From the NCBI RefSeq assembly GCF_000217935.1, contig NZ_AFHI01000034.1:62001-126000 (forward strand): DNA of 64,000 nt, written 5' to 3'. Under the pieces are notes generated by a model, which worked only from the letters and a program-made list of their open reading frames with translations, was not told the DNA's origin and searched no databases. Below, in pieces: positions 1 through 64,000 of this stretch (positions are counted from its first letter, which is position 1; each line of letters starts with the position of its first letter). The stretch comes from Rheinheimera sp. A13L. GTDB lineage: Bacteria > Pseudomonadota > Gammaproteobacteria > Enterobacterales > Alteromonadaceae. A program made the translations under genes and the position numbers.

Positions 1-1254
1 CATATCGAAATCATCCCGGAAATTGATATGCCAGGCCATGCCAGAGCTGCGGTAAAAGCCATGCAGGCTCGTTATCTGACACTGAAAGAGCAAGGTAAAG
101 AAGCTGAAGCGACCCAGTATTTGTTGTCCGATCCGCTGGACCAGTCGAAATACATGACGGTGCAGTACTACAACGACAACTCTATCAATGTCTGCCTGCC
201 TTCCACTTACGCTTTTGTAGATAAAGTCATTTATGAATTGCAGCAAATGTACCGTCAGGCCGGTTTAAAACTCAGCACCTTTCATATGGGTGGAGATGAA
301 ACTGGTGCAGGTTCATGGACTGCTTCTCCTGCCTGTGCCCAGCTGATAGCAACACCAGAGAATGGAGTAGCCGGTGTTGCCGATTTAAAACCTTATTTTG
401 TGGCTAAGGTAGCGCAGCTGGCAGCCAACAGACAGCTAACCTTAGGTGGCTGGGAAGATGGTTTAATGTATGACGCTAAAAACCCCTTTAACCGTCAGCA
501 ATTTGCCAACGAAAATGTGTATGCCAATGTTTGGGATAATATCTGGGAATGGGGTGTAGGTGATCGTGCCCACCGTTTAGCCAATGCCGGTTACCAGGTG
601 GTATTGTCACACGGTACCCATTTGTATTTTGACCACCCTTATGAAGCGCATCCGGAAGAGCGCGGTTACTATTGGGCCTCCCGCTTTACTGATGTGGCCA
701 AGGTCTTTGGTTATATGCCAGATCACTTATACGCCAATGCTGATAAAACCCGTGAAGGTCAGGTCATTGAAAATTTGGAAGTTTTGTTAGGTCAGGAACT
801 GCCAGCCTTAGAAAAACCAGAAAATATTCTTGGTATTCAGGGCCAGATCTGGACTGAAACGATCAGGACAGCAGAACAATTAGAACAAATGTTGTACCCA
901 CGCTTATTGGCATTGGCTGAACGGGCCTGGCACAAAGCAAAGTGGGAAGCCCAAAAGCCTGACACAAAAGCCAGACAACAAGACTGGCAACGTTTCGGCT
1001 GGACCTTAACCCAGAAAGAATTACCCCGTTTAGCAGAAGCTGGCGTGGCTTTGTATCTGCCACCACCAGGTGCAGTGCTGCAGGATGGCTTATTGCTGGC
1101 CAACAGCGCCTGGCCTGGTTTAGTTATTGAATACAGCGAAGATCAGGGCCAAAGCTGGTTGCCTTACACTGAAGCTGTGAAGGTGAGCAGCGACTTACTG
1201 TTGCGGACTAAAGCGAAAAATGGTGCCACCAGCAGAGTAACGAAACTGGATTAA
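1..1254 (+). CDS. GH20 beta-N-acetylhexosaminidase, 5'-truncated by window edge
   Basis: C-terminal 417 residues of a glycoside hydrolase family 20 enzyme; the reading frame is open to base 1, so the start lies outside the window. GH20 enzymes remove terminal GlcNAc or GalNAc from chitooligosaccharides and glycans by substrate-assisted catalysis. Visible family marks are the EIDMPGHARA strand near the first residues, the catalytic Asp-Glu pair in HMGGDETGAG (about residues 95-104 here), the YFDHPYEAHPEERGYYWAS substrate loop, and GIQGQIWTE plus LYPRLLALAERAWH at the barrel end. The last ~70 residues form a small beta domain like the chitobiase C-terminal domain. It converges on the oxidoreductase at 1317-2285 and belongs by content to the LacI-controlled sugar locus. 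Whether it is exported cannot be seen without the N-terminus. Confidence 0.93.
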   Translation, partial: HIEIIPEIDMPGHARAAVKAMQARYLTLKEQGKEAEATQYLLSDPLDQSKYMTVQYYNDNSINVCLPSTYAFVDKVIYELQQMYRQAGLKLSTFHMGGDETGAGSWTASPACAQLIATPENGVAGVADLKPYFVAKVAQLAANRQLTLGGWEDGLMYDAKNPFNRQQFANENVYANVWDNIWEWGVGDRAHRLANAGYQVVLSHGTHLYFDHPYEAHPEERGYYWASRFTDVAKVFGYMPDHLYANADKTREGQVIENLEVLLGQELPALEKPENILGIQGQIWTETIRTAEQLEQMLYPRLLALAERAWHKAKWEAQKPDTKARQQDWQRFGWTLTQKELPRLAEAGVALYLPPPGAVLQDGLLLANSAWPGLVIEYSEDQGQSWLPYTEAVKVSSDLLLRTKAKNGATSRVTKLD

Positions 1255-1261
1255 CTACCTG

Positions 1262-1310
1262 AAAAAAAAGGTCAGTTCACATTGTTAACTGTTAACAATG
1301 TGAACTGACC
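1262..1310 (-). terminator. Perfect 20-bp inverted repeat, terminator of the oxidoreductase gene
   Basis: GGTCAGTTCACATTGTTAAC at 1270-1289 is followed after one base by its exact reverse complement at 1291-1310. Read on the minus strand the hairpin is followed by eight T residues (1262-1269), as expected of an intrinsic terminator seven bases after the oxidoreductase stop codon. The very long perfect stem is also typical of REP-type palindromes, so it may be both. Confidence 0.75.
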
Positions 1311-1316
1311 CCAGTT

Positions 1317-2285
1317 TTAGTTTTTTAACACCTGCTCCATCATCCAGCTGGTTTTTAGCGCCGTTTTTCCAGTGGAAGGATGACCAGTGCCATGCAGCAT
1401 GTCCTGCACCATAGCCTGAATGTGGTAAAACTGAATGTTTTCCGGATGCGGTATATCCAGACTTAACTGCTGCTCTGTGCTAAATAACTGTACTGGCTCA
1501 TGTTCAAACACCGAAAACTCAATCCGGCCTTTGCTGCCATAAATAACAACTTTATCGTTGCGCTCAGAGGCGGCAAAGTTCCAAAAGCCTGTGCCTAAAC
1601 AACCCGACTGAAATTGCCAAATGGCAGATACAGCATCTTCTGCAGCATAAAGCTTTTGCTGATTGGTGCTGATACCTCGCACATCCGACACATCACCCAG
1701 CAGATACAGCAATAAATCCAGGCCATGACTGGCCAAATCAATAAAATAACCACCACCAGCTTTTGCCGGATCGGTACGCCAATTGTACTGCCCTGCTAAA
1801 TCTGCTGTATTAGGAGTGCGGCTGAAGCTCCATTGCACCTGACGGGGTGTGCCAATCAGGCCATGCTCCAGCCATTCTTTGATCTTTAGAAAACGAGGTA
1901 AAGAACGACGGTAATAAGCCACATACAAAGGCAATTGTTTTTGTTCAAAAACCTGAGTCATTTCAATACATTCTGCAGTATTTAAAGCCATAGGTTTTTC
2001 AACACAACAGATTTTCCCGGCCTCAGCCACCAGCAAAGCATAGTCTTTGTGACTATCAGGTGGAGTGGCAATATACACAGCATTCACTTCAGGGTCGTTG
2101 ATGAGCTTTAGCGCATCATCATACCAGTGTGGCACCTGATGACGTTTGGCATAGTCTTCCGCCTTGGCCGCGTCACGACGCATCACAGCGACCAGACTGG
2201 AGTGCCCTGCTTTATTAAAAGCCGGACCACTTTTTAATTCAGTGACATTGCCACAACCAATAATTCCCCAACGGATTTGTTTCAT
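1317..2285 (-). CDS. Gfo/Idh/MocA family NAD(P)-dependent oxidoreductase
   Basis: 322-residue cytoplasmic sugar or cyclitol dehydrogenase. The N-terminal Rossmann fold shows WGIIGCGNV (residues 4-12), and the family signature VEKPMALN near residue 95 supplies the conserved Glu-Lys-Pro. The C-terminal alpha/beta domain carries GGGYFIDLASHGLDLL, where Asp and His match the usual substrate and catalytic positions. The ATG at 2285 was chosen over an in-frame GTG at 2303 because GGAAGG lies about ten bases before the ATG. The gene is preceded by a ~370-base leader with a strong promoter and a LacI-type operator (2648-2693), which ties it to the regulator at 9335. The substrate is not predictable from sequence; an oxidised or modified hexosamine is an inference from context. 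Confidence 0.88.
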   Translation of the reverse strand: MKQIRWGIIGCGNVTELKSGPAFNKAGHSSLVAVMRRDAAKAEDYAKRHQVPHWYDDALKLINDPEVNAVYIATPPDSHKDYALLVAEAGKICCVEKPMALNTAECIEMTQVFEQKQLPLYVAYYRRSLPRFLKIKEWLEHGLIGTPRQVQWSFSRTPNTADLAGQYNWRTDPAKAGGGYFIDLASHGLDLLLYLLGDVSDVRGISTNQQKLYAAEDAVSAIWQFQSGCLGTGFWNFAASERNDKVVIYGSKGRIEFSVFEHEPVQLFSTEQQLSLDIPHPENIQFYHIQAMVQDMLHGTGHPSTGKTALKTSWMMEQVLKN

Positions 2286-2420
2286 CTTTACTTGTCCTTC
2301 CACTGCATTTAACGCACTTTAAAGAAGCCATCGACCTGTTTCCAGTGCTACATGCTCCGGCACAAAGCTAAAAAACACCAGGTCACAACCCAGATGGTGA
2401 TCTGCACAGACTGCATACAA

Positions 2421-2450
2421 AAAAAAGAGGATACTGCAGGCAGTATCCTC
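2421..2450 (-). terminator. Intrinsic-terminator-like hairpin inside the oxidoreductase leader
   Basis: Ten-bp stem GAGGATACTG / CAGTATCCTC (2427-2436 and 2441-2450) with a four-base loop, followed on the minus strand by a run of T residues (2419-2426 region). It lies between the operator-promoter at 2648-2693 and the oxidoreductase start at 2285. It could end read-through from the SapC gene or attenuate the oxidoreductase transcript. The remaining 2286-2848 sequence contains no gene I can support. Confidence 0.7.
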
Positions 2451-2647
2451 AAAGATCCCTTGGATAAGGATTGGCAAATAAAACACAACCTCCATGTCTG
2501 CTGGTGAACCCTGTTGACCAACTACCAATCAACATGACTCTGACGAGGGAGAAAACAACAATCAGACCCCAGCAAGCTTCTGATTGCCCCGTTCCTTACA
2601 ACTCACTGCCGCCAGACAAAGGCCACAGAAAAGTAACCCTTCACAAA

Positions 2648-2693
2648 TATGACAACGCTGTCATAATTATACTATGTACTTTTTTTCATCAAA
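2648..2693 (-). promoter_or_regulatory. Promoter with LacI-family operator
   Basis: On the minus strand TTTGAT (2688-2693) and a perfect TATAAT (2666-2671) are 16 bases apart. Directly downstream of the -10, at 2648-2665, is the near-palindrome TATGACAACGCTGTCATA with a central CG, the usual form of LacI-family operators. The same 16-mer ATGACAACGCTGTCAT recurs at 8928-8943. Placement over the start point suggests repression. The reading is inferred from position and repetition. Confidence 0.75.
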
Positions 2694-2806
2694 TCAAGCG
2701 TTTTTCACACAAAAACAACATGAATAAGTAAAAAGCTGAAATGTGGATAAACAGAAAATATTCAGCAGATAAACTGACGACAATGAAAGGGGGAGTTCAG
2801 GTAAAC

Positions 2807-2835
2807 AACAAGCAGCACTTGCTGTGCTGCTTGTT
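2807..2835 (-). terminator. Hairpin after the first SapC gene
   Basis: Twelve-bp perfect stem AACAAGCAGCAC / GTGCTGCTTGTT with a five-base loop, 14 bases beyond the SapC stop codon. The downstream U-tract is weak (GTTT), so it is a moderate terminator or an mRNA-stabilising 3' hairpin. Confidence 0.6.
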
Positions 2836-2848
2836 CAATAGGACGGGA

Positions 2849-3568
2849 TCAGGCTGTTTTAGCTGCGGCTTTGTTGGCACGTTCACCTAAACGCTGCACT
2901 TGCTGTAATGACATTAAATGCGCATAAATTGCAGGCATCAGACCACGCTTGTTTAAATCAAGTAACTGCTCATCAGACAATGAATTTAATTTCTTCTCGT
3001 CGACAATATAGATCCCCGATATTTCACGTGGCTTGCCTTCAAGCGTGATAGTTAAAGTCTGAGGAACTAACAATTCCATATCTGCCAAAACTTTGTTAAA
3101 AGCTCTGGTGTTTTGGGACTGCATAAAAAATTCGCGCATAGAATCAACACGGGATTTAAGGAAATCGGACTCAGTGCCATCTTCGTTAAACAAAGCATGG
3201 CCTGTTTCAGTATTAACCATTGGGTTGGATTCAACCAAAGCAACAAGTAACTGCCCTTCTTTGCTTGGGTCGTCAGCCAGAATTAACGGGTGATTCCACA
3301 ACACTTTTGGTACATAAAAACCTTGCCATTGGCCTTCTGCAACCATCAGGTTTTCGCCTGTTTTCAATCCCAGCATAGCCACAACATCGAAACGCTCAGA
3401 CGCAGAATCTTTAATAAAAACAATCGGCATTTCCGCGCCAATACGGACGAATTCCTGAACTACTACAGGCACAATATGCTGATCTTGTGCAAAGGCAAAA
3501 GCATTGGCAATGTTGATTTTTGTTTGGGCGTGTTTTTCTTTTTGTAGCGGAGCAATTTGCAGTGACAT
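2849..3568 (-). CDS. SapC family protein (copy 1)
   Basis: 239-residue protein matching the SapC family (named after a Campylobacter S-layer locus gene). The biochemical role is unknown, but in marine and freshwater proteobacteria SapC genes recur beside TonB receptors and tryptophan halogenases in carbohydrate loci, as here. Seen: no signal peptide, a conserved N-terminal block around FAFAQDQHIVPVVVQEF, the central ALVESNPMV and ALFNEDGTESDFL segments, and GIYIVDEKKLNSLSDEQLLDL near the C-terminus. A GAGG motif about nine bases before the ATG supports the start. It is roughly half identical to copy 2 at 3801-4502, which suggests tandem duplication. Transcription order is halogenase, SapC copy 2, SapC copy 1. 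Confidence 0.88.
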   Translation of the reverse strand: MSLQIAPLQKEKHAQTKINIANAFAFAQDQHIVPVVVQEFVRIGAEMPIVFIKDSASERFDVVAMLGLKTGENLMVAEGQWQGFYVPKVLWNHPLILADDPSKEGQLLVALVESNPMVNTETGHALFNEDGTESDFLKSRVDSMREFFMQSQNTRAFNKVLADMELLVPQTLTITLEGKPREISGIYIVDEKKLNSLSDEQLLDLNKRGLMPAIYAHLMSLQQVQRLGERANKAAAKTA

Positions 3569-3699
3569 GAATGAAACCTCTTAAAACATTCAGAAATTCG
3601 GGCTTGATAGTAAGCCAATGATACATTTGCAGCAACTAAACGCCACAAAACTTGAGCCTCAAATTACCCTAGAAAGTCGACGGACACCAGAGGCATAAG

Positions 3700-3731
3700 A
3701 TACAGAATGCGGCAAAAGTTGCATTCTGTAT
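3700..3731 (-). terminator. Hairpin between the two SapC genes
   Basis: ATACAGAATGC and its exact complement GCATTCTGTAT flank a ten-base loop, 70 bases after the stop of SapC copy 2. No U-run follows on the minus strand, so it may be a processing or stability hairpin more than a terminator. Confidence 0.4.
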
Positions 3732-3800
3732 GCCTGCAAGCATGGATCATTGCGGTAACCCGCAGATTTGGTATACAAATTGTTATCAACCCGGCGCTGT

Positions 3801-4502
3801 TCACCTACTTTTACGCATACAGAGGCCCCGGATCTGCTGTAACGACATCAAGTGAGCGTAGATAGCAGGTAATAAACCTCTTTGCCGTAAAATATAGAAA
3901 TGCTCATTGGATAATTCAGTTAATTTCTTTTCATTGATGACATAAATGCCGTTAATCTCTGTTGGTTTACCCTCAATATTTACAGTTAAAGCTTGTGAAA
4001 CCAACAGGTCCATATCAGCAAGCAACTTGTTGAAACTTTTAGTCGCCTCTGTTTGCCTGAAAAACTCGCCCATTGATTCAGTCACAGCTTTTAAATAATC
4101 AGAATCCGAGCCGTCTTCGTTAAAAAGAGCCTGACCTTCAAATTCATTGACCATAGGGCTCGACTCTACCAGTGCGACCAACAATTGTTCTGATTGTTGA
4201 GGATCCGGTGTCAGAGCTAAAGGATAGTGACGCAAAGCCATGGGCGCATAATGACCTTGCCATTCCCCATCCTTAATCATCAGGTTTTCTCCTGCTTTAA
4301 ATGCAAGTAAAACCACACTTTCAAATTGACCCGTCTCACTGTTTTTGACGAACACTACAGGTAATTCAGCACCAACAGAGACAAACTCCTGGAAGGTAAC
4401 GGGGACAATCTGCTGCTTTTCAGCATGAGCAAAAGCCTTGTATCTTCTGATTTTCAGATGGGCATGTTTCTCACGGAATAACAGGGAAATTTGTACAGAC
4501 AT
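3801..4502 (-). CDS. SapC family protein (copy 2)
   Basis: 233-residue paralogue of the SapC protein at 2849-3568; the blocks VALVESSPMV, ALFNEDGSDSDYL and GLLPAIYAHLMSLQQ are nearly identical. The ATG at 4502 is preferred over the in-frame GTG at 4520 because AAGGA lies eight bases upstream of the ATG. The C-terminus is shorter than in copy 1 and ends in a basic LCMRKSR tail. It lies 143 bases downstream of the halogenase gene on the same strand, so co-transcription is likely. Function of the family is unknown; the pairing with a receptor and a flavin halogenase points to glycan or amino-sugar uptake. Confidence 0.87.
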   Translation of the reverse strand: MSVQISLLFREKHAHLKIRRYKAFAHAEKQQIVPVTFQEFVSVGAELPVVFVKNSETGQFESVVLLAFKAGENLMIKDGEWQGHYAPMALRHYPLALTPDPQQSEQLLVALVESSPMVNEFEGQALFNEDGSDSDYLKAVTESMGEFFRQTEATKSFNKLLADMDLLVSQALTVNIEGKPTEINGIYVINEKKLTELSNEHFYILRQRGLLPAIYAHLMSLQQIRGLCMRKSR

Positions 4503-4645
4503 AGATTCAATCCTTTTCACAGCTTTGTATATGCCACCTAAGGTAAGTTAACTTTTCAGGCTAAAGCTAAGACAAAAAAATAACTTAACAAACACCAGAA
4601 CAAACATAAGCTCCAGTGTGGTCAAGCTGTACAGTGATGTAAGTT

Positions 4646-6169
4646 TCAAAGTCGTTGTAATCCAAACTTATGTATTTTCTCCAGCAGTGCACGGTGCGAA
4701 ATAAGTTTCTGCTTCAAAACCTCAGCTTCCAGAGTAACTCTCTCTTGCACAGCTGCCGCCATTTTTATGTACTCAGGGGCTAACTTCGGAGCTGGAGTGT
4801 TAAACTTCATCCCATAAAGAACATACAGGTAGTTTTCAAAATCAAAAATTTCAAACTTAGTAAAGAAGTCTTCCCTTGCAGGAGGGTGGTGACGCCACAG
4901 TGCGATTTTTTGCAGTAAAGTATCGGGTATAGTTGCGGGGTCGCGATTATCTAACCAAAAAGATGAATCTGATCTGTCAGAGATACAATAATGCAGCTTA
5001 ATAAAATCAAAGGTTTGCTCCCAGGCATGTAGTAACCTTTGATTAAACCTCTGTTCAAGTAATTCAAGAGCAGCACGATTCTCAGGAAAACGCTTGCTCA
5101 GTAAATCTGCAGAAAAGTCTGTCATTAAAATTGAGGTAGCTTCCAAAGGCTCAACAAAGCCCTGAGAAAGTCCGATAGCAACACAATTTTTATGCCAGAA
5201 CTTCTCCCTGCGCCCGATCCTCATATTAATTTTCCGCCATGGGTAGTTTTCCAGGCCACCACCAATATAACGATTCAGCTTCAGGCAAGCTTGTTCTTCA
5301 TCCATGTGCGATGACGAATATACAAGCCCGACTCCACGGCGGTTTGTTAAAGCTATATCCCAAATCCAGCCCGCCTGATGCGCTGTTGCAAGCGTATAAG
5401 GCGGCACAATACTATGTTCCATCGTCGGAATCTGGACAGCTAAAGCCACATCAGTTAACAAATGATCCGAACGGTCAATAAATTTGACCTGCATTTTTTC
5501 ACCAAGTAAGACCGAATTAAAGCCGCTACAGTCAATCACAAAATCGCAAGGCTGTAAGCCTAATTGCGGGCTGTGCAAGGCGGTAATGTAGCCATCAACA
5601 TCTCTGTCTATATCAGTGATGTCGCCATACAGATGATTAATCCCAAAGTGTTTTACAGCATGCTCATGAAGAAAGTCAGCGAACTTTCGTGCATCAAGGT
5701 GATATGCATAAGAGGTCAGGCCGCCAAATTCTGGTGACGTAATAGCTTTAGGGGCTAAACCAGCTTCTACCACTTGATATTGTGCGGCCACCAGATCGGC
5801 AAAAGCGGTTTGTTTGTGTTGGTTCAACCAAAATGGTGCCAGATCTATACCGTAAGGCACTGGTACGTCAAACAAATGGTGATAGTGGTTTTCTCCATGA
5901 ATGTTTTTGTCCAGCCAATTGACGAACTTTATTGATTGCTTGAAGGTGACATTGCAGCGCTGAATAAAATCTGACTCACTGATGCCAAATTTACGCAGGG
6001 ATTGTCTGATCGCAGGCACTGTTCCCTCACCCACACCAATAGTAGGAATAGTGGGAGATTCGATCAATGTGATCTTCATCTCCGGTCTGCTTTTCATTGC
6101 CTGACCAAGATGATTTGCCACCAACCAGCCTGCTGTACCACCGCCTACTATTATTATGCGATTGATCAT
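4646..6169 (-). CDS. Tryptophan 7-halogenase-like flavoprotein
   Basis: 507-residue member of the flavin-dependent halogenase superfamily. The FAD-binding GGGTAGW motif is at residues 8-14. FKQSIKF near residue 75-82 contains the Lys that aligns with the catalytic lysine of PrnA-type enzymes, and GWIWDIAL near residue 270 fits the W-x-W-x-I signature, with Ala where authentic halogenases usually have Pro. GLSQGFVEPLEATS is the second conserved flavin region. Proteins of this type in receptor-SapC loci have no demonstrated halogenation of free tryptophan, so the substrate is open. AAGGA seven bases before the ATG supports the start. A terminator hairpin (6184-6214) separates it from the receptor gene upstream, so its expression may depend on partial read-through. 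Confidence 0.88.
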   Translation of the reverse strand: MINRIIIVGGGTAGWLVANHLGQAMKSRPEMKITLIESPTIPTIGVGEGTVPAIRQSLRKFGISESDFIQRCNVTFKQSIKFVNWLDKNIHGENHYHHLFDVPVPYGIDLAPFWLNQHKQTAFADLVAAQYQVVEAGLAPKAITSPEFGGLTSYAYHLDARKFADFLHEHAVKHFGINHLYGDITDIDRDVDGYITALHSPQLGLQPCDFVIDCSGFNSVLLGEKMQVKFIDRSDHLLTDVALAVQIPTMEHSIVPPYTLATAHQAGWIWDIALTNRRGVGLVYSSSHMDEEQACLKLNRYIGGGLENYPWRKINMRIGRREKFWHKNCVAIGLSQGFVEPLEATSILMTDFSADLLSKRFPENRAALELLEQRFNQRLLHAWEQTFDFIKLHYCISDRSDSSFWLDNRDPATIPDTLLQKIALWRHHPPAREDFFTKFEIFDFENYLYVLYGMKFNTPAPKLAPEYIKMAAAVQERVTLEAEVLKQKLISHRALLEKIHKFGLQRL

Positions 6170-6183
6170 TCAGGATCCTTATA

Positions 6184-6214
6184 AGAAAAAGGCTTGCAGT
6201 TTGTACTGCAAGCC
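6184..6214 (-). terminator. Intrinsic terminator after the TonB receptor gene
   Basis: GGCTTGCAGT / ACTGCAAGCC (6191-6200 and 6205-6214) form a ten-bp stem with a TTGT loop, followed on the minus strand by TTTTTCTTAT. It lies in the 65-base gap between receptor stop and halogenase start, so it probably lowers expression of the downstream genes relative to the receptor. Confidence 0.75.
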
Positions 6215-6234
6215 TTCAAACAGCAGGTTATTGC

Positions 6235-8850
6235 TTAGAAACGATAATTCACACCAACCTTATAACGGGCTTCCCCTTCAAAGAACCAAGCAGGGTAACC
6301 GTCTTTCAGCTCAGGCTTCACTTCTGCAGAGCTAGGAGCCACACCTAACTGCACACTGTCTTCTTTTGTCAGGTTGACCGCTTCAAAACTCATAGTCAGA
6401 TTTTCAGTGATTTCATAGTTCGCACTCAAATCTAAACTACCATAGTCCTGGTGCTCTCTGTTGCCATAGAAGCCAGGCAATTCGCGCATCATAAAGGCTG
6501 AACGCCAGTTATAAGCTAAACGGATACTGTACTGTGCCGCTTCATAGTAACCCACTAAGTTGATAGTATTTTTAGATGAATCAGTGAACATAGCGATTTC
6601 ATCCGGATAATTCTCAGCTGGTGAATCAGCGTCAACATAAGTGTAGTTTGCAATGTAACCCAGTCCATTGTCGAAGCCATCCTGTAACTGGAACTCGATC
6701 CCTTTAATCTCACCACCGTCGCCGTTAAAAATAGTGGAAACAGTCCAGTTATCAAGGTTAGAGTTTGGATCAACCACACCAATTTGTTGATTTAACAGTT
6801 GTCCTGAAGTTACAAAACTGCTTACATCTTTAAAGAATACCGTCGTGCTTGCCATGCCTGACTTGCCAAAGTAGTACTCAATACCAATGTCGCCCTGAGT
6901 TGCTTTAAAAGGATTCAAAGCAATATTCCCTTTAGTCACCACCTCATTACCTGGAGTGCCGTCGTTGTAGCCAGCAAAGTTTGAGCGCGAGAACATATCA
7001 GTATAGTTGGGTCTGGCAATAACCTCAGCCAAAGAGCCCCGCAGAATAATGTCAGGTGTCACATTGTAGGCAATGTTAAAGCTTGGCAAAACTTCGCTGT
7101 AATCTGCTTTATCTGTACTTAAGTTGTCAGCGTAAACACCGTTCACGAAATTGAAGTAATTCGAGCTGGCATCAGTTGAAACATAGCGAACACCGAAGTT
7201 ACCGCGAATGTCTTCTGTTGAAAAATCAGCCATCAGGTACAAAGACAGGTTTTCTTCATTGATAGTGCCATAGCCTGACTTGTAAGCTACAGAAGTGTTA
7301 TCAAAGCTCTGAATGGCCGCTCTGGCATCACTTAACATTGTAGATAATATAGGTTTAGGCAATGTAAAACCGCCTGCTGAAGACACTGAACCATTGTAGT
7401 AGCGGCTTGCCGGACCTTCAGGTACTGTACTTGCCATGTTCGCAGTGTATGTTTCAGCTTTCACATCGTGATCAGTCCAGCGTACACCTGTGCTGACTTT
7501 TGTAACAACACCAAAATTGACAGGAATATCCAGATCCAACTGAGCATATGTTTCTTCATCACTGTCAGGTTGCTGCTTTAACGACCAGCCTTCAGGTCGT
7601 AATACGGTCCCTGCAGCAAAATCGCCCGAACTAAAGTCTTTTTTGGCAATATTAATATCAATAATTTCACCACGAGCGTCATAAGTACCAGCATAGTTCG
7701 CTGGTGAGCCTAACCAGAAACCATAGTTCGCAGTTAAATCAGTGCCACCTTCAGCACTAGTATTGCCAACCCGGCCTGAGATAATAAAGTCATCTGCATC
7801 GTAGGAAAAATTAAGATCAACAGTGTCAGAAGACATACTGGCTGCCCTAGCCCAGCTTTGAGCCCAGCCTGAGTTTTCGTCCGACGCATCGCGACGGTAG
7901 AAGACACAAGTGCCAGACGCATTTTTTTGTTCACAAGCAGCTTCTTTGTCATCCGGAAACATTAAGAATAATGAGGTATTGGCGTTATTTGCTTCCAACT
8001 CAAGGCTGATAATGTTCAGACCCATTTCAAAATCGTCTGTTGGCCGGAATTGCAGTGTTGCATTGATCGCAGTACGTTCACGATCTTGCTCAAAAGTTGT
8101 AGGAACAATGTCACCCCATCCAACCAAAGATTCAATACCGTTTCGCTGATAAGCAGTTTCTGAATAAGATACAGCGCCAAGCACACCGAAAGTCTCATCC
8201 AGATTTTTCCAGCTGTACAAACCTGAAGCCTGTGGATCTGTCTCGCCGGACACAGAACCGTAATCGCCTTTGATACTGGCAAAAGCAGTACCACTATCCA
8301 TATCCAGTGGTTTACGGGTATTAACTATAACGGTACCGCCGACACCACCTTCAACAATATCAGCCTGAGACGATTTATACACTTCTACATCACCGATCAA
8401 TTCTGGCGGCAACAAAGAATAATTGAAGCTACGGTCTATCGATTGCTGGTCATACCAACCTGTTGATGCAACAGTTTGACCGTTTAGCAAGGTGCTGGTT
8501 AACTGGCTTGAAGCACCACGGATAGATACCTGCTGACCTTGACCAAACTGGCGGCTGACCGCAACACCTGAAATACGCCCAAGAGTTTCACCCACGTCAC
8601 TGTCAGGGAACTTACCAATATCTTCGGAAGTTACCACGTCAACTACAGCATCGCTGAATCGTTTTGCGTTTAAGCTGGCTTCCTGCGAAGCACGGATCCC
8701 TTTAACCTGGATCACTTCAACCTTTTGTTCTTTTTTTGCGCTTTCTTCTGCAGCCTGATCAGCCATAGTTGGAAATGCTAATACAGCAGTTCCTACCATT
8801 AAACCTAATTTGACCGCTACGGCGCACTTATTCATTTTATTGTGCAGCAT
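6235..8850 (-). CDS. TonB-dependent outer-membrane receptor of the sugar locus
   Basis: 871-residue TonB-dependent receptor of the Xanthomonas/Caulobacter type. Signal peptide at residues ~1-30 (hydrophobic VAVKLGLMVGTAVLAF, cleavage near TMA-DQ), a TonB-box-like VEVIQVKG at ~45, a plug domain (DVVTSEDIGKFPDSDVGET, then VSIRGASSQ and GGTVIVNTRKPL) and a beta barrel ending in VGVNYRF with terminal Phe. The ATG at 8850 has GGGAG seven bases upstream; an in-frame ATG at 8943 is rejected because it lies inside the operator. The promoter (TTGCAA-17-TATGTT) and operator at 8928-8980 put it under the divergent LacI regulator. Likely imports oligosaccharides too large for porins. Confidence 0.93.
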   Translation of the reverse strand: MLHNKMNKCAVAVKLGLMVGTAVLAFPTMADQAAEESAKKEQKVEVIQVKGIRASQEASLNAKRFSDAVVDVVTSEDIGKFPDSDVGETLGRISGVAVSRQFGQGQQVSIRGASSQLTSTLLNGQTVASTGWYDQQSIDRSFNYSLLPPELIGDVEVYKSSQADIVEGGVGGTVIVNTRKPLDMDSGTAFASIKGDYGSVSGETDPQASGLYSWKNLDETFGVLGAVSYSETAYQRNGIESLVGWGDIVPTTFEQDRERTAINATLQFRPTDDFEMGLNIISLELEANNANTSLFLMFPDDKEAACEQKNASGTCVFYRRDASDENSGWAQSWARAASMSSDTVDLNFSYDADDFIISGRVGNTSAEGGTDLTANYGFWLGSPANYAGTYDARGEIIDINIAKKDFSSGDFAAGTVLRPEGWSLKQQPDSDEETYAQLDLDIPVNFGVVTKVSTGVRWTDHDVKAETYTANMASTVPEGPASRYYNGSVSSAGGFTLPKPILSTMLSDARAAIQSFDNTSVAYKSGYGTINEENLSLYLMADFSTEDIRGNFGVRYVSTDASSNYFNFVNGVYADNLSTDKADYSEVLPSFNIAYNVTPDIILRGSLAEVIARPNYTDMFSRSNFAGYNDGTPGNEVVTKGNIALNPFKATQGDIGIEYYFGKSGMASTTVFFKDVSSFVTSGQLLNQQIGVVDPNSNLDNWTVSTIFNGDGGEIKGIEFQLQDGFDNGLGYIANYTYVDADSPAENYPDEIAMFTDSSKNTINLVGYYEAAQYSIRLAYNWRSAFMMRELPGFYGNREHQDYGSLDLSANYEITENLTMSFEAVNLTKEDSVQLGVAPSSAEVKPELKDGYPAWFFEGEARYKVGVNYRF

Positions 8851-8927
8851 AAGCTTCTCTCCCATTCCTGATTTTTTTTGTGCGATGATTTTATTGTCCT
8901 GAAACAACAGATTTTCATGATTCCACC

Positions 8928-8980
8928 ATGACAACGCTGTCATTGAAATTTAACATACACAAAAAAAATCAGCTTTGCAA
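8928..8980 (-). promoter_or_regulatory. Receptor promoter with LacI-family operator
   Basis: On the minus strand TTGCAA (8975-8980), 17 bases, TATGTT (8952-8957), then ATGACAGCGTTGTCAT at 8928-8943, eight bases after the -10. The 16-mer is identical to the operator at 2648-2665 and lies 78 bases before the receptor start codon. The surrounding 8944-9334 gap is AT-rich with several A-tracts and also holds the lacI promoter. Confidence 0.78.
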
Positions 8981-9234
8981 ACTCCTTTAGATGAAAATTT
9001 AAACGAATTTCAAAAGTCAGAAATGTCTCGTTAGAACTGTTTTTTATAACGAGCTGTTCAGACCAGCCGCAGACATTGAGGAAAACAAGAATATATCTAG
9101 CTGATTAATATCAATAAAATTTAAATTTGTTTTTTGAAATTAAAAAAAGAGCATTTTTTAAGCAAAAAAGCTTGAATAAATGTTTGCCGTTTAAGCAAAA
9201 AAGAGTTATCCCTTAACTCAATCTTTGTTACAAA

Positions 9235-9251
9235 ATGACCAGCGCTGTCAT
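9235..9251 (+). promoter_or_regulatory. Degenerate LacI-type operator before the regulator gene
   Basis: ATGACCAGCGCTGTCAT keeps both outer half-sites (ATGAC and TGTCAT) of the operators at 2648 and 8928 but has one extra base in the centre. It lies 84 bases upstream of the lacI start. Weak autoregulation is inferred. Confidence 0.55.
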
Positions 9252-9334
9252 AAAGTTAGCTGGATCGGTAAAAAAATTAGCTTATTTATTTTCAGCATAA
9301 GGCCATTTGGTGTTGTGCTTTTTGGGATCCAGCA

Positions 9335-10360
9335 ATGAAAGTGACCATTCATGACGTAGCCGCTAAAGCCGGCGTGTCAATCAAGACAGTGTCGCGGGTG
9401 ATGAACAATGAGCCGTCGGTAAAACAAGCGACGATTGATAAAGTGAATCAGGCGATGCAAGAGCTGCATTATCAGCCAAGCGCTGCTGCCCGTAATCTTG
9501 CCAGTACTAAGTCGTACAGCATAGGCTACATCTACGACAACCCAAATGCCTATTATGTCATTGATATGCAGAGAGGCTTGTTGGATGCGTGTCGCCGCCA
9601 CGGTTATGAATTACTGATCCATCCAACCAACGCAAAATCACCTGGCATAGTACAGGAAGTGATTGATTTAGTGCAGCATTCCCGGCTGGCAGGTTTAGTA
9701 TTAACGCCGCCATTTTCCGAAATGCCGGAAATAGCTGAAGCGCTAAGCAGCATTAATGTTGATTTTGTCCGTATTATTTCCGGCTCTACCCCATCCCCTA
9801 AGCAAACCAACTGCGTATTGGTCGACGATTTCACCGCGGCATTCAAAATCACCAATCACCTGTTGGAGTTGGGTCATAGCCAGATTGCGTTTTTATGTGG
9901 AGATGACGAACACAGTTCAAGTGGTGAACGTCTGGCAGGCTTTAAGGCGGCATTAACCAAAAGAGGCATCAATGCCAATCCAAAGTTTATTGTGCCTGGC
10001 AGCTATTCGTTTGAATCCGGTGTGAAAGGCGCTACTCAGTTGCTGGCTTTACCCAACAAGCCAACTGCTATTTTTGCCTGTAATGATGAAATTGCAGCTG
10101 GTGCTTTATTTAGTGCGCGTTTGCAGCATATTGAAATTCCGCAGCAGCTTTCTATAGTTGGCTTTGAAAACAGCCCGTTTTCGCGTCAAACCTGGCCACC
10201 ACTGACCACAGCGCACCAGCCAAACAGCACCATAGCGCAAAGTGCAGCAGAATTATTGTTTAAACACACCAGACCAGGCAGCCATAGCCAGACCGAAGAT
10301 CAGCCTGTGTTTATCCCCGAGCTTTTAGTGCGGGAATCTACAGCTCAGGTTAGTAGCTAA
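9335..10360 (+). CDS. LacI family transcriptional regulator
   Basis: 341-residue repressor. The N-terminal helix-turn-helix TIHDVAAKAGVSIKTVSRVMN (residues 3-23) is canonical, followed by the hinge YQPSAAARNLAS that inserts in the minor groove of a central CG. Residues ~60-330 form a periplasmic-binding-like effector domain (SIGYIYDNPNAYYV, GLVLTPPF, IFACNDEIAAGAL, QLSIVGFEN). The gene is divergent from the TonB receptor, and matching operators lie at both promoters, so a local repressor released by a sugar effector is the simplest model. By genomic context it resembles the NagR/NagQ class that controls N-acetylglucosamine genes in Alteromonadales and Xanthomonadales, but the effector is not proven here. 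Confidence 0.93.
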   Translation: MKVTIHDVAAKAGVSIKTVSRVMNNEPSVKQATIDKVNQAMQELHYQPSAAARNLASTKSYSIGYIYDNPNAYYVIDMQRGLLDACRRHGYELLIHPTNAKSPGIVQEVIDLVQHSRLAGLVLTPPFSEMPEIAEALSSINVDFVRIISGSTPSPKQTNCVLVDDFTAAFKITNHLLELGHSQIAFLCGDDEHSSSGERLAGFKAALTKRGINANPKFIVPGSYSFESGVKGATQLLALPNKPTAIFACNDEIAAGALFSARLQHIEIPQQLSIVGFENSPFSRQTWPPLTTAHQPNSTIAQSAAELLFKHTRPGSHSQTEDQPVFIPELLVRESTAQVSS

Positions 10361-10365
10361 TAAAA

Positions 10366-10400
10366 GGGAGCAGAACACATCATCAATCTGTTCTGCTCCC
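10366..10400. terminator. Bidirectional terminator between lacI and the DUF819 gene
   Basis: GGGAGCAGAACA (10366-10377) pairs perfectly with TGTTCTGCTCCC (10389-10400) across an 11-base loop. It lies in the 48-base gap between two convergent genes, with A-rich flank on the left and AATTCTGTTT on the right. Confidence 0.75.
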
Positions 10401-10408
10401 AATTCTGT

Positions 10409-11659
10409 TTAAGGCGCAACCAGTTGCAGCAATATGCCTGTGAGGTAACCACCATAAGTACCCAGCGCATAACCAAATACCGCCAGCAATACGCCAACAG
10501 GGGCCAAAGCCGGGTGGAAAGCAGCTGCAACTATAGGAGCTGAAGCAGCGCCACCTACGTTTGCCTGGCTGCCGACAGCCAGATAAAACAGCGGAGCTTT
10601 GATCAGTCGGGCGACAAAAATCAGTAAACCGGCATGGAAACTCATCCAGATAATACCAACCACAAACATCACCGGATAATCCAGAATAGCAGTCACATCC
10701 ATATGCATACCGATAGTGGCCACCAGAATATATAAAAAGACAGAGCCTAACTTTGATGCACCCACCGACTCCAGGTTACGGGCTTTAGTGGTAGATAACA
10801 GCAAACCAAAAGTAGTGGCCAGCAACACCAGCCAGAAAAACACGCTGTCTAAACTGTACATTTCAAGCGCTGGAGCATTAGCGCCAATCCATGGTGCTAT
10901 CCAGTCTGCCAGCAGATGCGACAAACCTGTAACACCAAAAGCAACTGCCATCAGTTTCATTAAGTCAGGCAAACTTGGATTACGGGAGTTTTCGGCCTGA
11001 TATTTTTCAATTTTCAGTTTTAAAGCTTCAATACCGGAAGTATCTGCACCATTGGCTTTATCAAAACGCGCTGAATTGCTGGCCATCCATAACAATACTG
11101 CCATCCAGATATTTGCCACTATCACGTCTACAGTGATCATCACTGAGAAGATAGGCCCACCCACTTCAAATACTTCTTTCATGGCGGCCTGATTAGCGCC
11201 ACCACCAATCCAACTGCCAGCAACTGTTGTCATACCACGCCAAATCGCATTTTCCCCTTCTCCGCCTACGGCTTCAGGAGCAAAACTTCCGACAAGAGCT
11301 AAAGCCAGAGGACCACCAATGATAATGCCGGCTGTGCCTGTTAAAAACATAATCAAAGCTTTAGGCCCTAAACCTAAAATAGCTTTGAAATCAATACTTA
11401 AAGTTAACAACACTAAACTGGCTGGCAATAAATAACGCGACGCCACTTTGTATAAGTCAGATTTATCGCCGTCTATCACTCCAAAGCTGTTAAACAGCGA
11501 AGGGATGAAATAACACAACAATAATGCAGGCACATATTTGTAAAAACTCTGACAATATTTATTACTGCTTTGGCTGGTATGAAATACCAAACCCAGGATC
11601 ACTGCCAGCAATCCCAGTACCACAGCATCATTGGTAATTAATGCGGTTGATTGTTCCAT
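10409..11659 (-). CDS. DUF819 family membrane permease
   Basis: 416-residue polytopic inner-membrane protein of the DUF819 (YjcL-like) family. About ten to twelve hydrophobic segments are visible. The glycine-rich repeats WIGGGANQAAMKEVF near residue 150 and GSQANVGGAASAPIVAAAF near residue 365 occupy the re-entrant positions shared with sodium-dependent carboxylate and glutamate carriers, so a symporter role is likely though no substrate is established for the family. The start at 11659 is backed by GAGGAAAAATC directly before the ATG. The 126-bp dispersed repeat (copy at 11683-11800) occupies its 5' leader. Confidence 0.85.
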   Translation of the reverse strand: MEQSTALITNDAVVLGLLAVILGLVFHTSQSSNKYCQSFYKYVPALLLCYFIPSLFNSFGVIDGDKSDLYKVASRYLLPASLVLLTLSIDFKAILGLGPKALIMFLTGTAGIIIGGPLALALVGSFAPEAVGGEGENAIWRGMTTVAGSWIGGGANQAAMKEVFEVGGPIFSVMITVDVIVANIWMAVLLWMASNSARFDKANGADTSGIEALKLKIEKYQAENSRNPSLPDLMKLMAVAFGVTGLSHLLADWIAPWIGANAPALEMYSLDSVFFWLVLLATTFGLLLSTTKARNLESVGASKLGSVFLYILVATIGMHMDVTAILDYPVMFVVGIIWMSFHAGLLIFVARLIKAPLFYLAVGSQANVGGAASAPIVAAAFHPALAPVGVLLAVFGYALGTYGGYLTGILLQLVAP

Positions 11660-11682
11660 GATTTTTCCTCGGTTATCCCCGT

Positions 11683-11800
11683 CCTAATTGAAGCTGCTGC
11701 AGTGTTGCCTGCACCCTCTCGCCCCAATCACATAGTGGCCTATGCTCATGGGATCTCGCTGGCTTGTCGCCTCGCCGCAATTCCAATTATTTTGGGTATA
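11683..11800 (-). repeat. Dispersed 126-bp element, copy 1
   Basis: On the minus strand reads ..GCGGCGAGGCGACAAGCC.. then CCCATGAGCATAGGCCACTATGTGATTGGG in pieces, ending 24 bases before the DUF819 start. The core CATAG-CTATG hairpin inside a CCCCA/TGGGG stem is shared with copies at 19655, 42446 and 49465. The rest of the 11660-12116 gap shows only a repeated 11-mer ACGACTAAATC (11927-11937 and 12001-12011), possibly regulatory for the next gene. Confidence 0.8.
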
Positions 11801-12116
11801 GCGCTGGTGGTGTTTAGTAAATGGCTATTATTTTTAGCTTTAACGCTTTTTATTTGTGATAACAGATAAAAACATCAGTTATCCATGCCATTCCACCAAC
11901 AGAACTTTATAGTTATTTTTTACGTGACGACTAAATCTATCACAGCAGGCGGGACGGTCAAAACAAAGTTGCTTGCTATGCCATAGTTCAGCAAAAAATA
12001 ACGACTAAATCCCTTCCCAAACAAAAATGCCCGGCTATAGCACTAAAGTACCGTTGTGGTAAAAAATCAAAACTCTTAACCTGCCAGACAGAACAGTTTT
12101 AGCAGCGGAGTTGGCA

Positions 12117-12866
12117 ATGAATGTACTGATCACAGGTGGTACTGGTGGTATTGGGTTTGCGGTAGCTGAACATTTTGGTGCTTTGGGCCATCATGTGATC
12201 CTGGCTGATATCAACGCAAGCCAACTGGAAATCCGTCAGCACGAGTTAACAGCCACAGGCTATAACGCAAGCAGCATACTGCTGAATTTAACCGAACAAG
12301 CGTCCATTGAAGCCTGCGCCCAGGCCTATCAAATCGATATTCTGATTAATAATGCCGGAGTACAGCATGTAGCGCGGCTGGAAGACTTTCCTGAAGAAAA
12401 ATGGCAGCAATTACTACAGGTGATGCTGACAGGCCCGGCTATGCTGACCAAAGCTGTGTTACCCCGCATGCAGCAGCAAGGTTTTGGCCGGGTGATTAAT
12501 ATAGGCTCTATCCATGCGCTGGTGGCATCGCCTTTTAAATCCGCTTATGTGGCAGCCAAACATGGTTTATTGGGTTTTAGTAAAGTAGTGGCTTTAGAAA
12601 ATGCTAACTTCGATTTCACTATAAATACCATTTGCCCTGCTTATGTACGCACCCCTTTGGTTGATCAGCAAATAGCGGCTCAAAGCAAAGAACATAACCT
12701 GACCGAACAACAAGTGATAGACCAGATCATGCTTGCACCTATGCCACAAAAAGCTTTTATTGGCGTGGACGAAATTGCCAGCACAGCAGCTTTTTTATGC
12801 GAACCTGCGGCCCGACATATTACCGCTCAAACTCTGGTACTGGATGGCGGCTGGACAGCGCGATAA
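12117..12866 (+). CDS. 3-hydroxybutyrate dehydrogenase (SDR family)
   Basis: 249-residue classical short-chain dehydrogenase. It shows the TGGTGGIG nucleotide motif (residues 7-14), NNAG near 83, catalytic Ser in INIGSIH, YVAAK (Tyr-x-x-x-Lys) near 150 and a C-terminal VLDGGWTAR. The segment PLVDQQIAAQSKEHNLTEQQ and QKAFIGVDEIASTA match the substrate-loop pattern of bacterial D-3-hydroxybutyrate dehydrogenases, which oxidise 3-hydroxybutyrate to acetoacetate. The ATG at 12117 was preferred to an upstream TTG because GGAG sits eight bases before it. The downstream sensor kinase starts 77 bases later on the same strand; co-transcription would link ketone-body oxidation with acetate sensing. Confidence 0.87.
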   Translation: MNVLITGGTGGIGFAVAEHFGALGHHVILADINASQLEIRQHELTATGYNASSILLNLTEQASIEACAQAYQIDILINNAGVQHVARLEDFPEEKWQQLLQVMLTGPAMLTKAVLPRMQQQGFGRVINIGSIHALVASPFKSAYVAAKHGLLGFSKVVALENANFDFTINTICPAYVRTPLVDQQIAAQSKEHNLTEQQVIDQIMLAPMPQKAFIGVDEIASTAAFLCEPAARHITAQTLVLDGGWTAR

Positions 12867-12943
12867 ATGCCAGCGTGCAAATACTGGACAGCGGATCCAA
12901 CATCAGGGCAGAATAAAACCATGCTGTGGCCGTTGAAGTGATT

Positions 12944-15900
12944 ATGACCTTACCTGCCAGCACCATTGGTTTGGGCACCATTGCTGCTTTGTCTTTACTG
13001 TATTTACTGGTGCTCTTAGGGGTAGGTGCTGTAGGCCGCAGGCTGCAGCGTCGTCATCCAATTTCGCCCTGGATTTTCAGCTTTGCTTTATCCATTTATT
13101 GCACTTCATGGGCTTTTTATGGTGTTACAGCTCAGGCTGCGGTGAATGGCTGGTGGATCCCCCCCACTTACATTGGCTCACTGATTTTATTCTGGTTTGC
13201 TTTTGGCTTAATAGGGCGTATTGCCATTGCCTGTCGTCGCTACCGTATTACCTCAGTCGCCGACTTTATTGCCACCCGTTATGGTCATTCCCGCTTATTG
13301 GCGATACTCACTACAGTCATAGTGCTGATCGCTATTATTCCTTATATTTCACTGCAGTTGCAGGCCATCAGCACCAGCATTCAGGCGCTGGTGGTGATGC
13401 AGGACAACAGACCCTGGTATCAGGACACAGGGCTTTATGTCACGCTCTGGTTAGCAGTTTTCGCCTTATTATTTTCCGGACGCAGCGCCAAAGCGCATCA
13501 GCCCAATCCGGGGTTAATGGCGGCTATAGCTTTTGAATCTCTGGTGAAATTACTGGCACTAATCGCTATAGGTATTTTTGTCTGTTGGGGCATGTTTGAT
13601 GGCATCACTGATATTTTTAACAAAGCGGCTGAACATGAAGCAGTGCAAGAGTTGCAGCAACAAGGCCAGCCTTCTTATGTGTATTGGGTGCATGTGTTAT
13701 TGGGTTTTGTCGCCACTTTATGCTTACCCCGCCAGTTCCATGTCAGTTTTGTCGAAAACCAGCAGTTAAGTCACCTGCATCAGGCCCGCTGGATATTCCC
13801 TGGTTACTTGTTGCTGATGAGCTTCTTTACCCTGCCCTTAGCTTTAGCCGGCATTATGATGTTGGGGCCACAAGCCAATGTGGATTTAGTAGTGCTGCAA
13901 CTGCCACTGGCGGCCAACCGCACTGATATTGCTTTGCTGGCCTATTTAGGCGGATTCTCGGCCGCCACCAGTATGGTAATAGTCGCTACTGTGGTGCTGG
14001 GTATAATGGTCACCAACGACCTGTTAACTCCGCTGATTTACCGCAAACAACACAACGAAAGCCCGGGCCAGCAAAAAATCAAAGTCGTCACCTTAAGGCG
14101 CTGGTCCATGCTGGCCGTGCTGTTCCTGGGCTATTTGTATTATCGCTGGATAGGCACTGGTACTGGTTTAGCTCAGCTGGGTTTAATGGCTTTTGCCTTA
14201 ATAGCTCAACTGGCACCACCGCTGATTTTAGGCTTATTCAGTCAACGCATTAACCGTCAGGGCACAGTAGCGGCGCTGTGCAGCGGCCTTGCCATCTGGG
14301 CTTATATTTTATTACTGCCTGAAGTCGCCAGAGCGGGTTTTATCAGCGGCGACTGGCTGACTGAAGGGCCTTTAGGCCTGAGCTGGCTTGCTCCTACTCA
14401 ACTATTTGGTGGGCATCTCGATTCGGTCAGTTTAGGGGTAGTGCTGAGCTTAACAGTGAATACGTTGATGTTACTGCTGGTTAGTCACTTCAGCCAAACC
14501 CGCTTAGGCGAATGGCTGGAAAGTTACCGTTTTCTACGTCGCCCAAGTCAGCCAAGTGCAAGCAGCCAAAACCCAGTTCTGAGCGTGCAGGATGGTTATT
14601 TATTAGTGCGGCGTTTTGCCGGAGAAAAAGAAGCAAAAAAACTGCTGCAACGCTACAGCAAAACGACGGTAGAGCCCGAGCAATGGGCCAATCCGCAGTT
14701 TATGCAGGCGGTAGAACGCAGTCTGGCTGCTGTAGTAGGTGGCGCTTCTATGCGACTGTTACTGCAAGCTTCAGGTAAACACGCTCAGTTGCCTATTGAA
14801 TCTGTCGCACGTTTTGTTGACGAAGCCAGTCAGGTATTTCAGTTTAATCAGGCTTTATTACACGCCACCATCGACAATATCAGCATGGGCATCAGTGTGG
14901 TGGACGCCGATATGCGGGTTATAGCCTGGAATCAGCGTTACCTCGAGCTGTTTGACTACCCTCAAGGTTTAGTTGAAGTAGGCAGGCCAGTGGAAGAATT
15001 AATCCGTTACAACTTGCAGCGTGGTTTGGCAGGTCAGCCTTTATCCCAAGTGGAACTCAGCCAGGAGATACAAAAACGGCTGAATTATTTACGTCAGGGC
15101 AGCAGCTATAAATTTCAGCGCCAGCAACAGGATGGCCGTATTTTCGAAATGCTGGGCAACCCTTTGCCAGGTGGTGGTTTTGTCACTACATACAGCGACG
15201 TTAGCTCCTTTATTGAAGTGCAGCGTGAACTGGAACAAAGCAATGATACGCTGGAACAACGCGTTAAAAGCCGCACCGCAGAGCTTGAAGAACTGAACCG
15301 CCAACTTGAGCAAACCAAGCAACAACTGGAAGCCAATACAGCCGCCAAAACCCGTTTTTTTGCCGCCGCCAGTCATGATTTGATGCAACCTTTTAATGCC
15401 GCCGCCTTGTTTTGTGGCCTGATCCGCCAGCAAAGCCAGCAGGATGAAGTGAAACAACTGGCACAAAATTTAAGCCATTCGCTGAATTCTGCTGAAGAAT
15501 TACTGGCAGCTATTCTGGAGCTGACCAAGCTGGATGCCGGGGTGGTCAAAGCTCAGCCTGAAACTTTTGCCTTAGCTGAACTCTTAGATCAAAGCGCCCG
15601 GGAAGCCGCTGTATTGGCGCATAACAAAGGCTTAAGCTTCAGTTATATTCCAACCCGCCTTGGCACCTTAAGCGATGCCAAACTATTAAAACGGGTGATC
15701 CAGAATTTATTAGCTAATGCCTTGCGTTACACTCACAGCGGCAAAATTCTGTTGGGGGTAAAACGACAGGGAGATCAGTTGCAAATTTGTGTCTGCGATA
15801 CCGGCATAGGGATCAGCGCCTCAGATCAACAAAAAATCTTTGATGAATTCCAGCAAGGCAGTCAGGCCGATCAAAAAGGTTTAGGTATTGGCCTGGCAAT

Positions 15901-16414
15901 CAGTCAGCGTATTTGCAGCTTGTTAGGCCATGAAGTTGGCTTTCGTTCTGCTGTTGGCAAAGGCAGCTGTTTTTATATCAAAGTTCCGCTTTGCAGGGTC
16001 AGTCAACGTGTCTTGCCACAGCTTAAATCCAGCCAGCCCAGTGGTTTTGCCGGGCAACGTATTCTGCTGATGGATAACGAAGCCGTATTGCTGCAAGCCG
16101 TGTCACAATTGCTGCAAAGCTGGCACTGCGAAGTGCAGGCCGTTAATTCACCCAATGAAGCACTGGCCGCTGTGCAACAAGGCTTTAAACCCGATCTGAT
16201 GTTATTTGATTATCATCTGGATCATGGTGCGACCGGAGTTGAGGTAGCCATACAGCTGGCGGAACATTTTGGCATCAGCGCTCCTGTTGTCATTAACTCA
16301 GCCGACCAAAGCGGTGATATTCGTCAGCACGCACTGAATGCTGGTTTTCATTTTATGCTTAAGCCACTGAAAGAAGTGTCGTTAAAGCGGCTGTTACAGC
16401 GTTTGCTGAATTAA
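12944..16414 (+). CDS. CrbS-type hybrid sensor kinase (SLC5-STAC-PAS-HK-REC)
   Basis: 1156-residue membrane sensor. Residues ~5-500 form a sodium:solute symporter (SLC5) domain with about thirteen membrane spans. Residues ~540-620 (VQDGYLLVRRFAGEKEAKKLL, ERSLAAVVGGASMRLLL) look like the STAC linker. A PAS domain follows (~645-760) and a coiled coil of Glu/Gln-rich sequence. The histidine kinase has the H-box FFAAASHDLMQP, N-box LLANALRYT and G-boxes DTGIGIS and GLGIGLAIS. A C-terminal receiver carries phospho-acceptor MLFDYHLDH and HFMLKPLKE. This domain order is that of CrbS, which with the LuxR-type CrbR controls acetyl-CoA synthetase in Vibrio and Pseudomonas. A start at GTG 12926 is possible; neither site has a strong ribosome-binding sequence. 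The likely partner regulator is at 18933-19580. Confidence 0.85.
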   Translation: MTLPASTIGLGTIAALSLLYLLVLLGVGAVGRRLQRRHPISPWIFSFALSIYCTSWAFYGVTAQAAVNGWWIPPTYIGSLILFWFAFGLIGRIAIACRRYRITSVADFIATRYGHSRLLAILTTVIVLIAIIPYISLQLQAISTSIQALVVMQDNRPWYQDTGLYVTLWLAVFALLFSGRSAKAHQPNPGLMAAIAFESLVKLLALIAIGIFVCWGMFDGITDIFNKAAEHEAVQELQQQGQPSYVYWVHVLLGFVATLCLPRQFHVSFVENQQLSHLHQARWIFPGYLLLMSFFTLPLALAGIMMLGPQANVDLVVLQLPLAANRTDIALLAYLGGFSAATSMVIVATVVLGIMVTNDLLTPLIYRKQHNESPGQQKIKVVTLRRWSMLAVLFLGYLYYRWIGTGTGLAQLGLMAFALIAQLAPPLILGLFSQRINRQGTVAALCSGLAIWAYILLLPEVARAGFISGDWLTEGPLGLSWLAPTQLFGGHLDSVSLGVVLSLTVNTLMLLLVSHFSQTRLGEWLESYRFLRRPSQPSASSQNPVLSVQDGYLLVRRFAGEKEAKKLLQRYSKTTVEPEQWANPQFMQAVERSLAAVVGGASMRLLLQASGKHAQLPIESVARFVDEASQVFQFNQALLHATIDNISMGISVVDADMRVIAWNQRYLELFDYPQGLVEVGRPVEELIRYNLQRGLAGQPLSQVELSQEIQKRLNYLRQGSSYKFQRQQQDGRIFEMLGNPLPGGGFVTTYSDVSSFIEVQRELEQSNDTLEQRVKSRTAELEELNRQLEQTKQQLEANTAAKTRFFAAASHDLMQPFNAAALFCGLIRQQSQQDEVKQLAQNLSHSLNSAEELLAAILELTKLDAGVVKAQPETFALAELLDQSAREAAVLAHNKGLSFSYIPTRLGTLSDAKLLKRVIQNLLANALRYTHSGKILLGVKRQGDQLQICVCDTGIGISASDQQKIFDEFQQGSQADQKGLGIGLAISQRICSLLGHEVGFRSAVGKGSCFYIKVPLCRVSQRVLPQLKSSQPSGFAGQRILLMDNEAVLLQAVSQLLQSWHCEVQAVNSPNEALAAVQQGFKPDLMLFDYHLDHGATGVEVAIQLAEHFGISAPVVINSADQSGDIRQHALNAGFHFMLKPLKEVSLKRLLQRLLN

Positions 16415-16418
16415 AACT

Positions 16419-17312
16419 TTATGCAGCAAACTGCTGCTGTAAAAACTGGATCACTACTTTTAAACCTGCCTTCATATGATGGCGGTTAGGGTACACCAGA
16501 TGCAGCGGCAGAGGCTCTGGCATATAGTCCTGCATCAGTTCCACCAGACTGCCGTTTTGCAGCTCCTTTTCCACCTGATAACGGGTCACAAACAACAAGC
16601 CCATATCGGCTAAAGCCGCATGTTTCAGCGCTCTGTTGCTGTTACACAAGACACGGCCTGTGGTCAGCACTTCAATTCGTTGATCCTGGTAACGAAAAAA
16701 CCAGGTGCGATCGGCCACGGATGAACCAGAACTCAAACATTGGTGATGGCATAAATCAGCAGGGCTTTGTGGTGTACCAAAGGCTTGCAAATAACCAGGG
16801 GAAGCCGCCAGTGTGATAGGTAAACCCGGTAAAGAACGGGCTATTAAACTTGAATTCGCCAATTGGCCAAATCTGATGCCTAAGTCCATTTTCTCGGCAA
16901 TCAAATCAATCACTTTGTCGTTTAAATCCAGCTCAATGCTGAGCTTAGGGTACTGTTTCAACAACTCTGGCAACAAAGGGGCAATCCGCAAAGTACCAAA
17001 AGTGACAGGCACACTAATACGAATTAAACCTGAGGGTTCATCCCGCAGTTCAGATAAATGATGTTCAGCCTGATCGGCCTGAACGACCACCCGCTGACAA
17101 TACTCAAAAAAGGCTTCGCCTTCTGAGGTTAAACTCAGCTGACGGGTGGAACGTTGCAATAAACGCACGTTTAAATGTTGCTCTAAGCGACTGATGGCTT
17201 TACTGACAGCACCTTTGGACATATCCAGCGCCACAGCAGCCTGAGTAAAACTGCGACTTTCCACTACTTTGGCAAATGTAGCCATATCACTTAAACGCTG
17301 TAACAACGACAT
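16419..17312 (-). CDS. LysR family transcriptional regulator
   Basis: 297-residue LysR regulator. The winged helix-turn-helix is at residues ~8-66 (MATFAKVVESRSFTQAAVAL, SKGAVSKAISRLEQHLNVRLL, STRQLSLTSEG). The effector domain begins near residue 92 (GLIRISVPVTFGTLRIAPLL). The subgroup resembles the DhcR/AaeR-like regulators with an N-terminal LLQRLSDMATF. It converges on the sensor kinase with a four-base gap and is divergent from the 55-residue gene at 17489, which is a plausible target. No effector can be assigned. Confidence 0.9.
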   Translation of the reverse strand: MSLLQRLSDMATFAKVVESRSFTQAAVALDMSKGAVSKAISRLEQHLNVRLLQRSTRQLSLTSEGEAFFEYCQRVVVQADQAEHHLSELRDEPSGLIRISVPVTFGTLRIAPLLPELLKQYPKLSIELDLNDKVIDLIAEKMDLGIRFGQLANSSLIARSLPGLPITLAASPGYLQAFGTPQSPADLCHHQCLSSGSSVADRTWFFRYQDQRIEVLTTGRVLCNSNRALKHAALADMGLLFVTRYQVEKELQNGSLVELMQDYMPEPLPLHLVYPNRHHMKAGLKVVIQFLQQQFAA

Positions 17313-17488
17313 CCCTGCACCTTTTTCTTATGCTGTTTTGTGCTTGATTTTAACCGGATTTTTTCACTCTGACTGTTTCTTTTAGGAAACTGTCTGTCTT
17401 TGTTCGCCCCGCTAATCAAAGCCATAGCTAATGCTTACACTGCCCAGCATTCAGACAGCAGAATTCAGATTAAAAAGGGGGAAATCTT

Positions 17489-17656
17489 ATGTTCAGCCAG
17501 AGTTTAGTACAGGTGTTTAAAGGCTTAGCTGAGTTTCATGGTTATGTACCAGTAGCCCCTGTACAGCAGACTGAATCGAACCAGGCCCTAACAACCTGCC
17601 CGGTAAAACCAGCTGCTGTACCACCGAATTCATGCATTAGTGTCACCAATTCCTAG
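17489..17656 (+). CDS. Small protein, 55 aa, family shared with the 39-aa gene at 62.7 kb
   Basis: Unrecognised 55-residue protein starting MFSQSLVQVFKGLAEFHGYV. Evidence for reality: AAAGGGGGAAA seven bases before the ATG, a strong intrinsic terminator (17681-17707) just after the stop, and a gapless match of its first 19 residues to the small protein at 62736-62855, with identical M1, S3, Q8, F10, L13, F16, G18, Y19. The first part could be an amphipathic helix; the rest is rich in Pro, Thr, Ser and Ala and has two Cys. It is transcribed away from the LysR gene. The 17313-17488 gap upstream has a GTTTC-N6-GAAAC inverted repeat that could be a LysR site. Function unknown. Confidence 0.65.
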   Translation: MFSQSLVQVFKGLAEFHGYVPVAPVQQTESNQALTTCPVKPAAVPPNSCISVTNS

Positions 17657-17680
17657 CTAAAAGGCGTTGCCGCCTCTTTT

Positions 17681-17707
17681 GCCCACCCAAGAAGTGGGCT
17701 TTTTTTT
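17681..17707 (+). terminator. Strong intrinsic terminator after the 55-aa gene
   Basis: GCCCAC / GTGGGC stem with a seven-base loop followed directly by eight T residues; a second small GC hairpin (AGGCGTTGCCGCCT) lies just upstream. It ends at the edge of the tandem repeat array. Confidence 0.85.
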
Positions 17708-17903
17708 ATGTACAGGAGGTACGGTACACCGAAAATGCAGGAGCATATTTTTGGTGATGTACAGGAGGTACGGTACACCGAAAATGCAGGAGCATATTTT
17801 TGGTGATGTACAGGAGGTACGGTACACCGAAAATGCAGGAGCATATTTTTGGTGATGTACAGGAGGTACGGTACACCGAAAATGCAGGAGCATATTTTCG
17901 GTG
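17708..17903 (+). repeat. Four tandem 49-bp repeats with eight CAGGAG motifs
   Basis: Units begin at 17708/17711, 17760, 17809 and 17858 with an exact 49-base period; the fourth differs at one base (TTTTCGG in place of TTTTTGG). Each unit holds two hairpins: GTAC-AGGAG-GTAC, and ATGC-AGGA-GCAT extended by CACCGAAAA / TTTT(T/C)GGTG. The change in unit four turns a G-U pair into G-C, so pairing is kept in RNA from the plus strand. The period is not a multiple of three and open frames across it shift each unit, so it is not coding. An ACAATAGT / ACTATTGT hairpin follows at 17907-17928. See findings for the CsrB-like interpretation. Confidence 0.9.
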
Positions 17904-18001
17904 ACTCACAATAGTGCTGAGACTATTGTCGAACCACTGTTAAAAAATAAAAACTGCACCATACTTTGTACCTGTTATTTTTCAACGACAGGGAGAATAT
18001 C

Positions 18002-18808
18002 ATGCTTTATCAGGTCAAAACCGGAGATACTTTAAGCACCATTGCCGCCCGTTATTATGGTGACAGCAGTAAAGCAAGCTGGATCGCCAGCCAGAATCAT
18101 TTAGCGAATGCCAATCAGATTTATCCGGGTCAACAACTGGAATTACCAGACTTGACTTCAACAGAATTGGCTTCAACAGAAGCAACTTTAGTCAGTCCGG
18201 CTTTGCTGTCAGCTTTGTGCCCTGCTTTAAACGCCAGCGATCTGAATCTTTTCTGCAAGGCGTTGGAGCTGGATTTGCCTAAAGCTCAGATCACTCCGCC
18301 TCTGTGTGTCGCCCATTTTATGGCACAAACTGCCCACGAAAGTGCAGGTTATGCTCAGCTCAGAGAGAACCTGAACTACAGCGCTTCAGCCTTGAGCTCT
18401 TTGTTTGCCAAATATTTTGTTGGCGTTGATGTAAATGAGTACGCCAGGCAACCAGAAAAAATCGCCAACCGTATTTATGCCAATCGAATGGGTAATGGTG
18501 CTGAACAAAGCGGCGATGGCTGGGCATACAGAGGCCGGGGCATTATTCAACTGACAGGCAAAGCGAACTACCAGGCTTTTAGCAAGGACTGGGGCACAGA
18601 TGTGGTTAATCAACCTGATTTGGTTGCCTTAGATCCTGTGCTGGCCGTTGCATCGGGCTGTTGGTATTGGCAAAAGCGCAATATTAATGCCGCTGCGCAA
18701 GCAGACGATTTAATGAAAGTAACCAAGCTGATTAACGGCGGCACCAATGGCATTGAGGACAGAGCGCATTTGCTCGGTATAGCCAAACAACAGATGGGAC
18801 TAAATTAA
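18002..18808 (+). CDS. LysM domain plus GH19 chitinase/lysozyme-like endolysin
   Basis: 268-residue cell-wall hydrolase. Residues ~1-48 form one LysM peptidoglycan-binding domain (YQVKTGDTLSTIAARYYG through IYPGQQLELP). After a Thr/Ser/Ala linker, residues ~75-265 form a GH19 domain with the catalytic Glu in MAQTAHESAGY, then RENLNYSA, YANRMGNG, GWAYRGRGIIQLTGKANY and ASGCWYWQKRNIN. The ATG has GGGAG seven bases upstream. There is no signal peptide and no holin or phage gene nearby, so this is either a domesticated phage endolysin or a protein exported by another route. Confidence 0.9.
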   Translation: MLYQVKTGDTLSTIAARYYGDSSKASWIASQNHLANANQIYPGQQLELPDLTSTELASTEATLVSPALLSALCPALNASDLNLFCKALELDLPKAQITPPLCVAHFMAQTAHESAGYAQLRENLNYSASALSSLFAKYFVGVDVNEYARQPEKIANRIYANRMGNGAEQSGDGWAYRGRGIIQLTGKANYQAFSKDWGTDVVNQPDLVALDPVLAVASGCWYWQKRNINAAAQADDLMKVTKLINGGTNGIEDRAHLLGIAKQQMGLN

Positions 18809-18836
18809 CCACTGCCTGTCCATTAGGTTGAAATAC

Positions 18837-18876
18837 CCGCCCAGCTCTCTGCAATTAATAGAGAAACTGAGCGGGC
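18837..18876 (+). terminator. Imperfect hairpin after the endolysin gene
   Basis: CCCGC..CTCTCT pairs with AGAGA..GCGGG around an AT-rich loop (GCAATTAAT), 28 bases after the stop codon, and merges into the REP palindrome that follows. No U-run, so the terminator call is tentative. Confidence 0.45.
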
Positions 18877-18894
18877 GACCATAAAGGTCGCCCC
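18873..18894. repeat. REP-like palindrome, class 1, copy A
   Basis: GGGCGACC-ATAAA-GGTCGCCC: eight-bp perfect stem with a five-base loop. The same palindrome with loop TTAAT occurs at 33670-33690. It lies in the convergent gap between endolysin and response regulator. Confidence 0.8.
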
Positions 18895-18932
18895 TTGTAT
18901 TTCAATACCACTCAAGGAATAACGGGGATAAG

Positions 18933-19580
18933 TTAAAACTCATCCGGTAGTTTGAGCTTTTCAAACAAAATACCGGCCAAAGTACGGTTGTTCACATTCA
19001 GTTTGCGTAATATTGCCGACACATGCTGTTTGATGGTGGTTTCCTGCACCTGCATTTCAAAGGCAATTTGTTTGTTCAGTAAACCGTCGGCAATCATTTT
19101 CAGCACACGGAATTGCTGAGGTGTCAGTTGTTCCAGCCGGCGGGCAAAATCCTGATCAATCAGATCTCTGGCTTTTTCCACATCGTTCACCAGCTCAGCT
19201 GGCACCCAGGTTTCCCCTGCTACCACTTGAGCCACTGCTTCAGATAACAAATCCAAAGGCGCAGATTTTGGAATATAAGCCGAAGCCCCCAACTGCAATG
19301 CTTGTTTAATCACGGCAGGATCTTCAATGGCAGACACCATTAAAATGGCAATATCAGGGTATTCAGTGCGAAGTGAAGTTAAACCGGCAAAACCTTCAGC
19401 ATCCGGCAATTTTAAATCCAGGAAGATCAGTTCGGTATCGGGGTGTTGCAGCAATAAAGCCCATAACTGCGCCATACTGTTGGCCTGCAGCAGCACAGCA
19501 TCAGTGCCAAGAATTTGTTGGGAAGCCTGTGCCAGAGCGACACGGAATAACGGGTGGTCATCAGCAATAATTGCAATCAT
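18933..19580 (-). CDS. LuxR/NarL-type response regulator, probable CrbR
   Basis: 215-residue two-component regulator. Receiver domain residues 1-120 with acidic pocket DDH near residue 7, phospho-acceptor Asp in IFLDLKLPD (~56), and Lys in AYIPKSAP (~105). The C-terminal LuxR helix-turn-helix is at ~150-210 (LTPQQFRVLKMIADGLLNKQI, ETTIKQHVSAILRKLNVNNRT). The sequence around LLNKQIA..E..TIK.HV..ILRKL is that of the AgmR/CrbR subgroup, which fits the CrbS-type kinase encoded 2.5 kb away. Between them lie unrelated genes, so the pair is split. The dispersed element copy 2 lies 75 bases upstream. Confidence 0.83.
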   Translation of the reverse strand: MIAIIADDHPLFRVALAQASQQILGTDAVLLQANSMAQLWALLLQHPDTELIFLDLKLPDAEGFAGLTSLRTEYPDIAILMVSAIEDPAVIKQALQLGASAYIPKSAPLDLLSEAVAQVVAGETWVPAELVNDVEKARDLIDQDFARRLEQLTPQQFRVLKMIADGLLNKQIAFEMQVQETTIKQHVSAILRKLNVNNRTLAGILFEKLKLPDEF

Positions 19581-19654
19581 AACAGCGCAGTATCAACTCT
19601 TTAAAACCTCTTTTAAACATACTGAACCAGGGCTTTCGCCCCGGCAAGTAATTT

Positions 19655-19780
19655 TTAGCCTTCGTACTTGAAGCCGCAGCTTTGTTGACTGTGTGTTCTC
19701 GCCCCAGTCACATAGGTGAACTATGCTCCTGGGGTCTCAATCACTTGTCGCCTCGCTGCAACTCCAATTACTTTGGCTAA
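19655..19780 (-). repeat. Dispersed 126-bp element, copy 2
   Basis: Flanked by TTAGCC (19655-19660) and its complement GGCTAA (19775-19780). The centre is GCCCCAG-TCA-CATAG-GTGAA-CTATG-CTC-CTGGGG, a long interrupted hairpin, with outer arms GCAGC/GCTGC. It sits between the receptor stop (19801) and the response-regulator start (19580) and reads in the sense direction of the latter. A GGGC-TTTC-GCCC hairpin (19630-19642) follows. Confidence 0.85.
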
Positions 19781-19800
19781 TCTTTTACACCTTTAGCTGC

Positions 19801-22023
19801 TTAGAAACGATAACCTAAAGTTAAGCTGTAGGTTCTTGGGTCGCCGTAATAGGCCGTAATGGTTTGCTCACCGGCCAACAGCGGGAAGTTGTAACCGGCA
19901 ATACGGGTTTCTTTATCACCTATATTACGCACCTGAGCCGATAGATCCCAGTGACCATCATTGGAGTACCAGGTAGCCCCAGCGTTAAAGATGGTGTAAC
20001 CACCAAAATCCAGCACCGAGGGCACTTCAAAAATTTGAGTGTCAGCACGGTACGAACCCATAACGTTATAAACAATTTCACCTATACCTGCACTTTGAGT
20101 GTATTTCAGACCTAAAGTACCAGTCCATTCCGGAGTATTGGCAAAAGACCAGACATCCGACACGTCCACATCAGTTTGTAATACTGAATCAAAAAATACC
20201 ACTTCATTAAACTTGGCATCTGTGTAGCCGAGAATACCGGTAAATTCTAAGTTACTGGTCAATACAGAAATCATTTCGACTTCAAAACCACGTATATCAG
20301 CACTGGCGGCATTCAATACCTGAGAAGCTACAGTATTATTCACCGCACGCTGCACTGTGACCTGCATATCGTCATAGCTGGAACTAAAAGCCGCAGCGTT
20401 TAAACGTATAGTGCGATTATTCCATTCACTTTTAAAACCAACTTCGACAGTGTCGACTATTTCTTCCTGATAAGGATCGCCGGCATTCGGGTTAATAGAC
20501 TGGTTGCCACGCATATCAAAGCCACCAGATTTAAAACCGTCCGTATAAGAGCCATACCACATGAAGTTGTCGGAGCTTTGATATTCAAAACCTAAACGGG
20601 GAGAGAAATGACTGAAACTTTCGCTGCCTTCGAAATCGGATTGCACAGCTATTGGAGTGCCATCAGCGCGAGGCAATTTATACCCCAGATAGACAAAACG
20701 ATACACATCAGCATCTTTGTCATCTTCGGTGTAACGGCCACCTAAGGTAAAAGACAGTTTGTCAGTGAATTGGTAACTGCCTTGAGCATAAGCTGCCACA
20801 CTGTCAGTTTCTACACAGCCACCGTTTTCAATAGTCACGCCCAACCCTTGCACCAGCACAGTGCCAAAGGCACCACAAGCATCACCTTTAAAGTAATACA
20901 GGCCTGATGCCATCGTCAGTTTGTCGCCGTTAAACAACAACTGCAGTTCTTGCGAAGTTTGTTCGTCTTCATAAAAGGCGGGTACATCTAACGAGGGTAA
21001 TGCGGTGGCATCGAAGTCGATATTCGTGTCTGTCACCCCTTCACGTTTGGCTGTAATGGATTTTAAGGTCCAGCTATCGTTTATATCCCAGGCAATAGTC
21101 AGTGACTGACCTTCAGTCACCACAGAGTTATCTGCAGGCATGCTGGTATTGGAATCAAAAACACTTTCTGGTGGCGTATCGCCAGTCACTAAACTTGGTG
21201 TTAAGCGATGGCCCCCTTTGGAATTGGAATCATCTTCAGTGCGGTCGGCTGCAAAACTGAAACGTAAATTATCCGTCGCCTGATACTGCAAACTCACGCG
21301 GCCAGACAAGATCTCTTTATTGTAGTTTTCAGCGCCGGTGTTGAGATAAGTACCAAAACCATCTCTGTTTAGTGTGGCTAAGGCAGCTCCAAAAAACAGC
21401 TTGTCAGTTAATGCTGTCTGGCCAGCAATTTTGAAATCTTTTTGTCCGTAGTTACCTACAGTCCCCCGTAAACTCAGCTCTGTATCACCACTTAAAGGTT
21501 TAGTGATGTATTTAACCGCGCCGCCTATTGTATTACGTCCATACAAAGTACCCTGCGGGCCACGCAATACTTCAATACGTTCTACATCGTAGACGTCCAA
21601 AGCTGCACCTTGAGGGCGAGCCATATAGACGTCGTCAATATAAATACCGACCCCGGATTCAAAACCCCACAGTGGATCCTGCTGACCTATACCACGGATG
21701 TAAGCGGTTAAAGTACTGTTGGTACCACGGGACACCTGTAAAGTGGTGTTCGGCGAATAAGCCTGCACCGCAGTAATATTTTCAATGCCACGCTGAGCCA
21801 AAGCTTCTGCACCTATAGAGGTTACAGCCACCGGAACCTGCTGCAGGTTTTCCGCAGTTTTACGTGCCGTTACCTGGATGACTTCCAGCGTTGCTTCTTC
21901 TTGTTCTGCCGTGTCGTCGGTGGCCTGTTCTGCCAAAGCCGGATTAAATAAAGCTGAGCCTACCAGCAGCGCTAATAAGGTCGGTTGGAATATAGTCTTC
22001 GTCTTCTTATTGTTATGGGCCAT
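19801..22023 (-). CDS. TonB-dependent receptor of the GntP/hydrolase locus
   Basis: 740-residue outer-membrane receptor. Signal peptide ~1-31 (LLALLVGSALFNPALA-EQ), TonB-box-like LEVIQVTA, plug with QQVPVAVTSIGAEALAQRG, YIRGIGQQDP, VGIYIDDVYMARPQ and RIEVLRGPQGTLYGRNTIGG, and a barrel ending in LTLGYRF. The plug is of the siderophore/vitamin or FyuA-like subgroup often annotated simply as TonB receptor. AGGAG with AAGG lies before the ATG. It is divergent from the GntP permease and periplasmic hydrolase genes, with twin 17-bp repeats in between, so the three probably take up and process one ester-containing or organic-acid substrate. The substrate is unknown. Confidence 0.9.
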   Translation of the reverse strand: MAHNNKKTKTIFQPTLLALLVGSALFNPALAEQATDDTAEQEEATLEVIQVTARKTAENLQQVPVAVTSIGAEALAQRGIENITAVQAYSPNTTLQVSRGTNSTLTAYIRGIGQQDPLWGFESGVGIYIDDVYMARPQGAALDVYDVERIEVLRGPQGTLYGRNTIGGAVKYITKPLSGDTELSLRGTVGNYGQKDFKIAGQTALTDKLFFGAALATLNRDGFGTYLNTGAENYNKEILSGRVSLQYQATDNLRFSFAADRTEDDSNSKGGHRLTPSLVTGDTPPESVFDSNTSMPADNSVVTEGQSLTIAWDINDSWTLKSITAKREGVTDTNIDFDATALPSLDVPAFYEDEQTSQELQLLFNGDKLTMASGLYYFKGDACGAFGTVLVQGLGVTIENGGCVETDSVAAYAQGSYQFTDKLSFTLGGRYTEDDKDADVYRFVYLGYKLPRADGTPIAVQSDFEGSESFSHFSPRLGFEYQSSDNFMWYGSYTDGFKSGGFDMRGNQSINPNAGDPYQEEIVDTVEVGFKSEWNNRTIRLNAAAFSSSYDDMQVTVQRAVNNTVASQVLNAASADIRGFEVEMISVLTSNLEFTGILGYTDAKFNEVVFFDSVLQTDVDVSDVWSFANTPEWTGTLGLKYTQSAGIGEIVYNVMGSYRADTQIFEVPSVLDFGGYTIFNAGATWYSNDGHWDLSAQVRNIGDKETRIAGYNFPLLAGEQTITAYYGDPRTYSLTLGYRF

Positions 22024-22082
22024 GTGCCTTCTCCTGCTAACTTGTCCAGTACCACTCTAGGCTGTCCTGCTGAAATGTTAAG

Positions 22083-22181
22083 CTGTACCTTAGTACTATA
22101 CCCGCCACAAACTACACTCAAGCCAATGAAAACAAAAGGATTAACCAAAAAAGCATCTGAGAGACTGTACCTTAGTACTAT
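22083..22181. promoter_or_regulatory. Twin 17-bp operator-like repeats in a divergent promoter region
   Basis: CTGTACCTTAGTACTAT occurs twice without mismatch, at 22083-22099 and 22165-22181, 82 bases apart in the same orientation. Each contains GTAC-CTTA-GTAC. The gap lies between receptor and GntP permease starts. The repeats are likely binding sites for one regulator; the TACTAT ends could also serve as -10 elements. Confidence 0.65.
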
Positions 22182-22234
22182 GGTTTGCAGCTTTACTTTC
22201 CACCAGACTGAAAAAAAAACACAAGGTTGTTTCT

Positions 22235-23536
22235 ATGCTGAGTTTATTTGGTTTACTGGCGGGACTGGTGTTATTGATAGTACTGACAATGCGCGGCGTG
22301 AATCTGTTTATTCTGGCACCGCTGTGCGCTTTGTTTGTCGCTTTATTTAATGGCATCCCATTTTGGCTGGCCGACAACCCGGCCAATTTTGTGCAGGGCT
22401 ATATGTCAGGTTTTGCTGGTTTTGTCTCCAGCTGGTTTTTAATGTTTTTATTGGGTGCACTTTTTGGCAAGCTGATGGAACACACAGGAGCTGCTGACGC
22501 AGTGGCACTTGCTATTGTAAAACGTATAGGCAAACAACGGGCTGTGCTGGCTGTGGTATTGGCCTGTGCTGTTTTGACTTATGGTGGTGTCAGTATTTTT
22601 GTGGTGGCTTTTTCCGCTTACCCCATGGCGGTGAGTTTATTTAAAGACGCCAACCTGCCACGGCGCTTTATTCCAGCTACTTTAGGTTTAGGTTCTGTCA
22701 CTTTTACTATGACATCAGCAGGCTCACCGGAAATTCAAAACTGGATCCCTATTCAATACCTGGGCACCAGCCCTTATGCTGGCTGGGAAGTCAGCATCAT
22801 AGTGGCTATTTTTATGGCTATTATTGGCTACTGCTGGCTGATGAAGATGATCCAAAGCGCTATGGCCAAAGGTGAAAAATTTGAAGGTCGCGAAGCAGAT
22901 CCTGTAGTCGGTGACAAAGCTTTACCTCATCCAATGATGGGCATTTTACCTTTGCTGGTGGTGTTGATATTGTCTTATCTGCTGCACGATTCCATGCAAC
23001 AAGCTGCCTTGATCGTGGCGCTGACAGGCGGTGTCACCACTTTGTATTTGTTAAATCGTAAGTTCTTAACCTCTTTGGGGCAAACTTTGGATCAAGGCGC
23101 AACGGGGGCTTTAATTGCAATAGGCAATACAGCCGCAGTAGTGGGTTTTGGTTCTGTCGCTAAGTTAACACCGGCTTTTGCCGCTGTGGTAGACACCATG
23201 ACGCATTTACCAGGTTCTGAACTGATAGGCGCAGCAGTAGCAGTCAGTATTATTGCCGGTTTAACAGGTTCAGCTTCTGGTGGTCAGGCCATCGCCTTGC
23301 CGGAAATAGCCCCAGTGTATTTAGAGCGAGGCGTGGATGCCGAACAGCTGCACCGTGTGGTTGCTATCTCATCCGGCGCTTTAGACTCACTGCCGCACAA
23401 TGGTTATGTGGTCACTACCATTCGTGCTATCTGTGGTGAAAGCCACCAGAATGCCTACTGGCCTGTGGCTGCTGTGACAGTAGTGGTGCCCACACTTGGT
23501 GTGATCATGGCTATTTTCCTGTTCCAATGGTTCTGA
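22235..23536 (+). CDS. GntP family permease
   Basis: 433-residue inner-membrane transporter with about twelve hydrophobic segments. The GntP family imports gluconate, related sugar acids or short hydroxy acids by proton symport. Visible family blocks are ALFGKLMEHTGAADAVA near residue 75, TYGGVSIFVVAFSAYPMAV near 115, SAGSPEIQNWIPIQYLGT near 170 and the C-terminal TGSASGGQAIALPEIAP and SSGALDSLPHNGYVVTT. An AAGG motif precedes the ATG. The next gene starts 27 bases after its stop, so the two form an operon. Confidence 0.87.
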   Translation: MLSLFGLLAGLVLLIVLTMRGVNLFILAPLCALFVALFNGIPFWLADNPANFVQGYMSGFAGFVSSWFLMFLLGALFGKLMEHTGAADAVALAIVKRIGKQRAVLAVVLACAVLTYGGVSIFVVAFSAYPMAVSLFKDANLPRRFIPATLGLGSVTFTMTSAGSPEIQNWIPIQYLGTSPYAGWEVSIIVAIFMAIIGYCWLMKMIQSAMAKGEKFEGREADPVVGDKALPHPMMGILPLLVVLILSYLLHDSMQQAALIVALTGGVTTLYLLNRKFLTSLGQTLDQGATGALIAIGNTAAVVGFGSVAKLTPAFAAVVDTMTHLPGSELIGAAVAVSIIAGLTGSASGGQAIALPEIAPVYLERGVDAEQLHRVVAISSGALDSLPHNGYVVTTIRAICGESHQNAYWPVAAVTVVVPTLGVIMAIFLFQWF

Positions 23537-23562
23537 TCAAAGGCATTTAGAAGGATAACCCA

Positions 23563-24711
23563 ATGAAATTATGGCTTGGATTTATGTTGCTGTGCAGCAG
23601 CCTTTTCGCTGCAGCAGAGCTGCCTTTGGTACAAAAACAGCAGTTGGAACTAGAGCGCTTCACCACCCAAAGTGGCGTGGTGTTAAAACAAGTAAAAGCT
23701 GGCTGGGAAGCCTATGGCCAACTGAATGCTGATAAATCCAATGTCATTTTAATTACTCATTTCTTTTCCGGCACTTCCCATGCCGCAGGCAAATACCGCG
23801 CTACAGACGCAGCACCTGGCTACTGGGATAGTATTATTGGCCCCGGCAAAGCCATAGATACCAATAAATTTTATGTAGTAAGTGTTGATAGTCTGGCCAA
23901 CCTGAATGCTTTTTCACCCGACGTGATCACCACAGGCCCTACCAGCATCAACCCCGACATAGGTAAGGCTTATGGCTTAACGTTTCCAGTCGTTACCATT
24001 CGTGATTTTGTCGAAGTGCAAAAAGCCTTACTGGATAAACTCGGTATTAAAAAACTCTATGCGGTGATTGGCCCTTCGATGGGTTCTTTTCAGGCTATTG
24101 AATGGGCCGTCAGTTATCCGGATAAAGTAGAGCGTTTACTGCCCGTGATAGGCACAGCTTATATCGACAGTTTCAGTGCGATACGGCTGGAGCGCTGGGC
24201 TCAGCCCATTAAACAGGACCCAAAGTGGCATAAAGGTGCCTATCCCTTAACAGAGCAACCTCAAGGCTTAACCCGGGCTTTGGCATATGTGATTCAGGAT
24301 GCGTTACACCCGGATTTATTTAACCAAAGCTACCCTGCCCCCACTTTGGATAAAGCCATTCATCAGGACATTCAAAACGAATTACCAGCCTGGGATCAGT
24401 TAATGAAAGCGGCTAAGCAGCGTTCAGCCCAAATGGACGCCAATTCGTTGTTGTATTTGGTCAGGGCTTCACAATTATGGCGAGCTGGTATGGGCGACAA
24501 CTGGCAACAAAAGCTACAAAGCGTAAAGGCCAAAACTCTTTGGTTGCCTGCTACTGGAGATTTATTGCTGACTCCGGCTATGGCAAAACAGAGCAAAGAC
24601 CAGATGCCTGATGCATTGTATGAAGAAATTTCAGGTCAGGCCGGGCATTTAGACGGGCTATTAAATATTCAGAGTAAAGCAGAACAAATCCGGGCGTTTT
24701 TAGCTCAGTAA
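23563..24711 (+). CDS. Exported alpha/beta hydrolase, MetX-like fold
   Basis: 382-residue alpha/beta-hydrolase related to homoserine O-acetyltransferases but with a signal peptide (MKLWLGFMLLCSSLFAAAE), so periplasmic. The nucleophile elbow is IGPSMGSFQ (~170), the catalytic His probably in AGHLDGLL near the C-terminus and the Asp in PATGDLLLTPA. The oxyanion region ITHFFSGTSHAAG resembles MetX-type proteins. Export and the neighbouring TonB receptor and permease suggest ester or amide hydrolysis of an imported compound in the periplasm before GntP uptake; this is inference. AGGATA precedes the ATG. Confidence 0.82.
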   Translation: MKLWLGFMLLCSSLFAAAELPLVQKQQLELERFTTQSGVVLKQVKAGWEAYGQLNADKSNVILITHFFSGTSHAAGKYRATDAAPGYWDSIIGPGKAIDTNKFYVVSVDSLANLNAFSPDVITTGPTSINPDIGKAYGLTFPVVTIRDFVEVQKALLDKLGIKKLYAVIGPSMGSFQAIEWAVSYPDKVERLLPVIGTAYIDSFSAIRLERWAQPIKQDPKWHKGAYPLTEQPQGLTRALAYVIQDALHPDLFNQSYPAPTLDKAIHQDIQNELPAWDQLMKAAKQRSAQMDANSLLYLVRASQLWRAGMGDNWQQKLQSVKAKTLWLPATGDLLLTPAMAKQSKDQMPDALYEEISGQAGHLDGLLNIQSKAEQIRAFLAQ

Positions 24712-24764
24712 ATTCTTCCATCACTCTTTCTATCCACCCTGTTGAGGTTTGCCTTCCTCTGGTT

Positions 24765-24795
24765 CAGCTAAAGCTTTGGCTTTAGCTGTTTTTTT
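24765..24795 (+). terminator. Intrinsic terminator after the hydrolase gene
   Basis: CAGCTAAAGC / GCTTTAGCTG, ten-bp stem with a TTTG loop, followed by seven T residues. It ends at the 3' edge of the convergent integrase gene. Confidence 0.9.
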
Positions 24796-25804
24796 ATGCA
24801 GCACTACTGCGATAACTACACAGGGGTTCTTTTAATTCTGGCGGATGAATGAGTTTATCCAAAGGGCTAACTGTGCCCGCGTAATGCTGACCAATCACAT
24901 GAGTATAAATTTGAGTGGTTGCCACATCGTTATGCCCAAGCAATTCCTGCACTGTGCGTATGTCATAACCCGATTGCAATAAATGAGTGGCAAATGAATG
25001 ACGAAACGTGTGGCAATTCACTTTTTTACGAATACCGCTGGCAACGACAGCTGGCTGCAGCGTCTTTCTGATCACACTATCATGCAAATGATGCCTGCAA
25101 AGCACTCCTGTCAGCGGGTGAGCACAAAGACAAGTTGAAGGAAACAAATACATCCAACCTGCTTGTCGATATGCAGAAGGGTATTTCCGCCCCAACGCAA
25201 AGGGTAAAGATGGGCCAATACCACGCAGATTGTCTTGCTGTTGCAAAGCCAGAGCTTGTTCTATACGTTGCTTCAGTGTGGGCACCAAACTGCGACTAAG
25301 CAAAGTTTGCCTGTCTTTTCTTCCCTTGCCGTCTCTGACAGTAATAGATAAATGCTCCAGATCAACATCTTGTACACGCAGGCGTAAACACTCAGAAACC
25401 CTTAACCCGCTACCGTACAATAAAGACACTACAAGTAAAGGTAACCCCTTCAGGTGTTGCAATACTGCGGCAACTTCTGCAACAGATAACACGACAGGCA
25501 AGCTGCGTTGTTTCACAGCATGCTTAAACCCAAGCTCGCCCAACTCCAGTTTTAAAAACTTGTGGTACAAAAAGACTAACGCATTCAACGCTACTTTTTG
25601 AGTGTTCACAGCAACATGCCGCTGATTCGCCAGCCAGCTTAAAAAATTTTTGACCTCTTCAGCCCCCATCTCTTGTGGATGTTTTTTCTGGTGAAACAGA
25701 ATAAAACTTTTTATCCAATACAAGTAGGAATGCTCTGTACGAATGCTATATCCCCTTAACCGAATGTCTTCAGATACAGCTTGTAAAAAAGCACTTTTAG
25801 CCAT
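24794..25804 (-). CDS. intI: Integron integrase IntI (tyrosine recombinase)
   Basis: 336-residue site-specific recombinase. The N-terminal SAM-like core-binding domain is residues ~5-90. The catalytic residues are all present: Arg in GSGLRVSE (~135), His-x-x-Arg in CHTFRHSFATH (~266-269), His in LLGHNDV and Tyr in QIYTHV (~300). The IntI-specific insert that contacts attC is visible at ~200-245 (LPFALGRKYPSAYRQAGW, LFPS, LCRHHLHDSVI). The gene is intact, so cassette capture may still occur. The ATG at 25804 has GGTGAG seven bases upstream; an in-frame ATG at 25837 is less likely because it overlaps a LexA-like box. It is divergent from the cassette array, the standard integron layout. Confidence 0.95.
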   Translation of the reverse strand: MAKSAFLQAVSEDIRLRGYSIRTEHSYLYWIKSFILFHQKKHPQEMGAEEVKNFLSWLANQRHVAVNTQKVALNALVFLYHKFLKLELGELGFKHAVKQRSLPVVLSVAEVAAVLQHLKGLPLLVVSLLYGSGLRVSECLRLRVQDVDLEHLSITVRDGKGRKDRQTLLSRSLVPTLKQRIEQALALQQQDNLRGIGPSLPFALGRKYPSAYRQAGWMYLFPSTCLCAHPLTGVLCRHHLHDSVIRKTLQPAVVASGIRKKVNCHTFRHSFATHLLQSGYDIRTVQELLGHNDVATTQIYTHVIGQHYAGTVSPLDKLIHPPELKEPLCSYRSSAA

Positions 25805-25821
25805 TTTAAGCTCACCATAAA

Positions 25822-25841
25822 ACATGTATATAAACACAGTA
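25822..25841 (-). promoter_or_regulatory. LexA-like SOS box before intI
   Basis: On the minus strand TACTGTGTTTATATACATGT, ending 18 bases before the intI ATG. It matches the gammaproteobacterial LexA consensus CTGT-N8-ACAG at seven of eight fixed positions (final G is T). SOS control of intI is established for class 1 and Vibrio integrons. Confidence 0.7.
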
Positions 25842-25898
25842 TTATTTGTTTTTTTATAAAATCAAGCACGCTTTCTCTGAAATAGCAGGCACAGTTAT

Positions 25899-25928
25899 TT
25901 GTTGCTGAACAGGGAAAAACAATCTAAT
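25899..25928 (+). promoter_or_regulatory. Pc-like cassette promoter candidate
   Basis: TTGTTG (25899-25904), 18 bases, TCTAAT (25923-25928), reading into the cassette array. The spacer core AGGGAAAAAC and the downstream TTTAGAGGCTTAGGATGGCA are closely similar to sequence at 34944-34990, so this is a repeated module (see findings). Confidence 0.55.
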
Positions 25929-25983
25929 TTAGAGGCTTAGGATGGCAAAGCAAATAAATAACAGGTGGCCAAAAAGGAAATAA

Positions 25984-26114
25984 CGTGCCAGCACGATTTT
26001 TCCTTGACCTGGATAAACCTTTTAAAAATAAACTTTGTGGATCAAATAATTAATCGCGGCATGCTAGCTGGTAGAACCAGGCAAAGCGTGCCAGCACAAC
26101 ATACAAATGTTAGC
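25984..26114 (+). other. Probable attI recombination region
   Basis: Lies between intI and the first cassette. The crossover core GTTAGCC is at 26108-26114, preceded by ATACAAAT much as ACAAAGTTAG precedes the crossover in attI1, and no attC-type left half is visible upstream. The 11-mer CGTGCCAGCAC is repeated at 25984-25994 and 26087-26097 and might represent accessory integrase sites. Confidence 0.5.
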
Positions 26115-26132
26115 CATTAAGGAAGTATCGTG

Positions 26133-26786
26133 ATGTCACCATGGTTTAGCTTCATAATTTCCTGTCTCGCTCTGTCTGTATCAGGCGTGACAGCGTGGCT
26201 GACTTTCTTCCGTAAGGGACGGCTTTTGATGACTCAGCCTACAGTCATATTCTTTGGTCCCGACGGCTCAAAATTCGACAGCAAGAAAAATAAGATTTAT
26301 CTGCGAACCTTGCTCTATAGCACAGCCAAGCGTGGGCAGGTACTGGAAAGCCTTCATGTAGCGTTGCACCGCAATGAGTCAAAGCAAAACTTTAATATCT
26401 GGGTTTACGGTGAGAAAGGAAATTTAAAAAGAGGTAGTGGTCTATTTGTACCGCAGGAAGGCGTTATTTTTGATCATCACTTTTTACTACCCGAAGACGG
26501 AGCTAATTTCAATTTCAATTCTGGCGCATACAAACTGACAGTCATTGCTAAGTTGGTCGGGCAATCAACCAAGCACGAATTAGCATCGATTGACCTTTCA
26601 ATAAGTGAAGCACAAGCGTTGGAACTGGTAAAACCGAGTGCGGGAATATATTTCGATTGGGGCCCTGACCAACAGAGCTACCATTCTCATATAGAAACGA
26701 AGCCCGAAGTTGATCCTGATTTTGAGCAGCTTCTGGCAGTCATGGCTAACAAAAAAATGCAGCCGACGCAAAAAGCGCGCGGCTGA
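26133..26786 (+). CDS. Integron cassette 1: membrane-anchored protein of unknown function
   Basis: 217-residue unrecognised protein. One N-terminal membrane span (residues ~4-24, FSFIISCLALSVSGVTAWLTFF) followed by a basic residue and a soluble domain that looks mostly beta (KIYLRTLLYST, FNIWVYGEKG, AYKLTVIAKLVG). Orientation is probably cytoplasmic domain after a short anchor. The last ~13 residues (NKKMQPTQKARG) are encoded by the attC site itself, a common feature of cassette genes. The ATG at 26133 has AAGGA nine bases upstream. The 5' untranslated part is only ~20 bases after the crossover. Confidence 0.75.
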   Translation: MSPWFSFIISCLALSVSGVTAWLTFFRKGRLLMTQPTVIFFGPDGSKFDSKKNKIYLRTLLYSTAKRGQVLESLHVALHRNESKQNFNIWVYGEKGNLKRGSGLFVPQEGVIFDHHFLLPEDGANFNFNSGAYKLTVIAKLVGQSTKHELASIDLSISEAQALELVKPSAGIYFDWGPDQQSYHSHIETKPEVDPDFEQLLAVMANKKMQPTQKARG

Positions 26787-26800
26787 TTTTGGCGTTAGGC
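26744..26800 (+). other. attC site of cassette 1
   Basis: R'' GGCTAAC at 26744-26750 and R' GTTAGGC at 26794-26800 flank a 57-bp site. Inner arms ATGCAGCCG and CGGCTG with a GACGC / GCGC centre form the asymmetric hairpin typical of attC. Confidence 0.9.
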
Positions 26801-26825
26801 AATTTACGAATTTTGGGGACGTTGA

Positions 26826-27305
26826 ATGAAAAGGTTTCTTCTTTTTGCCAGCATGGCTATTGCTTTGTCCGGGTGCGGTCTATCAACACCAAAGGATGAA
26901 CAAGTTTGCATTGATCTTCTTAAAGAGGTTGTGTCTAGCCCTGAGGGGCTTGTCATTAATCGTGTCGAGCGCACTGAGGGAAATGCTAGCTTGAATGATA
27001 TAAGAGAGCTGTACAGCAAGTGGTTTGATGGTGATATTCCGCCAGCAACTCTAAGGCTTCTCGATTTGTATGAGCGCAATAACGTTGATATTTCACAAAC
27101 ATTTGTTAGCCTTGATGCGACATACGATGGCAGAGTCGGTAAAGTACGGGAAAATGTCTTGTGCCGGTACTTGAGTTATGATGATAAAAAAGAGCTTATT
27201 TCGTTCACTTTTCAAGGTCAGGACATTGAGCAGCATAAATTCTTAAATCTATTCTTAATGCGGAATAGGCCATCCGGACTAGACTCTAACTACAGAGTTC
27301 GTTAG
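26826..27305 (+). CDS. Integron cassette 2: putative lipoprotein
   Basis: 159-residue unrecognised protein with a clear lipoprotein signal: MKRFLLFASMAIALSGCG, lipobox LSGC with Cys17. The mature part has conserved-looking EQVCIDLLKEVVSSPEGL and VLCRYLSYDDKKELISFTF; it contains two further Cys that may pair in the periplasm. It is a complete gene between two attC sites with a 25-base leader after the crossover. Base composition is lower in GC than the flanking chromosome, as usual for cassettes. No function can be assigned. Confidence 0.75.
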   Translation: MKRFLLFASMAIALSGCGLSTPKDEQVCIDLLKEVVSSPEGLVINRVERTEGNASLNDIRELYSKWFDGDIPPATLRLLDLYERNNVDISQTFVSLDATYDGRVGKVRENVLCRYLSYDDKKELISFTFQGQDIEQHKFLNLFLMRNRPSGLDSNYRVR

Positions 27306-27341
27306 GAGTTCTGTCATGCCATTTGGTATACGAATTAAGCG

Positions 27342-27425
27342 GCCTAACAATCGCAGGCACGGCGACGGCTTTTTCGTTGCGGCTTCGCCTTCACTACAAA
27401 GCCGCGCGTGCTGCGGGCGTTAGCC
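27342..27425 (+). other. attC site of cassette 2
   Basis: R'' GCCTAAC (27342-27348) and R' GTTAGCC (27419-27425) bound an 84-bp site with inner arms CGCAGGCACGGCG and CGCGTGCTGCGG and a loop containing GGCTTCGCCTTCACTACA. Confidence 0.88.
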
Positions 27426-27460
27426 CAATTCCGGGCATAAGTTAAATCAATGGAGTGAAT

Positions 27461-28264
27461 ATGAAACATCTGATTATGGTTTTAGGCATAGTCCTTATAG
27501 GCTTTGCTCTGCCAGCCCAGGCAGGCGACGCCAAAAAGATTCTGATCATCGCCTCAAATCTGGAAGATATGGGCGATGCTGATAAGCATGACGCCAGAAA
27601 TAATCTTTGGGAATACGCACCTCCGTACCATGTCTTTGTTTCTCATGGCTATGCAGTTGATTTTGCTTCTCCAGCCGGAGGAGCTGTGCCGTTTATGATG
27701 GACCCTCTCGGTATCAGCAGTTACACAATAAAGTATGAAGGTTTTTTGGACAGGGCTAATAGCTCACTGAATCCGGATCAGGTTAACCCTGAGAATTATG
27801 TTGCCGTCTTTATAGGTGGGGGCTACGGGACGCTGTTCGACGTGGCTTCGAATCAAAAGCTACTTGATATAATGGCGAAAATTTATGAAAGCGGTGGAGT
27901 GATCGGGAGCAGTGGGCACGGAGCGGGCGCTTTTGCGAATGTAAAACTAAAAAATGGCAAGTTTCTGGTTCAGGGAAAGCGAGTTGCGGGCTTTCCAAAT
28001 TCGACAGAAGTGGAGAAGGCCTGGGCGAAGCAGGGTACATTGCTGCCATTCCTTGTTGAAGACCAGCTTCGTAAAAATGGGGCTTTAGCAATCAATAAAG
28101 GCAATATTGCTGATAAACATGAGGTCATCATTGATGCCCGCATAGTTTCAACAATGTTCTTGCCACCTGCTACATTGGTAGCGAAAGAAATGCTTATCTT
28201 GCTTGAGCAAGGCGAAAAGCTTAACAAATCAATACAGTCGGCCGCTAACGCGTCGGCTGGTTGA
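27461..28264 (+). CDS. Integron cassette 3: exported DJ-1/PfpI-like protein
   Basis: 267-residue protein with a signal peptide (LIMVLGIVLIGFALPAQA-GD) and a DJ-1/PfpI fold: KKILIIASN, YHVFVSHGYAVDFASPAGG, YVAVFIGGGYG and the nucleophile-elbow region GVIGSSGHGAGAF near residue 150. The Cys normally found before His-Gly is replaced by Gly, so the glyoxalase or protease activity of the family is unlikely in its usual form. GGAG six bases before the ATG supports the start; an in-frame GTG lies at 27455. The stop codon falls inside the following attC. A binding or chaperone role is possible but not shown. Confidence 0.83.
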   Translation: MKHLIMVLGIVLIGFALPAQAGDAKKILIIASNLEDMGDADKHDARNNLWEYAPPYHVFVSHGYAVDFASPAGGAVPFMMDPLGISSYTIKYEGFLDRANSSLNPDQVNPENYVAVFIGGGYGTLFDVASNQKLLDIMAKIYESGGVIGSSGHGAGAFANVKLKNGKFLVQGKRVAGFPNSTEVEKAWAKQGTLLPFLVEDQLRKNGALAINKGNIADKHEVIIDARIVSTMFLPPATLVAKEMLILLEQGEKLNKSIQSAANASAG

Positions 28265-28274
28265 AGCGTCAGAA
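28219..28274 (+). other. attC-like site of cassette 3, degenerate right end
   Basis: R'' GCTTAAC at 28219-28225; inner arms CAGTCGG and CGGCTG; right core GTCAGAA at 28268-28274, where C replaces the usual second T. The right core belongs to cassette 4 and is matched by that cassette's own left core at 28981-28990. Confidence 0.65.
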
Positions 28275-28289
28275 CTCAAAGGAAAATCT

Positions 28290-28982
28290 GTGCAAAACAT
28301 TAAAATTGGCCTGATAGGTGAGCGTGATGATACTGTTCCTGCGCATCAGGGTATCCCTCTTTCACTGCATGGAGCAGCAAAAGCATTAGGTGTTTCTATT
28401 GCTTTTGAATGGCTTCCAACCGACCAGATCATCAGTGTTGACTCACTTACCGGATTCGATGGCCTCTGGTGTGTGCCTGCTACGCCTTATCTAAGTATGG
28501 ACGGCGCACTTCGTGCGATTCAATACGCCAGAGAAAAACAGCTTCCTTTCCTTGGTACATGTGGCGGGTTTCAGCACGCGATCATCGAGTATGCCCGCAA
28601 TGTCCTTGGCTGGGCCAACGCCGATCATGCTGAATCATCTCCGGACACAGCACTCCCGGTCATTTCACCACTTGCCTGCTCACTGGTTGAAACCAGCGAA
28701 AAAGTAACTATTTTTCAGGGCAGTAGCCTTGCAGAAATTTACGGCACCCTTGAAATAGTTGAAGGGTATCGTTGCCGATATGGACTGAATCCAGAATTCA
28801 GCCAAGCGCTTCTGAGAGGTCCATTGCGTGGAGCTGCCGATGACTCGACTGGCGAGATACGTGCTGTAGAACTCAGCGGGCATCCCTTTTTCTTTGCCAC
28901 TCTTTTCCAGCCGGAACGAGCTGCACTGAAGGGTGCAGTATCACCTTTGGTTAGAGCCTTTGTTCAGGCAGGTATCGCATGA
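28290..28982 (+). CDS. Integron cassette 4: class I glutamine-amidotransferase-like protein
   Basis: 230-residue protein resembling the glutaminase domain of CTP synthase (annotated elsewhere as CTP synthase C-terminal region-related protein). It has IKIGLIGERDD at the N-terminus, the Cys nucleophile in LPFLGTCGGFQHAII (~95) and ATLFQPERAAL near the C-terminus, where Gln stands in the place of the catalytic His of His-Pro-Glu. With that substitution glutaminase activity is doubtful. The GTG at 28290 is chosen because AAAGGA lies eight bases upstream and homology begins there; the upstream open frame runs through the attC. The stop codon overlaps the cassette's left core. Confidence 0.8.
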   Translation: MQNIKIGLIGERDDTVPAHQGIPLSLHGAAKALGVSIAFEWLPTDQIISVDSLTGFDGLWCVPATPYLSMDGALRAIQYAREKQLPFLGTCGGFQHAIIEYARNVLGWANADHAESSPDTALPVISPLACSLVETSEKVTIFQGSSLAEIYGTLEIVEGYRCRYGLNPEFSQALLRGPLRGAADDSTGEIRAVELSGHPFFFATLFQPERAALKGAVSPLVRAFVQAGIA

Positions 28983-29044
28983 GTTCTGACAAGCGCTATC
29001 AAAAGCGGTGCTTTCCCCTTAATGAAAGTCTTGGTGTTCAAACC
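28981..29044 (+). other. Degenerate attC of the terminal cassette
   Basis: GAGTTCTGAC (28981-28990) is the exact complement of GTCAGAACTC (28268-28277) at the start of cassette 4, as expected for the two halves of one circular cassette's attC. An imperfect AAGCGCT / AGCGGTGCTT hairpin follows. A right core is not clear; GTTCAAA at ~29035 is a candidate. Confidence 0.5.
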
Positions 29045-29116
29045 GAACATAGATAGAAAATAGAAATTTAATCAAATGATTAACTCTCAGGCTTTGTATG
29101 CTCTTTTTATCTGGTT

Positions 29117-29143
29117 GCAGCTAAAATCTGGTGTTTTAGCTGC
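29117..29143 (+). terminator. Hairpin at the end of the integron array
   Basis: GCAGCTAAAA / TTTTAGCTGC, ten-bp perfect stem with a seven-base loop, followed by TTGTTCT. It lies in the 28983-29308 gap; apart from the attC remnant nothing else is recognisable there. Confidence 0.6.
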
Positions 29144-29308
29144 TTGTTCTAAACCGATTAAGCCTTGCCGCTTGCGTGCCATTCCTGTATAAATTTCACT
29201 TACAAACAACTGATCTGGTTCAGGTGATCAACGTATGTTTGTACTGCCCCCTTTACAGCTGCGGGCCTTTGCTCCACCCCCTCCACTATTAACCCACTGA
29301 GGTGAACC

Positions 29309-30928
29309 ATGACTCTGGTTAGAAAACTTGTTTTTGCTTTCGCTGCTATTGTGGCTTTGGTCACTTTATCCACCTTAATTACGTTAAATCAGCTGACTAA
29401 AATGCAGCAAGCTGTTGAACTGAATAACCATACCTTTGAAGTGATCCGCACTACCAACAGATTGTCCGAAGCTTTAGTGAATATACAAACAGGCCAGCGT
29501 GGTTTTATTATTACCGCTGATGAAAGCTCATTGCAGCCTTATCAGCTTGGAAAGGCCGAAGCCGAAAAAGATTTAAAAGAGTTATTGCAAAAAACTGCGG
29601 ATAACCCGGAGCAACAGCAAAGTTTAAAAACTATTCAGAGCCTGTATAACGACTGGCTGACAAAAGCTATTGACCCCAGCATCAGCCAGATGAGAGCTGC
29701 AGGCACAGACGCAACAGCTCGTCAGGCGGTACGCGAGTTTATACGTACTGGTATTGGCAGAGAATTTATGGATCAACTTCGTCAGCAAATGGAAACTTTG
29801 CAGCAACGTGAACGTGATTTGCTGGAGAGCCGCAGTAAGGATGCAGCTGAAGCCAAAAGTTTTGTTTTCGCTACATCAATTATTGGCGGTCTGGTTATTT
29901 TGCTGTTCAGCGTTCTGATCGCCTTGTACTTAAAAAATACCTTACAAAACCGCCTGCAAGTGGCCAAAAATTTAGTTTCTTCAGTGGCAAGCGGCAAGTT
30001 GAATAACCAGATTGACAGCAGTGGTGGTGATGAAGTGGCTGAATTACTGCTGGCTTTGGGCAAAATGCAAACTCAGTTGCATCAGCTGATGAGCCAAATC
30101 AAATCTGCAGCGGCAGAGTTAAGCGGTGCCAGTTCCACTGTTGCCAGCACTACTGAACAACTGTCCGCTTCAGCAGAAGAACAATCACGGGCTTCTTCCT
30201 CTATTGCAGCTGCAGTGGAAGAATTAAGTGTCAGTATCGATTCTGTTTCTGCCAACGCCAGCGAAGCTCAAACTATTGCTGGTCAATCAGGCCAGCAGGC
30301 GCAACAAAGCAGCAAAGTAATTAATGACACAGTAGCCAGTATGGAACGTATTGCCCAGGTAGTGCGCTCAGCCTCAGGCCGTATTGAAGAACTGGGTAAA
30401 CAGTCCGAGCAAATTTCTTCTATTGTCAATGTAATCAAAGGCATAGCTGATCAAACCAACTTATTGGCACTGAATGCCGCTATTGAAGCAGCACGGGCTG
30501 GTGAACAAGGCCGTGGTTTTGCGGTGGTCGCAGATGAAGTACGTTTACTGGCGCAGCGCACCACTCAATCGACCACTGAAATTTCCGGCATGATTGACGT
30601 CATACTGAATGGCACTGTTGATGCTGTCGGCCAGATGAGTACTGGGGTGGAACAGGTGAATATAGGGGTTGAACTGGCGGGCCAGGCAGGTCAGGCTATT
30701 GATATTATCCAGCGCAGCTTCCAGCAAGTCGTCACAGTCATAGAGTCAATTTCACAGTCATTACACGAGCAAAACTCAGCCAGTAACGAAGTGGCAGGTC
30801 ATATTGAACGTATTGCCACTATGTCAGCGCAAAACAGTGAAGCGACCCGTCACAACAGCGAAGTGGCACATGAACTTCGCACTTTATCCACCGGGCTGAA
30901 TAACGCTGTGGCTCGTTTTACTTTATAA
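29309..30928 (+). CDS. Methyl-accepting chemotaxis protein with CHASE3-type sensor
   Basis: 539-residue chemoreceptor. Membrane spans at ~8-28 and ~188-210 bracket a periplasmic four-helix region of the CHASE3 type ([21 protein letters not shown]). A HAMP linker (~211-265) leads into the signalling domain with the invariant hairpin tip [20 protein letters not shown] then [16 protein letters not shown]. Methylation helices are rich in Ala, Gln, Glu and Ser. No C-terminal CheR-docking pentapeptide is present (ends NAVARFTL). The ligand is unknown; no che genes are nearby. AGGTGAACC precedes the ATG. Confidence 0.93.
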
Positions 30929-30944
30929 AGCGGAACTGTCAGGC

Positions 30945-31991
30945 TCAGAGTGAATGGCTCTGGGCCTGAAACAACACCAGATGATCCAGCTCCAGCCTGA
31001 TGCCAATGCGGCTTTGCAATCGATGATCGTGGTGGCTCGGCGCTAAACAATACACCTGCTCTGCCCCTTCTAACTCCAGACTATATAAAATATGCGAACC
31101 ACGAAACGACTTACCCACCACTTTGGCGGTAAAACCACTTTCATCGTCATGCACTATATCGTCCGGCCTGACCAACAGATCCACAGTTGCACCCGATGTA
31201 AATTCCGATTCTGTTTGGGTAAAGACACCTAAAGCAGTGCACACTCTGTTATCTGCCAGCACTTCGCCTTTTAATAAAGCGCCGTGACCAACAAAGTCAG
31301 CGACAAATCTATTGGCTGGCTGATGGTACAGCTCGTAGGCACTGCCCCACTGCTGCAGTTTGCCATGCTGCATCACGCCTATCTGATCGGCCATCGCAAA
31401 AGCTTCAAACTGATCATGAGTCACCATTAAAGCGCTGATGCCACGCTGTTTGATAATGCCACGAATATCCTGTGCCAAAGCTTCACGTAAGTCGGCATCT
31501 AAACCAGAAAAAGGCTCATCCAGCAGCAGGACTTCAGGCTCTGGCGCTAATGCACGGGCTAAAGCCACCCGCTGCTGCTGACCACCAGAGAGCTGATGCA
31601 CATAACGTTCACCTAAAGTGGGCAAACCTACTAAAGCCAACAGATCAGCCACTATCTGTTGCTGCTGTGCTTTTGGCTTTTTCTTTACACCAAAAGCTAT
31701 ATTTTGCGCCACTGTCAGATGTGGAAAGAGCGCAAAGTCCTGAAATACCATACCAATACGGCGCTGTTCAGGATTAATCAACTGATCAGGCTTTGACAGA
31801 GCCACACCGGCCAACAGAACAGAGCCCGTTTGTACAGGTTCAAAACCTGCAATAGCTCGTAATAAACTGGTTTTACCGCAGCCTGACGGCCCTAACAAAC
31901 AGCCTATCTGGCCTTGTTGCAAGGTTAAGCTGACATCTTTGACCACAGTGGCTGGGCCATAAGCTATTGAAACCTGTTCTAATACCAGCAT
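30945..31991 (-). CDS. fbpC: Iron(III) ABC transporter ATP-binding protein
   Basis: 348-residue ATPase of the FbpC/PotA group. Walker A is GPSGCGKTS (~36-44), the signature is LSGGQQQRVALARAL, Walker B VLLLDEPFSGLD and the switch His in ALMVTHDQFEA. A C-terminal OB-type regulatory domain follows (~250-345, DLLVRPDDIVHDD). Its start codon directly follows the stop of the permease gene, so translation is coupled. It energises uptake of ferric iron from the periplasmic binding protein encoded at 33726-34733. No iron-regulated neighbour other than the operon itself is seen. Confidence 0.9.
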   Translation of the reverse strand: MLVLEQVSIAYGPATVVKDVSLTLQQGQIGCLLGPSGCGKTSLLRAIAGFEPVQTGSVLLAGVALSKPDQLINPEQRRIGMVFQDFALFPHLTVAQNIAFGVKKKPKAQQQQIVADLLALVGLPTLGERYVHQLSGGQQQRVALARALAPEPEVLLLDEPFSGLDADLREALAQDIRGIIKQRGISALMVTHDQFEAFAMADQIGVMQHGKLQQWGSAYELYHQPANRFVADFVGHGALLKGEVLADNRVCTALGVFTQTESEFTSGATVDLLVRPDDIVHDDESGFTAKVVGKSFRGSHILYSLELEGAEQVYCLAPSHHDHRLQSRIGIRLELDHLVLFQAQSHSL

Positions 31992-33623
31992 TTACTTTGC
32001 ACCTCTGTTAGACCTATCCAAAGCACGGGACAGCAGGATCACCGGAATTAAACCTATCAGTACTATGGCAAGGGCAGGCAAAGCCGCGTCGGCCAGCCGT
32101 TCGTCTGAAGCCAGCTCGTAAGTACGTACCGACAAGGTATTAAAGTTAAAAGGCCGCAGCAATAAAGTGGCGGGTAACTCTTTTAAAACATCAACAAACA
32201 CCAGCAATAAAGCACCCAATACCGAAGCTCTGAGTAGCGGTAAATGCACACGTTTTAACACTCCAACCGGGCTTTCGCCTAAACTGCGGGCGGCGTTGTC
32301 CATCGAAGGCGTAATTTGCATCAGGCCGGCCTCCACACTATGCAAAGCTACAGCAATAAAACGCACCGTATACGCCAGCACCAGCGCGACCAAAGTGCCG
32401 GACAACAATAAACCAGTGCGAATGCCAAATTGCTGCTCTGCCCATAAATCTATCGAGTTATCCAAAGCTGCCAGCGGTAACATCACACCTATAGCTATCA
32501 CTGTGCCAGGCAAGGCGTAGCCCATAGAAGCGATACGCACAGGCAAAGCTAATGACCAGTGGCCGGATAATCGTTTGGCATAAGCAAAACACAAAGCCAG
32601 ACTGGCAGTGACTAAAGCTGTTAAAGCCGCAAGAGAGAAGCTATTGATTAAAAGCTGAATAAAACCGGGAGACAATAGCTGATCCAGCCTGTCACTGGCC
32701 CAGCCCAGCAGCTGCAACCCAGGTAACACAAAACCCAACAGCACAGGCAATAAACACAGCAATAACAAAGCTAATCCTGCTACACCTGTCAGCGGCTGCC
32801 GAGTGGGTTCCTGCTGCTTTTGGCCTTGCTGATAAAACTTCAGTTTGCGTCTGGACCATTGCTCCAGATAAAGCAGCAACAACACAAAACTACACAAGAG
32901 CGCCGACAATTGCGCCGCGCCTAGCTGATTGCCCATACCAAACCAGGTGCGGAAAATACCAGTGGTAAAGGTAGTGACGCCAAAATATTGCACTGTGCCA
33001 TAGTCGGCCAAAGCTTCCATCATCGCCAGCGCTGCTCCGGTTAATATGGCTGGGCGAGCGACAGGCAAAGCCACTTTCCAGAAATGCTGACGTGGTGTTA
33101 AACCTAAAGTGCGGCTGGCTTCAAGTAATGAGCCCGATTGCTGACGAAAGGCAGTACGGGCCAGCATATAAACATAAGGATAAAGCACCAGCGACAGCAT
33201 CAGAATAGCGCCGGGCAAAGAACGGATTTCAGGGAAATAATAATCGCCGTACGACCAGCCAAACCATAGCCGCAGCTGGCTTTGCACAGGCCCGGCAAAG
33301 TCCAGCAAACCGGTATAACTGTACGCCATGATATAAGCCGGAATAGCCATAGGCAGCAGCAATAACCACTGCACCACAGAGCGACCGACGAACTGATAAC
33401 GCGCTACAGTCCAGGCCGTTAAAGTGCCGATGCCAGCGCTTAGCACACCCACACCCAAAGCCAATAGCAAAGAGTTAGTGACATAATCGGCCAGCACAGT
33501 ATCAAGCAAATGTGCCCAAAGCTCTGGCTGAGGAGTGAACAAAGAGCCAAGCACCACCAGCACGGGCACAGCCAATAGCAAGGCAAACACTGTTACAGTC
33601 CGGCTGAATAACGGGCTCGTCAA
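31992..33623 (-). CDS. fbpB: Iron(III) ABC transporter permease, fused two-domain
   Basis: 543-residue permease with two tandem binding-protein-dependent transport domains and about twelve membrane spans, as in FbpB/SfuB. The coupling loops EASRTLGLTPRQHFWKVALPVARPAI (~180-205) and DNAARSLGESPVGVLKRVHLPLLRAS (~435-460) show the EAA motif twice. The start appears to be TTG at 33623 with AAGGAC about ten bases upstream; no nearer ATG fits. A class-1 REP palindrome lies between it and the binding-protein gene, a position where REPs often protect the upstream mRNA so that binding protein is made in excess. Confidence 0.9.
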   Translation of the reverse strand: MTSPLFSRTVTVFALLLAVPVLVVLGSLFTPQPELWAHLLDTVLADYVTNSLLLALGVGVLSAGIGTLTAWTVARYQFVGRSVVQWLLLLPMAIPAYIMAYSYTGLLDFAGPVQSQLRLWFGWSYGDYYFPEIRSLPGAILMLSLVLYPYVYMLARTAFRQQSGSLLEASRTLGLTPRQHFWKVALPVARPAILTGAALAMMEALADYGTVQYFGVTTFTTGIFRTWFGMGNQLGAAQLSALLCSFVLLLLYLEQWSRRKLKFYQQGQKQQEPTRQPLTGVAGLALLLLCLLPVLLGFVLPGLQLLGWASDRLDQLLSPGFIQLLINSFSLAALTALVTASLALCFAYAKRLSGHWSLALPVRIASMGYALPGTVIAIGVMLPLAALDNSIDLWAEQQFGIRTGLLLSGTLVALVLAYTVRFIAVALHSVEAGLMQITPSMDNAARSLGESPVGVLKRVHLPLLRASVLGALLLVFVDVLKELPATLLLRPFNFNTLSVRTYELASDERLADAALPALAIVLIGLIPVILLSRALDRSNRGAK

Positions 33624-33669
33624 ACGAAATATGTCCTTCTCAAAAAAACGCGACTCTAAGAAAACGTAG

Positions 33670-33690
33670 GGGCGACCTTAATGGTCGCCC
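33670..33690. repeat. REP-like palindrome, class 1, copy B
   Basis: GGGCGACC-TTAAT-GGTCGCCC, preceded by GTAG. Same stem as at 18873-18894. Located inside the fbpA-fbpB intergenic gap of the iron transporter operon. Confidence 0.8.
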
Positions 33691-33725
33691 TTCTATAGCT
33701 TTAACACTGGGTACTCAGGCTAAAT

Positions 33726-34733
33726 TTATTTCCAGCCCGCTTTGTCCATTACAGTTATTGCTTTGGCGTTCAATTCACCTAAGGTCGACAATTGTAACTG
33801 GTCTGCCTTAAATTGCCCAAAAGATTCAAGTCGTTGGCTCCATTTTACCCCCTGAACTACAGGGTACTCGTGGTTCACTTCAGCGTACCAGCTCTGAGCT
33901 TCAGGTTTTATCATATATTCCAACAGCTTCACTGCTTCAGTTTTGTTTGGTGCATATTTAGCCACACCAGCGCCCGAGATATTGATATGAGCACCACGGT
34001 CCTGCTGATTTGGCCAGAATACCTTTACAGCTTCAGCAGCGGCTTTATCATTAGCGTCATCAAACATGCCACCTAAGTAATAAGTGTTGGCAATGGCAAT
34101 GTCACAAACACCAGCAGCTGCTGCTTTGATCTGATCGCGGTCACCGCCTTTAGGTGGCTGAGCGAAGTTTTTGACAAAACCATTGGCCCAGGCCTGAGTT
34201 TTTTCTTCACCCAACTGAGCTATTAAAGCGGCTACCATCGACTGGTTATAAATATTGTCAGAAGAGCGGATGCAAATTTTTCCTTTCCATTTTGGATCGG
34301 CCAAATCTTCGATAGTGCTTAGCTGTTCTGGTTTGACTTTGCCCGGCACGTACATCACAGGGCGAGCGCGCATAGTTAAACCAAACCACTGCTGCTCCGT
34401 ATGGCGTAAGCTGGCCGGAATAGCGTCGGTCAGTACTTTAGAATCCACTGCCTGTAATAAACCCTGAGTTTCAGCTCGGTATAAACGACCTACGTCCGTA
34501 CTGATCAACAAATCGGCCGGGCTGTTACGACCTTCACTTTGCATACGGCTGATCAGTTCATCCGGCTTGCCAGTGATCAGGTTTACTTTAATGCCAGTTT
34601 CCTGACTGAATTTATCCAGCATTGGCTTAATCAGTTCTTCCTGACGGCCAGAATACACATTCACTTCTGCTGCCTGAGCCAAAGCAGCTGCAGACAAAGC
34701 CACTGCAACTAAAGATTTTTGCCACAATTTCAT
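33726..34733 (-). CDS. fbpA: Iron(III) ABC transporter periplasmic binding protein
   Basis: 335-residue extracellular solute-binding protein of the FbpA/FutA type. Signal peptide MKLWQKSLVAVALSAAALAQA-AE. The mature start EVNVYSGRQEELIKPML is the family signature, with Tyr residues for iron at IANTYYLGGMF (paired Tyr ~ residue 215-216) and lobes ISTDVGRLYRAE and WFGLTMRARPVMYV. GGAG lies seven bases before the ATG, and a Fur-like box overlaps the presumed promoter at ~34783. It is first gene of the fbpABC operon. Confidence 0.92.
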   Translation of the reverse strand: MKLWQKSLVAVALSAAALAQAAEVNVYSGRQEELIKPMLDKFSQETGIKVNLITGKPDELISRMQSEGRNSPADLLISTDVGRLYRAETQGLLQAVDSKVLTDAIPASLRHTEQQWFGLTMRARPVMYVPGKVKPEQLSTIEDLADPKWKGKICIRSSDNIYNQSMVAALIAQLGEEKTQAWANGFVKNFAQPPKGGDRDQIKAAAAGVCDIAIANTYYLGGMFDDANDKAAAEAVKVFWPNQQDRGAHINISGAGVAKYAPNKTEAVKLLEYMIKPEAQSWYAEVNHEYPVVQGVKWSQRLESFGQFKADQLQLSTLGELNAKAITVMDKAGWK

Positions 34734-34782
34734 CGGATACTCCGTTGAGGTTCACTGAAAGTTGCCGCAGTATAGCCACAAA

Positions 34783-34803
34783 CAAGAACCATTCTCAAAT
34801 AAC
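34783..34803 (-). promoter_or_regulatory. Fur-box-like sequence before fbpA
   Basis: On the minus strand TATTTGAGAATGGTTCTTG resembles the Fur consensus (GATAATGATAATCATTATC) in its AGAAT-N-TTCT centre. It is 50-70 bases before the fbpA start. Expected for an iron uptake operon, but the match is partial. Confidence 0.45.
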
Positions 34804-34943
34804 AAAAGCAATTTTGCTGCAAATTGTCGCTTAAAAGGGTTAAAGCGTGGCCGCAGAATTTGGCATCTATAGGGCAAGCTACAAAGAGCAGACGTTGAGC
34901 AGATACAGCTTGTAACAATAGTTAGTAAAGATTGAGCTGCGAT

Positions 34944-34990
34944 TTGTTGCTGTGTCAGGAAAACTACTCTAATTTAGACGCTTAAGCTGG
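34944..34990 (+). promoter_or_regulatory. Copy B of the promoter-like module
   Basis: TTGTTG (34944-34949), 18-base spacer containing CAGGAAAACTAC, TCTAAT (34968-34973), then TTAGACGCTTAAGCTGGCAA. Shares the spacing and much of the sequence with the module at 25899 and a shorter version at 45102. It reads toward the DUF1801 gene at 35036. Confidence 0.6.
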
Positions 34991-35035
34991 CAAGCCCAGA
35001 CAGACTGCTTTATTTGTTATTCATCCGGAGCTGGT

Positions 35036-35440
35036 ATGGCACCTGAAATACAGGCTAAATTTGCCACCTATCCTGTGCAGGCTCAAAGACAGCTTGAGTA
35101 TGTTCGCGGTCTGATTTTTACTGTGGCAGCAGAAAATGCCTTGGGTACAGTAGAAGAAAACCTGAAATGGGGAGAAGCCAGCTATCTGGTCAAAGGTGGC
35201 AGCCCAATCCGGATAGACTGGAAACCCAAAACCCCGGCTGTGATACAGATCTATTTTCATTGCCAAACCAGCCTGGTTGAAACCTTCAAAGAGATATACA
35301 GGGATGAATTTAGCTATGAAGGAAAAAGAGCACTGGTGCTGCCGTTAGATGCGGCGATAAAAAAAGGGCCATTAAGCCATTGTCTGCAGCTGGCATTAAA
35401 ATACCATAGCCTGAAACACCTTCCGCTACTTGGGGCCTGA
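35036..35440 (+). CDS. DUF1801 domain protein
   Basis: 134-residue cytoplasmic protein with a DUF1801 (YdhG-like, frataxin-like alpha/beta) fold: the N-terminal helix FATYPVQAQRQLEYVRGLIF, VEENLKWGEASYLVKGGSPIRI and IYFHCQTSLVETFKEIY are characteristic. The family has no firm function; some Bacillus relatives bind iron. CCGGAG eleven bases before the ATG supports the start. It follows the promoter-like module at 34944 and precedes an attC-like segment (35451-35533), so it may be a fixed cassette. Confidence 0.83.
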   Translation: MAPEIQAKFATYPVQAQRQLEYVRGLIFTVAAENALGTVEENLKWGEASYLVKGGSPIRIDWKPKTPAVIQIYFHCQTSLVETFKEIYRDEFSYEGKRALVLPLDAAIKKGPLSHCLQLALKYHSLKHLPLLGA

Positions 35441-35450
35441 TAAGTTAAAA

Positions 35451-35533
35451 GGATATAACAATCAGCATTGCAACAAGCTATCCGTGCTGAATTCACAACA
35501 AATTGAACGCATTTGATGGCTGCGTTAGCTATT
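35451..35533 (+). other. attC-like segment outside the integron
   Basis: Begins ATATAACAATCAGCA and ends GATGGCTGCGTTAGCTATTAAGGA (in parts). The right end GTTAGCTATTAAGGA matches GTTAGCCATTAAGGA at the start of integron cassette 1 (26108) with one mismatch. Internal arms are only weakly complementary, so this is a decayed site at best. Confidence 0.4.
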
Positions 35534-35547
35534 AAGGACAAAACAAA

Positions 35548-35742
35548 TTGAGTACATGGAAAAACAAAACTGAACTGGCAAACCCAATCGGATTTTGGTT
35601 ATGTATAGGCCCTGCTATAGGCTCCGGATTAGGAGTCGCTGTGGGACATCTCGCCTTAGGTATAGCTGCTGGCATACTGACGGGCGCGGTTATTGGTTAT
35701 TTGCAGAAGCACAAGCAATATAAAGCTAAAACTGATAAATGA
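35548..35742 (+). CDS. Small glycine-rich membrane protein
   Basis: 64-residue unrecognised protein: polar N-terminus, then two adjacent hydrophobic stretches (IGFWLCIGPAIGSGLGVAVG and LGIAAGILTGAVIGYL) rich in Gly-x-x-x-Gly spacing, then a basic tail KHKQYKAKTDK. It resembles glycine-zipper membrane proteins found often in gene cassettes. It starts at TTG (35548) with AAGGA ten bases before; there is no alternative ATG. Reality rests on the ribosome-binding site, the coherent topology and the cassette-like context. Confidence 0.6.
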   Translation: MSTWKNKTELANPIGFWLCIGPAIGSGLGVAVGHLALGIAAGILTGAVIGYLQKHKQYKAKTDK

Positions 35743-35822
35743 ACCCGGTCAGAAATGAATACGCCCACTCATTTGATCTGGCTGCATAGTGTTACTGCGC
35801 TTCACTACAAAGGATCTCAGAA

Positions 35823-36059
35823 ATGAAAAAATATATGGTAATCGAGAAGTTTAAACCCGGTTGTATCGAAGCTAATTATCAAAGATATAACACACAGGGT
35901 CGTATGTTCCCTGAGGGCCTGCATTACCTGAATTCCTGGGTCAATAAGGAGCTGAATGTCTGCTACCAACTGATGGAATCCAATGACAGTGAGCTTTTTT
36001 ATCAGTGGTTTAAGAAATGGGACGACTTTGTTGATTTTGAATTAGTGCCGCTTGATTAA
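35823..36059 (+). CDS. DUF3303 family protein
   Basis: 78-residue cytoplasmic protein of the DUF3303 family (ferredoxin-like alpha/beta dimer fold expected). Characteristic segments are MVIEKFKPG, GRMFPEGLHYLNSWV, CYQLMESND and the WDDFVDFELVPL end. AAAGGA precedes the ATG by nine bases. Upstream, CATTTGATCTGGCTGCATAG at 35770 resembles the right half of the attC-like segment at 35451-35533, hinting at another decayed cassette boundary. Function unknown. Confidence 0.83.
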   Translation: MKKYMVIEKFKPGCIEANYQRYNTQGRMFPEGLHYLNSWVNKELNVCYQLMESNDSELFYQWFKKWDDFVDFELVPLD

Positions 36060-36130
36060 TTCAGATCCCGGAAGGAATTCAACCCAACCTGCTGCAAGCA
36101 GGGTTATGAGAACCAGCCAGATATTGGAGC

Positions 36131-36592
36131 ATGTTGTTGAAAGACATTGGTAGTTATATTTTGTTTTTGTCCGCTATTGTTGTTGGTGTTTCTTTGGCTT
36201 CTCAGGCCGGTGTGAATGCTCAATTCAGAACCGCTTTAGACTCGCCTGTACAAGCTGCATTTCTGTCATTCCTGATCGGCACCTTAGTGCTGGGTGCCAT
36301 TATTCTGATCCAAAACGATAAATGGTTTTCTCCGGCAGAAGCACTCAACATTCCATGGTGGGCCTGGCTAGGTGGCTTTTTTGGTGCCTTTAATATTGTC
36401 ATGTCCATTTATCTTGCACCAAAAGTGGGGGCTGTAGCGCTGGCAATCTCAGTTGTCTGTGGCCAGGTTATAGCCTCAATCTTTTACGACCAACAGGGTT
36501 TGCTTGGCTATCCTAAAATTGAAATCTCAACCAACCGCATTATAGGTGCGGTGTTTTTAATTATTGGGGTCATTATGGTGTCGAAAAAATAG
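36131..36592 (+). CDS. DMT superfamily transporter, YdcZ/DUF606 type
   Basis: 153-residue inner-membrane protein with four to five spans of the DUF606 half-size DMT family. Family sequence includes GVSLASQAGVNAQFRTALDSPVQAAFLSF, WWAWLGGFFGAFNIVMSIYLAP and a C-terminal RIIGAVFLIIGVIMVSK. Such proteins probably work as dimers; substrates are unknown. GGAG is five bases before the ATG. Confidence 0.85.
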   Translation: MLLKDIGSYILFLSAIVVGVSLASQAGVNAQFRTALDSPVQAAFLSFLIGTLVLGAIILIQNDKWFSPAEALNIPWWAWLGGFFGAFNIVMSIYLAPKVGAVALAISVVCGQVIASIFYDQQGLLGYPKIEISTNRIIGAVFLIIGVIMVSKK

Positions 36593-36667
36593 CTTGTTGC
36601 ACATAGCTCCAACGCGGCTCTGTGTGCCAGCTGAATAGGATTTTCATTTTTAGCAAGCTTGCCACCG

Positions 36668-36695
36668 CTAAAGTGATAGAATAGTATCACTTTAG
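36668..36695 (+). promoter_or_regulatory. Autoregulatory operator of the Phd/ParE module
   Basis: CTAAAGTGATA (36668-36678) and its exact complement TATCACTTTAG (36685-36695), six-base spacer, ending 21 bases before the antitoxin ATG. Typical position for an antitoxin-bound operator. Confidence 0.75.
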
Positions 36696-36716
36696 TATTT
36701 GCCGGGAGTAGCTCAA

Positions 36717-36974
36717 ATGAAAGTTGAACTCGTTACATCACTTAAACGCCAGGCGACTAAAATTCTCGCTGATCTGCATACATCAAAAGAGCCGGTATTA
36801 ATCACTGAACATGGCAAGCCATCAGCCTATCTTGTTGACGTGGACGACTATGAATTTATGCAAAAACGTCTTTCGATCCTCGAAGGTATAGCACGGGGAG
36901 AGCGAGCTTTAGCAGAGGGTAAAGTAGTAAGTCATTACGCTGCGAAGGACAAAATGTCAAAATGGCTGAAGTGA
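36717..36974 (+). CDS. Phd/YefM family antitoxin
   Basis: 85-residue antitoxin. The N-terminal dimerisation and DNA-binding fold is seen in VTSLKRQATKILADLHTSKEPVLITEHGKPSAYLVDVDDYEFM; the C-terminal helix (LSILEGIARGERALAEGKVV) would wrap the toxin. The ATG at 36717 has GGGAG nine bases upstream. It overlaps the toxin gene by 13 bases, the usual antitoxin-first order. It presumably binds the 28-bp palindrome just upstream. Confidence 0.9.
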   Translation: MKVELVTSLKRQATKILADLHTSKEPVLITEHGKPSAYLVDVDDYEFMQKRLSILEGIARGERALAEGKVVSHYAAKDKMSKWLK

Positions 36975-37270
36975 TTTGGACTGAACCTGCCTTATCTGAT
37001 CTGAATGATATTGCTGACTATATTGCTGTTGAAAACCCTGCTGCAGCGAAACACTTGGTTCAATCCGTTTTTGCTAAAGTCGAACGTCTGGAAATATTCC
37101 CTGATTCTGGTCGAATTCCGGCAGGGCTTGAACATCATAACTATCGTGAAGTCGTAGCTAATCCTTGCCGCATTTTTTATAAACACCTTGGTGAAAAAGT
37201 CTTTGTTTTGTATGTTATGCGTGAAGAGCGGGATTTACGGAAGTTTATGTTGAGTAGCAAAAACGACTAA
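36962..37270 (+). CDS. ParE/RelE superfamily toxin
   Basis: 102-residue toxin of the ParE/RelE fold: VIWTEPALSDLNDIADYIAVENP, LEIFPDSGRIPAGLEHHNYREVVANPCRIFYKH and the C-terminal VFVLYVMREERDLRKFML. The pattern P-x-x-x-x-D-x-x-x-I-x-x-Y-I favours ParE-type (gyrase inhibition) over RelE mRNA cleavage, but that cannot be settled by eye. Translation is coupled to the antitoxin by overlap. Confidence 0.88.
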   Translation: MAEVIWTEPALSDLNDIADYIAVENPAAAKHLVQSVFAKVERLEIFPDSGRIPAGLEHHNYREVVANPCRIFYKHLGEKVFVLYVMREERDLRKFMLSSKND

Positions 37271-37326
37271 CAACAGAATCGCGGACTCTATAAATACCAC
37301 TCAGCTTGCAGTCGTTTTGGCAACAA

Positions 37327-38766
37327 TTAGTCAGGCCTTAGCTTCAGCACCAGCCGATATAAATCCTGAGCTTGCTGATTGGGTAGTGCTGCCAGTGTGA
37401 CTGTGCCATTGGCCGTACTGAATTTAACCTGCACCAGTTGTTGCCGGCGAAAAAACAAGGATTGCACCAGCTGTACTTTTTGTACTTGCTGCAGCGGCAG
37501 TACCTGCCAGAACTGGCCAAGGCCACCATGCCACAAGTACAACACCTGATCCTGCACACAGAATCCGTGCCAACGGCGGTAGGCCCACAGATCAGTCAGC
37601 AGCCACAATACGGCAGCCACCAGCACCAGAGCGCCCGTACTGAAAGCGACAACTCCGGTTTGCCACAGAACAACACAAAGCAGACTAAGTAATACAGCAA
37701 TAATGCCCCTGAGCAACAACAAGCGCTGGAAATAAGCTGGCTTATAACGCTGCAAGGGGAGCCGCCGGATCTCAGACAGCGCTAACAGCTGTTGTGCCTT
37801 TAATTGCTGATTAATGTCCTCGCCGGTTTGTCCTAACAATACAAACTTACTTCTCTGTACCTCAGAATTAGTGAAGCCATGGAAAATAAGTGAAAAATGC
37901 CCCAGAATCCGCGCCAGCCATGGCTGATTAACAGTCATCATCTGCACCCGTTTTGCATGGATGCGCTGGGATTTTTTTAATACAACGCCTTGGGTCAGTT
38001 GCAGTTGTCTTTCATCACGTAAAAAACGCTGTGGATAGAGCCAAATCAAGGTCATTAGCAGCAACACCAATGCAACCAAGAGCAGTACGCTCAGGCTTGC
38101 CGCTAGTTGCAGCACAAAACTTTGCTGCAGCCCCGACTCTTGCAACACTTCACGACCTTGTGCAAACAAGTGCTCAAATAGCTCTCCATCCAGTTGTGAT
38201 TGCATCGCGCCTAAAACAGCCACTAACGGCAACCATAGATGTTTGTTATACAAAGTCGCGAGCCAAACCCGCACAAATGGTGTCGAAGGCAACGCCTGCT
38301 CAACCTGCACACCGCCTTGCAACAAAGCCAGTTGCTCTGACGTCACACCAGTCAGATAAAACTCTTGTTGTTGGCTGCCTGCACTATCCAGACTGACAGT
38401 AAATAACCGCAACGGCCGGAAGTAGAAGGGTTGTTGAACTTGTAGCTCCTGAATGCGCGATTTTGCCAATAGCAGATGGTCTTTTTGCAACACGCCGCGC
38501 CGTAACTCTACGCCTTGGGTTGACACCCGAAACAGGGTGTAGCGCCAGTTCAACAAAGCACTGCCCAGAACCAACAGAGCCAGGCCTGTTATCCAATAGG
38601 GCGCATAAGCCTGAAAGTTGCTACTGAAGGACAAATAAGCGCCACCAATGATCACACCAATCCATTGCACCACGGCTTTTACCAGCAGCGGCAACAGTGC
38701 CCAAACAGAGCTGCGCTGCCAATCTTCAGATAGTACCTGCTGTGCTGGTATCTCAGTGTTCGGCAT
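37327..38766 (-). CDS. Bacterial PH domain membrane protein (YdbT-like)
   Basis: 479-residue membrane protein with repeated bPH_2 (DUF304) domains. Paired transmembrane helices near 28-65, 185-245 and 340-385 are each followed by a PH-like beta domain (RYTLFRVSTQGVELRRGVLQKDHLLLAKSRIQELQV; RQLQLTQGVVLKKSQRIHAKRVQMM; DQVLYLWHGGLGQFWQVLPLQQVQKVQL). The ATG at 38766 has GGAG eight bases upstream and overlaps the end of the partner gene. These proteins occur as YdbS/YdbT pairs; a lipid or membrane-stress role is suspected for the family. Confidence 0.87.
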   Translation of the reverse strand: MPNTEIPAQQVLSEDWQRSSVWALLPLLVKAVVQWIGVIIGGAYLSFSSNFQAYAPYWITGLALLVLGSALLNWRYTLFRVSTQGVELRRGVLQKDHLLLAKSRIQELQVQQPFYFRPLRLFTVSLDSAGSQQQEFYLTGVTSEQLALLQGGVQVEQALPSTPFVRVWLATLYNKHLWLPLVAVLGAMQSQLDGELFEHLFAQGREVLQESGLQQSFVLQLAASLSVLLLVALVLLLMTLIWLYPQRFLRDERQLQLTQGVVLKKSQRIHAKRVQMMTVNQPWLARILGHFSLIFHGFTNSEVQRSKFVLLGQTGEDINQQLKAQQLLALSEIRRLPLQRYKPAYFQRLLLLRGIIAVLLSLLCVVLWQTGVVAFSTGALVLVAAVLWLLTDLWAYRRWHGFCVQDQVLYLWHGGLGQFWQVLPLQQVQKVQLVQSLFFRRQQLVQVKFSTANGTVTLAALPNQQAQDLYRLVLKLRPD

Positions 38767-39295
38767 CAATATCTCCACGCGGGATCAACAGACTAAGCTG
38801 CTCACTTAGCGCCTGTGCCACGGCATATTCAATATCAGCCAGCGCTGCTTCCGCTTCCATACCACCGGCGGTATAGACTTTCAGAGTGGCCAGCCCAAAA
38901 CGTTTTTGCAGTGGCCCCTGGCTGATAGTGACATGTTGCACTCTATGCAAAGGGATCAGCACAGCTCTGCGCCAGAGCACGCCGGATTGCAGCAGAAAGT
39001 CCTGAGTACGGAGTAAAAATCTGCTGTGCCTGATTTCAAGGGGTAACCAAAACCAACTGGTCAGAAAAAGCAGTCCGGTCAGGCCCCAACAAAGTGGAAA
39101 CAGCCAAAATGCCCATTCTGAGCCCCACCACCACTGCATCATAAGTAATACGGCCACCACAATCAGCAAAGTCAGCAGCCAGCTGCAACGTCTTTTGGTT
39201 AAGACCTGTGCAGATAACAACAACCACTGATCTGGTAAAGGGCCGGACAAGCACTGGTCGTGCAAAAATCCGGCATCAAGCAGCTGATTGGTCAT
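38753..39295 (-). CDS. Bacterial PH domain membrane protein (YdbS-like)
   Basis: 180-residue partner of the YdbT-like protein. Two membrane helices (~38-57 and ~62-82) precede one PH-like domain with IRHSRFLLRTQDFLLQSGVLWRRAVLIPLHRVQHVTISQGPLQKRFGLATLKVYTAGG in segments. AAGGAGG lies before the ATG. The 14-base overlap with the next gene indicates translational coupling and a likely complex. Confidence 0.87.
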   Translation of the reverse strand: MTNQLLDAGFLHDQCLSGPLPDQWLLLSAQVLTKRRCSWLLTLLIVVAVLLMMQWWWGSEWAFWLFPLCWGLTGLLFLTSWFWLPLEIRHSRFLLRTQDFLLQSGVLWRRAVLIPLHRVQHVTISQGPLQKRFGLATLKVYTAGGMEAEAALADIEYAVAQALSEQLSLLIPRGDIDAEH

Positions 39296-39380
39296 GGCAA
39301 AGCCTCCTTATTCTCAATAACGCCAGCATAACGCAAAGGCGTCAAGCAAGGCTAATCCGGTTCTGACTAAATTTAAGTTT

Positions 39381-39426
39381 ACATATGGAAAAACACATAT
39401 AAACTAACGCATATGGTTTTCCATAT
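39381..39426 (+). promoter_or_regulatory. ArsR operator region
   Basis: ATATGG-TTTT-CCATAT (39411-39426) is a perfect inverted repeat, and a related half-site ACATATGGAAAAACACATAT lies at 39381-39400. Both are just before the arsR start, as expected for autorepression by an arsenite-responsive ArsR. Confidence 0.7.
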
Positions 39427-39441
39427 ATACGGATTTCAATC

Positions 39442-39792
39442 ATGCTACTTGAGCCTGTCACCTTTTTTAAAGCTCTTTCGGACGAAACCCGGCTACGTTG
39501 TTTGCTGCTTATTCAGCATGAACAGGAGCTTTGTGTTTGTGAACTGGTGGCCGCTTTAGCCGATAACCAGCCCAAAATATCCCGCCATTTAGCCCAGTTG
39601 CGCCGCGATGGCATTCTGCTCGACCGCAAACAAGGCTTGTGGGTCTATTACCGTTTAAATCCTGAACTGCCAGACTGGGCTCTGTTGTGTCTGCAACAGA
39701 CAGCGGCCGCAAATTCTGGTTGGCTGGCATTAAACCAGCAGCAACTTTGTCAGATGGGTGACAGGCCAGAGCGGCAAAAAGGCTGTTGTTAA
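39442..39792 (+). CDS. arsR: ArsR family arsenite-responsive repressor
   Basis: 116-residue winged-helix repressor. The metal-site motif ELCVCEL (Cys31 and Cys33) in the alpha3 helix, followed by LVAALADNQPKISRHLAQLRRDGIL (recognition helix), matches ArsR proteins that bind As(III) or Sb(III). A second vicinal pair CC ends the protein (115-116) and may complete a three-coordinate site. It is the first gene of the arsenic operon, with twin AT-rich operator elements at 39381-39426. Confidence 0.92.
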   Translation: MLLEPVTFFKALSDETRLRCLLLIQHEQELCVCELVAALADNQPKISRHLAQLRRDGILLDRKQGLWVYYRLNPELPDWALLCLQQTAAANSGWLALNQQQLCQMGDRPERQKGCC

Positions 39793-39825
39793 ATCAAACT
39801 ACAGCATCAACACGGAGCGACACGA

Positions 39826-40872
39826 ATGGGATTATTTGAACGCTATTTATCGGTCTGGGTGGGGCTTGGTATTCTGTTGGGTGTGGCTTTGGGTTCATTG
39901 ATACCAGAGCTGTTTAATGCAGTCGCCGCTTTAGAATATGCCAATGTGAATCTGGTGATTGCTGTGTTTATCTGGATAATGATTTATCCCATGATGGTGC
40001 AAATTGATTTTTCAGCCATTAAACAAGTGGGCCGCGAACCTAAAGGTTTAGTGCTGACTTTGGTGGTGAACTGGCTGATTAAACCTTTTACCATGGCCTT
40101 ACTTGGCTGGTTGTTTTTCCGTGTTTTATTTGCCGACTGGGTGGATGCGCAAACAGCCACTGAATATATAGCAGGCATGATTTTACTCGGCGTTGCGCCC
40201 TGCACTGCCATGGTATTTGTCTGGAGCCAACTGACCAAAGGTGACGCCAACTACACCCTCGTGCAAGTGTCGGTGAACGATCTGATCATGGTGTTTGCTT
40301 TTGCTCCTATTACAGCACTGCTGCTGGGCGTGTCGGATATCAGCGTACCCTGGCCCACTTTAGTGTTATCTGTACTTTTGTATGTGGTGTTGCCTTTAGT
40401 GGCTGGTGTGTTGACCCGAAAAAAACTGCAGCAAAACCCCAACCCGGATGCCTTGCCGCAGTTTCTGGCCCGGATTAAACCCTGGTCTGTATTGGGTTTA
40501 CTGGCCACAGTAGTACTGCTGTTTGGTTTGCAGGCCCCCACTATTTTGAGCCAGCCTGTCGCCATAGTGTTAATTGCTATTCCGCTGTTACTGCAAACCT
40601 ACGGTATTTTTGCTTTGAGTTATTACAGTGCCTGCCGGCTGAAATTGCCTCACAACATAGCAGCCCCAGCCAGCATGATAGGCGCTTCTAACTTTTTTGA
40701 ACTGGCGGTTGCTGTGGCTATTTCCTTATTTGGCCTGCACTCAGGTGCTGCTTTAGCCACAGTGGTTGGTGTGCTGGTGGAAGTGCCGGTGATGTTATCT
40801 CTGGTGTGGTATGCCAATAAAACCCGCCGTTATTTTCCAAATGCAGACTTATCAAAGGACACTCAAGCATGA
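39826..40872 (+). CDS. acr3: ACR3 family arsenite efflux transporter
   Basis: 348-residue inner-membrane carrier with ten predicted spans. ACR3 hallmarks are [22 protein letters not shown] near residue 55, the essential Cys in [19 protein letters not shown] (~125) and the C-terminal [39 protein letters not shown]. It expels As(III) in exchange for protons. Start 34 bases after the arsR stop; overlaps the next gene by four bases (ATGA). Confidence 0.95.
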
Positions 40873-41369
40873 CACACCCATTTGATTTATTACCACTGCC
40901 CCAAGGCGGCGGACTTATTTTTACGCCTTGCCCTGGTACTAAAGGGGTGGATTTAGCCAGCTCAGTGCAGCAGCTAAAAGCAGCTGGTACCCAGGTGCTA
41001 TTAACCCTGATGCCCACAGCTGAAATGCAGCTGAATAATGCAGACCAACTACCAGAGCTCTGTGCAACAGCCGGCATTCAGTGGTTTCAGTTGCCTATTG
41101 CAGATGATCATGCGCCTGAGCAAGACTTTCAGCAGAACTGGCCAGCAGCCTCTGCCGTGGTACTGCCGCTGCTACACGCAGGTGGCACAGTGGCTATTCA
41201 TTGCAAAGGTGGATCGGGCCGCACAGGTTTAGTTGCAGCTCAGCTGTTATTGGAACTGGGTTATAGCAAAGCCAAAACCCAAGCTTTAGTGCAGGCTTTG
41301 CGGCCTTACGCACTGACCTTAGCCCCCCATCAGGCGTATTTTCAAAGCCTTGCCGAACAATCGGCCTAA
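40869..41369 (+). CDS. Dual-specificity/tyrosine phosphatase-like protein in ars operon
   Basis: 166-residue protein of the CDKN3/kinase-associated-phosphatase type of cysteine phosphatases. The P-loop is [12 protein letters not shown] (Cys-x5-Arg, about residues 114-122), with a candidate general acid in [21 protein letters not shown] and [15 protein letters not shown] are conserved flanks. No classical arsC is present in this operon, so this phosphatase-like enzyme may have an arsenic-related role, for example on arsenate or on the phosphoester products of the GAPDH/ArsJ path. That is inference; phosphatase folds have given rise to arsenate reductases elsewhere. Confidence 0.82.
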
Positions 41370-41395
41370 ACGAATTCTTAGCGGAGACAAACAAA

Positions 41396-42409
41396 ATGCA
41401 AAAAATAAAAGTAGGTATTAATGGTTTTGGCCGTATTGGCCGTTTGGCAATACGCGCCGCCTTTGACTGGCCTGAATTTGAATTTGTGCAAATCAACGAC
41501 CCGGCGGGTGACGCTGCAACTTTTGCCCATTTACTGAACTTCGACTCAGTGCATGGCCGCTGGTTAAATCAGGCTGAAGCCGAAGGCAATACAGTTATGA
41601 TCAAAGGCCAGCGTATTGCAGTCACGCACAATAAAGCTATTGCAGACACTAATTGGTCGGGTTGCGATATAGTCATTGAATGCTCGGGAAAAATGAAAAG
41701 CTCAGCCCAGCTGCAGGGCTATTTAGATCAGGGCGTAAAACGTGTAGTGGTCAGCGCGCCTGTAAAAGAAGCCGGTGTATTAAACGTGGTGATGGGAGTA
41801 AATCATCAGTTGTTTGATGCCGCAGTGCATAAGATAGTGACTGCTGCCAGTTGCACCACTAACTGTCTGGCTCCTGTGGTGAAAGTGATCCACGAAAAGC
41901 TGGGCATTAAACACGGCTCTATCACCACTATTCACGACTTAACTAATACTCAGTCTATTCTGGATACACCGCATAAGGACTTACGCCGCGCCCGCGCTTG
42001 TGGCAGCAGCTTAATTCCAACCACTACAGGTTCAGCTACTGCTATTACCGAAATATTCCCCGAACTCAAAGGCCGCTTAAATGGTCATGCAGTACGGGTA
42101 CCTTTGGCTAATGCCTCACTTACCGACTGCGTATTTGAAGTAGAACGCGCCACCACGGCAGAAGAAGTAAACGCCTTATTAAAAGCGGCTTCCGAGCAAG
42201 AACTGAAAGATATTCTGGGCTACGAAGAGCGGCCTTTGGTGTCAGTCGATTATAAAACAGACCCGCGTTCCAGCATTATCGATGCCTTATCCACTATGGT
42301 GATTAACGGCACTCAGGTAAAAATTTATGCCTGGTACGATAACGAATGGGGCTACGCTAACCGCACAGTGGAGTTGGCTAAACTGGTTGGTTTAGCCGAT
42401 CAGGTTTGA
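41396..42409 (+). CDS. ArsJ-associated glyceraldehyde-3-phosphate dehydrogenase
   Basis: 337-residue GAPDH. NAD-binding [15 protein letters not shown] (residues 8-22), catalytic Cys in [18 protein letters not shown] (~152), His in the [20 protein letters not shown] area and C-terminal [15 protein letters not shown]. In ars operons with ArsJ, GAPDH uses arsenate in place of phosphate to form 1-arseno-3-phosphoglycerate, which ArsJ exports. Adjacent arsJ and position in the operon support this specialised copy rather than the glycolytic one. Confidence 0.93.
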
Positions 42410-42427
42410 TACAACAAACAACCGCAG

Positions 42428-42449
42428 ACTAGTTTTTACTCAAACTAGT
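42428..42449 (+). terminator. Hairpin after the GAPDH gene
   Basis: ACTAGTTT / AAACTAGT, eight-bp stem with a six-base loop, 19 bases after the stop codon. It runs straight into the dispersed element copy 3, so the gapdh-arsJ gap is unusually structured for an operon. Confidence 0.45.
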
Positions 42450-42552
42450 TGAGGTTGCAGCTAGGCGACAAGTAAGAGAGTCCCCATGAACATAGTTGTC
42501 CTATGTGATTGGGCGAAAGCACGCAGGCAACAACGCTGCGGCACCAAATAGG
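42446..42552 (+). repeat. Dispersed element, copy 3 (inside the ars operon)
   Basis: Reads GCAGCTAGGCGACAAGTAAG, then AACATAGTTGTCCTATGTGA and GGGCGAAAGCACGCAGGCAA, ending ten bases before the arsJ start. Same core hairpin (CATAG / CTATG) and order of blocks as copies 1, 2 and 4, more diverged at its ends. Confidence 0.78.
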
Positions 42553-42561
42553 AAGAGTAAA

Positions 42562-43782
42562 ATGACAGCAGCAATCAAGCAGTACTTCGTCGTTACAGGC
42601 AACTACTGGGCTTTTACCCTGACAGACGGCGCTTTGCGTATGCTGGTGCTGCTGCATTTTTATAAACTTGGCTACAGCCCTCTGGAAATCGCTTCGTTAT
42701 TTGTGTTTTACGAGTTGTTTGGCGTGATCACTAACTTGTTTGGTGGCTGGTTGGGCGCTCGTATTGGTTTGAATAAAACCATGAATATAGGGCTGTTTTT
42801 ACAAATAGCAGCGCTGTCGATGTTATTGGTTCCAACGGAGTGGCTACTAGTGCCCTGGGTGATGGCCGCTCAGGCAATGTCTGGTGTCGCCAAAGATTTA
42901 AACAAAATGAGTGCCAAAAGCTCGATTAAATTGTTGGTGCCGCAGGACTCCCAAAGCAAGCTGTATCAATGGGTAGCTGTACTGACAGGTTCGAAAAATG
43001 CACTCAAAGGTGTTGGCTTTTTTATTGGCGGTTTTTTATTAACTCAACTGGGTTTTCAAGCCGCTGTGGCCGTCATGGCTGGGGCTTTAGCTTTGGTTTG
43101 GTTGCTCAGTTTAGTGCTGCTGAAAAAAGACTTAGGCAAAAGTAGTTACAAACCCAAATTTAAAGACATGCTGTCGAAAAGTGGCCCTATTAATTTGTTA
43201 TCCGCCGCCCGTTTATTTTTATTTGGCGCGCGCGATTTATGGTTTGTTATAGCGCTGCCGCTGTTTTTAGCCCAGCAACTGGCGTGGAGCCAACAGGCCA
43301 TAGGCACTTTTTTGGCATTGTGGATTATTGGTTATGGCGTGGTGCAAAGCCTGGCTCCATTCATTACAGGTAAAAAAGCAGGCAAAGTACCGGGCCGTTG
43401 GGCTGCTGTGGGCTGGGCTTTAGCGCTTTGTCTGATCCCGGCTGTGCTGGCGAAACTATTACCTTTACCCTTCCCAACGGAAACCTTGTTAGTCTCTGTA
43501 CTGCTGTTATTTGGCGCTGTGTTTGCCATTAATTCGTCCTTGCACAGCTATCTGATTGTCAGCTATGCCAAAACCGACGGTGTATCGCTGGACGTAGGTT
43601 TTTATTATATGGCCAACGCCATGGGCCGCTTAATTGGCACTCTGTTGTCGGGTTATTTGTATCAAACCCAAGGACTGGAAGCCTGCCTGTATTGGTCCAG
43701 CGGTTTTATTCTGGCCACTGTGCTGTTGTCCTGCTTTTTGCCTAAGGCTAAAGCTGAACAGAAAAACAATGATGCCATTTAG
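42562..43782 (+). CDS. arsJ: ArsJ organoarsenical efflux MFS transporter
   Basis: 406-residue major facilitator with twelve spans. The ArsJ-specific N-terminus is recognisable: YFVVTGNYWAFTLTDGALRMLVLLHFYKLGYSPLEIA, then FYELFGVITNLFGGWLGARIGLN and DLNKMSAKSSIKLLVP. It exports 1-arseno-3-phosphoglycerate, which then breaks down to arsenate outside the cell. AGGAAGAG is six bases before the ATG; an upstream in-frame ATG at 42496 lies inside the dispersed element and is rejected. The 3' end overlaps the convergent GNAT gene by four bases. Confidence 0.93.
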   Translation: MTAAIKQYFVVTGNYWAFTLTDGALRMLVLLHFYKLGYSPLEIASLFVFYELFGVITNLFGGWLGARIGLNKTMNIGLFLQIAALSMLLVPTEWLLVPWVMAAQAMSGVAKDLNKMSAKSSIKLLVPQDSQSKLYQWVAVLTGSKNALKGVGFFIGGFLLTQLGFQAAVAVMAGALALVWLLSLVLLKKDLGKSSYKPKFKDMLSKSGPINLLSAARLFLFGARDLWFVIALPLFLAQQLAWSQQAIGTFLALWIIGYGVVQSLAPFITGKKAGKVPGRWAAVGWALALCLIPAVLAKLLPLPFPTETLLVSVLLLFGAVFAINSSLHSYLIVSYAKTDGVSLDVGFYYMANAMGRLIGTLLSGYLYQTQGLEACLYWSSGFILATVLLSCFLPKAKAEQKNNDAI

Positions 43783-44273
43783 CCAAAACTGGCCCGCACA
43801 TCCGCTATGGTGATAAAAAGCTTATGTTCAGCATCCTCAAAGGAGCGAAAGCCATACTTTTGATAAAAACCTTTGGCTCCGTCTTTTGCATCCACAATAA
43901 TGATAGGGAAACCTACTGAATCACTGGCTTGCAGTAGTTTTTTAAGTGCGTCAATCAATAACCACTCACCTATTTTCTGGCCTTTGTATCTTTCATCCAC
44001 AGCAAGCCGTGCTATCAGGCCACCTGATGTTGAAGAGTGGTGCTTTTTCTGCAATGCCGCCGGAAGACTCTGCATATCTACCGGAGTCATGCTCAGGGTA
44101 TAAAAACCGACAATGTGTTGGGAATTGGTTTTATCTTCAAGCACAAAAGTACGGGTATTGTCTTTTTTACTTTGCTGGCTTGCCATGACTTTTAAGTAAT
44201 TGTTTAACGCATCGATGCCACAATTAAACCTATTTCTGTCGTGTTTCGATTTATCCAGCAACAGGCTTTGCAT
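43779..44273 (-). CDS. GNAT family toxin (TacT/AtaT-like acetyltransferase)
   Basis: 164-residue N-acetyltransferase of the toxin subgroup. N-terminal NRFNCGIDALNNYLKVMASQQ and TRTFVLEDKTNSQHIVGFYTLS, acetyl-CoA loop RLAVDERYKGQKIGEWLL (R/Q-x-x-G-x-G/A region) and YGFRSFED near the C-terminus are typical of TacT/AtaT toxins, which acetylate aminoacyl-tRNA. Its start overlaps the antitoxin stop (TAATG), the normal operon order. Confidence 0.88.
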   Translation of the reverse strand: MQSLLLDKSKHDRNRFNCGIDALNNYLKVMASQQSKKDNTRTFVLEDKTNSQHIVGFYTLSMTPVDMQSLPAALQKKHHSSTSGGLIARLAVDERYKGQKIGEWLLIDALKKLLQASDSVGFPIIIVDAKDGAKGFYQKYGFRSFEDAEHKLFITIADVRASFG

Positions 44274-44545
44274 TATTGAACTTTGCCTTCATAACGGGCA
44301 AATGCAGCCGCCAGATGAGTATGAACACTAGCCGGGTTATCAAGCGCTTCCATCAACAGTAAGGCGTCTCGTTCGGAAAGCTTCAGCTTTTGCTCACGCT
44401 CAATAATTTGTTTGGCTTTCTCAACTGCTGCGCTCAGCACAAAAGAATTTATGCTCGATACTCCTGTGATAGCCGCAGCTTTAGCTAGCAAGTTTTGGGT
44501 TTCACTATCAACTCTTGCTGTAATACGAGGTGGTGTAGTCGCCAT
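44273..44545 (-). CDS. DUF1778 ribbon-helix-helix antitoxin
   Basis: 90-residue antitoxin of the DUF1778/TacA type. The ribbon-helix-helix is seen in RITARVDSETQNLLAKAAAITGVSSINSFVLSAAVEKAKQI (residues 7-50); the C-terminal LSERDALLLMEALDNP segment wraps the GNAT toxin. It presumably represses its operon through the twin repeats at 44558-44634. Confidence 0.9.
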   Translation of the reverse strand: MATTPPRITARVDSETQNLLAKAAAITGVSSINSFVLSAAVEKAKQIIEREQKLKLSERDALLLMEALDNPASVHTHLAAAFARYEGKVQ

Positions 44546-44557
44546 TATTTAATCTCC

Positions 44558-44634
44558 CGTGCCAAAGTGGCACTTTGATAAATTATCTGCCTCTCCTGAT
44601 AAAAGATCAAGCCGCGTGTCAAAGTGGCACCTTG
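44558..44634 (-). promoter_or_regulatory. Twin operators of the GNAT/DUF1778 module
   Basis: CGTGCCAAAGTGGCACTTTG at 44558-44577 and CGTGTCAAAGTGGCACCTTG at 44615-44634 differ at three positions and start 57 bases apart. The first contains a GTGCC-AAAGT-GGCAC inverted repeat. They flank the presumed promoter. Confidence 0.7.
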
Positions 44635-44695
44635 TATGACAGAACATACATATAGCGGAAACATTGTGCTCTTTTTACGTCGATCAATGACCGGG

Positions 44696-45028
44696 CTAAG
44701 AGGCTGTCATCGCACTAATGATCACCTGTTGCAGATCCTGCAGCGGTAACGGGTCTTTATCTTTGAAATTAATACAACCCTTGCCACATTTGATGCCTGG
44801 GTGTTTTTGCTGAAACTGCAGTAAATGTTCAGCCGAGCAGGTGTATAAAGAGACATAAGCTTTCTGATTAGCCACGGCCACCCAGCCTTGTTGCCACTGG
44901 TAAGTGGGCATGCTATACAACAAGCTTTCCTGTGCGTCCGGATAGAGCCGCTTAATTTCAGTGATCAACTCCATCAGCCTCAGCCTGCGCTGCTCAGGTA
45001 AAGCGGCCAGATAATCCGCCAGGTCCAT
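44696..45028 (-). CDS. DUF1801 domain protein
   Basis: 110-residue cytoplasmic protein of the DUF1801/YdhG family: RLRLMELITEIKRLYPDAQESLLYSMPTYQ, WVAVANQKAYVSLYTCS and GCINFKDKDPLPLQDL. The KHPGIKCGKGCINF segment has two Cys. The ATG at 45028 is favoured because GGAG lies seven bases before it; an ATG at 45034 is too close to the same motif. Not obviously a paralogue of the DUF1801 protein at 35036. Function unknown. Confidence 0.83.
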   Translation of the reverse strand: MDLADYLAALPEQRRLRLMELITEIKRLYPDAQESLLYSMPTYQWQQGWVAVANQKAYVSLYTCSAEHLLQFQQKHPGIKCGKGCINFKDKDPLPLQDLQQVIISAMTAS

Positions 45029-45101
45029 AGTCATACTCCTTTTTTGCATCTATGGGTTAAAGCTTAGCTTACAAACTACAAGCTATTGCTTGCTCTGGCA
45101 A

Positions 45102-45131
45102 TCGTTGCCAAAGCAGGAAAACTACTTTAGT
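45102..45131 (+). promoter_or_regulatory. Copy C of the promoter-like module
   Basis: TCGTTG (45102-45107), 18-base spacer ending CAGGAAAACTAC, then TTTAGT (45126-45131). The twelve spacer bases are identical to copy B at 34956-34967. It reads into the small-gene operon 45180-47825. Confidence 0.5.
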
Positions 45132-45179
45132 GTTGGATCTGAAACACAGATTTTGCTTCGGCTCACCCAAGGATGGCAG

Positions 45180-45560
45180 ATGAAAAAGATCACTATTTAC
45201 CGAACCCTTATTTTAGCCCTGTTAATTTTCACTGTGATTGGCTTAAAACTTAAAGTGACTGAACCCGTCATTTTATTGCTTACCCTATCGCCTTTTCTGA
45301 CAGCACTTTTGTTGTCTTTGTCATCCGGCTTTTCAACACAACCAGCGCGAATAGTGGCATTTACCTTACCTTCGCTACTGTTCTTCTTTTTTGCTTTTTA
45401 TCCCTGGTTGGTCGGAAGAGAAGAAACTGTAACCTCATCTTCCACCTCAGTTTTAGATTTTATCCATTTCCCCATCACAGCTTGTGTTATCGGCTTTGCA
45501 TCTCTTGCTTTATTTGAGATATTTACAGCCATAGTAAGCGAAGAGGCAGACCATCAATGA
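45180..45560 (+). CDS. Four-helix membrane protein of unknown function
   Basis: 126-residue unrecognised inner-membrane protein with four hydrophobic segments (TLILALLIFTVIGL; PVILLLTLSPFLTALLLSL; IVAFTLPSLLFFFFAFYPW; FPITACVIGFASLALFEIF). The ATG at 45180 has AAGGA seven bases upstream; upstream in-frame sequence to 45090 lies in the promoter. The stop overlaps the next start (ATGA), so it is the first gene of a tightly packed operon. Confidence 0.7.
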   Translation: MKKITIYRTLILALLIFTVIGLKLKVTEPVILLLTLSPFLTALLLSLSSGFSTQPARIVAFTLPSLLFFFFAFYPWLVGREETVTSSSTSVLDFIHFPITACVIGFASLALFEIFTAIVSEEADHQ

Positions 45561-45958
45561 CAACAAACACCCATTTGTCCACCATAAGCCAAATTGCCAT
45601 TACTGTCAGTGATGTTGAAAAAGCTCTGGCTTTTTATCGGGATAGCCTGGGGCTGGAGTTTTTGTTTTCCGCTGGCCCGCAATTGGCTTTTCTGAATGCG
45701 GGCGGGGTTCGCTTGATGCTGAGCACAGCACAAGGAGCCGGAGCCGTCGGTGCCAATTCAATTTTGTATTTTAAAGTGTCTGATATTGAAACTGTGTATA
45801 CCAGCATTCTTAGTCGTGGTGCCAAAGCCGAACGCGCACCTGCACTGGCGGCACACATGCCGGATCATCAGCTGTGGACTGGTTTTGTCCGCGACCCGGA
45901 TGGCAATTTAGTGGGTTTAATGGAAGAAAAACGCGAACAGTTTTTTTCTAAGGAATAG
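45557..45958 (+). CDS. VOC family (glyoxalase/bleomycin-resistance fold) protein
   Basis: 133-residue vicinal-oxygen-chelate protein: SQIAITVSDVEKALAFYRDSLGLEFLF, LMLSTAQGAGAV, ILYFKVSDIETVYTSILSRGAK and FVRDPDGNLVGLMEE with the usual metal-ligand His/Glu positions (Gln/Glu here at the C-terminal strand). Substrate cannot be assigned. Translationally coupled to the genes on both sides. Confidence 0.87.
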   Translation: MTTNTHLSTISQIAITVSDVEKALAFYRDSLGLEFLFSAGPQLAFLNAGGVRLMLSTAQGAGAVGANSILYFKVSDIETVYTSILSRGAKAERAPALAAHMPDHQLWTGFVRDPDGNLVGLMEEKREQFFSKE

Positions 45959-45959
45959 T

Positions 45960-46508
45960 ATGTCACTGCTACACAACTTCTGTTTGCTTGCATCTTACAA
46001 TCAACGGATGAATGCCACTTTGTATCAGCTGGCATCAGCACTTAGCGCCGACGAGTGGTTACAGCACAGAGGTGCATTTTTTGGATCTGTCGCCGGTACT
46101 CTGAATCATCTGCTGGTAGCCGATTTAATCTGGCTGAACAGATATCAGCAGCTTGCCAACCCGCCCAGGGTATTGCAACAGCTCAGCAATTTCCCTGTCC
46201 CTGCTGCCCTTGATCAGATGTTGTATCCAAATTTTAATCAGCTGCATAAGAGCCGCCAACAACTGGATAGCCTGCTTTTAACCTTGTGCGCCGAACTGAA
46301 TGAGCAACATCTGCAGCAGGTGTTGCCTTACACCAATATGAAAGGCGAGCTGATGCAAAAGCGGTTTGCGTCTTTGCTGCAGCATTTGTTTAATCACCAA
46401 ACTCACCACCGCGGCCAACTGACAACCTTATTTTCTCAGATGGGTCTGGATGTCGGAGTCACGGATCTGTTGATGCTGATTGATAACGAACCCCTTGATG
46501 CTGTCTAA
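45960..46508 (+). CDS. DinB family protein
   Basis: 182-residue four-helix DinB-fold protein. The metal-binding His triad is visible: one in GTLNHLLVADLIWLNRY (~48) and two in LQHLFNHQTHHRGQLTTL (~140-147). DinB-like proteins include thiol-dependent S-transferases; the substrate here is unknown. AAGGA precedes the ATG, one base after the VOC stop codon. Confidence 0.9.
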   Translation: MSLLHNFCLLASYNQRMNATLYQLASALSADEWLQHRGAFFGSVAGTLNHLLVADLIWLNRYQQLANPPRVLQQLSNFPVPAALDQMLYPNFNQLHKSRQQLDSLLLTLCAELNEQHLQQVLPYTNMKGELMQKRFASLLQHLFNHQTHHRGQLTTLFSQMGLDVGVTDLLMLIDNEPLDAV

Positions 46509-46526
46509 AACCCCAAAAGGGATCTG

Positions 46527-46907
46527 ATGTTTTTTATCACTGCTTTTGCTGTGCTGATGCTGCTCTTCAGCCTGATCATGTTGTTCAGGCCCCATGCTTT
46601 TGCCCAAGGTATTATCAGCTTCAGTGAGCAGCCTTATTTTCATCCTTTTGAAGTGAGTAGCAGACTGATTGCCGGTGGCATTTTTGTAGCTTATGCCGCA
46701 GATAGCCAATTTCCCTTATTGTTCAAAGCCATAGGTTTGGTGTTGTTAGTGGTAGGCCTTGGTTTAGCTTTGACTCCGCCCAGGCTACATAAAAAGTTTG
46801 CTGTGCAGTCCGCTCAGATCTGCAAAAACTACTTCCACTGGATTGGCATGTTTTCTGTGGTTTTATCTTTGGCTTTGATCTATGCCGCTACGGCGCAGTG
46901 GCACTGA
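46527..46907 (+). CDS. Membrane protein of unknown function
   Basis: 126-residue protein with three to four hydrophobic segments (MFFITAFAVLMLLFSLIML; SRLIAGGIFVAYAA; AIGLVLLVVGLGLAL; IGMFSVVLSLALIYA). The segment HPFEVSSRLIAGGIFVAYA recurs in uncharacterised proteobacterial membrane proteins. It follows DinB by 18 bases in the same operon. Function unknown. Confidence 0.68.
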   Translation: MFFITAFAVLMLLFSLIMLFRPHAFAQGIISFSEQPYFHPFEVSSRLIAGGIFVAYAADSQFPLLFKAIGLVLLVVGLGLALTPPRLHKKFAVQSAQICKNYFHWIGMFSVVLSLALIYAATAQWH

Positions 46908-46952
46908 TTCAACTCTGGTTATTGCTCAGTGGTCAGAACTCATCTACCTTAA

Positions 46953-47417
46953 ATGCTAAACAAGCCTTTGCAGATCATCTATATGCTTACACTACTCCGA
47001 AACTTGCTCGCCATCCTTGTAGGTGTAGTGGCAGGTGCAGCGGTCAATATGCTCTTGGTCAGCATCAGTCCTATGCTTATTCCACCTCCTGCTGGAGTTG
47101 ATGTGAATAACGCTGAAAGCCTGAGCCTTGGCATACATCTGTTTGAACCCCAGCATTTTATTATGCCTTTTCTGGCGCATGCCCTGGGTACTTTGGTTGG
47201 CGCTTTAGTGGCTTATCTGATTGCGGCCAGTCACAAAAACCGTTTTGCCTATGTGATTGGCGTATTTTTTCTCTGTGGTGGTATAGCCGCCAGTTATATG
47301 ATCCCAGCTCCTGTCTGGTTTATCAGTCTGGACCTGCTGCTGGCTTATCTGCCCATGGCCTGGCTTGGTATCTTGCTTGGTAATAAGTTGCAGCCAAAAC
47401 CCTCTATCGGAAGCTAA
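46953..47417 (+). CDS. Membrane protein of unknown function
   Basis: 154-residue inner-membrane protein with four spans; after the first span it has a periplasmic region with IPPPAGVDVNNAESLSLGIHLFEPQHF, then FLAHALGTLVGALVAYLIA and GVFFLCGGIAASYMI. No clear ribosome-binding site marks either ATG 46953 or the internal ATG 46983; the latter would begin directly at the hydrophobic helix. Unrecognised family. Confidence 0.65.
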   Translation: MLNKPLQIIYMLTLLRNLLAILVGVVAGAAVNMLLVSISPMLIPPPAGVDVNNAESLSLGIHLFEPQHFIMPFLAHALGTLVGALVAYLIAASHKNRFAYVIGVFFLCGGIAASYMIPAPVWFISLDLLLAYLPMAWLGILLGNKLQPKPSIGS

Positions 47418-47465
47418 AGCGACAGTCTTAAAAATTTTAGTGAGTTGTTTTAAAGGAAAGCACCC

Positions 47466-47825
47466 ATGAATCAGGATGGAAAATTAAACTACGTCGAATT
47501 CCCAGCCAAAGACTTAGCCGCCACCAAAGCATTTTTTAGCGCGGCTTTTGACTGGAGTTTTACCGACTATGGCCCGGATTATATTGCCTTTTCAGACCAA
47601 GGGTTAGACGGCGGATTTTTCCGTTCAGAACAAAGCTCCACTACTGCAACAGGCGCCGCTTTACTGGTGTTTTACAGTGCAAATATCAATGCCACTTTAG
47701 CCAAAGTGCAACAACACGGCGGCACTATCATTAAAGCCATTTTTGACTTCCCGGGCGGCTGCCGTTTTCATTTTACCGAACCCAGCGGCAATGAGTTTGC
47801 GGTCTGGTCTGAAGGTCAGGTGTAA
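47466..47825 (+). CDS. VOC family protein
   Basis: 119-residue single-domain vicinal-oxygen-chelate protein: GKLNYVEFPAKDLAATKAFFSAAFDWSFTDYGPDYIAF and GGCRFHFTEPSGNEFAVWSE, ending with the conserved Pro-x-Gly-Asn-Glu strand. It is a different subfamily from the VOC protein at 45557. AAAGGAAAG lies six bases before the ATG. Last gene of the operon, converging on the PHP hydrolase. Confidence 0.88.
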   Translation: MNQDGKLNYVEFPAKDLAATKAFFSAAFDWSFTDYGPDYIAFSDQGLDGGFFRSEQSSTTATGAALLVFYSANINATLAKVQQHGGTIIKAIFDFPGGCRFHFTEPSGNEFAVWSEGQV

Positions 47826-47850
47826 AGTTCAGGACTAAGTCGGATTGAGC

Positions 47851-49329
47851 TTAGTCTTGAACCACTTTAATAAACACCGGATTGCTGTAAAACCATAAAT
47901 CGAACCAGGGGTTTTCGCCTTTGGCATCAGGCTCTGGTTCCAGTTCGTTTTTATTATTAGTGCCACGCAAGCGCAGATATTGGCTGGTGCTTGCTTTCCC
48001 CAGTGGCAGCTCAAACTGGTTATAGCCGTTTTTGTTAGTCCAGTCGGCTGGATAAAAACGTTTGGCTATTTTGGTATCTGGTGCTTCGTCGCTATTTCGC
48101 TCTGAGGCCGGGCCTTTGATAAAACCCTGAATCACATCCACTCGTTCAACTTCTGGGTTAAAACCGCCGCCGTTGTTGCTGTTGGGGTCGCGAAAACGCA
48201 CCCGCAGCACAAGCTCATCGTCAGGTTTTACAGTTAGCGTCTGGCCCGCTGTGGCGGTTTTAGTGGAGTTTTTTACTGCCACTTCAACAAAGAGCGCATC
48301 TATTAAATCGCCAGTAGTGACAAAAACCTGGCCTGCTTTCAGCGCCGCAAAAATACTGTCGTAGTTTTTATCGGCGTAGACATAAGTTTTGGCGTATTGG
48401 CCTGGCCAGAAATCAGCCCAGCCGTCTGTGTAATGACCATGACTGTCGGACACTCCTGTTACCCACCAGTGCCTGCCTTCGCTTAATAAACTATCCCAAA
48501 CCCCACCTAAACGGGCGGTCATCTGGTCATAACCACCCATAGTTGGGTAATGCGGGTATTCGCCACGAAAGGCGTTTGGGTCTGTGCTGCCATCCGGATT
48601 TAAAGTCGCAGCCTGATGGCCTTCGGCGCCCGTCATACCGATGACTACATCAGGTGCTGTATCTTGCCAGTCGCGTAATTGTGCTGGGGCCACTTTATTG
48701 TACTGCCGAAAACCAGTGGCTAAACGCGCCGGATGATTCACCAAAAGCAAAGGCTTATCCGGTAATTCATTCATGGCTTTTAAGGCTTGCAGCATAAAAG
48801 CATCTTCAGCTTTTTCCGGCCCTGGCGGTACGCCCTGACGGCCGTTGTAACGGCTTTCTATCTGGTACAGCTGCTCTGCTTCTGTCGGGCTGTGCGGCAT
48901 AATAAAACTGGCATGGCGACCACCAGGGCTATTGCCCGGCACATCAAACTCCATACCGTAAAATTGCAAAATCTGCGGCAAGGCTTTACGTGAAGCCACA
49001 AGTTCAGGATAAGCCTGCTCCAACGCCAGCTTGGCGCGATTTGGCCCGCCGTGATCGGTAACGACCATCCAGCTTAAACCATAATGTGCGGCCATTTGTG
49101 CATTCAATGCTGTTGAATATTTGGCATCTCCCCCAATGATGGGCGTGGGCGGAAACACAGAGTTATCCCATTTCACGCTGTAATGGGTATGCACATGATG
49201 ATCGCCGGCCAGCCAGCTTTTACTTTGTTCTGGCTTTTGCTCCAGCTGAACCTGTTGGCACGACGCTATGAGCGCAATCACAGCAGCGGCCAGGCCAATC
49301 TGCTTTTTATTCACTACAAAAGTTTTCAC
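47851..49329 (-). CDS. CehA/McbA-like PHP-fold metallohydrolase, lipoprotein
   Basis: 492-residue exported hydrolase. N-terminal lipoprotein signal with lipobox-like ALIASC (Cys ~24). The PHP metal centre is seen in LAGDHHVHTHYS (~42-53), MVVTDHGGPNRAK (~92), GMEFDVPG (~124), VNHPAR (~200) and GVSDSHGHYTDGWADFW (~300). The C-terminal ~130 residues form a beta domain. CehA/McbA relatives hydrolyse carbamates or phosphoesters; the natural substrate here is unknown. The start is a GTG with AAGGTG upstream. Its 5' side has a strong terminator at 49371-49400. Confidence 0.85.
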   Translation of the reverse strand: MKTFVVNKKQIGLAAAVIALIASCQQVQLEQKPEQSKSWLAGDHHVHTHYSVKWDNSVFPPTPIIGGDAKYSTALNAQMAAHYGLSWMVVTDHGGPNRAKLALEQAYPELVASRKALPQILQFYGMEFDVPGNSPGGRHASFIMPHSPTEAEQLYQIESRYNGRQGVPPGPEKAEDAFMLQALKAMNELPDKPLLLVNHPARLATGFRQYNKVAPAQLRDWQDTAPDVVIGMTGAEGHQAATLNPDGSTDPNAFRGEYPHYPTMGGYDQMTARLGGVWDSLLSEGRHWWVTGVSDSHGHYTDGWADFWPGQYAKTYVYADKNYDSIFAALKAGQVFVTTGDLIDALFVEVAVKNSTKTATAGQTLTVKPDDELVLRVRFRDPNSNNGGGFNPEVERVDVIQGFIKGPASERNSDEAPDTKIAKRFYPADWTNKNGYNQFELPLGKASTSQYLRLRGTNNKNELEPEPDAKGENPWFDLWFYSNPVFIKVVQD

Positions 49330-49370
49330 TCACTACACCTTACTGCTGGGAAAATCGGGTTAAAGCAAAA

Positions 49371-49400
49371 CCCTGATTCAATAGAATCAGGGCTTTTTTC
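49371..49400. terminator. Bidirectional terminator
   Basis: CCCTGATTC / GAATCAGGG (49371-49379 and 49384-49392) with an AATA loop, CTTTTTTC on the plus side and TTTTGCTTT on the minus side. It probably ends transcription from the TonB receptor gene at 49593. Confidence 0.85.
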
Positions 49401-49431
49401 GTACAACAAACCTGAAACTATCAGGAGAACC

Positions 49432-49454
49432 GTAGGGGCTGGGCTTGCCCCGCC
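49432..49454. repeat. REP-like palindrome, class 2, copy A
   Basis: GTAGGGGCTGGGCTTGCCCC, stem GGGGC / GCCCC. Same unit in inverse orientation at 54595-54619. It abuts dispersed element copy 4. Confidence 0.7.
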
Positions 49455-49464
49455 TCTCTCGAAT

Positions 49465-49590
49465 TTAAGCCAAAGTAATTGGTGCTGCAGCGAGGCGACA
49501 AGTGCTTGAGACCCCAGGAGCATAGTTAACCTATGTGACTGGGGCGAGAGCGCGCGGTCAACAAAGCTGCAGCTTCAAGTACGAGGCTAT
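49465..49590 (+). repeat. Dispersed 126-bp element, copy 4
   Basis: TTAAGCC at the left end, GGCTA at the right, GCGAGGCGACAAGTGCTTGA and the hairpin CCCCAG-GAG-CATAG-TTAAC-CTATG-TGA-CTGGGG in the centre. It is close to the full complement of copy 2. It lies three bases from the stop codon of the TonB receptor gene and in the opposite orientation to it. Confidence 0.85.
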
Positions 49591-49592
49591 AG

Positions 49593-52295
49593 TCAGAACT
49601 GCACTGTCACCCCTGCCATATAAGTCCGTCCACTAAAGGTGGTGTTGTAGGCTCTGTCGTTGGAATCGCTATACAACTCATCACGCACATTGGTCAGGTT
49701 CATGGCTTCAATGTTTAGTTTTACATGCTCGCTTAAGCGGTAAAACGCAGAGAAGTCCACGTGAGTTGTGGCATGGTAACCCCGTTCGTCATCGTCGATA
49801 GAACCACTTTCCACACCTGTGATGTAATCGCTGCGATAAGCGGCTGCTACACGGCCACCCCACTGTTCTGTTTCATAATAGAGCGTGAAGTTGTAGCTCT
49901 GCTTCGATAAACCAGCAAAAGGTTTGACTTGATCTTCACCTGAGTTTTCGACGTTGCGATACAAGGTATTGCCATCTGCCCAGGTGTAATTAGCGATCAC
50001 GCCCAGGTTATTAAATGGCGCTGGCAGGAAATCCAGGTCGCGTTGCATCGCCAGTTCAAAACCTTTGATGCTGGAAGAATCAGAGTTTTGTGGCGACGAT
50101 ACGTTAAAAATATCATCCACAGTTTTACCTACAGGCAATAACTGCGCTGGCAGACCTAATTCGCTGTACACGATTTGCTGAGTTTCAGTGACGATAAAGT
50201 TATCAATGTCTTTGTAAAACAACGCCACTGAAGCCAGACCTATATCTTCAAAGTACCATTCCACTGCTGTATCAAAGTTATTGGATTCAAAAGGTTTCAG
50301 TTGTGGGTTACCCACTGAAATCTGACCTATATCGTTTTCGCCTAAAGAGGTTTGGCTGACATTGGCCGAAAAGGCCAAAGCACCTAACGAAGGACGGGTC
50401 ATGTTTTTGCTCAGACCGGTACGCCAGATCACATCTTCAGCAAATTCGTAGGTAACATTCAGGCTAGGCAAATAGTCGGAGTAATCACGCACCATTGTGG
50501 TTGGAATACCTTTGGACAAGCCCTCTGAGCTCAGCTCCGTAGTGAAATAACGCACACCTATGTTGGCTCGCAGCGGCATACCTGCCACATCATATTCTGT
50601 GTCGTACACCAGATAAGCGGCCTGGGTTTCTTCCGCTATATCATAGGCTGAGCTTTCTATTGTATGTTCATCGGTTAAGGCAAAGTTCGTCAGGCCATAA
50701 AAAGCCTGCAAAGCCGCCATATCACCTTGTAACCAGCTTTGATCCGGATGACCGTTAAATACCTGCACCTGCTCTGCCGTCAGTGTTTTTACGCCCTGAT
50801 TTTGTGGTGTGGCTGCATTGGTTGGGAAATTCTGCGCTACCCGCTCAAAGCCTGAGTTGGTGAATTTCTTATGATTCGCACCAAATTTCAGGCTCGAGCT
50901 GTCGGTTAAGTGGTATTCAAAATCCAGTTTGGCATTGTCAAAGTCGGAGTAAATAAAGTTCGACTGAAAGTACAAGTCTTTGACTGTGTAACCATCCAGA
51001 GCGGCCACATCAAAGTCAGGTGAATAACTCTGTCCATAAAAAGCGTCTTGCGTGAAATCAGTAATAATATTCACTTTTTTACTGGCTTCGATATTCAGTT
51101 TATTGACTCTCGGTTGCTCGTAATCTGACGAACTGTGGCCAAGCATAGCGCTCATTGTTAAGTCGTCAGTTAAAGTCCAGTCAGCCGTTAAACTCAGTTG
51201 ATTAAATACCGACTCGTTGCGATCCTGACGGTTTTCATTACGCCAGGTTGCATTTTTATAATCGGCATAAATCACTTCTTTTTCGCCGTTCTTCTCACGC
51301 CAGACTAAGTCGTTGACTACAGAGTTATCTTTCACCGCCATGTGATGTTCAGACAACTGGTTCTCCAGTTTACCGTGCATTAAATCCAGCACCAGACTGA
51401 AATCCTGACTAGGTTTGTATTGTAAAGCAGCAGTAATACCTAAACGATTTTGATCGTTTTCCCAAACCGAATAACGGTGACCACGCGGGAACCATAATTC
51501 GCCTGAATCCAGCTCGGCCTGGAGTTCAGTGTTGCTGGCATCGGCAGCTTTTTTGCCACCCTCACGGCGCCAGCGCGTGGTATTAGTACCATATTCATTG
51601 GTGGCTCTGTCGCTATACGCTACAGACACCAGCGCACCGAAATTTGACCAGGTTTGTGACAATAAAGCCGCGATACGAGGGTCTGTGCTGTCGGTGTTGC
51701 TGTTGGTGCCAAGCTGAGCAGAAACAGCTGCCTGAGCGCCGTCGTAATCAAAAGGTTTGGCGGTACGTAAATTGACAGTACCGGCTATGCCACCTTCTTC
51801 CTGATCGGCAGAAAAGGATTTTTTTACATCAATTTGGTTAAACAACTCAGAGGCAAAAATATTAAAGTCAAAAGCCCGGGTACGGGACACACCACCACGC
51901 GCATCCATAGGCGAAGACGAAGTACCTAAAGCTTCCATACCGTTGACCTGAACACGGGTGAAATCTGGGCCTAAACCACGCAAAGAAATCTGCCGCCCTT
52001 CACCACCTTCACGGGTAATAGTGACACCAGGCACACGTTGCAGTGAGTCAGCCAGGTTCAGATCAGGGAAATCCGCAATATCTTCCGCCACTATCGAATC
52101 CTGCGCGATCATCGCTTCACGCTTCAGATCTTTTGCTTTGATAATGGAGCTGCGAAAACCTTTGACTTCAATAACTTCTGTTTCTGCCGCAGCAGCTTCA
52201 GCAGCAGATTGGGCCAACACTACAGGGCTGTAAAAAGTCGGAAGTGCAGCCAGAACGGCCAAAGCCAGATGACTCTTGCGAAGATTCGTCTTCAT
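49593..52295 (-). CDS. TonB-dependent receptor (paralogue A)
   Basis: 900-residue receptor. Signal peptide ~1-28 (LALAVLAALPTFYSPVVLA-QS), TonB-box-like TEVIEVKGF, plug with DSIVAEDIADFPDLNLADSLQRVPGV and ISLRGLGPDFTRVQVNGMEALGTSS in pieces, and a barrel ending GVTVQF. It is strikingly similar along its whole length to the receptor at 56308-59319 (for example NLIWRTGLSKNMTRP-like and SPQNSDSSSIKGFELAMQRDLDFLP segments), so the two arose by duplication. Unlike that paralogue it has no N-terminal STN domain. Substrate unknown. Confidence 0.92.
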   Translation of the reverse strand: MKTNLRKSHLALAVLAALPTFYSPVVLAQSAAEAAAAETEVIEVKGFRSSIIKAKDLKREAMIAQDSIVAEDIADFPDLNLADSLQRVPGVTITREGGEGRQISLRGLGPDFTRVQVNGMEALGTSSSPMDARGGVSRTRAFDFNIFASELFNQIDVKKSFSADQEEGGIAGTVNLRTAKPFDYDGAQAAVSAQLGTNSNTDSTDPRIAALLSQTWSNFGALVSVAYSDRATNEYGTNTTRWRREGGKKAADASNTELQAELDSGELWFPRGHRYSVWENDQNRLGITAALQYKPSQDFSLVLDLMHGKLENQLSEHHMAVKDNSVVNDLVWREKNGEKEVIYADYKNATWRNENRQDRNESVFNQLSLTADWTLTDDLTMSAMLGHSSSDYEQPRVNKLNIEASKKVNIITDFTQDAFYGQSYSPDFDVAALDGYTVKDLYFQSNFIYSDFDNAKLDFEYHLTDSSSLKFGANHKKFTNSGFERVAQNFPTNAATPQNQGVKTLTAEQVQVFNGHPDQSWLQGDMAALQAFYGLTNFALTDEHTIESSAYDIAEETQAAYLVYDTEYDVAGMPLRANIGVRYFTTELSSEGLSKGIPTTMVRDYSDYLPSLNVTYEFAEDVIWRTGLSKNMTRPSLGALAFSANVSQTSLGENDIGQISVGNPQLKPFESNNFDTAVEWYFEDIGLASVALFYKDIDNFIVTETQQIVYSELGLPAQLLPVGKTVDDIFNVSSPQNSDSSSIKGFELAMQRDLDFLPAPFNNLGVIANYTWADGNTLYRNVENSGEDQVKPFAGLSKQSYNFTLYYETEQWGGRVAAAYRSDYITGVESGSIDDDERGYHATTHVDFSAFYRLSEHVKLNIEAMNLTNVRDELYSDSNDRAYNTTFSGRTYMAGVTVQF

Positions 52296-52512
52296 AATTA
52301 ATCCATTATTCCTGGTTAGTTAAGCTGATTAAGTAAATCTGCCAGGCGCAAATGCGCAGCAGTCCCCCTAAAGAGCAACGACCAGTGATTTATGGACAGA
52401 GAATTTTATGAAGGTTTTTTTACAGTGTTAGGGGGTGGTCTTGCTTTAAGCCGTATTTAGGGATGACCAATTAAGACCCTGTGAAACGGGACGTGTTAAA
52501 GGACTTGATGTG

Positions 52513-53262
52513 TTAACCATCTGACTTAATGACTGTGTTGATAAAATCGCGACCAAATTCTGACAAACTTAGCTCTTCCCTTCTGTGGCTATACTGGCGG
52601 TCTTTCACCAGATTGTTCTTTAATTTTTGCACATCATTAATTAGTGTTACGGTGATCTTATAAAGATCATTTTGTGAGCTAGGCGCATTGTAGTGAGAAT
52701 TACCAACGAATTTGTTTAGTTCATTGGCATCATAAGCTTTAGCGTTCCACTTCAGGAGCCCTAATCGAATCAAGTTTGATATGCTGCGAGAGTTTTCTGC
52801 GAAATTAAGAGTTTTGATGAAATGACCGCTACCGTTGATATCAGATAATAGCCTCGCATCATCTGAAGTAAGTTCATTTATTACCGTTGCAAACCCGGGG
52901 TGTACGGTATCGGCAATATCTTTATTTGATGCTGAAGCAAGTAAGTTTGCGAACAACTTCTGTAGCTGGGGCTCTTCCACTGAATAAGCAACATTTTTGA
53001 GCACCGAGCATCCAAGTCTGAAGCTTGGCTCAACCCTTTTATCTTCAGGTATACGCTCAACATTTTCTCGATATTTCTCTCTAAAAACCTCGAGGTGAGA
53101 ACTAATAAAATCAGCAGGTAAACCAACGATATTATCTATTAATCTTAAGACCGCGTCGGTTGTACTAGATAAGCGCTTAATCGGTTTACGGATATCATTA
53201 ACAATTTCGCCCTTAAGATGAACACCGTTAGAGTCGATTTTTATTTCACTATCAGTCGTCAT
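52513..53262 (-). CDS. DUF4393 (Abi-alpha) family protein
   Basis: 249-residue soluble protein of the DUF4393/Abi-alpha family, some members of which are linked to abortive phage infection. Characteristic segments are IDNIVGLPADFISSHLEVFREKYRENVERIPEDKRVEPS and PQLQKLFANLLASASNKDIADTVHPGFATVINELT. The GGAG seven bases before ATG 53262 decides the start over an in-frame GTG at 53265. It stands alone, with AT-rich sequence on the 5' side and lower GC than its neighbours, which suggests transfer. Direct defence activity is not shown. Confidence 0.85.
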   Translation of the reverse strand: MTTDSEIKIDSNGVHLKGEIVNDIRKPIKRLSSTTDAVLRLIDNIVGLPADFISSHLEVFREKYRENVERIPEDKRVEPSFRLGCSVLKNVAYSVEEPQLQKLFANLLASASNKDIADTVHPGFATVINELTSDDARLLSDINGSGHFIKTLNFAENSRSISNLIRLGLLKWNAKAYDANELNKFVGNSHYNAPSSQNDLYKITVTLINDVQKLKNNLVKDRQYSHRREELSLSEFGRDFINTVIKSDG

Positions 53263-53451
53263 CACTTGACTCCATTAGCGCTATTTAAGTGCTCACCTAC
53301 TGAAAGGCAAATGAACATAACTATGGTTAGATTTCGCGCGTGCCAAACAATACGCTTAACTCTGGCTATATCTATAATTAAAAATCAATCATTTAAACAA
53401 AGTAATCAATGTTCAAACCAAACGCAAATAAAGAGAAAGGGAACTTAAAAA

Positions 53452-53471
53452 GTGAGGCAAATCTGCCCCAC
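53452..53471 (-). terminator. Terminator of the FKBP gene
   Basis: On the minus strand GTGGGGCA-GATT-TGCCTCAC followed by TTTTTAAG; one A-C mismatch in the stem. Begins five bases after the FKBP stop codon. Confidence 0.75.
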
Positions 53472-53475
53472 TGTC

Positions 53476-53946
53476 TTATTGGATCTCAAATAATTCCACA
53501 TCAAAAATCAGCACAGAACCTGGCGGAATTTTGCCAGCGCTGCGGTTGCCATAACCCAAGCCTGATGGGATAAAAAAGCGGAATTTATCGCCCACTTTCA
53601 TCAGTTGCAAACCTTCGGTCCAGCCCGGAATAACTCGGTTTAACGGGAAAGATATAGTTTCGTCGCGCTCAACTGAAGAGTCGAACACTGTGCCATCGGT
53701 AAGCGTGCCGTGGTAATGCACTCGTACTGTGCTGCTGGCGCTTGGATGGATTTCGCCGCTGCCACTTTGTAAAACCTCATACTGCAGGCCTGAAGCTGTG
53801 GTTTTTACGCCCTCTTTTTTAGAGTTTTCAGCTAAAAATGCACTGCCTTTTTCATGGTTCAGCAGAGCGGCCTTTTTAGAACTGGCGCTGTTGTAGAAGT
53901 AATAAGCGACACAAGCGAGAACTAAAACAATTAAAGCAATTTTCAT
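53476..53946 (-). CDS. FKBP-type peptidyl-prolyl isomerase, membrane-anchored
   Basis: 156-residue prolyl isomerase. An N-terminal hydrophobic helix (MKIALIVLVLACVAYYFYNSA) anchors or exports it. The FKBP domain (~55-156) has VRVHYHGTLTDGTVFDSSVERDETISFPLNRVIPGWTEGLQLM, KFRFFIPSGLGYGNR and IPPGSVLIFDVELFEI, including the Tyr, Phe, Val-Ile-Pro-Gly-Trp pocket residues. It probably assists folding in the periplasm. Similar to the FkpA/Mip C-terminal domain but without their dimerisation helix. Confidence 0.92.
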   Translation of the reverse strand: MKIALIVLVLACVAYYFYNSASSKKAALLNHEKGSAFLAENSKKEGVKTTASGLQYEVLQSGSGEIHPSASSTVRVHYHGTLTDGTVFDSSVERDETISFPLNRVIPGWTEGLQLMKVGDKFRFFIPSGLGYGNRSAGKIPPGSVLIFDVELFEIQ

Positions 53947-54266
53947 GGTGAGTCCGGTTAATTAAGCTAGGTAGCAGCCATCTTATTGTTAATGTTGGTT
54001 TTGGTCAAAGATGAGGTGAAGTTCTATTGTTGATTGCGGGTTGCGGGTTGTTGATTGTGGATTGTTGCACTGCCGCTTCGCGTCGAGTGCAACCTACAGC
54101 CCGGCGAGAGCAAACTACAACACCTTGATAGAAACAGGTCTTGCGGCAAAAGTCTTCCATTTTTCTTTGTTTCTTTTTGTTTTTCTTTGTTTCTGGCCGC
54201 CGCTCTTGAGCCCACTGCTGGCTTTGCCTACAATGGCGCACGTTTTATTTATTACAGGCCAGAGCC
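53947..54266. other. Divergent intergenic region with low-complexity sequence
   Basis: Between FKBP and DUF3297. It holds repeated GATTG/GGGTTG-type words (54020-54066), a GTTGCACT / AGTGCAAC hairpin (54064-54093) and a pyrimidine-rich stretch CTTTGTTTC repeated (54160-54192). No gene is supported. Confidence 0.5.
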
Positions 54267-54539
54267 ATGACAGACACTACCACTCAAGACACAGCAGCAC
54301 GCCCGGATTTACCGGATCGCCTTTGCACCAACCCACGCAGCCCGCATTATGTAGCGGCAATTTTTGAACATGATGTGGGTATTCGTTTGAACGGCAAACA
54401 GCGTTTTGATGTGGAAGAATATTGCATCAGCGAAGGTTGGGTGAAAGTGGCAGCAGCCAAAGCGCTTGACCGTCGTGGCCAGCCGTTACTGATGACTTTA
54501 AAAGGTAAAGTAGAAGCTTTTTATACCGAGCCTGCTTAA
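54267..54539 (+). CDS. DUF3297 family protein
   Basis: 90-residue cytoplasmic protein of the DUF3297 family, which is widespread in proteobacteria and uncharacterised. The conserved core is LPDRLCTNPRSPHY, HDVGIRLNGK, VEEYCISEGWVKV and AKALDRRGQPLLMTLKGKVEAFY. Two Cys are present. The ATG lacks a strong ribosome-binding site (CCAGAGCC). Monocistronic by position. Confidence 0.87.
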   Translation: MTDTTTQDTAARPDLPDRLCTNPRSPHYVAAIFEHDVGIRLNGKQRFDVEEYCISEGWVKVAAAKALDRRGQPLLMTLKGKVEAFYTEPA

Positions 54540-54540
54540 A

Positions 54541-54619
54541 ACCGCAGTTTTGTTGACTGTACAGCTCGCTCAGACTTTCGTTTGGACGCGAGACGGGCAG
54601 GGGCAAGCCCTGCCCCTAC
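54541..54619. repeat. REP-like palindrome class 2, copy B, with remnant of the dispersed element
   Basis: GGGCAGGG-GCAAG-CCCTGCCC at 54595-54615, with CTAC beyond; the minus strand reads GTAGGGGCAGGGCTTGCCCC like 49432. Bases 54541-54570 (CCGCAGTTTTGTTGACTGT) match one end of dispersed element copy 2, so a truncated element sits beside the REP, the same arrangement as at 49432-49590. Confidence 0.6.
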
Positions 54620-54634
54620 AAGCCCTGCAGTGAT

Positions 54635-55924
54635 TTAACCAAGAATATCGGCCAGATGCTGCCGCGAACTGTTTATCTGTGTTGCTATTAAAGCAGTGGT
54701 CTGAGGTTTAATCGCTAATTCATTGGCCACCTGATTAAAACCTGATACCAGATCCATCAGTTCCCTGATTAGTTGTTCTGCAACTGACCAACGCGCGAAG
54801 CCTGCTGCTTCAGCCAGTTTTTGCAGGGCTTTGAGGGGGGGGTGCTTGCCGAAACCACAAAAAGAAGTGGCATGCTCACCAAAAGGATTTGGACTAAAAG
54901 TGACATCATAAAAGGGTGCTGGTTGCCATTCCCCGTTGTCTTTTTGCATAAAGGCCCAGTTTTTACTGTGATCATCCTGATTGCAGAGCAGTAAATTAAA
55001 CATAGCCCTTTTAAATTGCAGTTGCCCTGCGGCAGGCGATTTACATAAAATACGGCTCGCTTTAATCAGGTCTTCGTAATCTAAACTTGGTACCCGAAAA
55101 TCAGCATCCAGCAGACCACAGGCACTATGCAGATGACGCCTCCCGCTGCTTCCATCCGGGTTATTGATGTAATCAAAACGCTTCAATGCAAGCCATTTAG
55201 TCGCACCAGACCCTTTAGGCGCATTTAATAACTTCCACTCTGGGGGCATTAACCCTGCCCGCTCTGCCAGGGTTAAATAAGCGGCTTCACATAAGCCCTC
55301 TTCATGGCCCAAGGCTAAATTGGCAGAGGTAAATTTGACTAACCATGCATCATCATTGGCTATAGGTATGGTCCGGCATACCCTATAGTTGTCGCCCTGG
55401 AAATAAAGTTGTGCTTTGGGTCTTGCACCACCGGCACTGCCTGCAGCAATTAACTCGCTTAATACGTCTTCGGTTTGCCCATCAAAAATCGCCTGAGCAT
55501 TCAGCCCCAAGCTGTCGAGACTAATGTCTGCCGCTGATTCTTCAATATACTCAGAAACAGGGCTGAAGGATAAAGCGCCAAGAGCGGAATCACCGACAAA
55601 GGCCAACCTGTCCATGGCTGTGATAGTTGCCGGTAAGATGCCGTGACGACGAAAAACACGATCCTGCAGTAACAATCCCCAGCCATCAGGCAAGGCATCG
55701 GCAAATACTCCATGTAAGCCGCCATGTGGCGTTTTTGGCGCTTGTTGCACTGCAGAATTAAAGTGGATGACAAAAGGCGACAAGTTTTCAAACTGGCTCA
55801 GATAATCCTGATCATACTGAAAAAACACGCCGTGGCGGTTTTGAGCAAGCACACCAACCGACACTTTTTGGCCTGACTCCAGCGTACGGGATACATTCAG
55901 TTTTTGCACGGGTTTAACGGCCAT
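54635..55924 (-). CDS. hipA: HipA-like serine/threonine kinase toxin
   Basis: 429-residue HipA family kinase. N-terminal HipA domain (~1-110) with GVLAQNRHGVFFQYDQDYL and GLHGVFADALPDGWG; kinase core with gate loop IAAGSAGGARPKAQLYF, WLVKFTSANL, GLCEAAYLTLAERAGL, catalytic NQDDHSKNWAFM and metal-binding FYDVTFSPNPFGEH. HipA phosphorylates glutamyl-tRNA synthetase or related targets and slows growth. The ATG at 55924 has GAGG nine bases upstream and overlaps the hipB gene by 11 bases. Confidence 0.92.
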   Translation of the reverse strand: MAVKPVQKLNVSRTLESGQKVSVGVLAQNRHGVFFQYDQDYLSQFENLSPFVIHFNSAVQQAPKTPHGGLHGVFADALPDGWGLLLQDRVFRRHGILPATITAMDRLAFVGDSALGALSFSPVSEYIEESAADISLDSLGLNAQAIFDGQTEDVLSELIAAGSAGGARPKAQLYFQGDNYRVCRTIPIANDDAWLVKFTSANLALGHEEGLCEAAYLTLAERAGLMPPEWKLLNAPKGSGATKWLALKRFDYINNPDGSSGRRHLHSACGLLDADFRVPSLDYEDLIKASRILCKSPAAGQLQFKRAMFNLLLCNQDDHSKNWAFMQKDNGEWQPAPFYDVTFSPNPFGEHATSFCGFGKHPPLKALQKLAEAAGFARWSVAEQLIRELMDLVSGFNQVANELAIKPQTTALIATQINSSRQHLADILG

Positions 55925-56204
55925 CTCGCAATACCTCCTCAATAGATAACGGAGCTGTAAGGCTTTGGGCTTGTTGTTGGGTTAGTCCATAAAGGCGCTT
56001 TAAGTCATCCAGTGTTTGCCAGAGCAGAAGCAACTGGCGAAATGAAATTTGCCCTGTCAGCTCAAATTTTTTGATGGTGGCAGCAGGCACAGTACTGCGC
56101 TCTGCCAAATCCAGCCGGGAGAGTTTGGCTTGTTGCCTTAGTTTGCGCAAATGTTCAGAAAAAGCCTTTTGCACATCATTTTCAGCAAGCAACAGATACT
56201 TCAT
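55914..56204 (-). CDS. hipB: HipB-like HTH antitoxin
   Basis: 96-residue regulator with an XRE-type helix-turn-helix (FSEHLRKLRQQAKLSRLDLAERSTVPAATIKKFELTGQISFRQLLLLWQTL). The ATG at 56204 has GAGG six bases upstream; the in-frame extension to 56246 lies inside the operators. It binds HipA and, by position, the two palindromes at 56217-56277. Confidence 0.88.
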   Translation of the reverse strand: MKYLLLAENDVQKAFSEHLRKLRQQAKLSRLDLAERSTVPAATIKKFELTGQISFRQLLLLWQTLDDLKRLYGLTQQQAQSLTAPLSIEEVLRDGR

Positions 56205-56216
56205 GGCAACCTCACA

Positions 56217-56277
56217 ATGGACACTATAATGTCCATTGTAGTTCAATTAGTAACTTTATGGACACAATAATATCCAT
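56217..56277 (-). promoter_or_regulatory. Two HipB operators
   Basis: ATGGACA-CTATAA-TGTCCAT (56217-56236, perfect) and ATGGACA-CAATAA-TATCCAT (56258-56277, one mismatch), starts 41 bases apart, about four helical turns. Both lie directly before hipB. Confidence 0.82.
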
Positions 56278-56307
56278 TTAATAGGAAACACCAGGCCCCA
56301 CTGGAGC

Positions 56308-59300
56308 TCAAAACTCCGCAGTCACCCCAAACATATAAGTGCGGCCGCTGTAGGTGCTGTTGTAGGCTCTGTTGCTGGAGTCGCTGTATAACTCATCACG
56401 AACATTGGTCAGGTTGATGGCTTCGAGGTTCAGTTTGATATGCTGGTTTAGCCGATAATAGGCTGAAAAATCGAGGTGGGTGGTGGCGTGATAACCACGT
56501 TCGTCATCGTCAATCGATCCACTTTCCACTCCTGTGATGTACTTGTCTCTGTAGGCTGTAGCTATACGGGCTCCCCAACCTTGGGTTTCGTAATACAGCG
56601 TCAGGTTATAGCTTTGTTTCGATAGGCCCGGAAAAGCTTTTCGCTGATCTTCGCCTGAGTTCTCTACGTTTGGATACAAAGTGGTGCCATCAGCCCAGGT
56701 GTAGTTGGCTAGTACACCCAGTTGATCAAAAGGTGCAGGCAGAAAATCCAGATCACGTTGTAGTGCCAGTTCAAAACCCCGAATGCTGGATGAGTCTGAG
56801 TTTTGCGGCGACGATATATTAAAGATATCGTTGACTGTTTTTCCCGCTGGCAATAAAGAAGCAGGCAGCCCAAGTTCGCTGTATAACCTTTGCTGGGTTT
56901 TAGTCACAATAAAGTGATCAATGTTTTTGTAAAACACCGCTACAGATGCCAAACCCGCCTGTTCAAAATACCACTCCAGCGCCATATCGAAGTTGTCGGA
57001 TCCATAAGGTTGCAGCTCTGGGTTGCCTGTTGAAATTTGGCCTATATCGTTTTCGCCGAGCGAGGTTTGGCTGACATTGACTGAAAACGCCATAGCGCTT
57101 AACGCCGGGCGAGTCATGTTTTTACTCAGGCCTGTGCGCCAAATCAGATCCTCAGCGAACTCATAGGCTAAATCCAGGCTGGGTAAATAACCTGAATACC
57201 GCCGCTTGATGCCGGTGGGCTGCATTTCAGCATAACCTTCTGAGCTCATGTGAGTGTCGAAAAAACGCAAGCCAAGGCTGGAGCGTAAAGGCGAACCGGC
57301 CAGCTGATAGTCGCTTTGGTACAGCAGGTAAACGGCATTGGTTTGTTCTTTTAAATCATAAACCGAGCTGTTGATGGTATCAGCCTCTGTTAACACAAAA
57401 TCGCTCAGGCCATAAAAGCTCTGCACTGCAGCTATATTGCCTTGCAGCCAGCTTTGGCCCGGATGGCCGCTATAAAGCTGCACCCGCTCTGGTGTCAGGT
57501 TTAAAATGCCCTGATTCGCTGGTGTAGCACTGTTCAGTGGGAAACCACTGGCTTCTTGCTCAAAACCTGAATTGCTGAACTTTTTATGATGCACACCAAA
57601 AAGCAGCGCTTTGCTGTCGCTTAAGCGGTAATCAAAATTCAGCTTGGCATTGTCGAAGCTGGAATAGATAAAGTTCGACTGGAAAAACAGATCTCTTACT
57701 CTGTAGCCTTCGATAGCCGTTACGTCAAAATCCGGCGAATAACTACGGCCATAAAAAGCGTCCTGAGTGAAGTCTGTGATGATGTTAGCTTTATGTTTTG
57801 CTTCGATATTCAGCTTCAAAAGGCGGGGTTGACGGTAGTCGGATGAACTATTCCCCAGCATAGCTTTGATGCTTAGATCAGCAGTTGCTGCCCAGTCTGC
57901 GGCTAAACTGATTTGATCAAACACCGACTCGTTATAATCTTCGCGGTTTTCATTACGCCAACTGGCATTTTGGTAGCTGGCATACACCACCTCTTTGTCT
58001 CCTGTCGCACTTTCACGCCAGATCAGAGAGTTCACCAGGTTGTTATCTTTCACCGCCATATGATGTTCGGACAATTGATTTTCCAGTGTGCCGTGCATCC
58101 AATCCAGCACCAGACTGAAATCCTGATTGGGTTTGTATTGCAAAGCGCCTGTGACACCTAAGCGGTTTTGCTCATTTTCCCAAACCGAAAAACGCTGGCC
58201 ACGTGGAAACCACAGTTCGCCTGAATCCAGTAAGTTTTGCAGTTCAGTAGTGCTGTTGTCTGTTGCTTGTTTGCCACTTTCGCGCCGCCAGCGCGTGGTG
58301 TTGCTGCCATATTCGTTGGTGGATCGAATGCTGTGCGTGACAGAAACCAAAGCGCCAAAATCTGACCAGAGGTGCGAAAACAAGGCAGAAAAACGAGGAT
58401 CTGTACTTTGGGTGTTGCTGTTGCTGCCCAACTGAGCAGAAATACTGGTTTTTGCGCCGTCATAGTCAAAAGGCTTGGCGGTGTGTAAGTCAACAGTGCC
58501 CGCTATACCGCCCTCTTCCTGATCCGCAGAAAAAGACTTTTTCACATCAATCTGGTTAAACAGCTCAGAGGCAAAAATATTAAAGTCAAAAGCCCGGGTT
58601 CTGGACACTGCACCACGCGCATCCATAGGTGAAGAGGACGTGCCCAAAGCTTCCATACCATTCACTTGCACTCGGGTAAAATCAGCACTTAAACCCCGTA
58701 ACGAAATTTGCCGGCCTTCGCCCCACTCTCTGTTGATGGTAATACCTGGGATCCGCAGTAATGAATTGGCTAAGTTCAATGCGGGAAAGTGGGTAATGTC
58801 TTCTCCCACCAGCGAATCCTGTTGAACCATGGCCTGGCGTTTTAGAGTTTTAGCCGAGGGTAACAGCGTTGTAGCACGATCCTGTTGTTGTCCTATGGAG
58901 CTGGAGCGTACCGCTATCACTTCTAAAGGCGCTGCAGGGGCCTGGGTTGTAGTGACAACAATTGGCGCTGCTACTTCAGGTTTAACTGCCACAGCTTTGG
59001 TTTTAATGAACCAGCCTTTGGCTCGGGGAATGGCTTCTAAAGGGTGCTGCGCTAATAGCTGATTTAATAGCTCTGTGGCTGAAAACTCACCCACCACAGC
59101 AGGAGCGGACAGCCCTTCCAGCAAAGCCGGATCGTACACTAACGGCTGATTCACCTTGCGGGCAAATTGCAGCAAAGCAGCGGATAAAGGTTGGGCAGGC
59201 AGATTGTAGAACTGGTGCTGCTCAGGCTTCTGCTGCGCCGCAGCAGCCCATGCCATAGGGCTTTGGTAACAGCACAACAGCAAGAAAAACGCCAAACAGA

Positions 59301-59319
59301 GTTCAGGTCGTAACCACAC
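56308..59319 (-). CDS. TonB-dependent transducer with STN domain (paralogue B)
   Basis: 1003-residue receptor of the signalling type. Signal peptide ~1-26, then a secretin/TonB N-terminal (STN) domain ~37-108 (FYNLPAQPLSAALLQFARKVNQPLVYDPALLEG), an Ala/Pro/Thr linker, TonB-box-like LEVIAVRSSSI, plug (DSLVGEDITHFPALNLANSLLRIPG) and barrel ending FGVTAEF. The STN domain would signal to the FecR protein encoded immediately upstream. The start is GTG with a G-rich upstream sequence, 15 bases after the fecR stop. Very similar to the receptor at 49593-52295 from the plug onward. Confidence 0.92.
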   Translation of the reverse strand: MWLRPELCLAFFLLLCCYQSPMAWAAAAQQKPEQHQFYNLPAQPLSAALLQFARKVNQPLVYDPALLEGLSAPAVVGEFSATELLNQLLAQHPLEAIPRAKGWFIKTKAVAVKPEVAAPIVVTTTQAPAAPLEVIAVRSSSIGQQQDRATTLLPSAKTLKRQAMVQQDSLVGEDITHFPALNLANSLLRIPGITINREWGEGRQISLRGLSADFTRVQVNGMEALGTSSSPMDARGAVSRTRAFDFNIFASELFNQIDVKKSFSADQEEGGIAGTVDLHTAKPFDYDGAKTSISAQLGSNSNTQSTDPRFSALFSHLWSDFGALVSVTHSIRSTNEYGSNTTRWRRESGKQATDNSTTELQNLLDSGELWFPRGQRFSVWENEQNRLGVTGALQYKPNQDFSLVLDWMHGTLENQLSEHHMAVKDNNLVNSLIWRESATGDKEVVYASYQNASWRNENREDYNESVFDQISLAADWAATADLSIKAMLGNSSSDYRQPRLLKLNIEAKHKANIITDFTQDAFYGRSYSPDFDVTAIEGYRVRDLFFQSNFIYSSFDNAKLNFDYRLSDSKALLFGVHHKKFSNSGFEQEASGFPLNSATPANQGILNLTPERVQLYSGHPGQSWLQGNIAAVQSFYGLSDFVLTEADTINSSVYDLKEQTNAVYLLYQSDYQLAGSPLRSSLGLRFFDTHMSSEGYAEMQPTGIKRRYSGYLPSLDLAYEFAEDLIWRTGLSKNMTRPALSAMAFSVNVSQTSLGENDIGQISTGNPELQPYGSDNFDMALEWYFEQAGLASVAVFYKNIDHFIVTKTQQRLYSELGLPASLLPAGKTVNDIFNISSPQNSDSSSIRGFELALQRDLDFLPAPFDQLGVLANYTWADGTTLYPNVENSGEDQRKAFPGLSKQSYNLTLYYETQGWGARIATAYRDKYITGVESGSIDDDERGYHATTHLDFSAYYRLNQHIKLNLEAINLTNVRDELYSDSSNRAYNSTYSGRTYMFGVTAEF

Positions 59320-59334
59320 AACCCGCCCCCATTC

Positions 59335-60342
59335 TTACTGAAGTAGAGAGGGCGTTCGGCTGAGCCGGATGCCACTGCTGTTTTGTTCTAGCTTTAAATC
59401 ATAAGCTTCGCTAAGTGCCTGCAGAGTTTGTTGGGTATTAGCCAGTTCAAAACGGCCAGCTACCCGTAAATCTGCTACTTCAGCACTGGCGCTGACAGGC
59501 ACCAAAGCAGAACGATTGAGCCGGTGCAGCAAATACGCCAAGGTTTCGTTTTCAATTTCAATCCAGCCAGAGCGCCAGTCGACTAACTGCTGCAAATCCA
59601 CTTTTTGCACCGCTGATAATTGATGCTGCTGAATACGAATTCGCTCGCCGCTTTTTAGCAGCACGCTTGGGCCAGCCGCAGTGGCTTGTACCTGTACAGC
59701 ACCTTCGTACACTGTGATATCAATCAGATCCGGGTCGCGGTCAATATTAAATTCGGTGCCTACGGCCACCACGCTGGCTTGATCCAGCCGCACTTCAAAA
59801 GGCCGTTGTTTGTCTTTGGCCACAGCAAAATAAGCTGCGCCCTGACCTTGCAGCACCTGGCGTTTATCTGCAGTAAAAAATACCGTCAGCTGACTATCTG
59901 GCGCTATATCCACTACAGAACCATCATCCAGAGCTTGTTGCATGCTATTGGCCTGAGCTGTTTTTAGCTCGTAAGGGGCTGCAGGTGCAAAGAAGCTGCT
60001 ATCGCCAAAATAGAACAGCATCACCAGCACTGAACTGAACGCCATAGCAACAGCAGCCATCTGCACTTTTGGCCATTGAGGCAAAAGGCGTTTTAATGGC
60101 GAAAGCTGATAGGCCGCCAAAGCTTTAGTTAAAGCCGGGTCCTGCCAGGTTTCGACCATAGATTGCAGTAGCACTGGGTGTCTGGCATCGGCGTCCAGCC
60201 AATTACTGAACCGCCTTTTACTCAGGCTGTCCAGCTCACCACTGGCGAGTTTTTCCACCCAACTGGCGGCTTGCAGATACAAGTCCTGCTCTGCCTGTTC
60301 TTTTGCATTCAACTTTTCTTGTTCACTCAAAATAGGACTCAC
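59335..60342 (-). CDS. FecR-like anti-sigma/transmembrane signal protein
   Basis: 335-residue inner-membrane signal transducer. The cytoplasmic N-terminus has the FecR-type WVEKLASGELDSLSKRRFSNWLDADARH motif (~28-55) that contacts the sigma factor; one membrane span at ~93-112 (MAAVAMAFSSVLVMLFYF); the periplasmic FecR domain (~120-250) with DGSVVDIAPDSQL and VGTEFNIDRDPD, and a short secretin/STN-like C-terminal part LVAGRFELANTQQTLQALSEAY region. Start is GTG overlapping the sigma gene stop (GTGA). Confidence 0.9.
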   Translation of the reverse strand: MSPILSEQEKLNAKEQAEQDLYLQAASWVEKLASGELDSLSKRRFSNWLDADARHPVLLQSMVETWQDPALTKALAAYQLSPLKRLLPQWPKVQMAAVAMAFSSVLVMLFYFGDSSFFAPAAPYELKTAQANSMQQALDDGSVVDIAPDSQLTVFFTADKRQVLQGQGAAYFAVAKDKQRPFEVRLDQASVVAVGTEFNIDRDPDLIDITVYEGAVQVQATAAGPSVLLKSGERIRIQQHQLSAVQKVDLQQLVDWRSGWIEIENETLAYLLHRLNRSALVPVSASAEVADLRVAGRFELANTQQTLQALSEAYDLKLEQNSSGIRLSRTPSLLQ

Positions 60343-60830
60343 ACAACACGCTGCTGATCGATCAGACGCTGAATATCTGCCAGCGCCCTGCTGACATGTT
60401 TAGATACTGCATCCTCACTGATCTGCAGTAAAGCCGCAATATCGCTGCGGCTTTTGCCTTCCATCCGGTACAGCACAAATACCTGTCGCCTTAATGTGGG
60501 CATAGCGGCTAAAGCCTGACTAAACAGATCCACAGTTTGCTGCATACTGGCCAGTTCTTCCGGGTTGGCGCTTTGGCATACCACTTCATCCGGCTCTTCT
60601 GCAGCGGCTGGTTTTAATCGCATCAGCATATGGCGGGCCACGGTAAAAGCATAAGCCAGAGGATTTAAAATAGGCCGTTGTTTTGCCTGCTCCAACACAC
60701 GGGCAATAGACTCCTGAAAAATATCAGCGGCATCTGCACTACTGGCATTACGCTCCAGATAACGTGCCAGAGGAGCTGCATTTTTTAACGCCTGATGCAC
60801 ATCCTGCTCCGGCTTTTCAGCTGTAGACAT
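60339..60830 (-). CDS. FecI-like ECF sigma factor
   Basis: 163-residue extracytoplasmic-function sigma factor. Region 2 around ASSADAADIFQESIARVLEQA and NPLAYAFTVARHMLM, region 4 AALAAMPTLRRQVFVLYRMEGKSRSDIAALLQISEDAVSKHVSRALADI. It would direct transcription of the STN receptor operon when the receptor signals. GGGGG lies five to six bases before the ATG. Order sigma, FecR, receptor is the usual one. Confidence 0.92.
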   Translation of the reverse strand: MSTAEKPEQDVHQALKNAAPLARYLERNASSADAADIFQESIARVLEQAKQRPILNPLAYAFTVARHMLMRLKPAAAEEPDEVVCQSANPEELASMQQTVDLFSQALAAMPTLRRQVFVLYRMEGKSRSDIAALLQISEDAVSKHVSRALADIQRLIDQQRVV

Positions 60831-61005
60831 AAAGCCCCCATGTTTTCACTCAGGGGGCAAACCATAACTGATAGATATGACAGTAGGTTGACAAGGATAC
60901 CAGAGCAGGAAAAGAGCTTAGGTACAGATACAGTTGTGTTAAATCAATCCAAACAGCAAAAGAGCCAGTGGCCCCTTTGCTATTTAGACTAAAACTGCAG
61001 CTTAA

Positions 61006-62220
61006 TTAGTGTTTTGCTGTAGGTATCACGCCCACTCTTTCTATGTTGGCATCTAGTAAGTCCATAGCAAACTCCAGCCTCACCAACATATCTTTATGCT
61101 CATGGCCTGTGGCTGCATACTGCCATTGTTCCAAAGCTGTGACACTGACTTTGTCAAAAGTCGCTTCAGGCACAGAACGTACAATACGCACATTGCTGAC
61201 TTTACCTTCAGCTGATACATCAAACTTAGCATCCACATAACCTTCTATTTGTTGTTCGGCGGCCTGAACCGGATAGTTAGGTTCAACCCGCATTACAGGA
61301 GCCGGCTCATTTTTCGCAGTTGTAGCACTGGCCGCAGCCTGAGCGGGTTGTTGTAACCAAAGGCCTGCCACTAAAACGGCCGCTACTGCTGCTATCAAAG
61401 TAGTTTTGCTAAATCCCCGTTGATTTTGTAATTGCTGTATACGTTGTTTCATTTGTTTTATATCTCCATAGTGAGTGGTAAGCCCCTGCCAGCTGACTGG
61501 CGTTGGCTCTGAGTTGCTTAGTAAAGCTTTACCGTAAGCAATTTTGTCGGCTTTGCATGCATTGGCTAACACCAGCGCATCACAAGCTAATTCCTGATCA
61601 TGCCTATAGGCGCGATACGCCAGCCAGCACAAAGGGTTAAACCAGAACAGCATCAACAAAACCAGCGCCAGCAGGTTGCAAAACAAATCGCCACGACGCC
61701 AGTGTGTCAGTTCATGCTGAATAATCAGTTGTTGTTGAGTGGGCGAAAAACGCTGAAAAAAGTCGGTTGGTAACAGAATTTCTGCTTTAAACAGCCCGCT
61801 GATGTAAGGTCCCTGCGCTTTGTGACTTAACAAACAAGGCAAATCAGACACCAGCTCTGCCGAATCGAGATCAACAGATTTGGCAGCGGCTTTTTCTTTA
61901 TGAAGCTGCAACTGGCTGCGCAGCACAGTCATTGAAAACAGCAGAACTCCACATAGCCACAACCACAGCCACAAAGAGCCAGTACTAAACTGCTGCTCTG
62001 CCTGCTGTAAACCCACCTGATACACCTGCATGACTGTCGAAGTGGAGTTGCTGCCTAACTGCAACGGCAGGACAAAACACAGCAGCAATAAAGGCACCAG
62101 ACACCACAAGGCGTATGAGGTGCGGGCTCCAAGCCGCCTTAACAAATAAGGCCGAAGCACCAGCAATGTTAGTAGCATCAACGACAGCGGTAACAGTAAT
62201 TCCAGCAGCAGGCTAATCAT
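61006..62220 (-). CDS. BlaR1-like M56 peptidase with C-terminal TonB domain
   Basis: 404-residue membrane metalloprotease-sensor. Three to four N-terminal membrane spans, the zinc motif HELTHWRRGD (His-Glu-x-x-His, ~170) and downstream Glu in HDQELACDALVLANA. After another span (~280-300) comes a TonB C-terminal domain (PAPVMRVEPNYPVQAAEQQIEGYVDAKFDVSAEGKVSNVRIV in pieces). The ATG at 62220 has AGGAG eight bases upstream and overlaps the blaI gene by eight bases. Such proteins cleave the BlaI-type repressor in response to envelope signals; no beta-lactam-binding domain is present. Confidence 0.88.
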   Translation of the reverse strand: MISLLLELLLPLSLMLLTLLVLRPYLLRRLGARTSYALWCLVPLLLLCFVLPLQLGSNSTSTVMQVYQVGLQQAEQQFSTGSLWLWLWLCGVLLFSMTVLRSQLQLHKEKAAAKSVDLDSAELVSDLPCLLSHKAQGPYISGLFKAEILLPTDFFQRFSPTQQQLIIQHELTHWRRGDLFCNLLALVLLMLFWFNPLCWLAYRAYRHDQELACDALVLANACKADKIAYGKALLSNSEPTPVSWQGLTTHYGDIKQMKQRIQQLQNQRGFSKTTLIAAVAAVLVAGLWLQQPAQAAASATTAKNEPAPVMRVEPNYPVQAAEQQIEGYVDAKFDVSAEGKVSNVRIVRSVPEATFDKVSVTALEQWQYAATGHEHKDMLVRLEFAMDLLDANIERVGVIPTAKH

Positions 62221-62593
62221 TTTTATTCTCCTGCTCCCAACGGGCAATCAACTGTTTCAGCTCAGCTATATCCTGTTCTGCCAGTTTGTCATGCTGTGCA
62301 AAACCTGCGACCAAAGGCGCAATACGGCCTGAAAAAACCCGCTGAATAAAGCTTTGGCTTTCTTTTAACTGATAATCGCTTTGTTGCAATACAGGGCTGT
62401 ATAAATAAGCTCTGCCGTCTTTTTCAAAAGACACAGCGCCTTTAGTCACCAGGCGGTTCAGCAGAGTTTTGACTGTTTTTTCATGCCACTGGCTGGCATC
62501 GGCCAAAGCTTCCACCACCTGATTAGCTGTGGCAGGCGATTGTTGCCACAACACTTTTAAAACTTCCAGCTCGGCCTGACTGATATCTTTCAT
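62213..62593 (-). CDS. BlaI/MecI family repressor
   Basis: 126-residue winged-helix repressor: ISQAELEVLKVLWQQSPATANQVVEALADASQWHEKTVKTLLNRLVTKGAVSFEKDGRAYLYSPVL. The C-terminal dimerisation helix contains the site usually cut by BlaR1. It controls its own operon through twin palindromes at 62610-62646. No beta-lactamase gene is within the window; other targets are likely. Confidence 0.92.
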   Translation of the reverse strand: MKDISQAELEVLKVLWQQSPATANQVVEALADASQWHEKTVKTLLNRLVTKGAVSFEKDGRAYLYSPVLQQSDYQLKESQSFIQRVFSGRIAPLVAGFAQHDKLAEQDIAELKQLIARWEQENKND

Positions 62594-62609
62594 TGCAGAT
62601 CACCCATTG

Positions 62610-62646
62610 ATTACAAGTGTAATACATAAACTATTACACCTGTAAT
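62610..62646 (-). promoter_or_regulatory. Twin BlaI operators
   Basis: ATTACAAGTGTAAT (62610-62623) and ATTACACCTGTAAT (62633-62646): both match the TACA-N2-TGTA BlaI/MecI operator, 23 bases apart, 17-53 bases before the blaI start. Confidence 0.9.
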
Positions 62647-62735
62647 CGATAAGCGCAAGTACAAAGTTAAAATAATGTGCGGGAAAATGAAGGAGAAGGA
62701 GAGCCAGGCTCCCCCTCACTCTGTACAAGAGAGAC

Positions 62736-62855
62736 TTAAGGCTGTTGGTCCGACTTTTTATCCTCTGTTGGATAATGATGTAACTCTTCCGGCAGTATAT
62801 AGCCGTTAAAACTCAAGAGTTGTACAAAGGTTTGCCAAAACTCACGGCTTAACAT
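62736..62855 (-). CDS. Small protein, 39 aa, related to the 55-aa gene at 17.5 kb
   Basis: Unrecognised 39-residue protein MLSREFWQTFVQLLSFNGYI... The ribosome-binding site GGAGG is five bases before the ATG. Residues 1-19 align without gaps to the small protein at 17489 (M1, S3, Q8, F10, L13, F16, G18, Y19 identical; hydrophobic positions 2, 6 and 20 conserved in type). The tail is charged and rich in Glu, Lys, His and Gln. It lies between the blaI promoter region and the flavoprotein gene at 62899, and is transcribed after the latter, so may be its operon partner. Confidence 0.65.
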   Translation of the reverse strand: MLSREFWQTFVQLLSFNGYILPEELHHYPTEDKKSDQQP

Positions 62856-62898
62856 AAATACCTCCACTGTGTTGCTATGGCCCTTTAAGTATAGACGC

Positions 62899-64000
62899 TT
62901 AGCCGCAGCAGGCCGCTTTCACCTTGGGTTTTGTGCCACAACTGCTGTCAGCGCAAGTTGCCGAAGCTGTTTCCGCTGTTGTCGCACAACAGGAAGAAGT
63001 AACAGCTGGCACCACAAAGCCAGTGCTGCATACTCCTGTTTCCGGCAACTTCAGCTCAACCCTTTGTGCCGCCTCCATATCACCAGCCAGAGCCGCCACT
63101 ATAGAACGCACTTGCTCATAACCCGTTAGCAATAAGAAGGTTGGAGCTCTGCCATAACTTTTGATGCCTGCACTGTAAAAGTTCGTTTCAGGATGGCTCA
63201 GTTCCAGATAGCCATGGGGCCGCACAGTGCCACAACTATGCTCGTTTGGATCAATCATAGGAGCCAGCGCTACCGGGCTTTGAGTGGCAGGATCCAGCCC
63301 TAAGCGTAGCTCAGACAAGATAGACAAATCCGGCCTGAACCCTGTATTCACGACTAACTGATCAATAGCTGGTAACGTCTGCTGAGCCGACGATAACAAC
63401 AAGCCTTCGGCAGAATCAGCAATACGGCGCAAACGGAATTCAGGGTGCAAGCTAATCAAACCCTGCTTTAACCATTGGCCCACTAATAGTCCCAATGCGC
63501 CTCGCTCTTTTAGCTGGTCGTTGGCACCACCCCCTAAGATTTTATCCACATTAGCGCCGCGGATAGCCCAGTGAATTTGTGTATCCGGATACTGACGTTT
63601 TAAAGCCACCAATTCCTGCAAACTGTTAAAGGCTGAATGACCAGCACCTAAGACTAATACCCGTTGATTGGCATAACGAGTCTGGTCTTTTTGCTGGTTT
63701 ACAATGCCATAAAAAATCTGCGCCTGATGTTTAAGCTCGCCCATAGCAGCTAAACCATGACTGCCTGCCGGGTTAGGGCTCTGGTAAGTGCCAGTGCAGT
63801 CAATGACAGCAGACGCCAGTAACTCCTGCTGGCCATCCGGTGTATCCACTAAAACCACAAAGGGCTGAGCTGTTCTGTCTCTATTTTTCATCAGATCGGT
63901 ATCTAACCGGCTTATACTCAACACTTTATGCGACAAACGTAAAGAAGGCGCAATTTGAGGCAAAGCGGCCAGAGGATCAAGGTACTTTTCTACCAGTTCA
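62899..64000 (-). CDS. FAD/NAD(P)-dependent flavoprotein, 5' end beyond window, Cys-rich tail
   Basis: At least 366 residues of a two-dinucleotide-binding-domain oxidoreductase; the frame is open to the window edge (…ELVEKYLDPLAALPQIAPS), so the N-terminal FAD motif is missing. Visible are VIDCTGTYQSPNP, the NAD(P) motif VLVLGAGHSAFNSL, and VVNTGFRPD typical of flavin monooxygenase/thioredoxin-reductase-like enzymes. The C-terminal ~40 residues are Cys-rich (SSCCATTAETASATCADSSC, then KAACCG), including vicinal pairs, suggesting metal or metalloid handling. It resembles flavoproteins seen with arsenic and organosulfur genes, but the assignment is open. Confidence 0.8.
   Translation of the reverse strand, partial: ELVEKYLDPLAALPQIAPSLRLSHKVLSISRLDTDLMKNRDRTAQPFVVLVDTPDGQQELLASAVIDCTGTYQSPNPAGSHGLAAMGELKHQAQIFYGIVNQQKDQTRYANQRVLVLGAGHSAFNSLQELVALKRQYPDTQIHWAIRGANVDKILGGGANDQLKERGALGLLVGQWLKQGLISLHPEFRLRRIADSAEGLLLSSAQQTLPAIDQLVVNTGFRPDLSILSELRLGLDPATQSPVALAPMIDPNEHSCGTVRPHGYLELSHPETNFYSAGIKSYGRAPTFLLLTGYEQVRSIVAALAGDMEAAQRVELKLPETGVCSTGFVVPAVTSSCCATTAETASATCADSSCGTKPKVKAACCG

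Follow-up and report, generated by a model that had tools for sequence, protein, structure and literature searches.

The window, that is, the whole stretch of DNA analysed here, spans 64 kb (positions 62001-126000 of contig C38) in a genome of 4.52 Mb. The locus of interest comprises a short open reading frame, an intrinsic terminator, four tandem repeat units, a separate hairpin and an endolysin-like gene:

17489..17656, plus strand: open reading frame of 55 codons (stop included), 5' of the terminator, without a Pfam or NCBIfam match
17681..17707, plus strand: intrinsic terminator, a 6-bp stem (17681-17699) followed by eight T, abutting the array
17708..17756, plus strand: unit 1, composed of hairpin A (GTAC-AGGAG-GTAC), the linker GGTA and hairpin B (CACCGAAAATGC-AGGA-GCATATTTTTGGTG)
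17757..17805, plus strand: unit 2, same sequence as unit 1
17806..17854, plus strand: unit 3, same sequence as unit 1
17855..17903, plus strand: unit 4, with a G-U to G-C change in hairpin B (76.5 bits)
17907..17928, plus strand: hairpin without a T-run, not called as a terminator; a similar sequence lies 3' of the array in five other array-bearing orthologous loci
18002..18808, plus strand: endolysin-like gene with LysM and glycoside hydrolase 19 matches, downstream of the array

Elsewhere in the window, an integron integrase is encoded on the minus strand (24797-25837; TIGR02249, 410.6 bits against a cut-off of 265), and a chromosomal integron may therefore lie in the window.

Tandem repeat analysis with TRF returned 4.0 copies of a 49-bp unit at 17708-17904 with 99% matches. 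Three copies read ATGTACAGGAGGTACGGTACACCGAAAATGCAGGAGCATATTTTTGGTG, and the fourth ends in TTTTCGGTG, a single change that replaces G-U by G-C. A previous sequence-only reading of this DNA had described four 49-bp units with two GGA-loop hairpins each (eight loops in total), the G-U to G-C change in one of them, and a position directly 3' of a terminator; TRF and the sequence at 17708-17903 bear out these statements, the array starting at the first base 3' of the T-run. The same reading took 17907-17928 for a terminator-like hairpin; this hairpin has no T-run and is not called as a terminator. The eight GGA words follow each other at alternating distances of 25 and 24 nt, and RNA folding, one of the checks proposed at that time, predicts all of them to be unpaired, with probabilities of 1.00 each for the array alone and 0.62 to 1.00 when the terminator is included. 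Hairpins of the form C-A(N)GGAX-G whose stem has 4 bp or more are found four times on the two strands of the window, all inside the array, compared with a mean of 0.8 and a maximum of 3 in Markov controls (n = 40).

Tandem hairpin repeats of this kind form an interspersed, chromosomal family to which the window array belongs. Its units measure about 49 nt, and neighbouring GGA words are spaced by about 25 nt. With a covariance model (R1) built on the unit, 32 matches with E no higher than 0.01 were obtained in the own genome (G000), distributed over 15 loci. Scattered single units had been named in the sequence-only reading as refuting a small RNA, and by that measure its proposal is partly refuted, the units standing singly or in tandem at these 15 loci. 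The search of other genomes, likewise proposed there, yielded matches in 88 of 246 genomes and 31 of 52 genera of the bacterial family, where match counts per genome are lower bounds (at most 24 candidates scored in each), and, at the level of the class, in 35 of 369 genomes including the own one. Tandem arrays comprise up to six copies in G001 (C17:54634-54933), and 49-bp tandem copies are also present in Colwellia records. In addition, an exact-pattern scan of genome contigs gave 78 stretches, 42 of which were examined; these were taken as proteobacterial by title and are mostly gammaproteobacterial, and several of them are apparent chance matches within genes. Six pattern matches in viral contigs were discarded as likely chance occurrences, the word lacking a preceding hairpin A. 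In Nitrincola (L085) and Marinomonas (L118), a GGA-hairpin pair lies within an apparent protein-coding gene, resembling an intragenic palindromic element.

Rfam searches of the window, of 17300-18100 at a lax threshold and of 10 array loci gave only two tRNAs above the cut-offs. We recognised no description of these repeats in the open-access literature, although one may exist elsewhere; the words Shewanella, Colwellia, tandem and CsrA do not appear in the accessible portion of PMC2267715. Interspersed palindromic repeats of bacteria are a known class of elements, and the features that distinguish the present family are its anchoring to terminators and its CsrA-type loops.

The anchoring was analysed across the bacterial family, own genome included. 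The counts for terminators, strand and covariation refer to alignment A2, made up of the best 150 among 213 model matches (100 sources). Of 99 arrays, 78 pass a strict test that asks for a terminator directly at the first unit (a T-run of at least 3 and a hairpin of -5 kcal/mol or lower); on the far side (opposite strand) 0/99 pass, and at random positions 5/297. Ten of the 21 arrays that fail the test have no T-run, and in several of the rest a terminator can be recognised on visual inspection. Among 98 distinct flanks, 95% have a T immediately before the array, and T-runs of at least 4 end at the array in 81 of these 98 flanks versus one of 98 on the far side. The anchoring terminators differ among themselves in sequence, and the 3' ends of the arrays are ragged. 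The precision of the 5' junction suggests that the terminator hairpin and its T-run are the target of the arrays. Beyond the bacterial family the anchoring is weaker: three of 17 examined class loci (L315, L317 and L323) are clearly 3' of a terminator, and the remaining ones are partly within longer hairpin mosaics (two further loci were too short for terminator inspection). At L330, L333 and L321, from other gammaproteobacterial families, GGA-loop hairpins of either orientation form long mosaics that are wider than the unit of two hairpins.

Neighbouring genes were oriented from open frames only, which left 29/99 upstream and 40/99 downstream sides uncallable. Where the upstream gene could be called (70 cases), it points to the array in 59, and the callable downstream genes (n = 59) include 32 co-directional and 27 opposed ones. 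This mixture bears on the proposal, mentioned in the sequence-only reading, that the array is a phase-variable leader of the endolysin. At the window locus the array ends 98 nt before the endolysin-like gene and its copy number varies between genomes, as would suit a variable leader controlling that gene; the family-wide downstream orientations do not fit such a function, and the gene is kept without any array in two orthologues. A leader is thus unlikely as a general explanation, and we consider it very improbable for this locus as well.

The arrays turn over fast. The endolysin gene was matched in 11 genomes, nine of which gave readable intervals (G002 and G014 were dropped). Six of the nine orthologous loci carry 4, 3, 1, 1, 1 and 1 (decayed) units, two carry none, and one carries another element; a comparable terminator is present at the sites without an array. 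The orthologous array of G016, from the same genus, is identical to an array in the Rheinheimera faecalis record L064. The other element, found in G004, is a distinct inverted GGA-hairpin element at the T-run of the window-locus orthologue. An inverted element related to the arrays, and like them behind a terminator T-run, was seen at L229 (the window-locus T-run) and L005, where the minus strand has GCCATGGATGGC hairpins and a GGCCCG..GGG motif.

The own genome and G001 were compared at 14 of the 15 own loci; matches of L171, at a contig end, and a one-sided match (L177) were set aside. Identity is 97% downstream and 90% upstream of the window locus and 80 to 95% at the other loci. Besides the window locus, five array-to-array pairs were compared. 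In the first pair, which shares one bidirectional terminator, the array stands behind the right T-run in G000 and behind the left T-run, on the other strand, in G001. The second pair shares the terminator and the 3' flank and differs in the sequence of hairpin B. In the third pair, hairpin B is plain in G001 and carries an insertion of about 75 nt within its GGA loop in G000. The fourth has a decayed unit in G001, and the fifth has one unit in each genome. The insertion of about 75 nt, itself made of hairpins (GTGATA..CGG .. CCG..TATCAC GCCTTCGCC TCT GGCG..), occupies the GGA loop of hairpin B in the last unit of many arrays of the own genome (L161, L163, L172, L173, L177, L179 and L182).

The main rival to the explanation proposed below is a repeat that is mobile at the DNA level only: a recombinase or transposase would recognise single-stranded hairpins and insert beside terminator hairpins, the GGA would serve as recognition letters, and CsrA would be uninvolved. 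Hairpins are used by group IIC introns and IS200/IS605-like elements. The many copies, the exact 5' junction at the T-run, and the presence, absence or opposite-side placement of arrays at orthologous terminators all agree with mobility of this kind. On the other hand, the enzymes that might be expected as partners are not consistently found. Among the 33 array-rich genomes, defined by at least eight covariance-model matches, Y1 transposase (PF01797) matches are absent in eight, RVT_1 matches are absent in 17, the own genome included, and four have neither, which rules out a Y1 transposase or an RVT_1 reverse transcriptase as a required partner. The association with Y1 is weak (63/88 genomes with arrays versus 92/158 without, p = 0.04), and there is none with reverse transcriptases (47/88 versus 83/158, p = 1.0). 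By blastn, the window array has no match among 72,556 plasmid and 50,697 phage records. Furthermore, this account leaves the likeness of the loops to the CsrA motif, optional N included, as a coincidence. We regard mobility alone as rather unlikely to be the full explanation.

The stems of the unit covary. In 115 distinct units of the alignment, 269 double-change cells were counted in the stems versus 84 after shuffling, and the covariation score is 0.44 compared with at most 0.12 for slid versions. Loop A conforms to A(N)GGAX in 113/115 units, where N may be missing or may vary and X can be any nucleotide, and is closed by a C-G pair in 112/115, while the next pair changes freely (CG 50, AU 49, UA 12). 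Hairpin B, which is preceded by a conserved GGTA, has a shorter loop; this loop has GGA in 113/115 units, 19/115 have no A before it, and the nucleotide X is absent in most. Conservation of GGA is partly built in, because the seeds of the covariance model were picked by a pattern that demanded it. Outside the model matches, perfect hairpins have a GGA loop on either strand in 21 of 91 cases near arrays and in none of 52 far from them, overlapping versions of one hairpin being counted twice; 15 of these 21 are inverted relative to the array.

These data weigh on a further alternative, namely that the hairpins are a passive 3' spacer that stabilises read-through 3' ends or insulates neighbouring genes without any specific protein. 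Stabilisation of 3' ends and insulation have been proposed for REP/BIME, and both the location behind terminators and the mixed orientation of downstream genes would suit such a role. A spacer, however, would conserve the stems and not the loop letters, and yet A(N)GGAX stays while the stem letters change, so that we find this alternative improbable.

The sequence-only reading had stated that the G-U to G-C change in one unit keeps pairing only in plus-strand RNA. The family alignment favours the plus strand, in that G-U cells outnumber A-C cells by 58 to 14 (outermost pair excluded). This wobble bias is as expected of plus-strand RNA; with less specificity it also suits single-stranded DNA of the plus strand, which a mobile repeat would offer as a substrate. 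Folding of the single sequence is of no help in this respect: the z values for 17708-17945 are -7.2 (plus strand) and -6.3 (minus strand) and do not choose between the two.

The conserved loop resembles a known protein-binding site. According to the sections of PMC4005645 available to us, RsmE recognises in RsmZ the loop motif A(N)GGAX above a C-G closing pair; N and X are variable, N raises the affinity, and the second stem pair is mostly U-A. The fixed and free positions of loop A coincide with the core and closing pair of this RsmE/RsmZ motif, the second pair being free in the repeat family; the loop A of the window, which has no N, corresponds to the lower-affinity form in the same sections. 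The host has one csrA. Co-occurrence of arrays with CsrA is uninformative, because csrA is present in 242/246 genomes.

A putative CsrB-like RNA gene was found in the host genome at G000 C45:6963-7301 (L377). It measures 339 nt by our own boundaries and has 22 GGA words and an end hairpin. The match to the CsrB model (E = 5e-10, 42.4 bits) is under the Rfam cut-off of 71, and when E values of up to 1 were admitted, 5/14 control genomes had matches too, one of them above the cut-off. A TGTGAG-N6-CTCACA box, which we take to be a UvrY site, lies upstream of the gene at 6779. From its sequence features, this is likely a genuine CsrB-like small RNA gene of the host. Its hairpins TGTTC-AGGAC-GAACA and ATCTTC-AGGAT-GAAGAT have the same form as hairpin A. 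The predicted probability of the closing pair of hairpin A (4 bp) is low, at 0.04-0.05 for the array alone and 0.09-0.20 with the terminator included; in a Colwellia-type array it is 0.00-0.01, and the GGA of hairpin A is predicted to be mostly paired. These predictions do not decide the matter, because a comparable hairpin of the CsrB-like RNA, of the same form, likewise scores only 0.03.

The sequence-only reading had proposed a CsrB/RsmZ-type RNA that titrates CsrA. One part of this proposal is retained: covariation around A(N)GGAX on a C-G pair and the similar hairpins of the host CsrB-like RNA strengthen the reading of the loops as possible CsrA sites. The other part, a dedicated small RNA gene, finds agreement in the eight evenly spaced GGA sites in 200 nt, all predicted to be unpaired, but is otherwise not supported, and the array begins right at the end of the upstream terminator. 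A simple consensus scan of the plus strand of 17300-18100 gave no promoter-like match, the sole terminator called in this region precedes the array and none follows it, the UvrY-like box is absent from the 64-kb window, and the array has no Rfam match. The orthologous site holds from 0 to 4 units within the genus, and the same genome contains the separate CsrB-like gene described above. The array has hairpins shaped like those of the CsrB-like RNA but lacks the appearance of a further CsrB gene. A free-standing small RNA of the CsrB type is improbable here, and a gene dedicated to one is, in our estimate, highly unlikely.

As an explanation that takes account of the observed position, family membership, covariation and turnover, we propose a terminator-anchored repeat whose read-through RNA would display CsrA sites, acting as a decoy or as a CsrA-bound 3' tail and not as a dedicated small RNA gene. 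RNA polymerase would pass the terminator and transcribe the array; plus-strand array RNA is to be expected from such read-through, because the T-run and the first unit adjoin without a gap. This RNA may expose sites that host CsrA can bind, and the array would then function as a CsrA decoy, or a CsrA-bound tail, that depends on read-through. The reading is favoured because of a precedent in E. coli: as reported in the available part of PMC8144298, the RNAs RrA, RrB and RrF map between the first and second terminators of rrn operons and arise when the first is read through, and RrB binds CsrA in vitro through GGA motifs, with modest effects in vivo. Counting against a decoy, the location behind a terminator would hold the levels of array RNA low. 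Overall, we give the read-through decoy or tail about even credence. A broader version, in which the hairpin arrays of Gammaproteobacteria are self-spreading RNA decoys that seek out terminators, so that read-through leads to CsrA being sequestered or recruited, the terminator-targeting spread having no need of a host Y1 transposase or RVT_1, is put forward as a speculation that we hold to be unlikely.

If the proposed function is true, the amount of leaked transcription would be coupled to the global carbon-storage regulator CsrA. A repeat class outside Rfam would then link transcription termination to the CsrA network and would offer, as a natural series, arrays with CsrA sites in one to six units. 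Should CsrA play no part, the exact placement behind terminators, which in two congeneric species includes opposite sides of a shared terminator, would still point to a novel spreading route, one without need of the two tested enzyme families and testable in culturable environmental bacteria.

The array can be compared with four known systems. As in the CsrB/CsrC and RsmX/Y/Z small RNAs, A(N)GGAX loops closed by C-G recur in several hairpins of the array; hairpin A agrees with this form in 4/4 window units, 113/115 loops and 112/115 closing pairs, with its pairing predicted to be low, and hairpin B agrees partly. In contrast to these RNAs, the array has no promoter match of its own in 17300-18100, no UvrY-like box in the window, no 3' terminator and no Rfam match; it is repeated at many loci in variable copy number, and its second stem pair is not fixed. 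REP/BIME elements with RAYT are likewise short palindromes that occur between genes in many copies, arranged in tandem or inverted. The array differs from them in being fixed to terminator T-runs, in conserving loop letters and in not requiring a Y1 transposase. REP hairpins have a GTAG/GGAG tetranucleotide at their foot; the array has a conserved GGTA before hairpin B, a word other than the classical one. Group IIC introns insert behind terminators, and they share with the array a target composed of a terminator hairpin followed by T; the unit of the array, however, is only about 49 nt, and RVT_1 matches are absent in 17/33 array-rich genomes, the own one among them. The E. coli RNAs RrA, RrB and RrF differ in that the array is a tandem repeat behind many different terminators, with a second terminator not found in the window, and in that CsrA binding has been demonstrated for RrB whereas the CsrA sites of the array are predicted; nevertheless, as far as the available part of PMC8144298 allows the comparison, they and the array share a location behind a terminator and GGA words in loops, and for the array, too, an RNA made by read-through would be expected.
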